A stretch of 64,000 nt of DNA from Deroplatys truncata (Eukaryota > Arthropoda > Insecta > Mantodea > Mantidae), in contig CM060979.1 of assembly GCA_030765065.1 (NCBI GenBank), positions 106,504,350 through 106,568,349 on the forward strand. Direction: 5' to 3'. Position numbers and translations under genes: made by a program. Below are positions 1 to 64,000 of the stretch, piece by piece (the first letter of the stretch is position 1; each line of letters opens with the position of its first letter). Below the pieces are notes generated by a model that was given only the letters and a program-made list of their open reading frames with translations, was not told where the DNA came from and did not search any database.

Positions 1-1244
1 CAATTATTTCGTTTAACTCTCCGCTTATTATGACATAATCTGTTTTGATTACTTTTCTTACTTCATTTTGCAGCCCGTCGTTAGCAGTCCCTTTTTTCTA
101 CAAAAATAAAAGACATGGGAAAGAAAGAGTCGCTTCGTAACCTGGATGTTTAACTGATGCTATGCCTTTTATCGTTGATGATACGTTGTGCAAAGAATAA
201 GTGTATCTCTCGTTCAATCATTGTACTAATGATTTCGACGAAGAGATTGAGGCTAATAGATAATATGTTTGATTTGTACTTCATTGTCCTCGTATTTTAT
301 AAACACAGTATTATTATAAGCAGCACGAGGATTCTGATGACTAATGATATTTTAATGTTGCACCATAGCATTGCACGTGTACATAAATTCTTAGCATGGG
401 TCTATGAAAATGCACATCTGTAAGGCCATTATTTTTTCGATTTTACATAATTATTAGTCATTTCCTACCCTTTGCTCTTTAGATTTTGCACAAGGATAAC
501 TTTTCAAATATCAGAAGTTTTACTATCCAGCTGAGAAATAAGAATAATGCTGTACATCCTTTACTTGTAATATTGGAATAAAATTCCATTCCTATTTAAT
601 GTTTAGTCTGGAATGCGTGCTTGTGGCTTCTCTCAGGGAAGCATGTAGCATTACTATGGTTATGAATTCATGTCCCAAATTAGGGATGGGACAGGTCAAT
701 TTTCCATTTTTTGTGTTAATCAGTGCTTTCAGTTAGGTTACTGTTGTCCTTGTGTCGTATCATAAGCTGTGAATCGTCTTCATTTGCTATGAATTTGTAC
801 AATCTGAGAACTCAAAAAAGTTAACGTTACAGTATTGTACGACCTGTTTAAAACACTTCGTAATTATATTTTCATATTTTTCAAACAAGGACATGGGACA
901 AACACATTTTAATTAATTTTCTAGATTATCTCATCGTTTATCGTTTTTATCAGACTTACTTTTTCTACCAGTAGAACAATTATAGCCAGGTATAATTATT
1001 AACTATCTGTACACTTATTTTAATAGATTAAATAAATATAAAGTTGTATGTCTTTTTGTTATGTCAATTTTAAGCATCTCAGAGTCAAATTGTAGCTAAT
1101 TTTCCAAACAATTTTTGGTCATCAAAAACCATGATCTGATAAGCAATTCAAAATCCTTCTTATCTCATTCCAGAACATACCCTTCTGCCTCAGCTCAGCA
1201 GCTAATAAATGATTTCATACAATTGTCCCACGCTGTTGTTTTAG
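1..1244. other. Intron sequence upstream of the first visible Syt4 exon
   Basis: AT-rich non-coding sequence. No repeat family, tRNA-like motif or conserved coding block was recognised. A chance open frame of 88 codons at 157-423 has no recognisable similarity and no coding character. The stretch ends in a pyrimidine-rich tract and the TTTTAG acceptor at 1235-1244, so at least its right end is intron. Confidence 0.6.
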
Positions 1245-1461
1245 GTATAAGAGTGAGAAGAACGCCTTAGTTGTGAGCGTGGTGAAGTGCAAGGATCTAC
1301 CAGCCAAGGATCCTAATCTTGGCAGCAGCGATCCCTATGTGAAACTGCAGTTGTTGCCTGATAAACAACACAAAGTTAAGACTCGTGTGTTGCGCAAGAC
1401 ACGTAATCCTGTCTACGATGAGGACTTCACATTCTATGGCATCAACTTCAACCAATTACCG
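1245..1461 (+). CDS. Syt4: Synaptotagmin 4, exon encoding the first part of C2A
   Basis: Synaptotagmin 4 is a vesicle membrane protein with two cytoplasmic C2 domains. In insects it is known for roles at synapses, including retrograde signalling from the postsynaptic side. The exon opens after a TTTTAG acceptor, its first base completes a split codon, and 72 codons follow from Tyr-Lys-Ser-Glu-Lys to Asn-Gln-Leu-Pro. It covers the C2A beta strands with the Asp-Pro-Tyr-Val-Lys loop (residues 29-33), a polybasic stretch ([12 protein letters not shown], 37-48) and the block [12 protein letters not shown] (54-65), which is nearly invariant in Syt4 proteins. The donor GTAAGT begins at 1462, in phase 0. 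The open frame runs on to 1623 only by read-through into the intron. Other synaptotagmins are possible, but the exact wording of these blocks and the Ser in the next exon favour Syt4. Confidence 0.93.
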
Positions 1462-1738
1462 GTAAGTAGCCATTTCCTTGTTTTTATTGTTATTGATCTG
1501 AGTACAGTCTATTTGTCACTAGAACGTAAGTGGTTTGAACCAAGCCCATCTATAGTGAGAGTAATATTGCCTAAAATGTATTTACCTTTTGTTATCATGA
1601 ATTTCATTACTTTTGAAGTTTAATGAAACAGAACTATATTTCTGAAGATCGTGTTGAAGAACCAATAAACGGAAAATCTCCCGGATAACTTGATGTTTAC
1701 CTTAATACAACTTATAGGCATTGAATTAAACGGGTCTT

Positions 1739-1825
1739 GCAAAATCTGGTGTAATACATTTACATGACTTTCTCTACCCCCTATCGTTTATTAGTGGGTA
1801 TACAAACTATTCTTACTAAACCTTA
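1739..1825 (-). mobile_element. CTTTCTCTAC-family copy B, 3' terminal piece
   Basis: Reverse-complement match to the family's 3' end: AAAATCTG, GTAATACATTTACATGACTT, TCTCTAC, then TACAAACTATTCTTACT. It breaks off in a T-rich stretch where copy A begins. The same copy continues after copy A at 2738, so A is an insertion into B. Confidence 0.75.
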
Positions 1826-2737
1826 TTACTTTCTCTACTACGTATAGTAAGTAGGGGAAGTATTGCATTCCACCCAAAAATTCGATACCGAGTTTTCACC
1901 GGAAATACATGTTTTGAGACCTCCTGAATCCAAAAAAAGCATTTTTGGAAACATGTCCGTGTGTGTGTCTGTGTGTGTGTGTGTGTGTCTGTGTGTGTGT
2001 GTGTCTGTGTGTGTGTCTGTGTGTGTGTGTGTCTGTGAACAGCATAACTCAAAAACGAACAGTCGGAGACGCACCAAACTTGGTATTTAGGTTCAGTATC
2101 TTCCAGAGATGCGACACGAAGGTTTTCAAGAAAATCCCCCCACCCCAGACTACCCTTTACATGGAAGATTTTTCGAAAATTTTAATTTTCTCAAAAATGG
2201 CTCTAACGATTTTGATGAAAATATCATATGTTTAAGATAATGTCATGAGAAATGAAATGTATATCTCCAATTTTCTGGGAATGTCTCCAAAAGTATTCTT
2301 CATTGTGAACGACTTTTGCATAACTGGTAAACCATAAGAGATAGACAAAATTTTACTACACAAAAAATGTAGATCGCGTTAAAATACACAACTTATGTCA
2401 TATACATTTCTTTTGTTGAGTGAACCGTTTTCGAGATATTGCTTGTTATTTCCTTAAATTTTCCAATACTTATACTTTTTCTCAAATTCGTTATTCATTT
2501 TTTTTATGTCCTGGACATGCAAAGAGAATGGAATGCGCCACATAGCAACCGGCGTTAAAATATTTGACTATCGCTTAAAAGCTAGCATATTCCCCTTGCA
2601 TCTACAAGAAAATTAGCAATAAGTTTGACATCTCGATATCTCGTTTAACATGAAGCATATGGAGAATAGGCGTTTGTAAAATTAGATTGTACAAGAGTAG
2701 AGAAAGTCATGTGAGTGTAACACATCAGATTTTTTTT
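1826..2737 (+). mobile_element. CTTTCTCTAC-family dispersed repeat, full-length copy A
   Basis: This is the reference copy of an unnamed family present many times here. It begins ACTTTCTCTACTACG, runs through CATTCCACCCAAAAATTCGA, a TG-rich tract (1958-2035), AACAGCATAACTCAAAAACG and TCTTCCAGAGATGCGACACG. It ends GTAGAGAAAGTCATGTGAG, then ACACATCAGA and a T run. The subterminal ACTTTCTCTAC and GTAGAGAAAGT are inverted copies of each other. There is no coding capacity: open frames across the TG tract read as Thr/His or Cys/Val repeats. The copy lies inside another family member (B) on the opposite strand. Confidence 0.85.
1958..2035 (+). repeat. TG-rich microsatellite inside copy A
   Basis: TGTGTG runs interrupted by C about every 8-10 bases. 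The tract sits between the GCATTTTTGGA and AACAGCATAAC blocks of the family, the same place as in the other copies. Confidence 0.95.
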
Positions 2738-3349
2738 ATATCTACTACAGTTTAATCCAAATAAACCTTTGCAGAAATAGCTACATTATACATATCTTTT
2801 TATATACAAAGGGAACAGCAACAGTCAGTTTTTTTAAGAACTGGACCCTATATGCTAGCCTTAAAATTCCATAATGTTTCGTGAGAAACAACTGAATGTT
2901 GAAAAAGAGAATGACCAAGAAATGAACAATTCGAACCTTTAATAACAGGTATCTCAGAGATGTCTTATACCAAAAAATTTATTTAAAATAAATTGTGTGT
3001 TTTAATAAGATCTACATTTTTTGTGTAGTACATTTTCGTCTATCGCTTAACGTTTATCAGTTATGAAGAATTATACAAAATTCCTTCCGAATGAAGGACT
3101 TCACAAGTTATTCTCAGAAAATTCTAGTTATACATATTTTTTTTGTAAATATTCTTTATGAAGAATTTTAATAAAAATGTTAGTGATATTTCTTTAGAAA
3201 ATAAAAAAAATTCGAAATATCTTCCATGTAAAGTGTAGTTTTGGGTGGGGATTTTCTTGAATATATTCGTGTCGCATCTTTGGAAGATACTGAACCTAAA
3301 TACGAAGTTTGGTACTTATCCCACTTTTCGGTTTTTGTGTTTGTACACA

Positions 3350-3398
<49 letters not shown>

Positions 3399-3544
3399 GC
3401 GCGCGGATCTTTCTCTAAAAATGCTTTCTATTGGATTAGCGGCACTGAAAGCATGTACTTCCGAATAAGTCTCGGTATCGAATTTTTGAGTGTAATGCAA
3501 TACGTTCTCTACCTACTATGTACGCGGCAGAGAAAGTAAAAAAA
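2738..3544 (-). mobile_element. CTTTCTCTAC-family copy B, main part
   Basis: Minus-strand copy with family blocks in reverse order: TTTAATCCAAATAAACCTTT, then TTCCTTCCGAATGAAG, TTCCATGTAAAG, GTCGCATCTTTGGAAGATAC, a CA microsatellite at 3348-3398, and the 5' end GGCAGAGAAAGTAAAAAAA at 3527-3544. It carries on directly from the piece at 1739-1825 once copy A is removed. Confidence 0.8.
3348..3398. repeat. CA microsatellite in copy B
   Basis: About 24 CA dinucleotides followed by a short CG run. It lies at the fixed microsatellite position of the 0.85-kb family, on the opposite strand. Confidence 0.95.
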
Positions 3545-5980
3545 TGGCCGAAGTAGTGTTATTATTGGCTACGGTAGGTAGAAACTGTAAAGGAAGCTTT
3601 ATGGACAGATATTGCTCTACACTTGTGAAGAAATAAATTTATTTTGTCAGCATTGAAGTTGGCCGCGTCCTGAAGTCGGAATTTCCCGGCCTTTGACAGA
3701 ACTGCTCTCCCGTTGTAGATTTTCTCGTCTGGTTGGACAGCGTTTAGCCGTATTGACTCTGTAATGTCTACAAGGGAGGTAAATTATGTACCTTTGGCGA
3801 TAATGGAAACATGGACCGTAATAAATGTTAACTTTACTGTTCAGTTATTCATACACATTCTGCAATGCGCGCTACCACTCCATTAATTATTCGAGGCAAA
3901 CAACTCAATCATCACAATTTTCTAACACTATGAGTTTACTTACGATTAACATAGCGTAAGACTGCGGGGTTTCTAAGTTCTCTAAAACTTTATAGGGCGA
4001 TCTTTGCCAGTGTGCTTAGCCACGGCCTTACTTACACGAGCGCAGAGTTCAGAGAAGTGAAGTTACTTGCGATTTGTAATTTTCACCATGTCGGATTTAA
4101 TTCCTACTCCCCATATGTCACGTGATTACTTTGCTCGCTTCTTTAATCGCGTTGTTTCCTGTTTTGCATTCGCTAGTTCATATTCCTTACTTTGAATTGA
4201 AGCAGTATTTTTAACACTTAAATAATTTCAATCAAATTATATAATATGCAAATTCAATAACAGCTCGCCTTGAAGCAATATGTGTATGTAATAATTTGTA
4301 AAATGTATGTAACGGTCGTTGCACATGCTTATATTATTGTATCCATGTGTAATGATGTTATGTGAATATATTACGTAATTTAATAATGTAGGAGCTGCAA
4401 GAATAATGAGTTAAACGTTGCTAACAATGAGGTAACCTTGGGACAATAATAAGTTTGAGAGTTTAAATGTTATTTGTGATTCTTGGAAGCATTAATGTAA
4501 TTTTAGTGACTGTTTATAAAAAATAGCCAATCAACAACCAGAAAAAGCTTTTGTTTAGTGCAGGTATTCTATTGGAGTAAAAATAGCCAATCAGAGTCTT
4601 GAAATACAGAAATTTACAAGTTTAGACGGTTGAAATCTAGTCAGTTGCCTGCGGACAGTGTTTGTAACTGGATGCGAGATGCGTCTTCGAGAAAATAAAT
4701 ACGTATTCGTGTGAGACAAAAATAGTATATGTATTAAAAAGTGCGGGTATTAAATAAAAGAATCTCATAGCTCTCAATATCAGTGAAGTGCTGTTTAATT
4801 TGTGCCAAGGATTAATAAAAAGGAGTGAATTAAAACTTAAAATCTGTGTAAGCCTACATTCTTGTCACATCACGCCCTGCCAAGACTTCCATGTCTCTAA
4901 TAATAATACTGACACAACCGAGGCAAACATAAATATTTAATATTTAAAGAAACACTTTAATTACAAAGTTAATATTTTTTAAACTTGGGGCAAAGGCCAC
5001 CTAAAAATACATTTGGGGGAAGGCTACCGGAAACTGTTTACTATACGTGCGGTTGCAGCTACTGCAAGTTCGGCTCTCCAACAGTTGAAATACGATACAA
5101 CTGTTTCAATACAAACTACTTCAAATCGGCTTTTCATACGTAAAGAACAATTCTACTTCAAATTGACGCCCAAAGCGTGGTGCAAACAACTCCAACAAAA
5201 CACCTACTTCAAAATTTATTGGCTAAGATTTCGGGCTATTTCTTTTAATTTCTAGCTTTCTCTTTCCGATGGTACTAATTAAAATTAGTTGAATCTAAAC
5301 TGTATCACGTACGCAGTTTTACACTATAATATTCTTTCTTTTCTTAAATGGCAGGCACTTCCAACTTTGAAAAGGAATCGCAACATTCCGAGCCCTTTGT
5401 CCATAAACCTTGAGTCTCGCTTCCTCGCCTTTTGTGTTTCGATGCGCCTGACCCAAGGTGGGGAACAGGTGGCTAGCACGGTTCCTCTCCATCACAAGTT
5501 ACAATATTATATTATATATAAGGTTTTTCCCATACAAGTTACAACATTAAATACAGCATTTTGTATCTACATTAGTACTATTGTGTGGTTGCAATCACTT
5601 CGTAACATTCCATCATTTATGTTATAGTAGTATTAATTTATACATGATTAATTTATTTTAAATAATTACTGGACCATGTTGGACGGCATCAGTATGCAAT
5701 GTAGTTGAGATTTCCTTCCATCAAACAAAACTTCCATGAGTCTTAGTCGTTGCATAAGCCCCAGTTTTCCATAAAAATTGCGTTTAAATTTATCAAACAA
5801 AGTTGTATGGTAACACATGTACTTAAGTAAACCGGAGACGTGTTGAGGCTACGAGTAGAAATTGTAGTAAAGTTTGCATTGCACGACATTTTAAACAACA
5901 TTTGTGTGTCTTTTGTCTTCAGTCTCAGATATGTTCATTGTGGGTTAACATGAAAACTGATGCAACAGACAGTGTGTTCA
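3545..5980. other. Intron sequence without recognised genes
   Basis: Apart from the LTR-like stretch described separately (about 4340-4880), I recognise nothing here. The open frames at 5013-5255 and 5289-5627 resemble no known protein and look accidental. Confidence 0.5.
4340..4880 (+). promoter_or_regulatory. LTR- or promoter-like stretch with two CCAAT boxes
   Basis: Two copies of AAAAATAGCCAATCA lie about 57 bp apart (near 4522 and 4579). About 60 bp after the second is a TCAGTTGCCTGCGGACAGTG block that resembles an arthropod initiator with downstream elements. AATAAA-type signals follow near 4695 and 4754. The layout would suit the U3-R-U5 of a solo LTR, but I could not define ends or a target-site duplication. 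A chance promoter-like composition remains possible. Confidence 0.3.
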
Positions 5981-6476
5981 TATTACTTTCTCTACAATAT
6001 ATTTATGTAAATAGAGGAAGCATGGTATTTCACACAAAACCTTGATGTCAAGTTTTTAGAAAAATGTCCTTATTCTTATGTCTGTGAACACTATAACTCA
6101 AAAACAAAAAAATCGGATAAATAATATTAAATTTGGCATTTAAATTCAGTCCACTCCAAAACTACCCTTTGAATCTAAAATTTCTAAAAATATTTATTTT
6201 ATCAAAAATAGCTATAACGATGTTGATTAAAATGGCATATTCTTAAGGTACTTACATGACAAATAAAATGTATATGTTGGTTTTCTGGGAATAGCCTCTA
6301 AAGTCCTCTTCTTTCGGGAGGGATTTTATATAATTTTGATAACCTGCGTCTGATACAGACAAAAACTTACTATACTAGAAAAATGTAGTTCTCTTTAAAA
6401 CACACAATTTATCAAATACATTTTATGTAGTATCAGCCATACCAAGATATCTGTTTTTGCTTATTTGATTTATTCC

Positions 6477-6487
6477 GTACGTTTGTG
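6477..6487. repeat. Target-site duplication, left, of the SINE in copy C
   Basis: GTACGTTTGTG, repeated exactly at 6752-6762 on the other side of the SINE. Confidence 0.9.
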
Positions 6488-6751
6488 GTGTTGTCGTCCT
6501 AGTGGTACCATGCTAGCCTCTAGTTCCCAAGGTCGCGGGTTCAAACCCGGCGGAGGGCGATGGATTTTTTTTCGGGGTAAAAATCCTTAGCATGGCTTCC
6601 TTCGGAGGGGAAGTAAAGCCGGTGGTCCCGTGTTGTAGATTTACGGCACGTAAAAGAACCTCAAGCCTGATCAAGAGGCCTCTGATCAAAATTACTGTTT
6701 TTTTCGCGCCCAATATAGAATGGGACGTCCATAAATAAAAAAACTCAATCA
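6488..6751 (+). mobile_element. tRNA-derived SINE, copy 1
   Basis: The head is tRNA-like, with CTAGTGGTACCATGC standing where an A box lies (degenerate here) and a clear B box, CGGGTTCAAACCCGG, near 6538. The body continues with CTTCCTTCGGAGGGGAAG, a CCGGTGGTCCCGTG block and TTTACGGCACGTAAAAGAAC. The tail is ATAAATAAAAAAACTCAATC. It is flanked by an exact 11-bp duplication, so both ends are certain. SINEs are copied by LINE-encoded reverse transcriptase and carry an internal RNA polymerase III promoter. A second copy lies at 17017-17312. Confidence 0.92.
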
Positions 6752-7156
6752 GTACGTTTGTGATTTTGTTGAAGTCCTGCCGCTGTTCATTTGTTCCTCA
6801 CGATGTCATGGAAAGAGTATGGAGTTTCAAAGCCAGCATACAGAGACATATATTTATTATTTCTGCTTTCTGCACCTCCTTTTGTCTACAACGAAATGTG
6901 TAACTAAACTATTTCGTCAAAGATTTAGTCCGATTAATGTGAAGTAGGTGGAAAAGTAAGCTATCGTAGGATAGGCTTGTAGTAACTAATCTTATATAAA
7001 AATAAACTATAGTGGGTGGAGAAAGTCTGTGAATATATGCTCTTTGCGAATAACACTTAACAGTATTTTCTAAAATATGAGTAGAACTAAAATATATAAG
7101 GTCACTGAAAGTATTGCTAAGATGCTTATTGGAATGAACAAATTTGCTGTATAATA

Positions 7157-8517
7157 CAGGGTTATTCTAAATTAGTTACCTGATAATAAAGCTAAATTAT
7201 ACATAGTTATCTTACGTAGTTTATTTCTGTTTCCATTACATACATTGACATTAACATTAAGTTTTATTTGCATTGTTTACAAATGTTCAATGTGATTCCC
7301 TTTTGTCACTCGGCAGATATCCCACCTGTACGACAGTTCATCTCAGATACGCGTGATCATGTCCGCATCTACCCGAGCTACCGCTACGTTAATTCGTTGA
7401 CGAAGCTCATCGAGATTGATTGAAGTGGAGAGTTGTACACGTTATCTTTAATGTATCCCCAAAGACTGAAATCCAGCGGTGTTAAATCGCGAGATCGTGG
7501 AGGCCAAGCTATGTTCCCGCCACGTCCAATCCAAGCGGGAGTGGTGTGGGATAGGTACGTAGTGACCTCATGGTGGTAATGAGGAGGTGCTCCATCTTGT
7601 TGACAAATGAAATTATCTCTCATATATCCTTGCAACTGTGGCATCAGGTAGTTTTCCAATATATCTAGATATGTGATGCCAGTCACACTCTTCTCATAAA
7701 AAAAGAATGGTCCATACACTTTCACGGAGCTTAGCGCACAGAACACATTCAGTTTTGGTGAGTTACGTGTATGTTCCAGGCATTCGTCGGTTTCTGTGAA
7801 CCCCATATCCTTACATTGTGGCGATTAACTGTACCACTAAGGTGAAAAGTTGCCTCGTCACCGAACACAATCTTATTAAGAAAACTATCGTCTTCTTCCA
7901 TCCTGTTCAGCATGTTCCGCACAGAACTCATAACGTTTAAGCTTGTCATTAGCACTCAATGCCTGAACCAGTTGCAACTTGTACCTCTTACACTGCAGTC
8001 GTTGTCGTAAAATTCTCCATAACGTAGGTTGTGGAATGGACAGCTCCAAACTTGCTCTAGTTGTAGACTTCTTTGGACTTCGTGCATAAGTTCTTCTCAC
8101 GGCTTCCACAACGTGGCCTGCTACAGGAGGGCGTCCCTGTCCTTTCCCTCGGTGTCCCACACAACTTGTTTCTACGAATCGATCATACCATGTTTTGATA
8201 GTTTTCACCTGCGGGGGAGTTTTTTGATACTTTGTACGAAAACGTCTTTGTGTGGTAATTTGCGATTTAGTTTCATGAAACCACAGCCAACACTGCGCGC
8301 GCTCCGCACCGCTGTAAGACTCCATGGCTTCAGGTGTTGCGAGTGCTTCACATTTTCCCCGCCAGACCAGCGAGCGAGTGCATGTAGCGAAGTCTGCCGA
8401 CCATGTTTAAAACTTGATGATATGACATAAGGTTTGATGAACATCGGAATAAATTCCCGTCAACAGTTTCAAAATAATTCATTCATACTTTCAGGTAACT
8501 AATTTAGAATAACCCTG
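7157..8517 (-). mobile_element. Mariner/Tc superfamily DNA transposon with intact ends
   Basis: The element is 1361 bp with perfect inverted repeats of 27 bp beginning CAGGGTTATTCTAAATTAGT, at 7157-7183 and 8491-8517. It is flanked by the TA dinucleotide expected for this superfamily (7155-7156 and 8518-8519). The single transposase gene lies on the minus strand and is broken by two frameshifts, so the copy is dead although the ends remain complete. Confidence 0.93.
7384..8325 (-). pseudogene. Frameshifted mariner-type transposase
   Basis: The reading frame starts at 8325 and encodes a helix-turn-helix DNA-binding region (residues about 10-120, including TIKTWYDRFVETSCVGHRG and PQPTLWRILRQRL). 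A frameshift near 7920 moves the first catalytic block, FGDEATFHLSG, into another frame (7955-7749). A second near 7806 restores the original frame for CQQDGAPPHYH and the WPPRSRDLTPLDFSLWGYIK block. The spacing from the second to the third catalytic Asp is 40 residues. That is longer than in classical mariners (34) and close to the DD41D (rosa-like) group. All three acidic residues can still be seen, but not in one frame. Confidence 0.85.
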
Positions 8518-8693
8518 TATAACACAAAACAAAGTTTTCATGTGGGTATTGATTGGCAACTGGCTACTTAGCACTGTTGGAGTCTACCCGTATGTAGAGC
8601 ATAGCATGAAAAGCGCATTCTTCCTTGGGAAAACTCATTTTTTCTGTATTTATGCGATTTATATACTGTAATTTTAAATTATTAAAGAATATT

Positions 8694-9290
8694 GTCACGT
8701 AGCTGTGGGCCTTAGTTATTGGTAGAAGGGCTGCGGCGCGCCAACCGACCGACTAGCCGGGTGAAAGTGCTCTCGCCAGCTTAAACACCAGAAGCGCTAT
8801 CGAGAGATAATGGGATTGTTCTGGAACCTTCTTTTTCTCCGCCTTCAGAATATTCTAGAATATCTGGAAAACCTCAATAGCTATATAAGCGAGAGTGCTC
8901 GTGAATTCCTGAGTTGATGAGTGCGACATCAGATGCGTGAGTTTCTGACGACAGTTGTGATTACACTGAGTGTTGTTACTGCGAGAGATTAGAAGCGCCT
9001 TGTGTTCGATTTCCCAGTGAGTGAATCATCGAAAGAAGAGGCTGCGTCTATGTCGCGAAGATAAGTGAAGTGTCAGGGAAAATTGAACCAGATCACATTA
9101 GTAAAGTGACAGAGAGAACTAAGTGAAGTTACAGTGAAAATTGAATTAGATTACTTAGTGAAGTGGTAATGTAAACTGGACAAAGTCACAATATCGATAC
9201 GCTTTGTTTGATTTTTCTGCAGAATTTTATTTGTATTTCTTTTCAATGATTTAATTCATTGTTATCTCAATCATCGGATAGAAGATGTGG
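8694..9290 (+). promoter_or_regulatory. Possible solo LTR with TATA box
   Basis: The stretch begins TGTCACGTAGCTGTGG and is GC-rich against its surroundings. It has TATATAAGCGAGAG near 8882 followed 30-60 bp later by purine-rich transcribed-type sequence, and repeated AGTGAAGT words near 9065-9170. TG at the start and a lone TATA box fit the LTR of a retrotransposon left as a solo copy. No flanking duplication or second LTR was found, so the ends are guesses. Confidence 0.33.
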
Positions 9291-9609
9291 TGGCTCTAAA
9301 GTGGACGTTTGTTTATGGTCTTCTAAGATTTTGTTTTGAGAAATTGCATATTAAATCTGTTTACATTTTCGGTTTTTACTTTCGTTAAAAATCAATAATA
9401 TGTACTGAATACGCACCGAAACCATTGCATTGCAATTAGGCTGGAACTTCCAATATTGCTAGTACCACTGCCGACAGGTTATTGCAAATAAGCATGTTCA
9501 TACTGCCGTAAAACAGCGGCTTGTTTTAACTCTATTTTCTTGTGGCTTGGGTTATCTTTGGAACTCCTTTTGCTCTGGAAGATATGCTCTGGGGAAGTGT
9601 TTACATATA

Positions 9610-9633
9610 GCAATCAATCAATCAATCAATCAC
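9610..9633. repeat. CAAT tetranucleotide microsatellite
   Basis: Five tandem copies of the tetranucleotide CAAT/TCAA. Confidence 0.85.
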
Positions 9634-9974
9634 AGGTAGGTATATCCACCCGAACGTCTCGTGTATTTTCCAGAAAAATATAGAGCGAACTCAATACAGC
9701 AGGTGTATTTATTAAGCGTGCGACTAAATTCCTGTTGGGAAAGAAGCTTAGGTTGTATATTTATTTTACATCTATTCTACATGTTTTCAAAAAAAGGCTC
9801 AGACTTTCGAGACATGACATTCAAACCTGTGAAACTATTAAAAAGGTATATCTTATCTGTTGCAATAAGACCAGTAACAATCTGAAAAGCTATCTGAAGA
9901 AGCTGAAGGAGCTTTTAGCTTTCCTTTGTTTCCTTCTGTTTTCCTTCTTACCTTCTCCCTTCTCCTATCCTTCA

Positions 9975-10798
9975 TTTTTACTTTCTCTAAAATTACCTAG
10001 GAGGTAGACTAAACTATTGCATTCCACCCAAAAAAATTATCACGGCAACCACATGCTTTGAGGGCTCCTTTAAAATACTTCGTGTGTGTACAACATAATT
10101 GAAAAACGAAATGTCAAGTAAGTAACAAACTATGTCCAAAGATGCCACAAGAGGACTTTAAAGAAAATCCTCACACTCCAAATTGCACTTTATAGGAAAC
10201 ATTTTTCGTTGTACTAATTATCGCAAAAATGGCTTTTGACGAATTTCATTAAAATGCTATTTATGTATTTAAGTTGTTTACTTGCCAAATAAACTGTATA
10301 TCTTGAATTTCCTGAGAATAGATTGTGAGGTCCTCTTCATTCTGAAAGAATTTTTTATAATCTTGTATAATAATTGAAAACAGTAAGAGACAGACAAAAA
10401 GCTACTAAGCATAAAATGTATGTATAACTCTTTAAAACACATAATTCATTTAAATAACTTTTTGTATGGCGTGAACCATTTCCAAGATATCTGTTGATAC
10501 TGGTTTGAATTGTTCAATACTTTTTATTTTTTTGAAGTTCTATCAAGCGATGTCAAGAAAAGAGAAGAAATTTCTAGGTTGGCGTACAGCATACGCTTTT
10601 AAGCATTTGACAATCTCTTCTGCTTCCTATATCAACTTGTATCTATAATTAAATGTGCAGTGAAACTACTTCTACCGACTTTTCTCGATCAACGTGAAAT
10701 AGATGCAAAAATAAGCTTTGGTAAGAGTATTTTGTAGAAAATATATAAAAATAAGCGATGGTGGGTAGAAAAATTATATGAATGTAACACATCACAGT
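9975..10798 (+). mobile_element. CTTTCTCTAC-family copy D
   Basis: Starts TTTTTACTTTCTCTA at 9976 and includes CATTCCACCCAAAAAAATT. The TG tract is only TGTGTGTG. It ends near AATGTAACACATCAC (10798). It is more diverged than copies A and E and lies immediately upstream of copy E in the same orientation. Confidence 0.8.
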
Positions 10799-10875
10799 TT
10801 AAGCTGTCTCACCATCCGTTATTCCTTGCAATTTCATTGAAAGTGCATGGAATTACAAGGCATGTTTTACAACCA

Positions 10876-11728
10876 TTTTTGCTTTCTCTACTACGTATAG
10901 TAAGTAGGGGAAGTATTGCATTCCACCCAAAACTTCGATACCAAGATTTCACCGGAAATACATGTTTTGAGACCACCTGAATCCAAAAAAAGCATTTTTG
11001 GAAGCATGTCCGTGTGTGTGTGTGTGTCTGTGTGTCTGTGAACAGCATAACACAAAAAAGAACAGTCGGATAAACAACAAACTTGGTATTTAGGTTCAGT
11101 ATCTTCCAGAGATGCCACACGAAGGTTTTCAAGAAACACCCCCCCACCCAAGATTACCTTTTACATGGAATTTTTTTCGAAAATTTTGATTTTCTCAAAA
11201 GTGGCTCTAACGATTTTGATTAAAATATCATATGTTTAAGATATTTTCATGACAAATGAAATGTATATCTCGAATTTCCTGGGAATGTCTCCAAAAGTAT
11301 TCTTCATTGTGAACGACTTTTGCATAACTGGTAAACCATAACAGATAGACAAAATTTTACTGCACACAAAATGTAGATCGCGTTAAAATACACAATTTGT
11401 CATATACCCTTTTTTGTTGAGTGAACCATTTTCGAGATATTGCTTGTTATTCCCTTAAATTTTCCAATACTTATACTTTTTCTCAAATTCGTTATTCAAT
11501 TTTTTTGTCCTGGTAATGCAAAGAGAATGGAATACTCCACATAGCAACCAGCTCTTAAAATATTTGACTATAGCTTAAAACCTACCAATTCCCTTTGCAT
11601 CTACAAGAAAATTGGCAATAAGATTAACATCTCGATTAACATGAAGCATATGGAGACTAAGCGTTTGTAAAAATAGTTTGTACAAGAGTAGAAAAAGTCA
11701 TATGAGTGTAACAAATCAGATTTTTCAA
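10876..11728 (+). mobile_element. CTTTCTCTAC-family copy E
   Basis: Near full length and very close to copy A, with the same start after a TTTTT run, CACCGGAAATACATGTTTTG, a short TG tract at 11011-11040, and the end GAGTGTAACAAATCAGATTTTT. It has no coding capacity. Confidence 0.85.
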
Positions 11729-11959
11729 GATGTGACTATCGCTTCAGTCCCCTTGTACATTGGTCACAAAAGATATCTACATACTAAGCTGGTTCAGTAC
11801 GACCTCCTTTGTTAATGGCCTTCGCCAAAGACAATTAATATACTTACTCCCTCCTCTTTCCACCCATTCCTATCTTATCAGAACTACTTACGGAATATCG
11901 ACATCGGGCAAAGTATGATTGTCTGCTTAATAACATCTCATTTTTCCGATTTTAGGGTT

Positions 11960-12123
11960 TGGTGTCATGTACCTACAACGAAATGTGTAGTGAAACGGTT
12001 TCTGCAAACTTTTGTATAAAGTAGGGAGAAAAGAAGCTTTTGCTGGAATAAGTTGTGGAGGTTATATAAGAATACACGACAAAGGATAGAGAAGGTTATG
12101 TGAATATAACGCATCAGAAGTTT
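11960..12123 (+). mobile_element. CTTTCTCTAC-family 3' fragment
   Basis: Only the family's last part is visible: ACAACGAAATGTGTAGTGAAA, then AGGATAGAGAAGGTTATGTG and AATATAACGCATCAGA. It is 5' truncated. Confidence 0.55.
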
Positions 12124-13984
12124 ATAATATTAACCTCTATTATAATACATTGTTAATAGACAGCGGCTGAAGAGGTAATAATAAGTGAGTGCTCAAATGA
12201 ACCCAGCTTCCAAGGCATTACCCTCGGTATTTGTTTTTCTTTATGAATAAGGGAAATTCCAGAAAAATTCCTTATTCAGGTAGCCAATCTCGAATATCTG
12301 GGCCTTCTGGATTATTAGGAGATACTCTTTTTCAGTTCCACGTCCATGGTACTGAACAAGAAGAACAAAAAGAAGAATGGGGAAAGGCAAAAATGAAGTA
12401 ATAACATTGTGTAATATGGAAGAATATAGTAACTCGCTTTGGAATCAAACTTTGTAAAATTAAACAGCTATGAAATAAGTTATAAAAGAAGGTAGATTAG
12501 AAGATAAAATTTAAGGGAGTAAAATGCAAGAGCAAAGATAAATAAAGTAAAGAAGGAGGAGAAACTAAGGAAACGCTATGCTGTCTAAAGGCACACGACT
12601 TTCTTTACCGATTATCAATTCAGAGGACATCCTATATTTTATACACTACTAATAAAAAGCAATTTGAAGCCAGTTATTGAGACCGAGGCGAGAAATAAGT
12701 AATAATATAATACGCATTAAATATAAATCTTAATGGAGGAAATAATATTAATAAAATCTAATAAAACATAATGACAAATACTTCACAACCAAAAATAAAC
12801 TTGTGAAGCAGGATTGGCATAAAGAGTAATCAGTTAAAAGGCTCATAAAATGTGCAAAAAGTAAATCAAGTGCAATAATAATTGAATGCGTCGCCCTTTA
12901 AATTCTTACCAGTAACTTTGCCGAAAAAGAACGAAGGCACATTTTGTTTTCTAGCGAAAGGCCAGGTAGACACTTACCTGCTCAGTGGGAAATAGCCTAG
13001 GGTCGCATATGGTGCCGGGAAGTCTACAGGACTAGCCCTTGTATCTCAGTTCGAACGTGACACGGACAAGAGATCAAAAGCTTAGCACGGTCAGAGAGTG
13101 TACATGTTCTATCTACGATCTAAGAAGGCTCTTGGGAGGATTTTTTACTTAAAATAAGTTGTCAGAATTAAAGTGGAAGTTGCCGAAGTGGAGAGGACCA
13201 ATAAGGAAAATCATGAAATGAAGTGATACCGAATGAAAGATCGCGTAGATGTCATCACATGATACGTTTTGAAATCTAGACGGAACGAAATATAAGAAAA
13301 GTGGGAGAAATTTTACGAAATGGCGAAAAGTGTGAAAACACAGTAGGGCACTCTTCCGAAAACTAAAGTCTGGCGTAAAGTGTCGTAACATAGGCAACCC
13401 GGGGGGGAAATTAGCAGGAGAGACGGCCGGAAAACATAGGTTGCAACTTTCCGAACCTTAAGGTAAATGAAATTGGCTTCGATAAATGAAGGTGACGGGT
13501 CGATCAGAAAGGAATCTTCTAAAAATAAATAATAGTTCAGTTTATCCGGCAGCATTATTAAGACTTTCAAGACAGTGTCATTGCCCTGAAAAGAAAAACC
13601 TCAGCTCTACCAGGAAATCATCCCATAAACTAATTTACTAATTCCTGCCATCTTAAAATCGGAGCCGTGACCCCGAGTCTTCTCGAAGTAGCAGCAACAG
13701 TAATAGATGCGACAGCTCAGCATCAAATTCTGCTACCTATTTTTAATTATTCACATTATAGTTGCTTGTCTAGCATAATTTCAACCACCAGTCAACATGA
13801 TAAAAGAGTAAATATTTTGCAAATGGCTGATGAAAAAAATTGCCATTTGTGTTTTAATAAGCTCCTAATTTTCTTTTAGTATTTTTCTGCCGCTTATGGT
13901 CTCCTGTTCACAGATAATTCATTGAAAAGTGGAGTAATTCCTAGGATATTGAAGGAAAATTTAAGACATACCTTTTCTTTTTGT
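12124..13984. other. Intron sequence, nothing recognised
   Basis: Purine-rich AT sequence. The open frames at 13149-13397, 13313-13570 and 13667-13879 overlap on both strands, have no recognisable motifs and appear accidental. Confidence 0.5.
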
Positions 13985-14240
13985 CGTGGCTCAAATTTTC
14001 GACATTTTAATCACCGAAATTAAGATATCTGACTTAAATATGAAATTTGTACTTTCACAATTTTTCGTTTCAATACACACACACACACACACACATTCAC
14101 AAAGGACCTTTCTCCAATACTGTGTTCTTGGTGTTCAGTGGATCTCACAATGCTTATTTCCGCTGAAATCTGGATGTCGAGGTTTTCGGTAAAATATAGC
14201 ACTTCCTCTGTTTACAAGCAGGTGCAAGAGGAAGTTAAAA
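13985..14240 (-). mobile_element. CTTTCTCTAC-family 5' fragment with CA microsatellite
   Basis: Minus-strand remnant of the family's 5' third: TTCTTGGTGTTCAGTGGATC, CGCTGAAATCTGGATGTCGA and a CA tract at 14075-14094. Confidence 0.6.
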
Positions 14241-14277
14241 TAAAGCAGAAATAAAGCATGGTTTCTCAACAATATGA

Positions 14278-14920
14278 ATCCTGATCTGTTGCATCCACAC
14301 AACGTTTTCTACCTCTATCTTTAGCTTTATATAGTCTCTACAAACTATTCTTGCAAAAGCTTCTTGTATCTTCAAGTTAACTGTGATAAACGTATGCATA
14401 AATAGTTGCTGTAGATACCGCTACATGGTGGTCTTAAAATTTCATACTCCTTCAATAACATTGCAAGAAATAACTGAATATCTACAGCACTTGAAAAGTA
14501 TTGAAAAATTCAAACCATTAATAATGGATATCTCGGAAATAGCTGATGCTATAAAAGTTATTTGAAATAAATTGTGTGTTTTAAAGAGATCTAGATTATT
14601 CAAGTCGCACGTTTTTGTCTATTAGTTATGGTTTACGCGTTATACAAAATTATACATGTCTTCCGAATGAAGAGAAATCCACAGGCTACTCCCAGGAAAT
14701 TCAACATATACTGTATTTTAACAAAAATCCTTAGAACCATGTTTCAGAAAATTAACAATTTCGAAATGTTTTCCACGTAAAGGGTAGTTTGGGGTGGGAG
14801 TTTTCTTGAAAATCTTTGTGTCGCATCTTTGGAAGATACTTAAATATCAGGTTTGGCATTTATCCGGCATTTTGTTTTTACTGTTGTTCACAGACAAATA
14901 CAGAGACTAACTTTCTTCTT
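14278..14920 (-). mobile_element. CTTTCTCTAC-family copy H, 3' part
   Basis: Minus-strand copy running from the family's 3' end (ATCTGTTGCATCCACACAAC) to the block just before the 5' end (GACTAACTTTCTTCTTAAAA). It is interrupted exactly there by copy I. Its missing 5' end is found at 15728-15862. Confidence 0.75.
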
Positions 14921-15727
14921 AAAAAATCTGATATGTTACGTTTACATGACTTCTCCAGCCTCTATAGCTTATTAGTTATTATACAAACTATTCTTACTAC
15001 AGCTTATCTTTCTACCTACTTCATTTTAATCCAAATAAACTTTATAGATATAGCTACATTACACATTTTGTTATACATAAAGCGGACAACGATAGTCAAA
15101 TGTTTAAGAATTGTACGGTATACGCTGCCTTAAAATTTCATACTGTTTCCATACAATCGCAAGAAACGAACTGGTTGTTGAAAAGGCTTTAAAGAATGAC
15201 CAAGTAATGAACAATTGGAATCATTAATAACGGATATCTCGGAAATGGCTGATACCACAAAAGTTATTTAAAATAAATTGTGTGATTTAAAGAGATCTAT
15301 ATATTTTTTTGTGTAGATCGACATTTTCGTCTATCGCTTAACGTTTAACGTTTACTAGTTATACAAGATTATACAAAATTCCTTCCGAATGAAGAGGACT
15401 TCAAAGGCTATTTCCAGATGCAAGACATACATTTTATTTGTCATGTAAATATCACTAATATATAGTATTTTAATAAAAATCGTTGGAGCCATTTTTTAGA
15501 AAATAAAAATTGTCGTAAAATATTCAATGTAAAGATTTTGTTGTTAATCCTGCACTTCATTTTTAAGTTATGCTGTTCACAGATACATTCAGACACGGAT
15601 CTTTTCTAACAATGCTTTTATTTATTCAGGGGACCTCAAAGCATGTATTTGCGGCGAAATCTCAGTATGGAATATTTGGGGGAATGTAACACCTCTACCT
15701 ACTACGTACGTGGTAGAGAAAGTAAAA
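14921..15727 (-). mobile_element. CTTTCTCTAC-family copy I, inserted into copy H
   Basis: A complete minus-strand copy from AATCTGATATGTTACG (3' end, at 14924) to GGTAGAGAAAGTAAAAA (5' end, about 15711-15727). The flanking sequence on both sides belongs to copy H, so this is a nested insertion. Both junctions lie in an A run. Confidence 0.8.
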
Positions 15728-15862
15728 ATGCTATCTTTTGGGTTCAGGCGCCTCAAAACATTTATCTCTGATGAAATCTCGACATCGAATTTTTGGTTGG
15801 AATACAATACTTCCTCTTGCCTATTGTACGTAGGTAGGTGGCAGTGAAAGTAATAGGTAACT
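15728..15862 (-). mobile_element. CTTTCTCTAC-family copy H, 5' part
   Basis: Continues copy H after copy I: TGCTATCTTTTGGGTTCAGG, CATCGAATTTTTGGTTGGAA and the 5' end GGCAGTGAAAGTAA. Confidence 0.75.
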
Positions 15863-16507
15863 CAAGTGCAAGGACAACAGAAACAAACTCTCAGATCGCC
15901 GGATGTGTTTTCCCAAACGCTCATGCATGAATCTAATTGTTGAGGAACACGTGTAGCTAAAGTTAGTGAATTATTTCCACACAAATGCGTGTTATGACGA
16001 GGTAGCATGCTATTTGCTCAGCACCTTATCTGGAAAGGTACAGTTCTCTAGATAAACATTAGGCTACATCCTCACGTAATGTACATAAATCAGAACAGAA
16101 TGGGCAGACATGCTTGTTTACTCAAAAGGCCCGGCCATCTTCCGGTACCTCGCTCTCTGTGGACAGTCCCTTCGAAACCTTGTAACCTATGTATATTTGA
16201 TCTTTAGCGTTACACTGTATGTACTAGCAGGAGACAAGGGTTCCCTTAGTACAGCTTCTGTGAAACAAGTAACAGGAAAAGAAGGGAAACTACATGACCT
16301 TTAGTGTTCTGTTCTGGCATGTCAGCTTTCATCCGGTATCGGATTAAGGAACTTAGGGAACAAAGGGCCCTCTATATCCAATCTGCTAACAGTTAATTGC
16401 TGAGGGAAGTGTAGCTGGTCATGAAAAGGCACGTTTATCTCCCTCCAAACTAACAATCAAGTTTTTGGAGAAAGCTGTAAGGCTGAATCAGCGCCTCTTG
16501 TTGTTCT
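15863..16507. other. Intron sequence, nothing recognised
   Basis: Unique-looking sequence. A 64-codon open frame at 16110-16304 has no recognisable similarity. Confidence 0.5.
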
Positions 16508-16662
16508 TTTTCTTTCTACTGTTTTAGTATCTAAGACGAAACATCGTTTCATTTCACCCAAAAATTCAATGCCGAATTTTCATCAGATATACAGACTTTG
16601 AGGCCCTCTGAACCTAATTAAAATTTGTTTAGGAAAAGGTCCACGTGAGCGCGCGCGCTCTC

Positions 16663-16715
<53 letters not shown>

Positions 16716-16900
16716 ATGACTGATATTTACCTCAATTTCGTTTTTGAGGTATGCTGTTAACAGATTTCTTACTTAAGTCCGAATCATTATAAGGATATAA
16801 GTGTCCAACCCCAAAAGTTTCATATGGAAAAGCAATATACGAGTATATGTCTTTCTTTAAACAGCTCTAACGATCTTGATTTAAGACCTACATGTTTCCT
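16508..16900 (+). mobile_element. CTTTCTCTAC-family 5' fragment with long TG microsatellite
   Basis: Contains TTTCACCCAAAAATTCAATG, the CCTCTGAACCTAATTAAAAT block, a GCGCGCGCTC run and a long TG tract (16665-16713), then decays after AGCTCTAACGATCTTGATTT. Confidence 0.65.
16665..16713 (+). repeat. TG microsatellite
   Basis: About 24 uninterrupted TG dinucleotides, again at the family's fixed microsatellite position. Confidence 0.95.
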
Positions 16901-17016
16901 AAATATTTGCTGATTTATATTTAGTGCTCTTAAGTTGAAGTTTGATACACCAATTATATTACACGTCCAAAAATAGCTATCTGATGTTGCTTTATTATCG
17001 CCTAAGCTCATTACTA

Positions 17017-17312
17017 GTCGTCCTCTGTGGTGTAGTGGTTACCATGCTAGCCTCTAGTTTCCGAGCTCGCGGGTTCAAACCCGTCGGAGGGCAATGGATT
17101 TTTTCGGGTGTAAACATCCTTAGCGTGGCTTCCTTCGGAAAGGAAGCAAAGCCGGTGGTCCCGTGTCTAGATTTACGGCACGTAAAAGAACCTCAAGTCT
17201 GATAAAGAGACCTGAGCAAAATTACCGGTCTTTCACGTCCAATATAGAATGGGACGCTAAGGACCACAGTAGTTAAAGAGGGTCCATGAATAAAACACAA
17301 TTTAATTTCATT
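17017..17312 (+). mobile_element. tRNA-derived SINE, copy 2
   Basis: Same SINE as at 6488-6751 with a better preserved head. The A box lies in GTGGTGTAGTGGTTACC near 17027 and the B box in CGCGGGTTCAAACCCG near 17069. The body has CTTCCTTCGGAAAGGAAG and TTTACGGCACGTAAAAGAAC, and the tail runs through GGGTCCATGAATAAAAC. The flanking duplication is TAAGCTCATTACTA (17003-17016), repeated at 17313-17326 with one mismatch. The 64- and 86-codon open frames across it are incidental. Confidence 0.92.
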
Positions 17313-17592
17313 TAAGCTCACTACTAACATATATCCGTTTTGTGATACAACAGCTGAGTGATGCTTCTGCCTCTTACGGTAACCCATGGCTGACTGAGGT
17401 CCATCTTATTAGCCACCTGTATAACAATCGGTATTGTCTAGTTTTAAACAATTTCTAGAAGACAACAAAATTATCTTGATTTAAGTAAAGTGAATAGAAG
17501 CAGTAAGTTTTATACGAATAGTGTAACTTACAAGGGATACTTGTGAATTGGTATAATGTATGCAGTAAATAATTTGTTTACTCTACATTACA

Positions 17593-18366
17593 TTTTTACT
17601 TTCTCTAGAACTCTACCAAAAAATTCAACATCGAGACCTCATCTGAAATGCACGTTTTGAGATCCCTGAATTTAAAAATCATTCTTAGAAAAAGGCCTGT
17701 ACCTGTCAACAATATAACTAAAAATGAAAGGTCGGTTAGCTACCAAACCTACTTTGGTTGCATTCCAAGGATGCGACGCGAAGGCCTTCAAGAGAATCCC
17801 CCAAACTGTCATTTACAGGGGAAATTTGTGAGGAAAACTTTTGTTTTGTTAGCAATGGCTCTAGTGATTTTTATTGAAATAAAATATATTTAAGGTATTT
17901 GCACGACAAATAAAACATATACCTTGAATTTTCTGCAAATACCCCTCTTCATTATAATTTGCTTTTGTATAATTGATAAACCTAAGACAGCGACAAAATC
18001 TTACTACACAGAAAACGCAGATATGGCTTAAGCAACGAGTTAGTTTATCTGAAATTCTTTTGTGGCATAACTATTTCCGAGATATTCTTTCTTATTGATT
18101 TAGATTTTAAAATATTTATACTTTTTTGAAAGTGGTAGGTCGTTTATTCTTTTTTTCTCGTGGTTATTCAAAGAGCATGGAATTTCGTTATCCGCTTTTT
18201 AAACATCTGACTATCGCTTTAGCCTACTGCATGTTCAACAGAATGTGTAAGTATGCGGAGGTTTATCTCGATTAACAAGAAATGGAAGAGTAAGCTTTTG
18301 TAAGAATGATTTGTAGAAGAGTGAGTGGAGAATTTCATGTGAATGTAATACATGAGATATCTTTTT
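17593..18366 (+). mobile_element. CTTTCTCTAC-family copy J, TG tract lost
   Basis: Starts TTTTTACTTTCTCTAG, then CCAAAAAATTCAACATCGAG. The usual TG position has been replaced by GTACCTGTCAACAATATAAC. It ends GGAGAATTTCATGTGAATG, then TAATACATGAGATATCTTTTT. Confidence 0.75.
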
Positions 18367-18469
18367 AATGTATGCTACGGCAGGTATACCTTATCATATC
18401 TACATCGTCTATCAACACTTATTTAGTCGTATTAAAAGACGAGGACTCATTCAGTGCAAAAACAAAAGA

Positions 18470-19115
18470 GAGAAATCTGATGTGATACATTCATATGACG
18501 CAATCGCGAGAAACAACTGAAAATCGATAAGATTTTAAAAGAATAAGTATTGAAGAATTCGATAACCTTCAATAATGGATATCTCAGAAACAGCTTATGC
18601 CACAAGAAACCTATTTTAAGAAAAGTGTGTGTTTTAAAAGGGTCTTCATTATTTGTAGTACGTTTTCGTCTATTGCTTAACGTTTACTAGTTTTACAAGA
18701 TCATATAACACTTCTTCCGAATGAAGAGGACTTCACAGACTATTCCCAGAAAATTCAGGATGTACATTTTATTTGCCATGTACGTATTTTTAATATATGG
18801 TATTTTAAAACGTTTTATTCGAAATCGTTAGTCATTTTTTGGAAAATAAAAAAATTCGAAAAGTCATCCATGTAAGGGGTAGTTTGGGGTGGGGGATTTT
18901 CTTTTAAAACCCTCCTGTCGCATCTTTGAAAAATACTGAATCTAAATACAAGTTTGGTGTTTATTCAACTTTTAGTTTTTAAATTATGCTGTTCACACAT
19001 ACAGGACCTTTTTCCACTAATGCTTTTTTGGATTCAGGGAGCCTCAAAACATGCATTTCAGGTAGAATATTGGTATCAAATCCACCCACTATGTACGAGA
19101 TAGAGAAAGTAAAAA
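18470..19115 (-). mobile_element. CTTTCTCTAC-family copy K
   Basis: Minus-strand copy ending GAGATAGAGAAAGTAAAAA at its 5' end (about 19115). It contains TTCCGAATGAAGAGGACTTC and GTCGCATCTTTGAAAAATAC. The 3' part (toward 18371) is scrambled. There is no microsatellite. Confidence 0.7.
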
Positions 19116-20190
19116 GGCTGGCAAGTTTAACTAAGGTAGTTAATATAAAGGTATCAGTGCATACTTTCGACAACCCTCTTGGTTGCGAAATTATAAGCTT
19201 ACATCCCGGTATTTAGTGATGTGGAAATCAAACAAGCCACAAATGTCTGTATAATCATATTATGCATTCTATGTAAAATATTTGCTCACACTTAGGCATA
19301 ATCGTTTAAAAAAAAGAAAGTTTCCAAAATTAAAACAATAGAGGTTGAAATAAAAAGTAAAATATATGTCAATTTGAACTTAAATATGTGACGCTGTATG
19401 TAAATTAAATTTACTGTGATATTAATTAAAGTAGTTAACTATTTAATGTGATCTGTAGTTGATATCCTGCTATGGCATCCCTTCCGTGTTCTTAGGTCGT
19501 GATGATGAAAATTAGTGGATAATTTTCTATTCTGTGTGTTTTTTATTCTAGCAATGTAGCATACTTTATCGTGCTTGCTTAAATTAAATCAAAGCATTTA
19601 TTGTCGCTTTGAAAATTTTCAAATTTGTTACTGTTAGAAACGTGAGATTTCATTACGTGGTGCAACTTTCGAACTTGTATAGACAGACTTTCTTGTAACG
19701 TTGTTTTTCTTTTCTGCAATGCCCCGTTCAGTGATTCTGATGGCTTCTACGTACAATTATTCAAAACAAACAAATGCATGTTGTGTAAGTACTGTTTGCC
19801 TAACGTATTAGTTACACAGGTACAGTTAACATTCAAAAGTATTATACATTTACTATAAGAAGCTCACTGAGTCGGGAGTATACATGAAGACGGGTGAAGG
19901 CAGGTTGCGCAGTGGCACTACTCTGAGTCGCTTGACCTGCAAGTGCATAGCGAGAGCCAGTATAAGCGCTCGCTCACTCTCTTACACAGTGGCTGCTCTC
20001 GTGCACCTTCGTGTGATACCGACTTTAATTAGCTTGATAATCTCTCCTTTGGCGGAGCACTAAGCGATACGACGGAAGTCTGTTTTTTATGCAAGTTTGA
20101 GCCTTCACAAATTTATAATTAACAATAAAAATTAAAATGAAATCTTATCTACATCCTTTACATAATAGCATAGACATTCCTATACGAAAA
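19116..20190. other. Intron sequence, nothing recognised
   Basis: No coding region, tRNA-like motif or repeat of a family seen elsewhere in the window was recognised. Confidence 0.5.
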
Positions 20191-21600
20191 TACACTGCCG
20201 TTTGTGAAAATTGCAACACCAAGAAAGAATTTCCCGAATGACACCAAACTTGGTAGAAGTATAGAAGAGTGTGCAAGCAATAAATGAGTAGGTTTGCAGA
20301 GAGATGGTGCACACGTAGGCTGAGCAATGCCCTCTCGTGTCAATCCACCAAGGTCAGTGTTGCGCCTAGTGTAGTCAGTGCAGAGTTGTCAAACAATGTG
20401 GAAACAATAAAGCATGTGTCAATATGCCTCGTCGACCTCAAAAGGAGCCATATCGGCACGTGAGTTGAGTTTGAACGGGGCAGAATGATCGGTCTCCGGG
20501 AAGCGGATTGTCATACCGTGGCATCTCGGCTCGTACAGAGCAAGCTACTACGACAGTGATGCGTGTGTGGAAGCAGTGAATAGATGAAGGTCGTACGCAG
20601 CGAAGAGCAAGTACTGGACCACAGAACATGACCACAGCATGTGATGACCGTCATCTTGTCCGCATGACCATAACGGACCGTACAGCTTCATCCGCAGTGT
20701 TAGCTCGACGCTGGAGCACTGCAACAGGTGTGAACTTGTCTGCATAAAGGGTTCGTTGCCGTTTGCTGCAGATTGGATTGGTTGCATGCATGCCATTACG
20801 TCGGCTTCCATTGTCCAGAAACCACAAGTTCTTCCGACTGCAATAGGTACGTGAACACCGTCACTGGGGTGCTGAGTGGTAAAAATGCAGTCTTTTCTGA
20901 CGAGTCCCACTTCAACGTGTCCTTCAGTGATGGCCGCATACGTGTCCGGTGGTACCGTGGTGAGCGCAACCTGAAGGGCTGCATTGTTGGGTGGCATAAC
21001 GGACAAACACTAGGTGTGAGGTTTGGGGCGCCATTGGTTAGAGCAACTGATCTCGCCTCCTACGAATTGAGGGCACTTTGAACAGCAACCGGTTCCTAAC
21101 GGTGGTTGTAAAGCCTGAGGCACTTTCCCTGCTTCAGGTATCTCCACACCCCATTTCAACAGGACAATGCCCAGCCACATATTGCGAGGAATGTACAAGC
21201 CTTCTTCGTAGAGCGAAGAGTACCATTGCTTCCCTGGCCTGCACGTTCGCCTCACATGTCGCCCATCAAACATGTCTTGGATATGGTTGGTCGTCACCTG
21301 GTGCGTCACGGTCCTCCAGTAACCAGTATCAGAGATTTGTGGGCTCGAATAAAAACTGCGTGGAAGGAAACCCCTCAGGAACTTATTCAAAATCTTTTTG
21401 ATTTAATGCCACGGCGTATAGCAGCTCTAATTGCAGCGCATGGAGGCCACACCAAATACTGAATATTAGGGCTCAAAGGTCATGTATAGATTTGAAAAGT
21501 ATATAATTTGTTACTTGTCATGTACCTAATCTGTGGTATTAAATTATTTGAATTCATGCGTTTCCTTCTTGGTGTTATTTTATTGTTTTTGCGATTATTA
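20191..21600 (+). mobile_element. Decayed Tc1-like DNA transposon
   Basis: The left end reads CACTGCCGTTTGTGAAAATT then GCAACACCAAGAAAGAA. The right end carries the inverted match TTCCTTCTTGGTGTT (21561-21575) followed by TTTATTGTTTTT. The body encodes a Tc1-like transposase in several broken frames on the + strand. Confidence 0.8.
20425..21462 (+). pseudogene. Broken Tc1-like transposase
   Basis: The frame opens near 20425 with a short Met-Pro-Arg-Arg-Pro start, then meets early stops and frameshifts. Recognisable blocks are VFSDESHFN with the first catalytic Asp (about 20893-20919), GRIRVRWYRGERNLKGC just after it, a degraded DNA-binding half before it, and the C-terminal end at 21226-21462 (LPWPARSPHMSPIKHVLDM to IAALIAAHGGHTKY). 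In active relatives the third catalytic residue is the Glu of the SPIE motif. Here it is Lys, so catalysis is lost even apart from the frame breaks. The minus-strand open frames over this region are shadows. Confidence 0.82.
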
Positions 21601-23599
21601 TTAAAATGTCAACTATTTTTACGTATGCATTACTAAATAATTAATTCTCAACTGCAAATATATAGTTGCATTTTTTATTTAATTAACTTTTAATTAATCT
21701 TTTTAATTAATTCTAAAATGTGGGTTATTGTATTATTTGCGATTTTCTTTTACTATGCATATAAACTTTGTTTTTCAATTTGCATCCCATGTAACCAAAA
21801 GCTTAAAGGAGTAAATAGTAAGCGGTTTTACATTTCATCTTGCTGGTTGTGGCAGTAATTTGTATCACAATAATGTAAATGCCAGAGTGATTGTACTATA
21901 AATAAGCATTATTGTATGACATTGATTTGAGATGTTTGTTAATTATAAGCATTGTTAGGAAATAAGTTTACACGGCCTCACTGAAACTGACAATAAGGGG
22001 GGATAACAATGTGCGAGGGGGTGAGTTGAATATTAATTAGAAGAGACAAGCAAATGACGTCAGATTGGCGCGCTTTTCTTAGAAATAGTGGGAATATTTT
22101 CCCTAGAGCATATGTTTTCGTAATTTTTGATTGGATATAAAAATAGACGCTAATGGTGGCGCGTTTTATTAACCAATAGCAGCTCGGTTATAATCTTTAG
22201 GCATATCGGGGTGTGGGAGTATAAAAAGCTAAAGTCAGAGGCAGATTTCGCCAGTCCAACAGAAACATTCACGCGTTATACGTCGCACAGTCAGAATCGT
22301 TCGCGGGTTACACGTCGCGTAGTTCAACGGAAGCATACATAAAGTACACGTCGCAATTCTACAGAATCTATCGCGTCTTAAAGTTTGTTATAAATGTGAA
22401 ACGCGAATTAATAATGTGCAGTAAATAAGTGATTATAGTGATATTAGAAAATATAACAGTTTCAGTTTGGCGTGTATCACGAATCAATATGTGAACTTAA
22501 TTGTGACGGTAATAAAACTGTAAAAACAAATTTTTATCAGTGTTATCTTTGAGTAATAAAATACTTTCCGCTTACACACCCTGTTTAAGAGATTTGCTCG
22601 ACTGAATAATCATAATAGCTAGCCGGAGCACAATGAACCCAAAATGCAAAATAATAAAACAATAACAGGCGCCCAGCAATAAGATAACACGAAGTGACCG
22701 CGACAAATTGGCTTCCATATGTGGTGCAGATAAACATGAAGCATCTTCCAACTACCAACTACCCACAAATATTCCACTTCATGGTTAACTGTCTTCATTG
22801 AAACCTTATACAATTTCAGCAGTTATATTGTAAAGAATTCCCCAATGAATAACTTGGTATTAAGCATGTCAAAATTTCCGTACACTGTATGCATAAATGG
22901 AGCATATACTCTGAAGATGTTGAAATCAAACAGTTCAGACCTTCTGTTCCTTTGGAATCAACATACATAAAAACTTCAAAGCTTTTGTTGTTATGGAAAA
23001 TGTTATTTTACCCTAGCAGGTGAGATAATACAGAACTACCTGTGGTTCGATCCCGTAGGTCTTCTGAAAGTACATGAACATGGTCCTCTTACTTTGCCAA
23101 TTCCAAGTCTTCTGGGAACAATTGAGCAAAAGTTGGAAGGAAGACAAAGTCGTAAAGAAATCCTGCCCTAGGGATGTGTCTATGTTGGTATTCTCTCCTC
23201 TTTGGAATAACTAGCACAAAGAGAACCTTTGTGAATCGGTAACATGCTTCTGTTATTGTACTGAAACTTCTTTCTGTTTGGTGTTCCTCTAGCATATCAT
23301 GCATTTAAAAAGCACATTGTTTTATAGGCTTTTATGGTAAGCATTTACCATTTTCAGACATAACACTTCTTTTTTTTCTTTTTTTCTTGCTTTCTTTGTT
23401 TGTTTTTAGCGGAAGCATTTGTTGAAAAGTTGTCAGCTTCCGGGAGTGACAAAAGGGATACTGTCTTGTTTAATTTGTTCTTAACCGTGAAATAAATTAA
23501 AAAATGCAGAAGAAATAACAGCCATAACACCCACGCAACTTAGTTATTTTATTTAAAAAGTTGACATTCCCAGAGATATGCATCCTAAAACACAAAATC
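21601..23599. other. Intron sequence with one LTR-like stretch
   Basis: Very AT-rich around 21600-21800. The LTR-like part is listed separately (21951-22578). From 22580 to 23600 nothing is recognised. The open frames at 22619-22813 and 23089-23304 (minus strand) show no known motif. Confidence 0.5.
21951..22578 (+). promoter_or_regulatory. Possible solo LTR with TATA box
   Basis: Begins TGTTAGGAAATAAGTTTACA and ends near CCGCTTACACA. GAGTATAAAAAGC near 22218 is a strong TATA box. About 40-150 bp downstream come repeated TACACGTCGC/TACGTCGCAC words (22280-22350), then two AATAAAA-type signals (near 22510 and 22556). TG...CA ends with one TATA box and polyadenylation signals suit a solo LTR. 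I found no convincing 4-6-bp flanking duplication. Confidence 0.4.
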
Positions 23600-24485
23600 T
23601 TCTTCTTGCTTTACATGGATTAGGCCTTCCGAGGCTCATTAAACTATTCTCTCCCCCTCATACGGGTCGTCCAATACCTCTGTGTTCCAAAGGTTTATAA
23701 AACAGTGCTTGCCGTGATATCTCTAAGACTCCATACGTTGCACGTGCACCTTCCACTTACGCTCGTACCGTTTAATTTCTTCTACAATATTTTTTCCCCT
23801 AATTCTTCTCTTATGACTATATATCAAAATCGATATTTCCTAGTTATTCCGAATAAGAGCCTTAAAAATCTGATTTGGGATGCCTCCAATCTTGATATTT
23901 CCTTGTTTTTTATGACCCACGTTTCACATGCATATTTTAATGTGGGCTTAGATACTGTCCTATATAGTCTCAGATTAATCTCCTTCCTCATATTTCTAGC
24001 GAGATGTCATTTAATACACCCATTGATTCTATTTTATGCTTCAATATTTTCTTCCGTTTGTATCTTTCTATCAATAGCTGATATTGTTGAACCTAAATAT
24101 TTATTACAGTCTTGATCAGAAATTGTTCTTCACCCATCAGGGTCATTGCACTTGTTTTTCTCTCGAAATTTCATACTGTATTCTTTTATCATCTCATTCA
24201 GATTAAATACTGATTTCTGCATATATTTCTCATCCTATGCTAATAACAACTGGCAATCTGCAAATATAACTGGATGTACATTAATATTATTTAAAGTAAT
24301 TTCCGTTGGTTTGCATTTGCTTCTCCATACTTCTATTGTTTTATTCAAGTAGAAATCAAGTAGTTTCTCAGTTCCGTGTTGGCTTCTAATTCTTCTTTAC
24401 CTTTGTCCATCAGTATCTTGATATTACAATATAATGACTTAATTGCATTAATCAAGTTCATAGGGATTTTATATCCTTCTAATAT
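23600..24485 (-). pseudogene. Fossil LINE, 3' half (reverse transcriptase end and C-terminal region)
   Basis: Read on the minus strand this holds, in broken frames, the LINAIKSLY helix after motif A (about 24440), a degraded YADD-type motif now reading Phe-Ala-Asp-Cys (near 24230), KYLGSTISAIDRKIQTEENI, and the YACETWVIKNKEISRLEASQ region typical of the RTE/BovB-like non-LTR retrotransposon C-terminus. Several stops and a lost catalytic Asp show it is dead. The plus-strand open frames at 23705-24115 and 24146-24352 are shadows. It continues, after an inserted DNA transposon, at 25113. Confidence 0.72.
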
Positions 24486-24486
24486 A

Positions 24487-25113
24487 GGGTAGTTAAATTA
24501 TATTGGAAGCCATCCGCGGCCTCTTTCTACTGCGCGAGACTGCCGGCAGAGGCGGACTAAAATCGGTACCTTATAATAGATGGTGGAAATGTTAACCTTC
24601 TGCTCTCAAACAGGCCGAATATCTCGTTTAAATATTTATTTTACAATCGCTTGATACAGAAGAAGAGAAATCGTATGATTAGTTCCAGCAAGATTCTGCA
24701 ACAGTACATACGGCTGCCGAATCATTACATGCAATAAGAGAGGTGTTTGTTGACAGAATAGTTAGTGTTGATTTGTGGCAACCTCCTTCTCCCGACCTAA
24801 CGAGTTGTGGTTTTTATTTATGGGGTTATTTAACAGAAAAAGTGTATCGTTCCAATCCTCGCACACTACAGGAACTTAGAGAAAACATTGTGCAAGAAAT
24901 CACAAGAATTCCTGCTGCTGAGCTTCGGAGAGTGAACGAGAATATTTACACGAGATATGCTACCTGTTTGAGAGCAGAAGGCCAATATTTCCAACATCTA
25001 TTAAAAGATAAAAATTTTAGTCCGCCTCTGCTAGCGTAATTTCCCCGGGGACTGCCGGCTGTCCCGCGCAGTGGAGTGAGCCCACGAGTGGGTTCGAATA
25101 TAATTTAACTACC
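24487..25113 (+). mobile_element. Short DNA transposon with long inverted repeats, inserted in the LINE
   Basis: The ends are imperfect inverted repeats of roughly 75-100 bp. The left reads GGTAGTTAAATTATATT and continues to GCCGGCAGAGGCGGACTAAA. The right is its inverse with an extra segment around TTTCCCCGGGG. The inside encodes only the C-terminal third of a mariner-like transposase, so this is an internally deleted copy. It lies exactly between two halves of a minus-strand LINE. Confidence 0.8.
24690..25039 (+). pseudogene. C-terminal part of a mariner-like transposase
   Basis: From about 24690 the frame reads QQDSATVHTAAESLHAI (second catalytic Asp) and then WQPPSPDLTSCGFYLWGYL. The third catalytic Asp, which should precede FYLWG, is Gly. 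The conserved tail follows (KVYRSNPRTLQELRENI and the Cys-rich end). No DNA-binding domain or first catalytic block is present. The part from 24743 to 25039 is open, ending at TAA. Confidence 0.78.
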
Positions 25114-25760
25114 TTTTATTTGCCATAGCTTCTTACGATCTACCGTGTCATATGCCTTTATGTAATCTATAATAGTAAAAAAGTTTTTAATTATATTCCG
25201 TTCTTGTTTCTAAGATCTGTTTTACAGTAAATATGGCATGAATGCACGATCTGCCTTTCCCAAAGTCATTTTTTTCTTTATCCAGTATTGTCTCTACTAT
25301 AGGTTGAAGCTCTTTGTTTAGGAGTATGTTTTGTTTGCTATGTCCAAAAGGGAAATTCCTCTTTAATTTACACAATTGTTCCTTTCCTTTTTGTGTGTGT
25401 GTATGTTTATAATCTTTGTTTTACCTCATTCCTCTGGGAGTTTCCCTTTACTCCACACCTTATTCAGCAACTGTACTGATCTTAGTTTTAATCTTCTACC
25501 TCCGTAGAAGATTCCACAGTTCCATATTTATATTATAAACCCCTGGATCTTTTCTGTTTTTATTACTTTTTTCTCTATTACGACCTGTTCCAATTACGAC
25601 ATTAATACCTGATTATAGAGGCATTTTGTCAATGTGTTTATTTCTTTTTTGTTTTATAAAATCTTCTACATTTTCTAAAAATAACATGGTTAGTGCAATA
25701 TTGTATGATTTCTAACATAGTGTATACACTCCCTTCCCTTACTGTGCACGCTTGCGTTTA
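25114..25760 (-). pseudogene. Fossil LINE, 5' half (reverse transcriptase N-terminal part)
   Basis: On the minus strand it contains LLNKELQPIVETILDKEKND then FGKGRSCIHAIFTVKQILE (fingers) and, closer to 25130, a degraded Asp-Tyr-Ile-Lys-Ala-Tyr-Asp motif A. Upstream (to about 25760) are faint KYGT and KKGKEQLCKLKRNFPFGHS blocks with stops between them. Removing the inserted transposon puts this directly before the IKSLY block at 24480, as in intact RTE-type elements. Confidence 0.7.
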
Positions 25761-26302
25761 AAAGCAAACAGAAACAGAAATGGTCAATTATCCTAAACCG
25801 TAAAAATGCTTTTACTTTATGTTTTCCACATTTAACTTACACTTGACTCCATTCAGTCCTTAACACTTCGTTCTACAACTGAAACATATTCCAAGGAAAA
25901 AAAACAGAAAAAACAAAAAACCAATCAATAAGTCATTTCGATATGAAACGAAGGGGGGAGGAAGTCAGATATAGCCTCTCTTAATGAGTTCTGCAGTGAA
26001 TGGTGTAAATAACTACAGGAATGCTGCCGATTGTAATTGTAATTAAAGGCTCGACCTTGTGGAGGGAGGGGTGAGTGCGTAATCAGTTACCTGTACTTTG
26101 AAACGTGGACTGCTTATGACATACATTTTTTCTGAAGTTGTAGGGACAGAAGTCTTCGCCGCCACCGATTCGGTTGTAGCGCTGCAAGATCTGCTGAATT
26201 CTATTGGTAAAAATATTCAACAAAAGTGCATTATTTCGATGTATTTTTTAATTCCGCTAAGTACTTTGGTCCATACGCCTTTAATCGCAATAAAAGTATT
26301 AC

Positions 26303-26339
<37 letters not shown>

Positions 26340-28729
26340 TATTTTTTATTGTTGTTGTTAGTGACTGGGAGTCAAAAAGCGTCATAAATAAATAAGACTA
26401 TTATCGTGAGGTTTATTAATATTACCTCATTGCCTTCAACCAGTAAGAACATAGAAAACTCATTGGCAGTATTATCCTTCGCCTATTTTTTTGGATAATT
26501 TAAGCAAGTAGAACTATGTAAGGAAGGGAGAAGGATGAAGGTAATGTTTCATTGCCAGAATCCTGCAAGAGAGGGCAAACGGAGAGCTACACATTTCATT
26601 GCCAAAACAAATCACATGTTCTATATAGGCCACCGTTTTGAACTGAAGTATGTATTGCTTTCTTACATAATATTACATTCAATAAAATCCCCTGCAAACA
26701 GTTTTTATTTAATTTATTAATTTATATTCATTGGCCATAGGTTTCTAAAAATTGCTTTTCTACTCATATAGAAAACAGGCATCGACTCAGTACAGTGACA
26801 AACGGCGTTAAAGTGTAAATGTTTTCAATTCAATTATTTACAGTTTAACGAGACTCATTGATGCAAAAGCATAATGTTGCAATACATATAAGCATAGGAG
26901 GCAAATTGATATCGAAAGTTGGCTTAACAAGGATGGAAGGAGGAAGGAGAGAGTTTGTCAGCCAATTCTATGAAATGGGTTAGCGCAAGTGCGTGAGGCT
27001 AGAGGGTAAAGTGGAATAAAATGATTTGTTCTATCCCGTCAAAGCAAACCGTGTGACAGTCCGTGGATAACGTGTACAGCTTACATCTCACAGAGATCCC
27101 GGGTTTGGTTACGTCGGGCCGTTGGGCTTTTTTCGTGGTTTCCTCAGGTCGATAGGCAAACGGAGAGGTGGTTCCCCTTGTACCGCGAATTTCCCGTTCC
27201 TATAATTTTCTTTCATCTGTTTCATCTTCACATGCTTCAGGTTTGTTGACCAGGCGACGGCGGGTGGTACGTTGCGGCGTGAGGATTTAATTTACTTTAG
27301 GTAAACATTTGTTCCTGGCGCTTGACTGACTGGCTGAGGCCCCTTCCTGGGAACTCTCGTTTCATTATGGGACCCCCACGTTGAAGATGGCTAAGGCGGG
27401 ATCTTACCGGAGTATGACTGGTGTTATTCTGGAATCATTGGAACCCCTCTCTTTCTAACGCGCATCCTCGTGTGAATCCGGTCGTCCTTCGGGTCTCCCC
27501 TTCATCCCTTACTGCCATGGTTTATGTTGGAAGCACAAAGGCCTACATGCGTGCTGTGTTCCAGTGGGTGGAGGCCTCTCCAACTAATCTTCATCCCTCA
27601 AAGCAAACTTAGACCATAATCATACATGATACACATGAACATACAATAATCGCGAGAGTGGTGGGGTAATGCCGCAGCTTAGAATACGGGTGCCAAATAT
27701 GATTAGTGTTGTCGGACTATGATGATAATGTACATGCAAGCAGGAAAACACGAACCTCTCACATAGACGCATACAATATATCACACCCTTGAACATAATA
27801 TAAATCAAATCTGCATGTGCCCAATTACAACTAAATAAAACAAAGAACAATCTTTCTTTTAATCATTGTTTTCTAAATCCTATAAACGATTTTTCTCTAC
27901 TTAAACTTAAGTGAAATCAGATCTATTAATGAAAACAGTTGAATACAGTGATAATGGATACAGTGATGAATAATACTGAGCTATAGAAACCATAAAATAT
28001 ATCGCGATTTTAGTAAATAGCATGAAGAAGATTCAGACTTGAAATAATTAGTAATGGAGGTATTCAAATTGCTTGTACGAACAATTACTGCACTTATTGT
28101 TTTCGTGCTACACTAATTGAATTATATATGATATTGCATAAAGAACACTAGAAGGAAGGAAGAACATGAACAAAAAAAATCGAGCTTATAATTTAATAAT
28201 TTGCATAGTGTATCCTGAACTAAACCCAAAATTGTGCAACGCTGCTTTGTTTATCATTCTTCTAGCATTGTGCTTGCGGCAGCATGCTACTTGCGGAGTC
28301 TCAGATATTTTCCGTGGCGCTGTAGGCAGTAAAGAAGACACTGTAGCGTTAGCCAATGGACTTGCCATTCATTTCTCAATAAGCTATGGTGCCCTTGTCC
28401 CGGTCGTAAATTACTAAAGCTGCCGATCGCTGAGAGCATCACACATTCGAAAGCTGGACCTGTTTGTCATTTAAATGCGGCATGTTCCATGGTGGCTTCA
28501 GATCACACAATGAAACGGGATAGGAGCGTGAATGAAACATGACGCCCTATGCGGGTACCTGTTTTATCTCTCCTCATTTTGATACATGCAGCAAGAATTT
28601 AACCGTAATTGCATATGCACAGCTCAGGTGCTGTATTTTGTGCACTCTGTAATTGGTTGTTTCATTTTAAAGTATGTGAAATTGATCTTACTATGTACCT
28701 AATAAAGTTTTGTTTTCCTTTGTTTGTAG
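25761..28729. other. End of intron 1, mostly unrecognised
   Basis: It contains a TTA/TAT trinucleotide run at 26290-26342. At about 27040-27260 is a GC-richer stretch with AGATCCCGGGTTTGGTTAC that faintly resembles a SINE, but this is unproven. The 83-codon open frame at 28166-28417 has a hydrophobic N-terminal part but no recognised family. The stretch ends at the Syt4 acceptor. Confidence 0.45.
26290..26342. repeat. ATT trinucleotide microsatellite
   Basis: About fifteen ATT/TTA units, then T-rich sequence and a few TTG units. Confidence 0.92.
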
Positions 28730-28885
28730 AGCATCACCTTACACTTTGTGGTGTTAAGTTTCGACCGATACTCCCGCGATGACATCATTGGAGAAGTGTT
28801 CTGTACACTTGCAGGAATCGACCTTTCCCAAATTGAGAACCAGTCGCTTACTGTCTGCCGCGAAATTCATCCAAGGAGTCTTAAG
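28730..28885 (+). CDS. Syt4: Synaptotagmin 4, exon encoding the end of C2A and the C2A-C2B linker
   Basis: This is a 156-bp, phase-0 to phase-0 exon between a TTTGTAG acceptor (AG at 28728-28729) and a GTAAAA donor at 28886, giving 52 codons. It begins [18 protein letters not shown], the C2A calcium-binding loop 3 region. Calcium-binding synaptotagmins have Asp where this protein has Ser (the S of [10 protein letters not shown]). That Asp-to-Ser change in C2A is the known hallmark of Syt4. The exon ends [10 protein letters not shown], the linker that leads into C2B, and the next exon continues in frame. It is too short and too isolated to show as a long open frame. About 27.3 kb of intron separates it from the previous exon. 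Confidence 0.93.
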
Positions 28886-31035
28886 GTAAAACAGTGACCT
28901 CTTTTCTCTATTTTCATAATCTTGTTTATTTCTTCTGGTTGGCTTTTTTATCTCTCTTATAAATCGCGTTTTTCTACACACATATACATGCTCTGAGGCA
29001 AGATTTGTTTCCTCAGTCCCAACGGTAAGATACGCTGAGCGATATACCTTAATGAACGTGGCCACTATGTTCACATGAATTTTCAACTTCTTGTAATGTA
29101 GAATTAATGATGATAGCATGGCTAGTTTGATTAGTAATTTTGCCTTGATCACTCCTCAGAAATAATTCAGGAAGAATGCAAGCTAAAATTAACTCGATAA
29201 TCTTTTGCTTATTACAAAACTGTTCAACATGAAATAGAAAGAGAAACGCCTCTAAACCAAGAGAGTTTATATCAAAAGGTGACATGCGTATGATTAATTC
29301 TGGTGTTGTATTTTGTATTACAAAAGTATTTGTAATGATAGTACATCACCTTCTATATCATGTTATGTTCATGCTATTTCATGGCGATATCGTATACTGC
29401 CTCGGCGTTCATTGACGAATGTTCAATCCCACGTATGAACACTCTCCACTAGAAAGATGGAGGTTTTAGATGGAGAGGTTAGAAGTGAAGAAGAAATGTA
29501 CGCTAAACTACAGAATATAACAAACCAGAAAGATTACAGCATACCTTATCTTCAGGAGAGTCCATGCTAGACCCAAAGCTTGGTGCCTGACTCAGGGATT
29601 CGAACTCCTCCTGGGGCGAAAACCTTGTCTTGAACTAAGAACCACCCGGGAGTGGCTTGAATCCTTCCTTCATCAAATAATTTGGTTGTCACTATAGAGT
29701 AAGATGAGGAGGGCTAGTTTTCTCCGAGGAATGGCGAAAGGGCGAAAGTTCGTCTCATCATAAAAATATAAGCTCCAATTCCTGGGTTAATTTACAATTC
29801 CAAGGATTTTATAGAGGTTGTAAAATACTACAGCAGTCTTCCATTGAGAGGGACTTTCTTATTACTGTAAGGTACCTAGAGAAGAAGCCCACCAGTCCAA
29901 AAATTACTTACTGGAATAATTCCGCTTCCTAAATGCGAAAAAAACAAAAGTATATAATTATCTTATATTTCTATGTATAGCTACGAAATGGAATTTTCAA
30001 AGCCTTTGAATCCATTTATTAAAACTATCTTGGAGCTAACCTTTTGCGTTTGTGATTGTGTTCTTCTCAGATTCACATATTAGAACTATGTATTGTATTC
30101 ATTTTATATTACCATATTAAAACATTGTGCTACATAGAATTTGGTATTGTCCCAATGTATTTCAAATGTAATACTTCTTTCCAACATTTCCCTACACGCG
30201 GTTAGTGTGGAAGAACTGTATTGTTAACAATAATTGTGCTCTAAATAGTGGCGGTTAAACTAAATGCCTCGCTCTAAAGTCCTTGTAGGATTACCTGCCT
30301 TTTGTATCTTTCCTTGTCAAGAGGACCTTGAAGATCTTCGGAATATACAAAATCGGGTAAGAAAGATTCTTAATTAGGTTCGGGTAGCAGCCATCAAAAA
30401 AGCATCAGCACAAAACCTGAAGACCTCAATCGAACCCCTTACGGCATCCGAACGTTTTAGATATGATTCTTATTTCCAAAATTTTCCTGCGTTGTGCGTA
30501 AGAGACATTGTAGTACAGTAAAAATTACAATTACAATGATAGTATATCCACGCTACTAAAAGTGGAATGAATTACCGCTTGTTAATATTTCCTACCCTCT
30601 CTAGGGTTTACTTCACACGGGGGGAGGTCCTTATTTGGCTGAAAACCATAATCGTTTTATTCCCTGAACTATGAGAGACTGCTTCATATGCTTCCTCAGC
30701 CAATCGTGTGGTCGATCTGTTTAAAACCTGAGAGCCAACTTGCATATGATGCAGGCAATAAGGCACATTCTACATCTTCCTTAGCCAATTAGACACTATG
30801 TATTTCTTCGCGTCTACTCGAAATGACTTACCTCACAAAATGAATACCACTAATAGGGGAAACTTCTCCTACTCTGCTTTTAACATATCAGGTGAACGTT
30901 AGACTAGTTTAAAATGGACTGCAGTTATTTAAGCATATTTAACACATATTTTAAACGTTGAATGCGAAAGTATCTCTTTGAATTGATGTATATTAATTAT
31001 AAGTATGGAGTTAATTTTTGGTGTTTGTGTGATAG
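28886..31035. other. Syt4: Syt4 intron 2
   Basis: A 2150-bp intron from GTAAAA to GATAG. Near 29598 it has GGGATTCGAACTCCTCC, the inverse of a tRNA B box, which may mark an old SINE, but the rest is not recognisable. Open frames at 28754-29152 and 29049-29285 (minus) are accidental. The first overlaps the exon on the wrong strand. Confidence 0.75.
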
Positions 31036-31159
31036 ATAAGGGCGCAAGGACGTGGTGAACTGTTGGTGTCGTTGTGTTGGCAACCGGCTGCAAACAGACT
31101 TACTGTGGTTGTACTCAAGGCAAGAAACCTCCCCAAAATGGACGTCACAGGACTGGCAG
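31036..31159 (+). CDS. Syt4: Synaptotagmin 4, exon encoding the start of C2B
   Basis: The exon starts after a GATAG acceptor (AG at 31034-31035) in phase 0, matching the previous exon. It encodes 41 codons plus one base, from [17 protein letters not shown] to [10 protein letters not shown]. The [20 protein letters not shown] block and the [14 protein letters not shown] loop 1 are typical of Syt4 C2B. The donor GTAACT starts at 31160, leaving one G of a split codon. In homologues the next residue is the Asp of Asp-Pro-Tyr-Val-Lys, which fits a G|AY split. I did not find the remaining C2B coding sequence in the following 32.8 kb, so the next exon is presumably beyond the window. The open frame to 31308 is intron read-through. 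Confidence 0.93.
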
Positions 31160-34100
31160 GTAACTTTGATTTATATAAGCGTTCATACTGGTATATATTT
31201 TATCTTAGAGTAATTGATTCATATTTTGTTACAAAATCGTTTTGCCACTTGCTTAGTAATAGAGTGAAATATTCACAACCAAAGGTAATTTACTTACATC
31301 ATCTCTGATTTATGCTCCGTGATAACACACCATAATATCAGTGTTACAGTACTGTTGCAGCATCGACTATATGTATTATAGAGTTAAAAGGTCATCATAA
31401 ACTAAAATGTTCATCTGAAAATTACACAAAATGGACCTGATTCATTTTTACTCCTCTGAAAATACGTCTTGTATAGACCTGAAGCTTGGAGGAGAACACT
31501 GATAGCTGGAAATAATTTGGTTTGTTTTTTCAATCAGTGGTATGCGCGAGCCACAGTTCCCTATAGTAAGAATAGAGAATGTAAATCGGATAAGCTTTTC
31601 GAACTCGCGTAACATTTCACACTACCTAACTGCCACTTTAAGCTGTAACGTAAAATTCTCATCCTCGAACTGTCGCTGTTCGGTTGCAAGCAGTTGATGT
31701 TCGGTTCGGAGATCTGCAAAATGCGATGTAATCTTTACCAAGGTTGCCTGTTGTTTTTTCGGTTCCTCTATCCGGGCGAGCTGTGACTCCACTCACTACT
31801 CCTAGCTTATCCAAGCTGGTCGGGCAAAGGAAATTAAGGTCTTGTATACGCGGGTCAAACAACTTAAAACTTGAAATAATTATCTTCTGTGGCTTTCCTA
31901 AGATGTTTTGATCAATGCTGATAAAAGTACTCTTCTTATCTCCTTATATATAAACATCATGATAATTGACCAGAAACGACCAAAAGAGTTCGTTTATATG
32001 CTTCTAGTTTAACGTCTATTTTTGTTATTGCACAGTGATGTGTGCAAATAAATTCCTTTGTAGAGACCTTGCACTTTAGACCAAATCATGATTTAAATTT
32101 CCAAGGTTCTATTTCATACTTTCTCTTAATCTGAGGTATCAAAACGTCCTAATAGAGCACGTTTTGTTCACATTCCATCTTCCAAACATTAAGGGAAGTG
32201 TCAAAACAAAATAAAGAAATCTACGGAGATATAAAGTGCCAAGTTATTGATAATACTGCCCCTGGTGTATTAATTGTCCGCCTTTGAGAGTAGGGTTAGA
32301 ATTAAGAAGTGGAAGAGGCTTCAGTACCGCGGTCAAGGCTAGCCTATTGCACCTACTAAATCGGCAGAACTAATGGCGGCAGGCATTCCGTAGTGGGGGA
32401 CCTATCGTCCAGATTGAGTACTTCTGAAAGCCCTTCAATGCCCTCCCATCAGCAAAGATAAACGGATTGATTTGGGCAGGGTTCCGAGTCAATAAAGAAG
32501 CAGTTCTCTCCTTAAAGCACAGGCCAGACTCCACTGACCATCGTGCCGGGTCCTGTAATCTGGAAGACGAAATGAAATGAAGGAAAGTTCGTGGTAAGTA
32601 CGAGCCACTGCAGCATTCGCCTGCCTACCACGAAAAAAACAAGATCAGAGTGGTCGGTCCAACGGGAATTGATCCCGAGTAGATGTGGAGGTAGTTCTGC
32701 AGATCAACCAGAGATGGTTGTACCCAACTAGCAGTGAAGCGAGCGACCTCAAAGTCGTTTTGCACGACTCTTGTCTGACTGACAGAACATGCTAATATGT
32801 CCATTAAAGCAACCTTTTTCGTCAGTATTGTGTCCCTATTTTAATACAGTGAGTCTGCAATTTGACTAACCGATGCGCGGCGGTCTTGCACTTATTATCC
32901 GAACTACATACTATGTATACGCAGCCGAGCCAGTCAAGGGAAACGCAACTGAAATTCACACAACGCTTGGCTCACTTTTGGTGTCGAAAATGTTGAGCTT
33001 CATAGCGAACATAATTACTGAACCTCTGTTCCGTCCAGTTTTTCTTTGATGAATACATCCCATTGCTGAACTTGCTGAAGCATAACATCTGGAAACTTGT
33101 TATTGAATTTCGTCCGACACTTTTCCTATGAAAAAGTATTTCACTTACGCATCATATAGAAACATATGTTGTAGAGTATGCACAACCATAACAAATAATT
33201 TATCATCAACATGCAACACTCTTAATAAACGGTAAACTCACGGCCCAGAAAACCGGCAGAATGCAACTGATAAAGAACACACGTCGTTTGTTTGTGCTTA
33301 AGAACAAACCTAGCGGTAGGTTCGATACTATTGCGTAATCGATCTATTTAAACTCGCTGTACTAGCTGGAAAAGTTCACAGGTGTATGTAGCCAAACAAC
33401 TTAAAATGAGAATTCATGTTTGAATGAGAATTAAATTCTAGAGACTTAGAAAATGTCTCCGCAAGTAATACTGTAATCTTCGTCATAAACCTTATTAGTC
33501 CAAACTGTAGAATTAACAATATTATATAAATAGAAAACTATAACAGATATATTATGTTTCAGAAAAAATGTAAAGATTGAAATATATAATCTGTGTCAAA
33601 CATTTTTCATATCTTAAACGGTTTCCGAAATATTCATTGCATATCGCGAGTGCGGTATCTAACAAAAGATTTTGACATTTTGCCATTCTTCTTTTATTTT
33701 CCTCCGCAAAAATCGTTCCTACAACTTCTGAATTTATTCCTCTTAGCTTTGAACGCTGTTTATGCATGTTTATTTAACATAAACCTGAACACTTATTGCT
33801 TAATACGAAATATTCTTTGTGAAAAGGTGTAAATAACGGAATGTAGTCAGAAAAATAGCTTTTTAATGCATAACATACCATCTGTTCAACAGCATTTGTT
33901 CCCGAAGTCCTTCTAAGTGGATAAGGGTTTAACTATTGGAAGGAGATAGTGTGTACTTGCTATGAAGCGCGACAATGAAAGACTGTTGGCTGATTTCCAC
34001 TATATGCGCCACACGTGGCAGAAATTCAGCATACTGTGTAACCGTTCCACCAGCTAAAGACTTACCTGGGAGATAAGCCACCGCACCCCACTAACTGAAA

Positions 34101-34550
34101 CGTCACTGAACAGACAGTACAAAGTATGTAGGCGAATTTTTAATGATTAGAGAAAGCTGCACGATTTTACATCAGAATTTTTAAAATCACAATGCCGTTA
34201 AAAATAATCATGTTTACAAAGCTACTGACCAGTTCCTGAAACTTTTCATATAATAAATGAGAGCAATGTCCTTTCGGTATTTCATTTTAAAAAGTGACCA
34301 GTTCGTTACGTGATGTGACAATCGGTTTGGAGGAGAGACTAGGAGTAGTAAACTCGTTATTGGGATGGCATTACTATAAAAAATCTACTGCCTTTCTTCA
34401 GTTCCTATGTTTTGTAAGCATCTGAAGGGAAACAGATAAAAATTAAAATCAAAACTAAATCATTAAAGGGTGCGACTGACTTCCATTAAAGCCAAGTAGG
34501 TTATATTAGCATTTTTTCGAGAATTAGAACAACTATCACTACGAACGAAT
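31160..34550. other. Start of intron 3, little recognised
   Basis: At about 32270-32760 there is a GC-richer stretch with CGGGAATTGATCCCGAG and CCGGGTCCTGTAATCTGG that may be a degenerate tRNA-derived SINE. I could not define its ends. The rest is AT-rich without recognised features. Open frames at 31659-31862 and 33552-33832 carry no motifs. Confidence 0.4.
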
Positions 34551-34741
34551 CATGTACACCCGTGTAAAAAAAAGAGTCAACCCCAGATTCCATGTGACAA
34601 TAGGAGGGTTTGTGTACCTTCGTAACAGCTGTGTTCACAACGTACATGGTATCTGCCCTGTGAGTACAATGGTCACCTTATAACGGTGTTTCTTGGTGGT
34701 GACGCTTACAAGCTACTGAAAAGATAGCACAGAAAAACGTT

Positions 34742-34813
34742 TCGTTGGCCGAGAGGTTAAGAAAGTATCGCTTGCGCTCGTAAGCTCCTCGGTTCAAATC
34801 TCGCCTTAGTGAT
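34742..34813 (+). other. tRNA-like sequence (pseudo-tRNA or SINE head)
   Basis: GTTGGCCGAGAGGTTAAG matches an A box and D-arm of serine/leucine type. About 40 bp later CTCGGTTCAAATCTCGCC matches a B box. Between them GCTT and AAGC can pair around a short loop. The T stem pairs poorly and no acceptor stem forms, so this is more likely a pseudo-tRNA or a SINE head than a working tRNA. Confidence 0.4.
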
Positions 34814-35020
34814 TATTATTTTTATGCTGTTAATTTTATGATTGGATGTATAGAATATAATATTGCTTTAGTATATGTATAGCATTTTAAGGTTGAGAAA
34901 TATCTTTGCAAGCAAAAACACAATTCTATTAAAATACTCGTTTTAAATAACAAAAGAAATAAATGCAAATAAACTATTATCTTCTAAAACTAAAACACAT
35001 AAAAATAAACACAATTAATA

Positions 35021-35300
35021 CTGGGTGTATGAACCCTGAGCACGTACAACTGCCTTCATTTTCAGGCTATACATTAAATTAAATCCCTCTAGTAACAAGA
35101 ACGAGAAGTTAACAACATCCCAGGCTTCTTGTATTTTAGCTCAGAATCCCGTACGAAATGAACAATTCCATCAGGATATCCCATTCTCACAGAGAGAACC
35201 AAAATACTCATAAGTATTGCCGTGTATTGCGCACTATTCAGTGTATCGTCAAACTGCCACAAGACACCTACACCGACGCTTGATATCCAACGAGATACAG
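35021..35300 (-). pseudogene. Fossil Tc-like transposase, C-terminal part
   Basis: On the minus strand, broken frames read LWQFDDTLNSAQYTAIL, then MGYPDGIVHFVRDS where the second catalytic Asp block lies, and near 35030 the tail LKMKAVVRAQGSYTQY, which is typical of the last residues of Tc1-like transposases. No inverted repeats were identified and stops interrupt every segment. Confidence 0.5.
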
Positions 35301-35309
35301 ATATGCGAT

Positions 35310-36585
35310 CATGATGAAACTGTTAAGCCAGTATTTTGCATCATAATAACTATTCTATTATGAACTTTACCAAATGCCGTGTATGAAATGGAGTATATCG
35401 AAAATAAGTAATCATTATCTGTTGATTAAACATTGTTAACAGAAGAAAAAAAAAGCGTTTGCTACACGCGACAAGGGAACCTGCGGTCTTAACTAAAGTA
35501 CACTAAGCTTTGCCACAGCGCTACAGAGAAAACACAAAGAAGGTAGGAGTTTTAATAGTTCCATACAACATCTTGTTGCAGCGGCCGTAAAACTGTACTG
35601 CGTATGGTGTAAACAAGGCGCTGTGCCATATAAGACTTAGAAAAATTTGGCGTTCAAGACATGGCTTCGTCTCCTTTTTTTTTTTTTTTTTTTTGGTACA
35701 CGAATGCACCGTTAGGTGCATCCAAAATATAGCTATTTCTGAAGTTCATGCTATTTCATTTCATGTCATGTCACATTACCTACGTCACAATCGTCACAAA
35801 CACGTTTTATTGCCTTATTCACGCATATTCTGCTATCGTATGAGACAAGTCAGTATGAATGAGAATACATCTTGCTCTGTTTCGTAACTTTCTGTAGGAT
35901 ATTACCTAATCCTCCCTTGGTTCCCTCCCTTTCTCCTTCGTACGTTAACATTTTCCTTTATTCCCTTGCCAAAAGCCCGAAATAACATCCGAGAACATTG
36001 TCTCGTCGTGTGAGTGCTCTGGGCAACTTTATAACAAAGTTTCTCCGGATAGATGAAATAGGTAACTTAGTTTGGCAGTTCCCCATTGGCCGGTAATTCA
36101 CGAAAACTTCAGGACCAATATTTGTGGATAGGAACTGAGAAAATCCTTAGGAAAATTGCAGCCATAGAAACATGAGGATAAACCTCTAGTGCAAAATACT
36201 CAGAGCTATACCAGGCCATGCTTTTCTTCCCAGAATTCTGGAAACTGGGAGCAGAAGAGAAAACGTTAAACTCGCTTGGGAAATTATATATAGAGGCGTT
36301 TTCTGTAAGAAGGATGACTAATGCAACTACAGATTTTCGTCCATTCTAAGTAGGATTTTAACGTATGCGTATTATAATAGTACGCTATAACCTCAATTAT
36401 ACATTTTAAAGGTAAACGGCTAAAATAATGTATAAGTGGGAACACGTAAAAGTATATTTTCTTATAGAATTATATTATTACTCCAATTACGCATTATTTA
36501 ATTTAAAAAAAGCAATAAATGAAACAAACATGCATAATAAATGCAATGCATTATTATATGCATATTAGTATGTTTATTCATAATT
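35310..36585. other. Intron sequence, nothing recognised
   Basis: It includes a T run of about 22 at 35673-35694. The open frames at 35521-35721 and 35693-35887 are accidental. Confidence 0.5.
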
Positions 36586-36589
36586 AAAA

Positions 36590-37330
36590 CTAAAAAAACC
36601 ATTACACGACCTTCTCAACCTATATTATTTATTGGGTATAAAAACTTATCTTACGAAAGCTTATTTTTCTGTCTACTTAATTTTAATAATTTTTTATCAA
36701 CCTTTGCAGAAATGCCTACATTACATTTAATTATAAATGCAAAGGGAATACCGATAATCAAATGTTACAGATCTGGACGCTATATATCGGCCTTATATAC
36801 TCTTTCCATGCAGTAGTGAGAAAACTGGACTTTAAAGTAATAACAAAGTATTGAACAATTCGAACCATTAATGACGGATATTTCGGAAATGCCCAATACC
36901 ATAAAAAAGATTATTTGAAATAAATAATTGTGTGTGTTTTTCAGATACCTACATTTTTGAGCATTGCATTTTCGCCCATTGCTTAATGCTCTACAAAATT
37001 CATCCGGAATCTTCAAGACTTTGTAGGCTATTCCCAGGAAATTCAAGATACACATTTTGTCATGTAAATATCTTTAATATATGGTATTTTAATTAAAATC
37101 ATTGGATAAATTTTTGAGAGAATCGAAAATTAAAAAAATATTCCATGGAGTGTGGGGATTTCCTTGAAAATCGCATTTTTGGAAAGTGCCGAACTAAAAT
37201 ACTAAATCTAGTATTTATCAGTCTTTTCGTTTTTTAGTTTTGCTGTTCACAGACAGACTGACAGACAGGTACACACATACGGACGTTTTTATAAAAAAAA
37301 TGCTTTACTATTGGATCCAGGGGGTCTTGA
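36590..37330 (-). mobile_element. CTTTCTCTAC-family copy L, 5' truncated
   Basis: Starts with the family's 3' region (ATTACACGACCTTCTCAACC) and runs through ATTCATCCGGAATCTTC and GCTGTTCACAGACAGACTGA to GGATCCAGGGGGTCTTGAA, where it breaks off. Confidence 0.65.
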
Positions 37331-38203
37331 ATTTTCTTTGCTTCTTCGATTTTCCCACAGCCATGCATTAGTCGATTATATGCACCAATCATAGAAATGC
37401 TATCATCATTTATGCTTTGCGATGACCGATATTTTGTGCAATTTGTAGAGCTGGAATTGCCTTATGCACACTGGGAACACTTTCATCATTTAGGCCGACT
37501 TCATCGCGTATCAACAATATTACTGGAGAAGAATGTTTTACCCGACCGCATTGTTAACACGTGCGCAGCAATAATACGTTCCGAAAACATTAATGCCTCG
37601 CCCAACATGCTTATTGTTTTGTGCTGCGACAGCAATAGAGTGTACAGTAACCATGCATAGTATATCTTGATATAGCATAAATAGGTATAAATGAATAACT
37701 ACATTAATACATTTCGTACATGCGATCAGAAAAATGTGAATATTAATGAGAAAACGTACAACAGAAAAACATGTAACTGAGTTAAATACGGTATTCATGG
37801 ACAAAATTTTGTTCCTAAAAATTAACGTATATCTGCGAAAGATGTAAAAGAGTGGTTCAAGTATATTATTAAAATTAAAGACTTTAAAAAACCTCTTTTT
37901 ATAGCATTAAAACATTTTTATTAGTTGTATCAGACATTTACAAGATATACCTGCAGCCTATATAGTTGCTTTCCGAGTAATAATTCCATCAGGGAACTGC
38001 ATAAGTTTTTCACCGTAGAAAGGAAATGAGACATTCCTATGCCCACCGCATATAAAAAACTACAAGAAATCCATATCAGCATTGCTGAAAAGCAATAATT
38101 TGGAAAATTCTTATTATGTTCGAAGATTAAACCCTGACAGGCTGTACTAGATTAAATATAACACAGAACATGTAAGTAAAACGAAACGCTTAGATTACAA
38201 GTG
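37331..38203. other. Intron sequence, nothing recognised
   Basis: An open frame of 87 codons at 37397-37660 and a minus-strand one at 37538-37804 have no recognised similarity. Confidence 0.5.
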
Positions 38204-38300
38204 TAAAAAGTCTGACGTGTTACCTTTATATGACTTTCTCTCTACTCACTCTTCTACAAACTACTCTTCATAAGTTCATTTTTCTATCTAAAAAAATCAA
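38204..38300 (-). mobile_element. CTTTCTCTAC-family 3' fragment M
   Basis: AAAAAGTCTGACGTGTTACC, then TATATGACTTTCTCTCTACT: the family's 3' end on the minus strand, cut off where the SINE begins. Confidence 0.65.
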
Positions 38301-38302
38301 AT

Positions 38303-38483
38303 CCTGTGGCGCTACGGCCCCGAAAGGCCCGGGCCTGCCAACCCGCCTCACGCCCACGGCAGAGGTGGGCGATCATCCAACCGATAGGGGAGATGATGTA
38401 TCCCCCAGCCTTAAAGTTGACTCTTGAGGCCAGCACCGCTGCCTATCGTAGCTCCTCACCTTCCTCACGATGCTGAGTGGGCA
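38303..38483 (-). mobile_element. tRNA-derived SINE split by the palindrome, 3' half
   Basis: A GC-rich segment, in + orientation running from TGTGGCGCTACGGCCCCG through CTATCGTAGCTCCTCACC to GATGCTGAGTGGGCA, and then CCGGTC at the junction. The same sequence order (GGCGCTACGGCCC, TAGCTCCTCA, CTGAGTGG) is typical of a tRNA-derived SINE common in some insects. The rest of this SINE, with its B box, lies at 52289-52410 on the far side of the 13.8-kb insertion. Confidence 0.72.
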
Positions 38484-38489
38484 CCGGTC
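38484..38489. repeat. Target-site duplication of the palindromic element, left
   Basis: CCGGTC immediately before the AG that opens the element. It is repeated exactly at 52283-52288, right after the terminal CT. Confidence 0.9.
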
Positions 38490-38519
38490 AGTAGGTTATT
38501 TAGGAGAGATCGAGCGCAG

Positions 38520-39540
38520 TTTTTTGCGTTTATATGGGAAAGGATAGGGAAAACGAGGGTAGATGCGACGGTTCAAGGAGGAAAATGCGTTTATATGGGT
38601 GAGATAGGGAATACGAGGGTTGATGCTAGGCTAGACAGTGGTAGAAGGAGGGGGAATGCGGTTTATATGAGACAGATAGGGAATACGTGGAGAGGTGCTA
38701 GGCTAGACGGAGGCTGAGGAGTAGAGTATGGTTTATATGAAAGGTATAGGAAAACAATGGGAGGTGTTAGGCTAGACAGAGTTGAAGAGAAGAGCATGTC
38801 TTGTATATGAGAGAGGTAGGGAACAGGAGCAGGGGTGTTAGGCTAGACAGAGGTCAAGAAGTAGAGTATGGTTTATATGAAAGGTATAGGAAAACGAGGA
38901 GAGGTGTTAGGCTAGACAGAGTTGAAGGGCAGAGCATGTCTTGTATATGGGAGAGGTAGGGAACAGGAGCAGGGGTGTTAGGCTAGGCAGGGTCAAGAAG
39001 TAGAGAATGGTTTATATGAAAGGTATAGGAAAACGAGGAGAGGTGTTAGGCTAGACAGAGTTGAAGAGCAGAGCATGTCTTGTATATGAGAGAGGCAGGG
39101 AACAGGAGCAGGGGTGTTAGGCTAGGTAGAGGTCAAGAAGTAGAGTATGGTTTATATGAAAGGTATAGGAAAACGAGGAGGGGTGTTAGGCTAGACAGAG
39201 TTGAAGGGTAGAGCATGTCTTGTATATGAGAGATGTAGGGAACAGGAGCAGGGGCGTTAGGCTAGACAGAGGTTGAGAGTAGAGTAGGCGTTTATATGTA
39301 TGAGAAGTATAGAACAGGAGGAGGGGTGTTAGGTTAGACAGAGGTTGAGGAGTAGAGTATAGTTTATATAAGGGTATAGGAAAACGCGGAGAGGTGTTAG
39401 GCTAGACAGAGGTCGAGGAGTAGAGTATGGTTTATATGAGAGGTACAGGGAAACGAGGAGAGTCGCTAGGCTAGACAGATAGTGAAGCAGTAGGAATATG
39501 GACTTATATACAGGAGAGATAGGGAATGGGAGAGGAGGTG
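38520..39540 (+). repeat. ~70-bp tandem array, left arm
   Basis: Units begin GGTGTTAGGCTAGACAGAG. Two types alternate, one with GAGCATGTCTTGTATATGAG and one with GAGTATGGTTTATATGAAAG, giving a 140-bp dimer. The first type appears four times (near 38791, 38931, 39071 and 39211), exactly 140 bp apart. The right arm has it only three times. Confidence 0.92.
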
Positions 39541-39645
39541 TTAGACCTCGAAAGCGACTTTAGATGTGAACTTAGTGGAAAACTGTTTCATGTCAATGTC
39601 CTTGGCATGCACATCACGTAACCCATTCAGGGAAAAGGTAACCAG

Positions 39646-40458
39646 CAAAGGGGAAAAAAGGTGACCAACAAAGGGAAAAAAGGTGACCAGCAAAGGGAAA
39701 AATGTGACCAGCAAAAAGAAAAAGGTGACCAGGAAAGGGAAAAAGGTGACCAGCAAAGGGAAAAAGGTGACCAGCAAAGGGAAAAAGGTAACCAGCAAAG
39801 GGAAAAAGGTGACCAGCAAAGGGAAAAAGGTGACCAGCAAAGGGAAAAAGGTGACCAGCAAAGGGAAAAAGGTGACCAGGAAAGGGAAAAAGGTGACCAG
39901 CAAAGGGAAAAAGGTGACCAGCAAAGGGAAAAAGTGACCAGCAAAGGGAAAAAGGTGACCAGCAAAGGGAAAAAGGTGACCAGCAAAGGGAAAAAGGTGA
40001 CCAGCAAAGGGAAAAAGGTGACCAGGAAAGGGAAAAAGGTGACCAGCAAAGGGAAAAAGGTGACCAGCAAAGGGAAAAAGGTGACCAGCAAAGGGAAAAA
40101 GGTGACCAGCAAAGGGGAAAAGGTGACCAACAAAGGGAAAAAGGTGACCAGCAAAGGCAAAAAGGTGACCAGCAAAGGGAAAAAGGTGACCAGCAAAGGG
40201 AAAAAAGGTGACCTGGAAAGGGCAAAAGGTGACCAGCAAAGGGAAAAATGTGACCAGCAAAGGGAAAAAGGTGACCAGCAAAGGGAAAAAGGTGACCTGC
40301 AAAGGGAAAAAGGTGACCAGCAAAGGGAAAAAGGTGACCAGCAAAGGGAAAAAGGTGACCAGCAAAGGGAAAAAGGTGACCAGCAAAGGGAAAAAGGTGA
40401 CCAGCAAAGGGAAAAAGGTGACCAGCAAAGGGAAAAAGGTGACCAGGAAAGGGAAAAG
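39646..40458 (+). repeat. 21-bp tandem array, left arm
   Basis: About 38 copies of a 21-bp unit, GACCAGCAAAGGG followed by AAAAAGGT, with point variants such as CAGGAAAGGG. Because 21 is a multiple of 3 and the unit lacks stops in most frames, it creates long open frames on both strands (heptapeptides such as DQQREKG or VTSKGKK). These are not genes. Confidence 0.95.
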
Positions 40459-40479
40459 CTAACCCACTCACACTAACAG

Positions 40480-41345
40480 GTAACTAATTCAGTTAGTATC
40501 ACAGGGTAGGACATATCCCGAGGAAGCGGATATAGCATAGTTCCGTATGATGTTGCAGGTAATTCAGAGAGTATCGTAGGTATTTAGGATAATTCAAGTA
40601 ACATAAGTGTTTAGAGTCACTCAGCTAGTATCACAGGAGGATAGCTTCCTGGAGCAGGACGTATCATAGCTGCATATTTTGCACAGGCAATTCAGTTAGT
40701 ATCGGAGGGCATTTAAGCTAATTCAGCTAGTAATACAAGAGACTGACTGCATCATAGCAGTGTATGATTTCACAGGTAATTCAGTTAGTATTGTAGGTAT
40801 TTAGGCTAATTCATCTAGTATCACAGGAGGATAGATTCCAGGGGTTGGGTATAGCATAGTTTCGTATTTCACAGGTACCTCAGCTAGTATCGTAGGTATT
40901 TAGCATAATTCAAGCGTCATAGGTGTTTAGAGTAATTAAGCTAGCATTACAGGAGGGTAGGTTCCAGGGTTGGTTATAACGTAGTTTTCGTATTTTACAG
41001 ATAGTTCAGGTAATATCGTAAGTATTTGGGTAATCAGCATAGTTTCACAGATACTCGTGATAATTTAGATCAGAGACTTGTATCACAGCTATTTAAGGTA
41101 AATGCAGATGATTCAGGTTGTATCAATGGTATTTGAGTCATTTTAACAGGTAATTCATCTAGTATCATTGGTATTTAAGGCAAACCAGATAGTGTCACAG
41201 GTGATCGTGCTAATTTAGAACAGGAATTCGAATCAGAGCTAGTTAAGGTAATTTCACATGATTCGACTAGTATCACAGGTATTTAAGTCATTTTAGCAGG
41301 TAATTCAACTAGTATCACAGGTACTCATGGTAATATAGAGAGTAA
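40480..41345 (+). repeat. Degenerate GTATCACAGG-type tandem array, left arm
   Basis: Recurring AATTCAGYTAGTATCACAGG words alternate with AGGTATTTAGG and GGAGGATAGATTCCAGGG. Copies of the latter lie near 40631, 40821 and 40949. The inner part (41040-41340) has a second variant with TCATTTTAGCAGGTAATTC. Units are diverged and of unequal length (about 90-135 bp). Confidence 0.8.
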
Positions 41346-41725
41346 TTAGATCATAAACATTTCTCATCCAACGTTACAACAATTTATATACTTTTTTCTA
41401 AATCTTACAAACTTATTATATGTTAAACAGTTATAAACTGCAGAGATAAACTGCATATGGCTCACAAATTAAAAAGCTTTGCGTCAACATACCTTTATTT
41501 AAGTTCGTTGTAGGTACCTCTCCCCTTTATCTAGGCTTCAGACTAACACTAGTATTTGCTCCTAATGGCAGGGTTACCACCTTCCCTTCCATCTTACCCT
41601 TTCTTCACCATTTGTCTGCTAGTTACATACACAGCACATGAGTAAACTTTAATTATTCAAATTGTAGACTCGCTGAGAAAATCTTCATCTTCGGGTTACA
41701 TTCTCTTAAGTACTGTTTGTAATAC

Positions 41726-42334
41726 TGTAATGTCCATACGCATAGGTAGTTATTCCATCCTCAGCAATAATTCTTTTATCATCAAAGGGATTCAATGTAA
41801 TTTTATTCACTTGCACTGTGGTAACAGCATGCTTTCGTGATAGGATTAGATTCATGGGCGTTCAGATGATTTCACAGGTTTTAAGACAGTCTGTATAGCT
41901 GTCAAACGAAATGTACTGCTTAATAGCGCTACGTTTTATACCTTTAATCTTTTTATCATTGATCCTTGAATATCTAAGGCATACATCTTAGGACGTAGTC
42001 CAACAAAGCGCAGGATGATTTTGCTATTAGCCTCATCTTTAAATTTCCCCAATACCTTCTTGTTCTGAGTAGAGTAACATATATGGTTGGCAGGATAATC
42101 AGCTGTATCGAGGTGCTCAAGAAAACGTAGCTTGTCCTGGTACACATCTTCAGTTGTTACACGATGAATGAATGAATCAGTGTCCATATACATAAGCTTC
42201 AGATTTTCAGCTCCATAATAAGGCAACAACACGTCGTATTGATAGTGATACATTAATGTCTTGGAGATGTCCAACACACTCATACCAATGAATATAGACT
42301 TGTTGAATACAATCTGACGAGAGGCCATATGTAC
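41726..42334 (-). pseudogene. Protein-primed family B DNA polymerase, fragment B, left arm
   Basis: This is the 3' part of a polymerase gene of the type found in Polinton/Maverick elements, which replicates linear DNA from a protein primer. On the minus strand it reads VHMASRQIVFNKSIFIGMSV, then ISKTLMYHYQYDVLLPYYGA, the catalytic motif C YMDTDSF, and LRFVGLRPKMYALDIQGS. It then shifts frame near 41936. The conserved C-terminal tail (PFDDKRIIAEDG...) survives at about 41726-41791. The exonuclease domain and polymerase motif A are absent. The N-terminal side runs directly into the ~355-bp array. Confidence 0.85.
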
Positions 42335-43265
42335 AGCAGCTACAATGATAGCAGCAATAGATCCTGCAGCTACAGAAACATCACCCGCAGCCTGGACAAT
42401 AGCTGTAACAGAAGCAAATACAATAGCTACCGTAGCAGATACAGCAGCTGTACGACAATAGATGTAACAGATCTTACAGCTGTAGCAACATCTGCCACAA
42501 TAACAGCAGCGACAAACACCAGTTACATAACAGCTGTAGGGGCAGCAGCAGGAAAGATTTAGCACTCTTAGCAATAGCAAGCATCACAGCAAAGATATTC
42601 CAGCTATAGCTTCACCCACCACAGCAACAGCAGTCATCACTCCAGATGTAACATCAAATATGGAGCTGAAGTAGTAGATACAACACTGTAACATCAGCTA
42701 CAGCAATAACAGTATCAGATCAGGTAGCTGTAACAGCATTAGACATAGTCAGCACAATACCTATAGCAGAAGCAAATACAGCAGCTATCGTAGCAGATAC
42801 AGAGACTGTACAACAATAGCTGTAACAGACCCCACAGCTGTAGCAGCATCTGCTATAACAATAGCAGTAGCCGTCGCATTACATAACAACTGCAGCAGCA
42901 GCTAGAGATTTAGCAGTGTTTAGCAATAGCAAGCATCACAGCAATGATATTCCAGCTGTAGATTCCCCTACCACAGCAAAAGCAGTCATCACAACATCAA
43001 CAGTAAATACGACAGATGTAGTATCAGATACAGCATCTATAGCAACAGCAGCTACAACGATAGCAGCAATAGATCCTGCAGCTGTAGCAGCATTAGACAC
43101 AATCAGCACAATAGCTGTAGCAAAAGCAAATACAATTACTATCGTAGCAGATACAGCAGCTGTACAACAATAGATGTAACACATTCTACAGCTGTAGCAA
43201 CATCTGATACAATAATAGCAGAGACAACAACCGGTTACATTACAGATGTAGCAGCAGCTAATCCA
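42335..43265 (-). repeat. ~355-bp tandem array with GCTACAGCTGTA-like subunits, left arm
   Basis: Mirror of 47586-48517. About 2.6 units of roughly 355 bp, each built of degenerate 9-12-bp words such as GCTGCTACAGCTGTA. Open frames (42936-43277 and others) translate to Cys/Tyr- or Ala/Val-rich strings and are not genes. Confidence 0.85.
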
Positions 43266-43546
43266 TTTTTTGTTCAAATGTAACAGCTTTATCAGTTAAA
43301 TCATTGCTTCATTAAACAAGGATTGTAAGGGTAGACGTCTCTTCCCTTTATATAGGCCTGAGACTAACACTAGTATTTGCTCCTAATGACAATGGTTACC
43401 ACCTCCCCTTCCATCTTCTCCTTTCTTCACCATTTGTCTGCTATGTGCATACACAGCACATGAGTAAACATTAATTTTTTAACATTGTAGATTCGCGGAG
43501 ATCATCAAAGGGATTCAATGTAATTTTATTCACTTGCACAGTAGTA
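43266..43546 (-). other. Segment between polymerase fragment A and the ~355-bp array, left arm
   Basis: Mirror of 47305-47585. Read on the minus strand it has GAGCAAATACTAGTGTTAGT and then GCCTATATAAAGGGAAGAG, a TATA-like box. The same segment recurs beside polymerase fragment B with GCCTAGATAAAGGGG, where the TATA is damaged. Confidence 0.6.
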
Positions 43547-44531
43547 TCAGCATGCTTTCATGATAAGATTCATAGGTGTTCTCATGATTTCACAGGTTTT
43601 AGGACAATCAGTATAACTCTCAAATGTAATGTAATGCTTAATAGCACTACGTTTTTTACCCTTAATCTTTTTAACCATTGAGCCGTGGATATCTAAGGCA
43701 TACATCTTAGCTCGTAGTCCGACAAAGCGCTGGATGATTTTATCATTAGCCTCATCTTTAGATTTCCCATGCAATTTGTTTAGAGCTGAATAGCATATAT
43801 AGTTGACAGGGTAATCAGCAGTAATCAGATGTTCAAGTAAACGTAACTTATCCTGTTCCACATCTCAGTTGTTACACGATGAATGAATGAATAAGTATCC
43901 ATATACATAAGCTCCATAATATGATAACAGCACATCGTAATGATGGTGATACATTGTCTCGGAGATGTCCAACACACTCATACCAATGTATACAGGCTTG
44001 TCGAGAGACCATAAATACAACAGCTAGAACAGCAGCATATATCGACCTATCAATAAACGTAGGCTTGGCGATCAGCTTCTCTAGAGTCTTCTCATTTATC
44101 ACCAGTCGTATATCCATACGATCAGGCAGATTCTCCATAGTTTTTCCAAACATGACGTTGTTAAAGAGCTGTAGACGTCCTTCTCGAAATCATTTGCAGC
44201 TTATTGTAGTAGCCTGTTGTTAAATTCCGCATAAGGTTTTAACCACTGTGTCTGTTGGAATTGCAGCACACGATGGATTTTTTAGTCGTAACCCATGATT
44301 AAGAGCTTGATTCAAAGCTATGTAATGTACTACATACTTCTTTCGAGGTCCAAGACGAGGTATCAGTTTCTTTGTATATGATTTCAATGGTTTCATACAC
44401 TCAGGCAGGAAAGGTAGATCGTTAAGTTCTATAGGATGCTCGATGTCTGTGACGTCACACCCAGAGACAGGATGTCTGCCAGTATCAAACACGTTTAAAC
44501 TCGTCTCGTAACTACCTGTATATGCCGTCAC
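43547..44531 (-). pseudogene. Protein-primed family B DNA polymerase, fragment A, left arm
   Basis: This is a second, longer copy of the polymerase 3' half. Blocks seen on the minus strand are KKYVVHYIALNQALNHGLRL (about 44320), FGKTMENLPDRMDIRLV and KTLEKLIAKPTF (44153-44050), a motif C reading YMDTYSF where the second catalytic Asp is Tyr (near 43895), and FVGLRAKMYALDIHGSMVKK (about 43720). At least three frame changes and one in-frame stop separate them. The left arm also lacks one base near 43867 that the right arm keeps. Confidence 0.85.
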
Positions 44532-44810
44532 ATCAACAAGAGAAGTATTCCCACACGCTCATTCAGTCAGATGTTACATTCAAAGCCTACCACCACCCAT
44601 TACACCGAAGCTAGCACAATCTCAAAGGCTTAAAAGGTAACGTAGAAGATTTTCCCCCTTACTTACTTAAATGTGTGTATATACTACATTATTTCATGTT
44701 TTCATTCCCTTTTCAATTCTTCCTTTCCATCTTCTTCTAGAAAGACCATTACATTTCACTACAATCACGAGAAAAGCAATTTTTCCAGAGTTTCACAGAT
44801 TCTAAGCTTC

Positions 44811-46040
44811 AAGAATCGAACCCGCTAATAGTTTTAATAAATGTATTTTTAGTAATTTAGCTCCCTCGCATCAGCATCTACCATTTAATCTTTACTCGAA
44901 CCTGATAGGATTCATAGGCTTGAAGATATATGAAATCACCCCTTCGGGATTCGATCTGAGTACTTTAAAGTACTTTTTGTGATAATAACGATATTTAGGA
45001 ACTAGGTACTCTGTTTACGGTTTACTTGACGTGTCTATATAAATTAGATTACGAGTTATTAAATTTGCAAGTAAATTTCATTAAATCGGTATTCGAACCG
45101 AGAACACCAGGAACAAAATAATTTATAATATTAGCTTGACATGTTAAACAAAGCTGTGTGCAGTTACGCTATCAATCTAAGTGATATATTCTAGTGTACA
45201 GAGGAAAATTAAGGAACTCATTAAAAGATGGGAATCGAACCAAGCACAACTGATTGACAATTATATACAGCATTAATTACCCAGTACAAAACCTATCAAA
45301 CATGCTTTGGCCCACTCCTCTACCTCATTTAGTTCCAGAGATAATGAAGATTTAAAATTAAGAATCGAACTCAGGACACTAGATCCCCAAATATAGATCC
45401 GCAAGAAACTACCTATTGATATAAATGTAATAAAGTTTATTTGACGTCTTTATCTTAAGTAGTTTAGGAGTTATTAAATTTATAATTAAATTACATTTTA
45501 TCGGTATTCGAACCCAGAACACCAGAAACAAAATTATTTATAAAATTAGTTTGCTTCGTTAAAGAGAGTTGTATACAGTTACGCAATCAATCTAAGTGAT
45601 ATATTCTAGTATACAGAGAAAAATTAAGGATATCATTTAAAAATCGGGATTCGAACTAGGGACAACTGATTGAAAATTATATACAGTATTAATTACACAT
45701 TATAACAGCTATCAAACATGCTTTGGTCCATCCCTCTACCTCTATTAGTTTCCGAGATAATGAAGATTTAAAATTAAGGAACGAACCCAGGACTCCAGGT
45801 ATCCAAATGAACATTCAGAAGAAACTACCTAATGATATAAATGTAATAAAATTTATTTGGCGTTTTTATCTTAATTAGTCTCTGAGTTCTTAGAAGTTGA
45901 ATTTGTAATTACTCGTGGGATTCGAACCCAGGCATCCCGGACAACTCCGATTAATATCTCAAGGACGCGGCGCATTCCAAAGAATTTATTAGTTTTTATC
46001 CCATTGTTCTATCTCTTTTCATTCAGCGGGTTCGATTCTA
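44811..46040 (-). repeat. Spacer array of ~139-bp units with B-box-like motifs
   Basis: Motifs of the form GGGATTCGAACCCAGGAC (the inverse of a tRNA gene B box) start near 44811, 44945, 45086, 45228, 45360, 45501, 45644, 45777 and 45914. The steps are 134, 141, 142, 132, 141, 143, 133 and 137 bp. Similarity is strongest at every third unit: GTGATATATTCTAGTRTACAG at 45181 and 45596, and ATAATGAAGATTTAAAATTA at 45341 and 45757. This gives a higher-order period of about 416 bp. The first motif lies in the left arm and its mirror at 46025-46040 in the right arm. No open frame of note. Confidence 0.85.
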
Positions 46041-46319
46041 GAAGCTTAGAATCTGTGAAACTCTGGAAAAATTGCTTTTCTCGTGATTGTAGTGAAATGT
46101 AATGGTCTTTCTAGAAGAAGATGGAAAGGAAGAATTGAAAAGGGAATGAAAACATGAAATAATGTAGTATATACACACATTTAAGTAAGTAAGGGGGAAA
46201 ATCTTCTACGTTACCTTTTAAGCCTTTGAGATTGTGCTAGCTTCGGTGTAATGGGTGGTGGTAGGCTTTGAATGTAACATCTGACTGAATGAGCGTGTGG
46301 GAATACTTCTCTTGTTGAT

Positions 46320-47326
46320 GTGACGGCATATACAGGTAGTTACGAGACGAGTTTAAACGTGTTTGATACTGGCAGACATCCTGTCTCTGGGTGTGACGTC
46401 ACAGACATCGAGCATCCTATAGAACTTAACGATCTACCTTTCCTGCCTGAGTGTATGAAACCATTGAAATCATATACAAAGAAACTGATACCTCGTCTTG
46501 GACCTCGAAAGAAGTATGTAGTACATTACATAGCTTTGAATCAAGCTCTTAATCATGGGTTACGACTAAAAAATCCATCGTGTGCTGCAATTCCAACAGA
46601 CACAGTGGTTAAAACCTTATGCGGAATTTAACAACAGGCTACTACAATAAGCTGCAAATGATTTCGAGAAGGACGTCTACAGCTCTTTAACAACGTCATG
46701 TTTGGAAAAACTATGGAGAATCTGCCTGATCGTATGGATATACGACTGGTGATAAATGAGAAGACTCTAGAGAAGCTGATCGCCAAGCCTACGTTTATTG
46801 ATAGGTCGATATATGCTGCTGTTCTAGCTGTTGTATTTATGGTCTCTCGACAAGCCTGTATACATTGGTATGAGTGTGTTGGACATCTCCGAGACAATGT
46901 ATCACCATCATTACGATGTGCTGTTATCATATTATGGAGCTTATGTATATGGATACTTATTCATTCATTCATCGTGTAACAACTGGAGATGTGGAACAGG
47001 ATAAGTTACGTTTACTTGAACATCTGATTACTGCTGATTACCCTGTCAACTATATATGCTATTCAGCTCTAAACAAATTGCATGGGAAATCTAAAGATGA
47101 GGCTAATGATAAAATCATCCAGCGCTTTGTCGGACTACGAGCTAAGATGTATGCCTTAGATATCCACGGCTCAATGGTAAAAAAGATTAAGGGTAAAAAA
47201 CGTAGTGCTATTAAGCATTACATTACATTTGAGAGTTATACTGATTGTCCTAAAACCTGTGAAATCATGAGAACACCTATGAATCTTATCATGAAAGCAT
47301 GCTTATACTACTGTGCAAGTGAATAA
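46320..47326 (+). pseudogene. Protein-primed family B DNA polymerase, fragment A, right arm
   Basis: Mirror of the left-arm fragment A. The segments are 46320-46570, then a frame change and a TAA at 46648-46650, then 46683-46850 (FGKTMENLPDRMDIRLV), then another frame change and a short deletion before motif C at about 46945 (YMDTYSF). The frame 46874-47326 then runs unbroken through FVGLRAKMYALDIHGSMVKK to KACLYYCASE. This last segment is longer than in the left arm because one base lost there is kept here. Domain order and block wording are those of Polinton-type polymerases. The exonuclease half and motif A are missing. Confidence 0.85.
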
Positions 47327-47585
47327 AATTACATTGAATCCCTTTGATGATCTCCGCGAATCTACAATGTTAAAAAATTAATGTTTACTCATGTGCTGTG
47401 TATGCACATAGCAGACAAATGGTGAAGAAAGGAGAAGATGGAAGGGGAGGCGGTAACCATTGTCATTAGGAGCAAATACTAGTGTTAGTCTCAGGCCTAT
47501 ATAAAGGGAAGAGACGTCTACCCTTACAATCCTTGTTTAATGAAGCAATGATTTAACTGATAAAGCTGTTACATTTGAACAAAAA
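47305..47585 (+). other. Segment between polymerase fragment A and the ~355-bp array, right arm, with TATA-like box
   Basis: It contains AATCCCTTTGATGATC (a remnant of the polymerase tail, shortened compared with fragment B), TTTACTCATGTGCTGTGTAT and CCTATATAAAGGG near 47498. A second version of this segment follows fragment B at 49040-49340. Fragment plus flank was therefore duplicated in tandem before the palindrome formed, or in both arms by conversion. Confidence 0.6.
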
Positions 47586-48517
47586 ATGGATTAGCTGCTG
47601 CTACATCTGTAGTGTAACCGGTTGTTGTCTCTGCTATTATTGTATCAGATGTTGCTACAGCTGTAGAATGTGTTACATCTATTGTTGTACAGCTGCTGTA
47701 TCTGCTACGATAGTAATTGTATTTGCTTTTGCTACAGCTATTGTGCTGATTGTGTCTAATGCTGCTACAGCTGCAGGATCTATTGCTGCTATCGTTGTAG
47801 CTGCTGTTGCTATAGATGCTGTATCTGATACTACATCTGTCGTATTTACTGTTGATGTTGTGATGACTGCTTTTGCTGTGGTAGGGGAATCTACAGCTGG
47901 AATATCATTGCTGTGATGCTTGCTATTGCTAAACACTGCTAAATCTCTAGCTGCTGCTGCAGTTGTTATGTAATGCGACGGCTACTGCTATTGTTATAGC
48001 AGATGCTGCTACAGCTGTGGGGTCCGTTACAGCTATTTTTGTACAGTATCTGTATTTGCTACGATAGCTGCTGTATTTGCTTCTGCTATAGGTATTGTGC
48101 TGACTATGTCTAATGCTGTTACAGCTACCTGATCTGATACTGTTATTGCTGTAGCTGATGTTACAGTGTTGTATCTACTACTTCAGCTCCGTATTTGATG
48201 TTACATCTGGAGTGATGACTGCTGTTGCTGTGGTGGGTGAAGCTATAGCTGGAATATATTTGCTGTGATGCTTGCTATTGCTAAGAGTGCTAAATCTTTC
48301 CTGCTGCTGCCCCTACAGCTGTTATGTAACTGGTGTTTGTCGCTGCTGTTATTGTGGCAGATGTTGCTACAGCTGTAAGATCTGTTACATCTATTGTCGT
48401 ACAGCTGCTGTATCTGCTACGGTAGCTATTGTATTTGCTTCTGTTACAGCTATTGTCCAGGCTGCGGGTGATGTTTCTGTAGCTGCAGGATCTATTGCTG
48501 CTATCATTGTAGCTGCT
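47586..48517 (+). repeat. ~355-bp tandem array with GCTACAGCTGTA-like subunits, right arm
   Basis: Units start near 47591, 47948 and 48300 (357 and 352 bp apart). The third is cut short where polymerase fragment B begins. The internal words resemble GCTGCTACAGCTGTAG. Unit ends share TGATGCTTGCTATTGCTAA. The resulting open frames (47575-47916 and the N-terminal half of 48272-48916) are repeat translations. Confidence 0.85.
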
Positions 48518-49126
48518 GTACATATGGCCTCTCGTCAGATTGTATTCAACAAGTCTATATTCATTGGTATGAGTGTGTTGGACATCTCCAAGACATTAAT
48601 GTATCACTATCATTACGACGTGTTGTTGCCTTATTATGGAGCTGAAAATCTGAAGCTTATGTATATGGACAGTGATTCTTTCATTCATCGTGTAACAACT
48701 GAAGATGTGTACCAGGACAAGCTACGTTTTCTTGAGCACCTCGATACAGCTGATTATCCTGCCAACTATATATGTTACTCTACTCAGAACAAGAAGGTAT
48801 TGGGGAAATTTAAAAATGAGGCTAATAGCAAAATCATCCTGCGCTTTGTTGGACTACGTCCTAAGATGTATGCCTTAGATATTCAAGGATCAATGATAAA
48901 AAGATTAAAGGTATAAAACGTAGCGCTATTAAGCAGTACATTTCGTTTTGACAGCTATACAGACTGTCTTAAAACCTGTGAAATCATCTGAACGCCCATG
49001 AATCTAATCCTATCACGAAAGCATGCTGTTACCACAGTGCAAGTGAATAAAATTACATTGAATCCCTTTGATGATAAAAGAATTATTGCTGAGGATGGAA
49101 TAACTACCTATGCGTATGGACATTAC
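48518..49126 (+). pseudogene. Protein-primed family B DNA polymerase, fragment B, right arm
   Basis: Opens VHMASRQIVFNKSIFIGMSV in the same frame as the preceding repeat. It has motif C as YMDSDSF, KFKNEANSKIILRFVGL and YALDIQGSMIKRLK, then loses frame near 48916. The C-terminal tail FDDKRIIAEDGITTYAYGHY is at 49067-49126. Compared with the left arm it has Ser for Thr in motif C, Asn for Asp in KFKNEA, and His for Gln in HYHYD. It is not functional: no N-terminal half and a broken frame. Confidence 0.85.
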
Positions 49127-49504
49127 AGTATTACAAACAGTACTTAAGAGAATGTAACCCGAAGATGAAGATTTTCTCAGCGAGTCTACAGTTTAAATAA
49201 TTAAAGTTTACTCATGTGCTGTGTATGTAACTAGCAGACAAATGGTGAAGAAAGGGTAAGATGGAAGGGAGGGTGGTAACCCTGCCATTAGGAGCAAATA
49301 CTAGTGTTAGTCTGAAGCCTAGATAAAGGGGAGAGGTACCTACAACGAACTTAAATAAAGGTATGTTGACGCAAAGCTTTTTAATTTGTGAGCCATATGC
49401 AGTTTATCTCTGCAGTTTATAACTGTTTAACATATAATAAGTTTGTAAGATTTAGAAAAAAGTATATAAATTGTAACGTTGGATGAGAAATGTTTATGAT
49501 CTAA

Positions 49505-50370
49505 TTACTCTCTATATTACCATGAGTACCTGTGATACTAGTTGAATTACCTGCTAAAATGACTTAAATACCTGTGATACTAGTCGAATCATGTGAAATT
49601 ACCTTAACTAGCTCTGATACGAATTCCTGTTCTAAATTAGCACGATCACCTGTGACACTATCTGGTTTGCCTTAAATACCAATGATACTAGATGAATTAC
49701 CTGTTAAAATGACTCAAATACCATTGATACAACCTGAATCATCTGCATTTACCTTAAATAGCTGTGATACAAGTCTCTGATCTAAATTATCACGAGTATC
49801 TGTGAAACTATGCTGATTACCCAAATACTTACGATATTACCTGAACTATCTGTAAAATACGAAAACTACGTTATAACCAACCCTGGAACCTACCCTCCTG
49901 TAATGCTAGCTTAATTACTCTAAACACCTATGACGCTTGAATTATGCTAAATACCTACGATACTAGCTGAGTTACCTGTGAAATACGAAACTATGCTACA
50001 CCCAACCCCTGGAATCTATCCTCCTGTGATACTAGATGAATTAGCCTAAATACCTACAATACTAACTGAATTACCTGTGAAATCATACACTGCTATGATG
50101 CAGTCAGCCTCTTGTAATACTAGCTGAATTAGCTTAAATGCCCTCCGATACTAACTGAATTGCCTGTGCAAAATATGCAGCTATGATACGTCCTGCTCCA
50201 GGAAACTATCCTCCTGTGATACTAGCTGAGTGACTCTAAACACGTATGTTACTTGAATTATCCTAAATACCTACGCTACTCTCTGAATTACCTGCAACAT
50301 CATACGGACTATGCTATATCCGCTTCCTCGGGATATGTCCTACCCCGTGATACTAACTGAATTACTTACC
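49505..50370 (-). repeat. Degenerate GTATCACAGG-type tandem array, right arm
   Basis: Mirror of 40480-41345: inverse words CCTGTGATACTAGCTGAATT recur irregularly. Confidence 0.8.
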
Positions 50371-50391
50371 TGTTAGTGTGAGTGGGTTAGC

Positions 50392-51275
50392 TTTTCCCTT
50401 TCCTGGTCACCTTTTTCCCTTTGCTGGTCACCTTTTTCCCTTTGCTGGTCACCTTTTTCCCTTTGCTGGTCACGTTTTTCCCTTTGCTGGTCACCTTTTT
50501 CCCTTTGCTGGTCACCTTTTTCCCTTTGCTGGTCACCTTTTTCCCTTTGCTGGTCACGTTTTTCCCTTTGCTGGTCACCTTTTTCCCTTTGCTGGTCACC
50601 TTTTTCCCTTTGCAAGTCACCTTTTTCCCTTTGCTGGTCACCTTTTTCCCTTTGCTGGTCACCTTTTTCCCTTTGCTGGTCACCTTTTTCCCTTTCCAGG
50701 TCACCTTTTTTCCCGTTGCTAGTCACCTTTTTCCCTTTGCTGGTCGCCTTTTTGCCTTTGCTGGTCACCTTTTTCCCTTTGCTGGTCACGTTTTTCCCTT
50801 TGCTGGTCACCTTTTTCCCTTTCCTGGTCACCTTTTTCCCTTTCCTGGTCACCTTTTTCCCTTTGCTGGTCACCTTTTTCCCTTTGCTGGTCACCTTTTT
50901 CCCTTTGCTGGTCACCTTCTTCCCTTTCCTGGTCACCTTTTTCCCTTTGCTGGTCACCTTTTTCCCTTTCCTGGTCACCTTTTTCCCTTTGCTGGTCACC
51001 TTTTTCCCTTTGCTTGTCACCTTTTTCCCTTTGCTGGTCACCTTTTTCCCTTTCCTGGTCACCTTTTTCCCTTTCCTGGTCACCTTTTTCCCTTTGCTGG
51101 TCACCTTTTTCCCTTTGCTGGTCACCTTTTTCCCTTTGCTGGTCACCTTTTTCCCTTTGCTGGTCACCTTTTTCCCTTTCCTGGTCACCTTTTTCTTTTT
51201 GCTGGTCACATTTTTCCCTTTGCTGGTCACCTTTTTTCCCTTTGCTGGTCACCTTTTTTCCCCTTTGCTGGTTAC
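50392..51275 (-). repeat. 21-bp tandem array, right arm
   Basis: Inverse of the left 21-bp array, about 42 units, roughly three more than on the left. Variants (CCTGG for GCTGG, CACG for CACC) do not sit at the same places as in the left arm, so the two arrays have changed separately. Confidence 0.95.
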
Positions 51276-51372
51276 CTTTTCCCTGAATGGGTTACGTGAT
51301 GGGCATGCCAAGGACATTGACATGAAACAGTTTTCCACTAAGTTCACATCTAAAGTCGCTTTCAAGGTCTAG

Positions 51373-52250
51373 CACCTCATCTCCTATTCCCTATCTCTCC
51401 TGTATATAAGTCCATATTCCTACTGCTTCACTATCTGTCTAGCCTAGCGACTCTCCTCGTTTCCCTGTACCTCTCTTATAAACCATACTCTACTCCTCGA
51501 CCTCTGTCTAGCCTAACACCTCTCCGCGTTTTCCTATACCCTTATATAAACTATACTCTACTCCTCAACCTCTGTCTAGCCTAACACCCCTCCTCCTGTT
51601 CTATACTTCTCATACATATAAACGCCTAGTCTACTCTCAACCTCTGTCTAGCCTAACACCCCTGCTCCTGTTCCCTACATCTCTCATATACAAGACATGC
51701 TCTACCCTTCAACTCTGTCTAGCCTAACACCCCTCCTCGTTTTCCTATACCTTTCATATAAACCATACTCTACTTCTTGACCTCTACCTAGCCTAACACC
51801 CCTGCTCCTGTTCCCTACCTCTCTCATATACAAGACATGCTCTGCTCTTCAACTCTGTCTAGCCGAACACCTCTCCTCGTTTTCCTATACCTTTCATATA
51901 AACCATTCTCTACTTTTGACCCTGCCTAGCCTAACACCCCTGCTCCTGTTCCCTACCTCTCCCATATACAAGACATGCTCTTCCCTTCAACTCTGTCTAG
52001 CCTAACACCTCCCATTGTTTTCCTATACCTTTCATATAAACCATACTCTACTCCTCAGCCTCCGTCTAGCCTAGCACCTCTCCACGTATTCCCTATCTGT
52101 CTCATATAAACCGCATTCCCCCTCCTTCTACCACTGTCTAGCCTAGCATCAAACCTCGTATTCCCTATTTCACCCATATAAACGCATTTTCCTCCTTGAA
52201 CCGTCGCATCTACCCTCGTTTTCCCTATCCTTTCCCATATAAACGCAAAA
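51373..52250 (-). repeat. ~70-bp tandem array, right arm
   Basis: Inverse of the left array. The CAAGACATGCTCT type occurs three times (near 51691, 51831 and 51969), one fewer than on the left, which accounts for the 141-bp difference. Confidence 0.92.
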
Positions 52251-52282
52251 AACTGCGCTCGATCTCTCCTAAATAACCTACT

Positions 52283-52288
52283 CCGGTC
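52283..52288. repeat. Target-site duplication of the palindromic element, right
   Basis: CCGGTC directly after the terminal CT of the element. Exact match to 38484-38489. Confidence 0.9.
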
Positions 52289-52410
52289 CTATACCTGGAA
52301 CCTAAAAACCGCACCACCATGGGCGGGATCGAACCCGGGCGCATTCGTGGCCGGGAACCAGAGCAGCACGATCCAGCCTAGGCGCAGGACAGTTTCTGGT
52401 GCTATTCCTG
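52289..52410 (-). mobile_element. tRNA-derived SINE split by the palindrome, 5' half
   Basis: Follows on from 38303-38489 once the insertion and one CCGGTC are removed: CTATACCTGGAACCTAAAAA, then CCATGGGCGGGATCGAACCC, whose inverse is a B box (GGGTTCGATCCCGC). The A-box part is presumably in GGGAACCAGAGCAGCACG. The transcribed strand is the minus strand. Confidence 0.72.
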
Positions 52411-52634
52411 GGCTTAGAAGAGGGGTTTGGGCTTTGGCTCTTACCCCGGTAGACCTTTGCTCAACAACACATTGTCTACTTCTATTTAATACAAGTAAAC
52501 CTTCATCACTCATTTATACATTTTGTTGTAGATGTAAGAAGAATGCAGTAAGTTAAGGAGAAGGCCAAATCTTTTCAAAGCTGGTCGTCATGGGATGCCT
52601 TTTAAATTCTGTTCTCTTTGCATAAACCAAAAAT
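52411..52634. other. Short unrecognised stretch
   Basis: Sequence between the SINE and the next CTTTCTCTAC-family copy. Nothing recognised. Confidence 0.5.
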
Positions 52635-53462
52635 AAAGCAGAAATATATATTTCTCTAAACTTTATCGTTTATTAGTGGACACACAAATTATTCCTTTGA
52701 AAGCTTATTTTTCTATCTCCTTCAATTTTGTGATTTTAATCGAGATAAACTTTGCCGAAATAGCTAGATAAACATTTCGTTTCAGATTAGAAAGGGAATA
52801 GGGATAGCCAAATGTTTAAGATCCGCCATATGCTGACTTTAAAATTCCATACTCTTTTCATGCAGTCGCAACAAACAACTGAATGTCGACAGGAACATTA
52901 TTTTGAACAATTCGAACTACTAAAACGGATATTTTGGAAATGGCTGATGCCCAAAAAAAACTTATTTGAAATAAATTATGTGTTTTAAAGAGATCTACAT
53001 TTTTTGTAGTACGTTTTCGTCTATCACTTAACGTTTACCAGTTAAACAAGATTATATAAAGTTCTTTCTGAATGAAGGGGACTTCGCAAGTTATTCCGAG
53101 AAAATTCAAGACATGCACTTACTTTTTTCATGCAAATATCCTTAATATACAGTATTTTAATAAAAATCCTTAGTCATTTTCAGAAAATCAAAAATTTCTA
53201 AAAAGTTCCATGTAAATTGTAGTTTAGGGTTGGAAAATTTTCTTAAAAATCTTCACGTAGCATCTTTGGAAGGTACTGAACTTATATACAAAGTTTGGTA
53301 TTTATCTGATTTTTCGTTTTTTAATTTCGCTGTTTACATAAACACACACACGAACCTTCTTCTAAAAATGCTGACCTCAAAACATGCATTTCTGATGAAA
53401 TATGAATATTGAACTTTTGGGAGGAATGCGATACCTTCTATGTACATGGTAGAGAAAGTAAA
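52635..53462 (-). mobile_element. CTTTCTCTAC-family copy N
   Basis: Near full-length minus-strand copy. It has TTCTCTAAACTTTATCGTTT at its 3' side, CTTTCTGAATGAAGGGGAC, GTAGCATCTTTGGAAGG, only a very short CA tract (53341-53350), and the 5' end GGTAGAGAAAGTA at 53448-53460, next to an A run of twelve. Confidence 0.78.
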
Positions 53463-53472
53463 AAAAAAAAAA

Positions 53473-53995
53473 CGTGTTACACATACATGAATTTCTCTAC
53501 TCTCCAGCGTATACAAACCATTCTTACAAAATTTACTTTTATATCTACTTCAATTTAATTGCAATAAACCTTTGCAAGAATAGGTACATACACACTCCAT
53601 TGTAGATACGAAGGGAATAGTAATAGTGAAATATTTAAGAACTGGAAGCTACGATACATTGGCCTTAAAATTCTATGCTCTTTCCATGCACTCGCGAGAA
53701 ACAACTGAATGTAAAATGGGTATCTCAGTAATGGTTACGGCACAAAAAAGGTTACTTTAAATAAATTGTATGTTTTAAAGATATTTAGATTTTTGTGTAT
53801 TAGGTTTTTGTCTATCCCTTAACATTTACCAATTACACAAAATTCCTTCCGAATAAAGAGGATTTCAGAGGCTAATCCCAGAATACTCGAGACAGGTTTT
53901 CTTTGTCATGGAAATATCTTTAATATATGTAATTTTAATCAAAAGCATTAGATCAGTTTTTGAGAATATCGAAAGTTTTAAAAAAGTTATTTGTA
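53473..53995 (-). mobile_element. CTTTCTCTAC-family copy O, 5' truncated
   Basis: Begins GTGTTACACATACATGAATT then TCTCTACTC (3' end of the family), passes AATTCCTTCCGAATAAAGAG and breaks off after GAATATCGAAAGTTTT. It abuts copy N in the same orientation. Confidence 0.7.
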
Positions 53996-55179
53996 TTATT
54001 GGCAAGTTTAGTAATAGGTAATAAATGTTGTACTAAAATTCCTGAGGAATTTCAATGCTCTTTCAGTTATGAACAACGAGATTACGCTCTTCACTAATCA
54101 TTGAAAGTATTTGGAAAACTATGATGTGCTGAGGCATTTACGTCATATTCAGGCTTCATTGTGTCGTCAGTTACCTCGAACATATCTTAAGCATTTTTTT
54201 GAAAAAGTATTTTCAAAGAAAAATTTACCTCTTTAAATTAAATTATTCAGTCATCTGCCAGCTCAACAATGAAGTCGAATTGCACTGTGGAAGATTAGTC
54301 TGAAACTGTATTGTCTTAAAGTAGCCCACCGGGTGTTTATAGTCCATTAGCATCTAAATTGAATAAAATGGTTTCCTAGCGTATTCAAAGAAGTTTGTAG
54401 CGCCACCGGTCTTTCTATTTTCATTACTCCTGCCGCAGGGTACATCCAAGGATGTTGAAGACTCCAGCTTCCCACAACAGAGACACTTACAAAGAGGATC
54501 ATAATATTGCACTGTATATGTAACCTGCCTTCTCTAGTGCAGCTTATCGATGTTAACCAGTGTATATTATAACTTCCTCATTTGTTCTAGAAACAACCGC
54601 ATGTTTTATTTAAACTTGCAGTGCATTTTATTTTCACGTATGAAAACTAGGATAAATTATTATTCAATTGCACTTTAATTATTGCTCAGAATAGATGTTC
54701 ATCTTAGGTAAATTCTGTGAGTTGAAGTTCATAAAGATAACATGCGTAAACATTGCTTCTGTTTGTCTTACATTACGGTGATAACTTGTAGATATATACT
54801 TTCGTGTAGCTCAGCGTAAAAGTTGTGACATTATCAGAAATGTGCGTGTTGAAGTTGCATTTCAGTGGTCGTCTATGATTGGTTACTTGGCTGTTCAAAC
54901 TTCGGCATTATTCCGAAAGCGGTACACCTCTATTAATATTACAAGTGTAATACGCTCTCAACACTTCGCACTACAATGTAAAGAACCTCTGAAGTACTTC
55001 GCTGTCAACTTCCGTAAAAAGAATTTGGTGTATCTGTATTACTGCTATGTACTATAACGATATCTCTATTTTAATAATCATGCCATTTACAAGCAGCAAC
55101 TCCTTAACTGAAATTGATGCCATGGTATTTGTTGCTAACAAATATGTATGAATATAAAAATATTACTAATTAAATTAGA
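53996..55179. other. Intron sequence, nothing recognised
   Basis: No motif-bearing open frame. The one at 54842-55057 is accidental. Confidence 0.5.
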
Positions 55180-55184
55180 AACAT

Positions 55185-56270
55185 GTGGTATTCGAGGTTT
55201 AGCGCTGGATTGCATATCAACATATCTGTAAAATCGAGCACAATGTATAGAAATAAATCATCTGAATACAAATGGTGTCATAAAAAAGATAGTCAGATTT
55301 CAAAACAGTAAAACAAGGGGTCCCGCAAGGTTCAAAATTGGGCCCAGTTTTATTTCTTATATATATAAATGAAATTTTTGAGGTCATACAAGAAAATGGA
55401 GGCATCGCAATTGGATATGCAGATGACATGGCTGTCATAATTAAACGTCAAACAGCAAAAGAGGTTGAAATTAGAGCAAATTCATTTTAAAAATTATAAA
55501 ACGATATTATGCTAATTTAGATATGATAATAAATACACAAAATACAGCATGTATTAACTTTGAATTAACAAAACTTAACCTGATTAGTATTAAACTAAGT
55601 ATAGATGGGAAAACATATCAGAAATAAATTGCACTAATTTTCTTGAAGTAATAATTGATAAACATTGAAATTGGCAATCTCATGTAGCATCAATTAGAAA
55701 AAAGATAAATAAGAGTATTTATATAATGAGACAATCAACTAAAATAATGGACAATAAAACAATGAAACAGGTCTATTATGCTTTTATATATTCGCATAAA
55801 AGATATGGAATTACGTTATGGGGAAATATTACAGCAAGAGAATTGGATAAAGTCTTTAAATTGCAAAAAAAAGTCATTAGAATAATAAGCAAAATGGAAA
55901 ACAAACAAACTTGCAGGGGGTGTTTAAGAATCAAAACTTGTTAACAGTGCCAGTGTGTATATAATATATATATATATATTATACATATACATACGAATGC
56001 ATAAAAACTGTGATAAATATAAATATGCAAAAAAACTCCAGTGTACATAACCATAATTTAAGAAACAATGACGATGATTATATAATAACATTAAGGGGAA
56101 CTCTAAATAATCGTGCCATAGAAGTTAGAGGAGGAGAATTGTTCAATAAATTACCTAGGGAAATAAAGAACAGAAACCAGCCAAATGTAATTATGAAAAC
56201 AATAACGAAATACGTAATAGAAAATGAATTTTATAGTATAGATGAATTTAGACATGGTAAAGCAACGTAA
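55185..56270 (+). pseudogene. Reverse transcriptase, C-terminal half (Jockey-like)
   Basis: Blocks in order: YGIRGLALDCISTYL-like start near 55190 with a stop in it, KQGVPQGSKLGPVLFLIYIN (about 55302-55361), YADDMAVI with the catalytic Asp pair (about 55417-55440), the thumb region at 55726-55944 (VYYAFIYSHKRYGITLWGN, KLQKKVIRIISK), and the C-terminal tail at 56010-56270 (HNHNLRN, GGELFNKLPREIKN, EFYSIDEF). Several frameshifts and stops lie between them. Reverse transcriptases of this layout belong to Jockey/CR1-type LINEs that copy their own RNA at a nicked target. This copy cannot be active. Confidence 0.85.
55958..55996. repeat. TA-rich microsatellite
   Basis: About ten TA units inside the LINE fossil, between the thumb and tail regions. 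Confidence 0.85.
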
Positions 56271-56430
56271 AGTGAAAATGATATTTAAGGTAAACTTAAT
56301 ATAAACGCAATGTAAAATAAGTAATGTAAAATTATAAGCTGTACTTGTTAAATTATTTTATATTTGTAATTGGACATGTCCTTTAAATGTATTTAAACGG
56401 ATGATAATAAACTAAATTCAAACACAAATT

Positions 56431-57254
56431 CAGAAGCTCGCTCAGAAAATTTTCATAAATGTATCGGATGTGTCAGTTTCCCATATTTTTCTGAAATATG
56501 CGCATTCTGCTAACAAGGAAAAATCGTTATTTGTCTGCTCGTATCCTATTATGGTAGTACTTCATCGTACGGGTACCTTCCAGAGCTGTGTGAAAGATCC
56601 ACATAAATATTAATTACAATTATATTGTGGCCTGTTTTACATTGATACGTAATGATTTAGACTGAAAATAATGATTCAGGAATTAAAAGCAGTTTCAAAG
56701 TACAACCATTATAACTGTTACATGTGATTCAACATCGTGCGGTGAACTAGAAAACCGTAAAAATAGAAGTGTGTACAGCATTGCCAGTCTTTAAGGTGTC
56801 TTGAAATTCGGCCAAAATGTGCACAAATCGAATGAGTGAGGTTCACTTCACATTCAGAGCGATTAATAATTCAATTCCAGCACTGCCAGAGCCCGATCAG
56901 TTAAGAGCTGCATTTCTAATTTGAATTAAAAACGATGTTCTGGCTTCTATAGATATACAGGAACTCCGCGATATTAATGCACAAAGTATTTTTGTAGCTC
57001 TAGCATGCCATCCGCGTGACACTCGGTGCCATTCTCCTTCTTTCTCCCTATATATTCGTGGGCGTGGTCGGACTTTATGGCGACTCAGTGCTAATAAAAC
57101 AGAAGCCCCTTGGAGGTAGGCAAACCGAAGAACATAACAGGATGAATTATGCCTCGTATCCCTTTCAGTGGCAACTTTAATCTAAACGTACACATTTTCT
57201 CAAAATGACAATTTTCAAATTTAATTAAATGGCCTGTCAGCATCATCCATACTT
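56431..57254. other. Intron sequence, nothing recognised
   Basis: No recognised repeat or coding block. Confidence 0.5.
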
Positions 57255-58116
57255 TAAAAATCTGATGTGTTACACTCACATGACTTTCTCTACCCTTGTA
57301 CAAACTATTCTTACAAACGCTTATACTCCATAGGCTTCATAATAATCGACATATCGAGATGTCAATCTTATTGCTAATTTTATTGTAGATGCAAGGGGAA
57401 TTGGTAGGCTTTAAGCTATAGACAAATAATTTAAGAGATGGTTGCTCTGTGGAGTATTCCATTCTCTTTGCATTACCAGGACAAAAAAAAAAATGAATAA
57501 CGAATTTGAGAAAAAGTATAAGTATTGGAAAATTGAAGGGAATAACAAGCAATATCTCGAAAATGGTTCACTCAACAACAAAAATGTATATGACATAAAT
57601 TGTGTATTTTAACGCGATCTACATGTTTTGTGTAGTAAACTTTTGTCTATCTCTTATGGTTTACCAGTTATGCAAAAGTCTTTCACAATGAAGAATACAT
57701 TTGGAGACATTCCCAGAAAATTCGAATTATACATTTTATTTGTCATGAAAGTATCTTAAATATACGATATTTTAATCAAAATAGTTAGAGCCATTTTTGA
57801 AAAAATTAAGATGTTCGAAAAATGTTCCATGTAAAGGGTAATCTGGGGTGGGGGATTTTCTTGAAAACCTTCGTGTCGCATTTCTGGAAGATACTGAACT
57901 TAAATACCAAGTTTGGTATTTATCCGACTGTTCGTTTCTGAGTTAAGCTGTTTACAAACACACACACACACACACACGGAAATGTTTCCAAAAATGCTTT
58001 TCTTGGATTCAGGGTGTCTCAAAGCATGTATTTCCGGTGAAATCTAGGTATCGAATTTTGGGTGGAATACAATATTTCCCCTACTTACTATACATAATAG
58101 AGAAAGTAAAAAATGG
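57255..58116 (-). mobile_element. CTTTCTCTAC-family copy P, full length
   Basis: A clean minus-strand copy with both ends. TCTGATGTGTTACACTCACA sits after an A run at 57255-57259, and the 5' end AATAGAGAAAGTAAAAAA is at 58095-58113. It has a CA tract at 57957-57978 and is close to copies A and E. It is the best single reference for the full family length, about 0.85 kb. Confidence 0.85.
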
Positions 58117-59881
58117 CTCACGAGAATAACAACTAAAACAGTTTAAATATATAGAAAGCAAATGATCATAAAATAACAATTTAAATTCTAAACTAAAATA
58201 AAAAAATAATTTTAAAGAGTGTTCTAAGTACTTTAACATTATTTCTAATTAATTTATTATACACATTCCTAAAAATGTTTCCTCACGAATCACATAATGC
58301 ACTTATGCGAGTGCGCTATCTAAAGTCACTTGAATTGACGGTGTTGCCCATGGATCATGTGTAATTTTCATTTTAATATAGCGTAGTATTTAACCTGTAT
58401 ATGGTGTTCCTGATTCACTGGCTGTTAGACGGCTTAAACGCTACAGTTCGTTGGAAAGTATTCTGTCTACGAGCGCGGAGAATGTTAGAATCTTTTTTTT
58501 TATTCGGAGCTTGGATTAAGCCATTTGTGTAAGTGTCTTCTCCTTAGACGCACGCGGTGAGTAAATTTTTATCTAGAACGTGGAAGACACCAGTGATGCA
58601 AGGAAAAGATGAAATGAAGTAACTAAGTGACAATAAGGTTTTTGATAAATGAGGTAATGTTAGACCCACGCTTACAACTCCGCGAAAAATCTTCCAATAA
58701 TAGAGCAGTAACGTAAATTATTGAGTGGGGGATAGCAGTGCACATGTATTCCATGTTCACCCTAAAGTTCAGGCAGTTGATATGTATTCACAGACACAGA
58801 TTCCACGTTACTGGTGATCAGAAGTTGGTGCACAAAAAGGGTTCGTGATGAATTGCTTATGCTGCGTAAAGTATAATATTTTCATCAAAGTGCCGAAGTA
58901 CATTCCGGTAAGCTTTGCGTCAGAACCACGAAGGTGCTAATTATGGCAAAGATTGAGGATATAAATTGTGCACGTAATTGTAGTATTGCGTCGAAGAATA
59001 AGTGTTGCCGATGCGCAGCGAAATGACAAAGGGTCGTGTGATACGCGAGAAATGTATAAGTCCCCAGTGATGAGAAATGCTATCTAGTATTTTTAAAGAA
59101 GAAAGTGATAATAAAATTCAGCCAAATGAATTTAGTGGTGCCTCTTCAATTCTTCTGAAATTCCTTTATCCCACAATATAGATCGCCGTAGCTTATCCTT
59201 TCCTGATAGGCAGAGTGCGTGCATTTCCACTGAGAACCAATCTAACAGGGCAAAGACTAAACTGAAGCACTACGATTGCATCATCATTCGATGGAGACGG
59301 CAACAGAAGAAGCTGCTATGAGTACCTTAAAACAGGCACGGTGCCTTCGCAACTGCAGCATTACCTCTCTCGTTACACTAGGCTTTGGGTGACGAACCAG
59401 AGACTGCCGCGTGCAAAAATAGCCAGGTCCTCTCACATGTAGACTTCTAAGTGAGCTTGAGGATCGCCTCAAACAGAAACGGCTTGTTAGGTCTAGTGAA
59501 TTGTAGTTGAGTAACTCCTCAAGATCGGAATGAACACTTTGAATTATTAAGATCTTATTAAATGAGGATTTTCTTTCTTTCGTATTAAGCACTTATGACA
59601 ACGCACTATTACTTTTATTGTATTATTATTAATACGGTAATCAAACAATGAGAAAGTAATGTAAACAATTAAATGCAAAAGAAGTGCTAATATTGTTTAC
59701 ATTTTGATTTTCTCGTGCCCTGAAAATGGGAATACGTGAATGGGGGAACTTGGCTTACCTAAAGATGGAGTGGGGTTACGATCGTCCTTAAAACTGAAAC
59801 CTATAAGATTTATTGTATTATCTCCTGTATCTGTCATTTTAGTGAAATAGATCTGTTCTTTTAATAAGGGATAGTAGGTTA
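58117..59881. other. Intron sequence, nothing recognised
   Basis: A 102-codon minus-strand open frame at 59284-59592 has no recognised domain. No repeats of known families. Confidence 0.5.
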
Positions 59882-60320
59882 TTAAAGATGTTCCTTAGAA
59901 AGATGATCATCTGGGTTTATTAACCCCAGTAGCTCATATATTTTCCTACACCGCACTTTACATTTGAAGATTATAGGATATGCAGTTTCGTCCTCTTCAT
60001 TACATAACCTGCATACTGGTTCTTCTTCCCATTGTACTTTCCATAATCTACCGTGTCCCGTCAAGAGTCCGGTTATCAGGTTTATTTGTGATCTATTGGG
60101 ACTAAGTACATCGTCATTGACTAAGCAGGATATTTTACTCATCGTTGTCTTATTTGCTTGCATCCTTTTGTTTGATTTTATTGCAATTGGTGGTGATTTA
60201 ATGCACTCATCAATGGTTCTTCGAACAGAATTTAGCATAATTTTAAAGGAATGCCATATACTGGTTCAGCCTAAAAAAAGTTTGAACAGAGCTTTTCCTG
60301 TATTAAGGAAACTCTAGAAA
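59882..60320 (-). pseudogene. LINE C-terminal fragment with zinc-binding end
   Basis: The minus-strand open frame of 118 codons (60238-59882) ends with NLITGLLTGHGRLWKVQWEE and PVCRLCNEEDETAYPIIFKC, a Cys-x2-Cys...His/Cys-type motif found after the RNase H or reverse transcriptase region of R1/Jockey-type LINEs. Upstream (to about 60320) sequence compatible with the same protein continues with interruptions. In the usual motif a His stands where this copy has Tyr-Pro (ETAYPII), so the zinc site is probably damaged. Confidence 0.7.
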
Positions 60321-60883
60321 ATATTCCAATTGAGTAAAAAAGCGTGAAAGAGAAAGAAAAATGTAGCACTATGAGGTCCGTTCTCCAGCAACGAGAGGAA
60401 AGCTAACACGAACAAAGTGTTCCGGAACTTTTGCAGATTAAACTAGCAGGATTTCTGTGTTGAAAACAGCAACCTGCAGGAAACCTAAAGGGATTTTAAG
60501 CGGAAGGATTGTGCTCCTTTTAGCTTGAGTTGCTTAAATATAGCTTCGTTTTAGTGTGTTAAAACTCATGTGTTTCCCCTAATCCGGATCCGGAATTGTG
60601 GGAAAGCAAAACGGTTTCAACTCAGAAATATACAAACCTACTAACTACTTCTCTTGGTGATGGTAACTCTGTCTTCTATATATTTCCATTTGGACTTCTT
60701 AAACACCTATTACTTCAAAATGTTCTCTTCTAAAGAGTGAGAGCTTGTTTGATGGTTTTTAAGTGCAATCTGAACGTAATTTCGGAAGCAAGCCAACCGA
60801 GATTGATAGTTCTGCCATCATTGAAGACTTTTTTTCTTATTTGGTTAATCCATGTTATGCGAAATTTATTTATTTATTTGCTT
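60321..60883. other. Intron sequence, nothing recognised
   Basis: No recognised repeat or coding block. Confidence 0.5.
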
Positions 60884-61362
60884 ACTTTCTCTATTGCTTA
60901 CCTATAGTAAGTATATTGAGTATTGTACTCAATCCAAATATTCGAATCGGAGATTTCACCGGAAAAACTCATTTTCAGACCCCCTGAATCCAAGAAAAAT
61001 CAATTTTAGAACAAGTGTGTGCGTGTGTCTGTGTATGGCATATCTATAGACATACAGTCAAAAAGAGAGTAAGAAACTACAGCCAGTTAAATACCAAATT
61101 TGGTATTTAAGTTCAGCATCTTCCAAGGATATGACACGAGGCTCTTCAAGAAAATCCCCTCCCCCAATCTATCCTTTATATTTTTCGTTATTTTTGATTT
61201 TATAAAAAATGACTAAAGATTTTAATTAAACTACTATATTTTTATGCTGTTTGCACGACAAAAATACCTGTGTCTTGTATTTTATAGGAGTCTCCTGCGA
61301 AGTCTTCTTCATTCTGAATGGCTTTTCTATAATTGGTAAACTGTAAGAGACAGATAAAATCT
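60884..61362 (+). mobile_element. CTTTCTCTAC-family copy Q, 3' truncated
   Basis: Starts GCTTACTTTCTCTATTGC, keeps CACCGGAAAAACTCATTTTC and a TG-type tract at 61014-61034, and breaks off after TAAGAGACAGATAAAATC. Confidence 0.75.
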
Positions 61363-61883
61363 CGGAACTATTAAATAGATTTTATTAATCATTCAACAAT
61401 GAACAGTTTATTTGCTCCCTATAAATGAAATTATGCAGATTTTAATAACCAACACCTATTCCATTCTGATCTTCCTTACTGTCTATATGGCAGAGTTATA
61501 CGCATTTACGATCAAGTTTGGTACATCGGCCAAAGATCGTGAAATCTTGCAATGACTGAATGAAATACTAGAATAATATTTGAGGTGACCCCTTCATATC
61601 TATTGCATTCATTGATTACCAATGTTTAGTTCATTCAGAAGTTTAATCTCCTAATGAACAGACTGAATCAAGCTAAGGACTAAGGTTCTCTTTAAATTTT
61701 GGAAACTGTTTCCCAAAACTGAGAGTCCATTGATGAGCGAATGAATGACTATTACAGATGAGCAACCACCTAAAACAAGATGCTTGATATTGAAACGATA
61801 ATGTATTTAACATTAGGTTCTAGGTATTAAAATTAAAGATAGCGTAAAATGCAAAAAAACTATGTAACCCATTTTAATCTAAG
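61363..61883. other. Intron sequence, nothing recognised
   Basis: No recognised repeat or coding block. Confidence 0.5.
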
Positions 61884-62526
61884 AGGCGTGTTTCTAAAAT
61901 AAGTACCGATAATTCTATAAAAATAACACAAAGTTATTTTCCAAATACTTTATTTACATCCATTGCCTAACCTTACACTACTTCTCCACATAGTCACCGC
62001 CGTTATTCAGGTACTTGTCGTAACGGGAAACCAGTTCCTTATGCCTTCGTGAAATCTGCATGTCTTGTTTCGTAACATCATCGTCGTTGAAATGTTTGCT
62101 ACCAAGGAACTTCTTCAGATAAAAATTGATTGATGCCAAATCTGGACTGTAGGGAGGGTGGCCGAATTGTTCATAACCAAATGATACGAGGAGATCTTGA
62201 GTTTGTTTGGCTGTGTGTGACCGAGTATTGTCACTCATTATTGTTTCCTCACAAATCTCACACAATTGGCGATACATGTTTGCTGGTGTAACATTGCTCG
62301 TATTCCAAAAAACGAATCACTGACCTGACTTCACATCGGTGGTTGTCCGATTATTTGAACATTTTGAAACACACTAACAACAGGAAAACACAAAGTGACG
62401 ATTGCTCACAGCTACGTCTGGCTTCCTAATGAATGGAGGAAGTGATCGCGCATGCTCAAAATCGGGAATGCAGCGCTGCAGCGGAAAAATATTAAAACGG
62501 TACGTACTTTAAAAATACGGCTCGTA
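61884..62526 (-). mobile_element. Internally deleted mariner element
   Basis: About 640 bp with imperfect inverted ends, GCGTGTTTCTAAAATAAG then TACCG on the left and the inverse of GCCGTATTTTTAAAG then TACGTACCG on the right. On the minus strand the start of a mariner transposase (EVRSVIRFLEYEQ region, near 62320) is followed directly by its C-terminal third. The middle, including the first catalytic block, is missing. Such deletion derivatives are common among mariners. Confidence 0.78.
61978..62325 (-). pseudogene. Mariner transposase remnant (N-terminal piece joined to C-terminal third)
   Basis: After EETIMSDN the reading switches straight to TRSHTAKQTQDLLVSFGYEQ, so the deletion joined two places that both read Ser-Asp-Asn or Asp-Asn. 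The conserved HPPYSPDLA is present, but the third catalytic Asp (usually SDFYLF) reads SINFYLKKF. The end LVSRYDKYLNNGGDYVEK is typical of SETMAR-type mariners. The N-terminal piece (62325-62240) is in another frame with stops. Confidence 0.8.
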
Positions 62527-63645
62527 ACAGTGTATGTATACAGATTTGTTGTACGATAGGAATTGGCTAACCGTAACTGTAAAAGAGAAAGCTGGACAAT
62601 ATATACCTAGGGGAGAAGTTATAAAAGGAAGTAACTTTGAGCTTAAAAAAATCAAAGGACGAGATGTTTTGTCACCAGTTAGAAAGCCGAGGTCGAGATC
62701 AAAGATTGAGCCTATAGATGAGTGATTTTTCCAGAAATTGGAGGGAAGTTTTTCAAAAGAGATATACAACAAGAACGCGGATTGGGCTAACAAAATTAGA
62801 TGCTGAGTTGAGCGCGAAATTGCAGCCAATAAGAAAAGAATTATAATGGTAGGGGAATTCAAAATGCCTGTGTAATATATTTTGAAACAAAAAGTTAGCA
62901 CTACCCAGTTCTTAAGGTCACCAGGAAGTGATGCACTTCTGCCATACCAAAGTTAAGTCTACAATTCAATTTCAGTATTTGTTGCCAAAATTTGCTTGAT
63001 TAAAATGAAATTTGGGAGTTTTAGAGAACAAGTGCTTCTGCATTTAGTAAGTATATAATATTTGGGATAAGCTCAAATTAATTTAAGGAAAAGTGGCATA
63101 AGCCACATTATATTTTCTAACAAAAACTTTGCACCTCATACTTCTGGTGCACTTTTCTCCCTGCGTTGACTGTACACTGACCTTTTTTCCTGTGGAACTT
63201 AACATATGACTTGAGAACTAGAACTAATTAAATTTGGATACCATAAATATGAGAAGGGAAGGAAAATGTTGTATATCTAATGACACAAACGACTTTTTTT
63301 ACCAGTTATTTTTTTTCTACACATCTTAAACTTAATATTTCAAACAAGGTTAGTTCAATAGTTACATTAGATAAATATACACGCACAGTAAAAATTTCAT
63401 GACAATAGCTTTGATAGTTTTTAAGAAAAGTGCACCTGAAGTGTTGGAAAATTAAGTTACGGAATTTGAGACGAAAGTTGAAAGTGTAGTTTTTGCTCAT
63501 TTACTAATTTTTCAGAACGTGCAAGCTTGATATTCCTTATCACTGTTGTTATTTTCCGCTCCTCTCTTCCTCTCCTTGGGCCTAGCTTTGTTATACGTTA
63601 TTTGTGCTGCCTTTTTTGCCTCTGAGAATCGACGTCTATCATTTT
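62527..63645. other. Intron sequence, nothing recognised
   Basis: A 63-codon open frame at 62534-62725 is Lys/Arg-rich but matches no family I know. At 63540-63645, on the minus strand, is a charged stretch that may belong to the end of the transposase relative next to it. Confidence 0.45.
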
Positions 63646-63963
63646 TTAAATTGCTGTCATTTTCAACAGATACCCATTTTTTTGCATTACTTTAAGCCTA
63701 CCATGGCATCCTTCATTAAAACAAATTACACACTCATACGCACATATTTTCAAAGTTTTTGCCCCAATATACACAGTTTTTGGAATCCTTTCCCGTGTCA
63801 AATGATGAAAACTTTCATTTGGATTTTGGGTACCCTCATGCAAACATCTTCTAAGCAGATCATTCTGAGAAAGTTCTCTAAATACTGGTTTTATAGCTAA
63901 GAGAGCTGCCGCAGGAAGAGAATGTTTGTGTTTATATGGTTTGTTATTTGTTAAAATTGAGTT
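63646..63963 (-). pseudogene. C-terminal part of a Mutator-like transposase relative
   Basis: The minus-strand frame is open from about 63963 to a stop at 63646. It reads KPYKHKHSLPAAALLAIKPV, CLHEGTQNPNESF and RIPKTVYIGAKTLKICAYEC, then VICFNEGCHGRLKV. The CLHGxTQNxNESF and IPKTVxxGxxTL blocks are the hallmark C-terminal end of a widespread arthropod mobile-element protein carrying a Mutator-like transposase domain. A TAA lies upstream near 63970 and the rest of the protein would fall beyond the window, so I treat it as a fragment. Confidence 0.6.
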
Positions 63964-64000
63964 TTATTTATGAACGCTCTTTAACTACTATGGTCTTTAG

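Follow-up and report, generated by a model that had tools for sequence, protein, structure and literature searches.

A giant palindromic element with a Polinton-type DNA polymerase and its family in the genome of Deroplatys truncata

The locus

The window, a stretch of 64,000 nucleotides from Deroplatys truncata, contains a palindrome of 13.8 kb at 38490–52282 that, by direct reading of the sequence, has AG and CT at its ends. The termini read AGTAGGTTATTTAGGAG... at 38490 and ...CTCCTAAATAACCTACT at 52282, with an exact CCGGTC duplication on either side. All of this had been described in an earlier note and is confirmed by the sequence and by BLAST self-alignment; the span of 38484..52288 given there marks a real element, but its start and end include the duplications. 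The following features were found:

38484–38489, no strand: left copy of the 6-bp target-site duplication, CCGGTC (direct sequence; the joined flanks match uninterrupted repeats elsewhere)
38490–44829, + strand: left palindrome arm, 6340 bp (BLAST self-alignment; pairwise alignment)
38490–38639, + strand: conserved terminus, AGTAGGTTATTTAGGAGAGATCGAGCGCAG..., sharing 143/150 bases with a diverged subfamily (L044)
38664–39479, + strand: tandem satellite of 140/279 bp, left arm
39629–40457, + strand: 21-bp minisatellite, 39 copies, left arm
41939–42223, − strand: polymerase C-terminal fragment with the motif YMDTDS, left arm (corresponds to the C-terminal portion of the frames that are open in sister copies)
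42333–43258, + strand: 354-bp tandem repeat within the scrambled polymerase region, left arm
43550–43864, − strand: second, diverged polymerase C-terminal fragment, left arm
43875–44189, − strand: polymerase palm fragment (LFNNVMFGKTMEN), left arm
44223–44558, − strand: polymerase fragment upstream of the palm, left arm
44830–46020, no strand: "spacer", 1191 bp of inner left-arm sequence, the right-arm counterpart and axis loop being absent in this copy
46021–52282, − strand: right palindrome arm, 6262 bp (BLAST self-alignment; pairwise alignment)
46293–46628, + strand: right-arm mirror of 44223–44558
46662–46976, + strand: right-arm mirror of 43875–44189
46874–47323, + strand: right-arm mirror polymerase C-terminal fragment, YMDTYS (pairwise arm alignment and fragment translation)
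48269–48913, + strand: right-arm mirror of 41939–42583 (pairwise arm alignment)
50392–51284, − strand: 21-bp minisatellite, 42 copies, right arm
51434–52110, − strand: tandem satellite of 140/278 bp, right arm
52283–52288, no strand: right copy of the 6-bp duplication, CCGGTC (direct sequence)

The arms are 98.5% identical in the inner 5.2 kb and 96.1% and 92.7% identical in the next two BLAST alignments outward, while pairwise alignment gives 97–100% aligned-base identity per 250-bp block. Satellites of 140, 21, 126, 150 and 354 bp are confirmed. The spacer, previously put at 1198 bp, is also there, but it is unpaired inner-arm sequence: in copies L009 and L017 it is present in both arms, flanking a short central loop. 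The axis pattern was searched for in the window element and is absent. To judge from these copies, the 1.2-kb spacer is the result of a one-sided deletion at the axis. Among 40 matches to the joined flanks of the window copy, 38 cross the junction at 81–87% and the remaining two are the window's own flanks; the uninterrupted matches are empty sites for this copy.

The window copy has only fragments of the polymerase, whereas better-kept copies have open frames. Alone, the broken pieces gave no convincing Pfam match and nothing useful against PHROGs, PDB, phages and IMG/VR. Their earlier identification as family B polymerase in both arms nevertheless holds, because the same sequence lies in open polymerase genes of sister copies, the middle piece of which matches PF03175.

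The polymerase gene and the full-length form

The full form is about 17 kb long, consisting of two head-to-head mirror arms of about 8.5 kb separated by a loop of some 80 nt that is not itself palindromic. Going outward from the axis, each full arm carries a single polymerase gene that reads towards the tip, then subterminal satellites and, at its end, the conserved terminus AGTAGG. Better-kept copies encode an intact family B DNA polymerase of about 1225 aa with an endonuclease VII motif, in both arms and reading outward from the axis; open frames of 1225–1226 aa were found in copies L025 and L021. The middle piece matches PF03175 (E = 9.8e-13) and PF02945 (E = 3.1e-6). The C-terminal 395 aa have no Pfam match and were identified by motifs and by alignment with the polymerase of a local Polinton, to which the palindrome polymerase is 27–28% identical on the alignment. 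Searches of IMG/VR, PDB and phages with a 495-aa piece of an open frame gave no relative. Between subfamilies dN/dS is 0.09–0.22, which indicates that the polymerase evolved under purifying selection.

A 26-mer inside the polymerase gene has 784 + 795 exact matches in the genome (1579; control 0). In the first 100 matches listed, 84 fall in 42 −/+ pairs and none in +/− pairs; in one pair of neighbours both matches share a strand, and 16 matches have no mirror partner. The same arrangement is seen for matches to the polymerase C-terminus (90/133 in 45 −/+ pairs) and to endonuclease VII (104/150 in 52 −/+ pairs, median 7,114 bp). By comparison, the integrase of ordinary Polintons gave no −/+ pairs and one +/− pair in 112.

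These counts bear on the idea that the palindromes are recurrent defective genomes, shed repeatedly by a complete Polinton that is not palindromic but has this polymerase. Adenovirus is known to produce snap-back defective genomes. Complete-looking Polintons are present in the genome, a donor could be among the 16 listed matches without a mirror partner, and panhandle-shaped intermediates are known for protein-primed plasmids, as described in the available part of PMC1864894. This origin is nonetheless improbable, given the predominance of mirror pairs and the single same-strand neighbour pair among the matches listed, and given the selection acting on the polymerase between palindromic subfamilies. 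Moreover, the palindrome looks inherited, because copies share axis sequences and subfamilies share the tip.

Copy number and insertion

The source genome is 4.29 Gb in size, and the window element is one of a family of giant palindromes in it. From the best 40 genome matches, ten further elements were fetched with both ends, together with the left part of one more; all ten are palindromes. In these and the window copy, the arms are about 4 to 9 kb long and extend to the axis. The terminal 22-mer has 249 exact matches genome-wide and its reversed-reading control none, which excludes a chance origin of the terminus match; the 100 matches listed include 37 +/− pairs with a median of 17,012 bp.

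Exact 6-bp duplications flank eight of the ten fetched copies, with one mismatch in another and an ambiguity of a one-base shift in the last. A second subfamily was sampled as 30 elements with paired ATATAT-type tips, taken in listing order among the 100 matches listed; for the element of L044, the left 7 kb and both tips were read. In this subfamily, 27 of the 30 tip pairs have an exact duplication, at 6 bp and at no other length, two have one mismatch and one has none, compared to 3 of 870 cross-pairs in the control. The 27 exact duplications comprise 26 distinct sequences. The family numbers at least several hundred copies, and its members insert whole, creating 6-bp duplications. This upholds the earlier proposal of a Polinton-derived element mobile as a unit; the search suggested there, for further copies with duplications of their own, was successful.

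An apparent preference for CG in the duplications (6/11 in the first set) largely faded in an independent sample (4/27) and was dropped. The targets are better described by a pyrimidine-purine central step, position 3 being C or T in 26/27 and position 4 being A or G in 25/27 of the second subfamily's duplications. A flip-flop of the loop at the axis was likewise rejected: the loop occurs in both orientations simply because a symmetric element can insert either way round.

Giant inverted repeats are a recognised type of assembly artefact, produced by fold-back chimeric reads. Such an artefact is next to inconceivable here, considering the exact duplications of the second subfamily with their distinct sequences, the differences between the arms of most elements (0–1.6%) and the existence of empty sites.

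Missing genes and the ordinary Polintons

No other Polinton gene had been noticed in the window copy, and the same is true of the open frames of eight loci and the Pfam frames of L021. Among open frames of at least 110 aa in the eight loci, judged by eye, there is no RVE-type integrase. Packaging ATPase, protease and capsid genes are missing from the same frames and were not detected by Pfam in L021. In a local ordinary Polinton, the frames presumed to encode capsid, protease and ATPase likewise escaped Pfam, which makes Pfam a weak test for these genes, and the lack of open frames weighs more. The non-polymerase arm parts of L021 gave no Pfam match in the 10 of 12 frames searched, and with this coverage of one copy, a short or novel integration gene may be present in the arms. 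For PF04665, 38 weak matches above the cut-off (best E 3e-5) were found among 150 scored of 1207 candidates; 13 share a contig with a listed tip, and each of these lies more than 25 kb away from any of the 100 tips listed.

Ordinary Polintons with open integrase genes occur in the same genome. Their integrase is of the RVE+chromo type, with 93 of 112 scored relatives free of inner stops, and is a possible candidate helper. The local reference Polinton starts with AGTAGT, has the duplication GTTAAC and a 153-bp inverted repeat. The earlier note had called for an autonomous Polinton with the same termini; Polintons do exist, but the tip of the one examined has only AGTAG in common with the palindromes, and consequently no specific helper is named. 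The note's "non-autonomous" holds, on what the sequences show, for integration. The family is not just a satellite-bearing wreck, since fuller copies have in each arm an open polymerase frame that is under purifying selection between subfamilies.

Relationship between the arms

In 28 of 29 tests of segment by element, covering 11 elements, the arms belonging to one element come out as sisters, and 159 sites are privately shared by the arms against 9 that are cross-shared. The 29 tests are those left after rows covering less than 85% of the segment were dropped (90% in another arm comparison); E11 (L028) is represented by one arm only, and the sole non-sister result comes from the first polymerase segment of E7. 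At least one segment in 8 of the 11 elements has an arm-to-arm distance smaller than the distance to the nearest other copy, a result that post-insertion conversion would produce as well. The stems at the axis agree on average in 10.5 of 15 bases among seven copies, compared to 12–15 of 15 within a copy. These comparisons place the latest ancestor of the arms within each element. With the palindromic state seen in all 11 copies inspected at both ends, this homogenisation within copies means that the palindrome was not one event of the window copy.

The arms might also be kept alike by gene conversion between them after insertion, replication being ordinary double-stranded copying. Sex-chromosome palindromes have inverted arms that are homogenised in this way. 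In the window copy, the identity of the arms increases towards the axis (25 mismatches over 2500 bp versus 5 over 1966; p = 0.0026), which suggests some post-insertion conversion, and the arms of E2, E5, E6, E8 and E10 are much nearer to one another than either is to another copy (L017/L018, for example, are 99.98% identical over 5845 bp). However, the arms of E3 (L013/L014) differ by 1.1–1.6%, more than the distance to the nearest other copy (0.84–1.25%), and are still sisters. Likewise, in some segments of the window copy, E1 and E7, the differences between the arms are as large as those to other copies, and still the arms are sisters, with the exception of the one E7 segment. Dominant conversion would hold the arms of these four elements closer. 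One-sided axis deletions also persist in four copies (window, L011, L015 and L023). As the main cause, conversion is therefore unlikely, although it deserves more weight than the other alternatives.

Proposed mode of replication

The best reading, which we consider fairly probable, is that of a Polinton derivative that was cut down to polymerase and ends and doubled head to head, and that replicates as a giant hairpin and takes its integrase from ordinary Polintons. The palindrome probably originated by fold-back at a short inverted repeat that is still visible at the axis. The element would be replicated by its own polymerase from its two identical tips by protein priming, as expected from its family membership. 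Each single strand would form one giant hairpin, in which differences between the arms would become stem mismatches, to be repaired or lost by fold-back copying before insertion. Insertion would be the work of the integrase encoded by the genome's ordinary Polintons, with the AG...CT ends as its substrate. After insertion, the arms would diverge and the axis would take one-sided deletions, as in the window copy.

More tentatively, the palindromes may constitute a distinct class of self-copying transposon: a single-gene palindromic hairpin replicon that cross-repairs its two gene copies in each cycle and, like a satellite, borrows its integrase from ordinary Polintons. The polymerase gene would then be its own backup, because the two copies would repair each other every cycle.

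Long palindromes are usually considered unstable. Here, a Polinton reduced to polymerase and ends and mirror-doubled would still have spread to at least several hundred copies. The family offers a test of protein-primed transposon copying that can be read from sequence, as a folded single-stranded intermediate predicts homogenisation of the arms in every cycle, and the trees agree. The proposed mechanism also implies a satellite-helper relation between transposons that share one integrase. A literature search, which covers few subscription journals and little of bioRxiv and does not extend to Repbase or Dfam, found no description of palindromic PolB elements among the papers listed.

Comparison with known systems

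Foldback and Galileo elements suggest another route, in which terminal inverted repeats grew until they filled the element, hairpin replication playing no part. According to the accessible part of PMC4168063, Galileo has terminal inverted repeats of up to 4.2–4.7 kb with ~140-bp tandem repeats, and copies that are nearly all inverted repeat with subterminal tandem repeats, an architecture similar to that seen here. However, the same text places Galileo in the P-superfamily with 7–8-bp duplications, and its long arms lack the transposase. The palindromes have 6-bp duplications only and a family B polymerase, with coding sequence retained in both arms, and no P-superfamily transposase matched in the polymerase pieces or the L021 arm parts. 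Such growth is thus a very improbable origin.

Tlr elements of Tetrahymena have long inverted repeats with tandem repeats, a parallel drawn in the earlier note. It is a weak one, as Tlr has a helicase in place of pPolB in the portion of PMC4028283 available.

The protein-primed linear plasmids, or invertrons, are alike in being minimal, polymerase-bearing replicons with inverted ends and panhandle forms, as far as PMC1864894 could be consulted. The palindromes differ from these and from adenovirus defectives in being chromosomal and multicopy. The defective palindromes of adenovirus likewise have inverted ends and panhandle forms. These systems have partial end repeats or are transient defective genomes.

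Polinton/Maverick elements have AG...CT termini, and their terminal inverted repeats are some hundreds of bases long. The palindromes share with them the Polinton-type family B polymerase (PF03175; open frames in L025 and L021), the 6-bp duplications (window; 8/10; 27/30), the AG...CT tips (window, fetched copies and second subfamily) and a length of about 17 kb, and ordinary members occur in the same genome. An EndoVII domain has been recorded in a Maverick PolB, though weakly (E 0.02 and 0.32), in the available part of PMC5803895. Unlike these elements, the palindromes have no detected integrase, ATPase, protease or capsid gene, carry the polymerase twice, and have in place of short terminal repeats an inverted repeat that makes up nearly the whole element.

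Family members in the source genome

The earlier note called for other copies of the palindrome with 6-bp duplications of their own, and these are present in the 4.29 Gb source assembly. The first 300 bp of the element find many matches in inverted pairs (40 scored of 5117 candidates), and its terminal 22-mer occurs 127 + 122 times, against 0 for the backward control. At least 37 pairs of tips face each other, with a median spacing of 17,012 bp, among 100 places listed. All 10 copies fetched with both ends are palindromic; their arms measure some 4 to 9 kb, and their 6-bp duplications are exact in eight, have a mismatch in one and are ambiguous by a base shift in one.

A second, diverged subfamily has the tip AGTAGGATATAT. 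Its 6-bp duplications are exact in 27 of 30 insertions, with one mismatch in two and none in one; as a control, pairing the left end of one copy with the right end of another gives 3 matches in 870. The central step of these duplications (tips L046–L105 of the 30 insertions) is pyrimidine-purine (pyrimidine in 26/27, purine in 25/27), which is an integrase target preference. One copy, L044, has only 7 differences from the window copy in the first 150 bp although the polymerases of the two subfamilies are dS 0.2 apart, so the family tips look constrained.

Size classes among 11 further copies, read fully or partly
Window's class (4): L009, L011, L017, L023
Longer class, about 2.9 kb extra per arm (6): L013, L015, L019, L021, L025, L028
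Shorter class (1): L027

Three tips, one + and two -, lie within about 10 kb on contig C7 of the source genome (G000:C7:201075087, 201082245 and 201085287) and represent a nested or rearranged palindrome.

Insertion of the window copy

Features of the window
38490–52282: palindrome, arms of 6340 + 6262 bp with 1191 bp between (direct sequence, self-comparison)
38340–38489 and 52289–52438: insertion target, a dispersed repeat containing a GATCGAACCCGGGC stretch
42333–43258: 354-bp tandem repeat, rich in GCA, in the part of the window's class where the polymerase is scrambled
7888–8406 (-): open frame with a DUF4817 match above cut-off and weaker Tc/mariner-type helix-turn-helix matches, probably a mariner-like transposon fragment

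The window copy runs from AGTAGG... on the left to ...CCTACT on the right, is flanked on both sides by CCGGTC, and has arms 97–100% identical in 250-bp blocks. The satellites and polymerase pieces read from it initially are there as described. When its flanks are joined, dispersed-repeat matches cross the junction at 81–87% in 38 of the 40 scored (4246 candidates), the other two being the window's own flanks. Since this is the empty arrangement, the element inserted as one unit into a dispersed repeat, as the proposal of mobility as a unit had held. The GATCGAACCCGGGC stretch resembles a tRNA B box, and the target is possibly a tRNA-derived SINE.

A polymerase gene in both arms

The left arm holds an open polymerase frame of 1226 aa in L021 and 1225 aa in L025; in the other four longer-class copies it is broken into two to four pieces. 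In Pfam, parts of the L025 frame hit DNA_pol_B_2 (E=9.8e-13) and Endonuclease_7 (E=3.1e-6), and its C-terminal 395 aa have no hit. The C-terminal part of the polymerase aligns with the local Polinton polymerase, and DFE, NLSGYD and YMDTDS, motifs of this polymerase family, are found in the palindrome polymerase.

In either arm, the gene reads outward from the axis, the centre of the palindrome. Across the genome, endonuclease VII matches (150 scored of 6896 candidates) form 52 -/+ pairs from 104 of those scored; these are mirror neighbours reading outward (median 7,114 bp), and many have a 1225-aa frame on each side. The polymerase C-terminus gives 45 such pairs from 90 of 133 scored matches (22,325 candidates; median 10,219 bp). 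An exact 26-mer from the gene occurs 1579 times; among the first 100 places, 84 form 42 -/+ pairs, with 0 +/- pairs (pointing at each other), 1 same-strand neighbour pair and 16 unpaired. Ordinary-Polinton integrase matches, the control, give 0 -/+ pairs and 1 +/- pair among 112.

Between the subfamilies, polymerase dN/dS is 0.09–0.22. Inside the window's subfamily, the values are 0.64 and 0.40, which fits copies that drift once inserted. The C105 copy has arms 99.88% identical around an axis and a polymerase identity of about 93.6%.

Evolution of the arms

If the palindrome were copied as a plain duplex, arm lineages would be expected to survive transposition. Instead, 28 of 29 tests (six unique arm segments, 11 elements) place an element's two arms as sisters, and 159 sites are private to an element's two arms, against 9 that pair each arm with another element. 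Class-defining structure is found in both arms. The axis deletions of the window copy, L011, L015 and L023 are one-sided, with end points all different, and look to have happened after insertion. The L025 left arm lacks window offsets 452–2666, partly retained in the right arm (L026), so that here a deletion confined to one arm lies at a distance from the axis. Stems beside the loop agree at 12–15 of 15 positions within a copy and at a mean of 10.5 between copies (seven copies with both stems).

Conversion after insertion is not dominant in the elements E3 (L013/L014), W (the window copy), E1 and E7, because the arms of E3 diverge more from each other than E3 does from its nearest relative, and those of the other three do so about equally in some segments. 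Closer arms are seen in E2, E5, E6, E8 and E10, and either youth or conversion would account for them. In the window copy, some exchange between arms is likely, since their identity climbs toward the axis (p=0.0026).

Proposed replication and relationship to Polintons

The axis stems mostly start with AGTAG (L009, L013, L017, L019, L025 and L028, the last with AGTAC on one side; AAAAG in L021) and enclose a loop, about 80 nt long, that holds CTAATTAG motifs. This start resembles Polinton tips, and the axis may be what is left of a small insertion, bounded by tips, from which the palindrome started. Fold-back priming at short inverted repeats makes large palindromes, and the stems around this loop are a repeat of that kind.

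In Polintons and casposons, PolB has been proposed to copy a single-stranded intermediate of panhandle shape (PMC4046053). By that route, a palindrome would form a single hairpin from tip to axis, in which differences between arms would become stem mismatches.

The arms showed neither an integrase nor a capsid-type gene (open frames; Pfam on 10/12 frames of one copy), in line with the earlier reading that no other Polinton gene is visible. Ordinary Polintons do occur in this genome, and a complete-looking one, read piecewise (L041–L043), lies at C3:71460888–71478149. It encodes a 1281-aa polymerase, an RVE+chromo integrase (PF00665 1.9e-16, PF00385 8.2e-9), a dUTPase and further frames, and has 153-bp inverted repeats (BLAST), the tip AGTAGT and the duplication GTTAAC. 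Near-identical relatives of its integrase lie at other places in the genome; of 112 relatives scored (11,715 candidates), 93 are without inner stops. The best explanation for how the palindromes insert with 6-bp duplications is a Polinton integrase acting in trans. Protein priming, the hairpin and this helper are what we infer.

The component parts are already known. Their combination (a coding palindrome, a doubled gene, at least several hundred copies, homogenised arms and borrowed integration) was not among the literature matches listed in a search largely without subscription journals. The polymerase of the palindromes is only about 26–28% identical to that of the C3 Polinton. We class the element as a new Polinton-derived variant and not itself a Polinton, because three Polinton features were looked for in the palindromes and not found: an integrase, morphogenesis genes and short end repeats.
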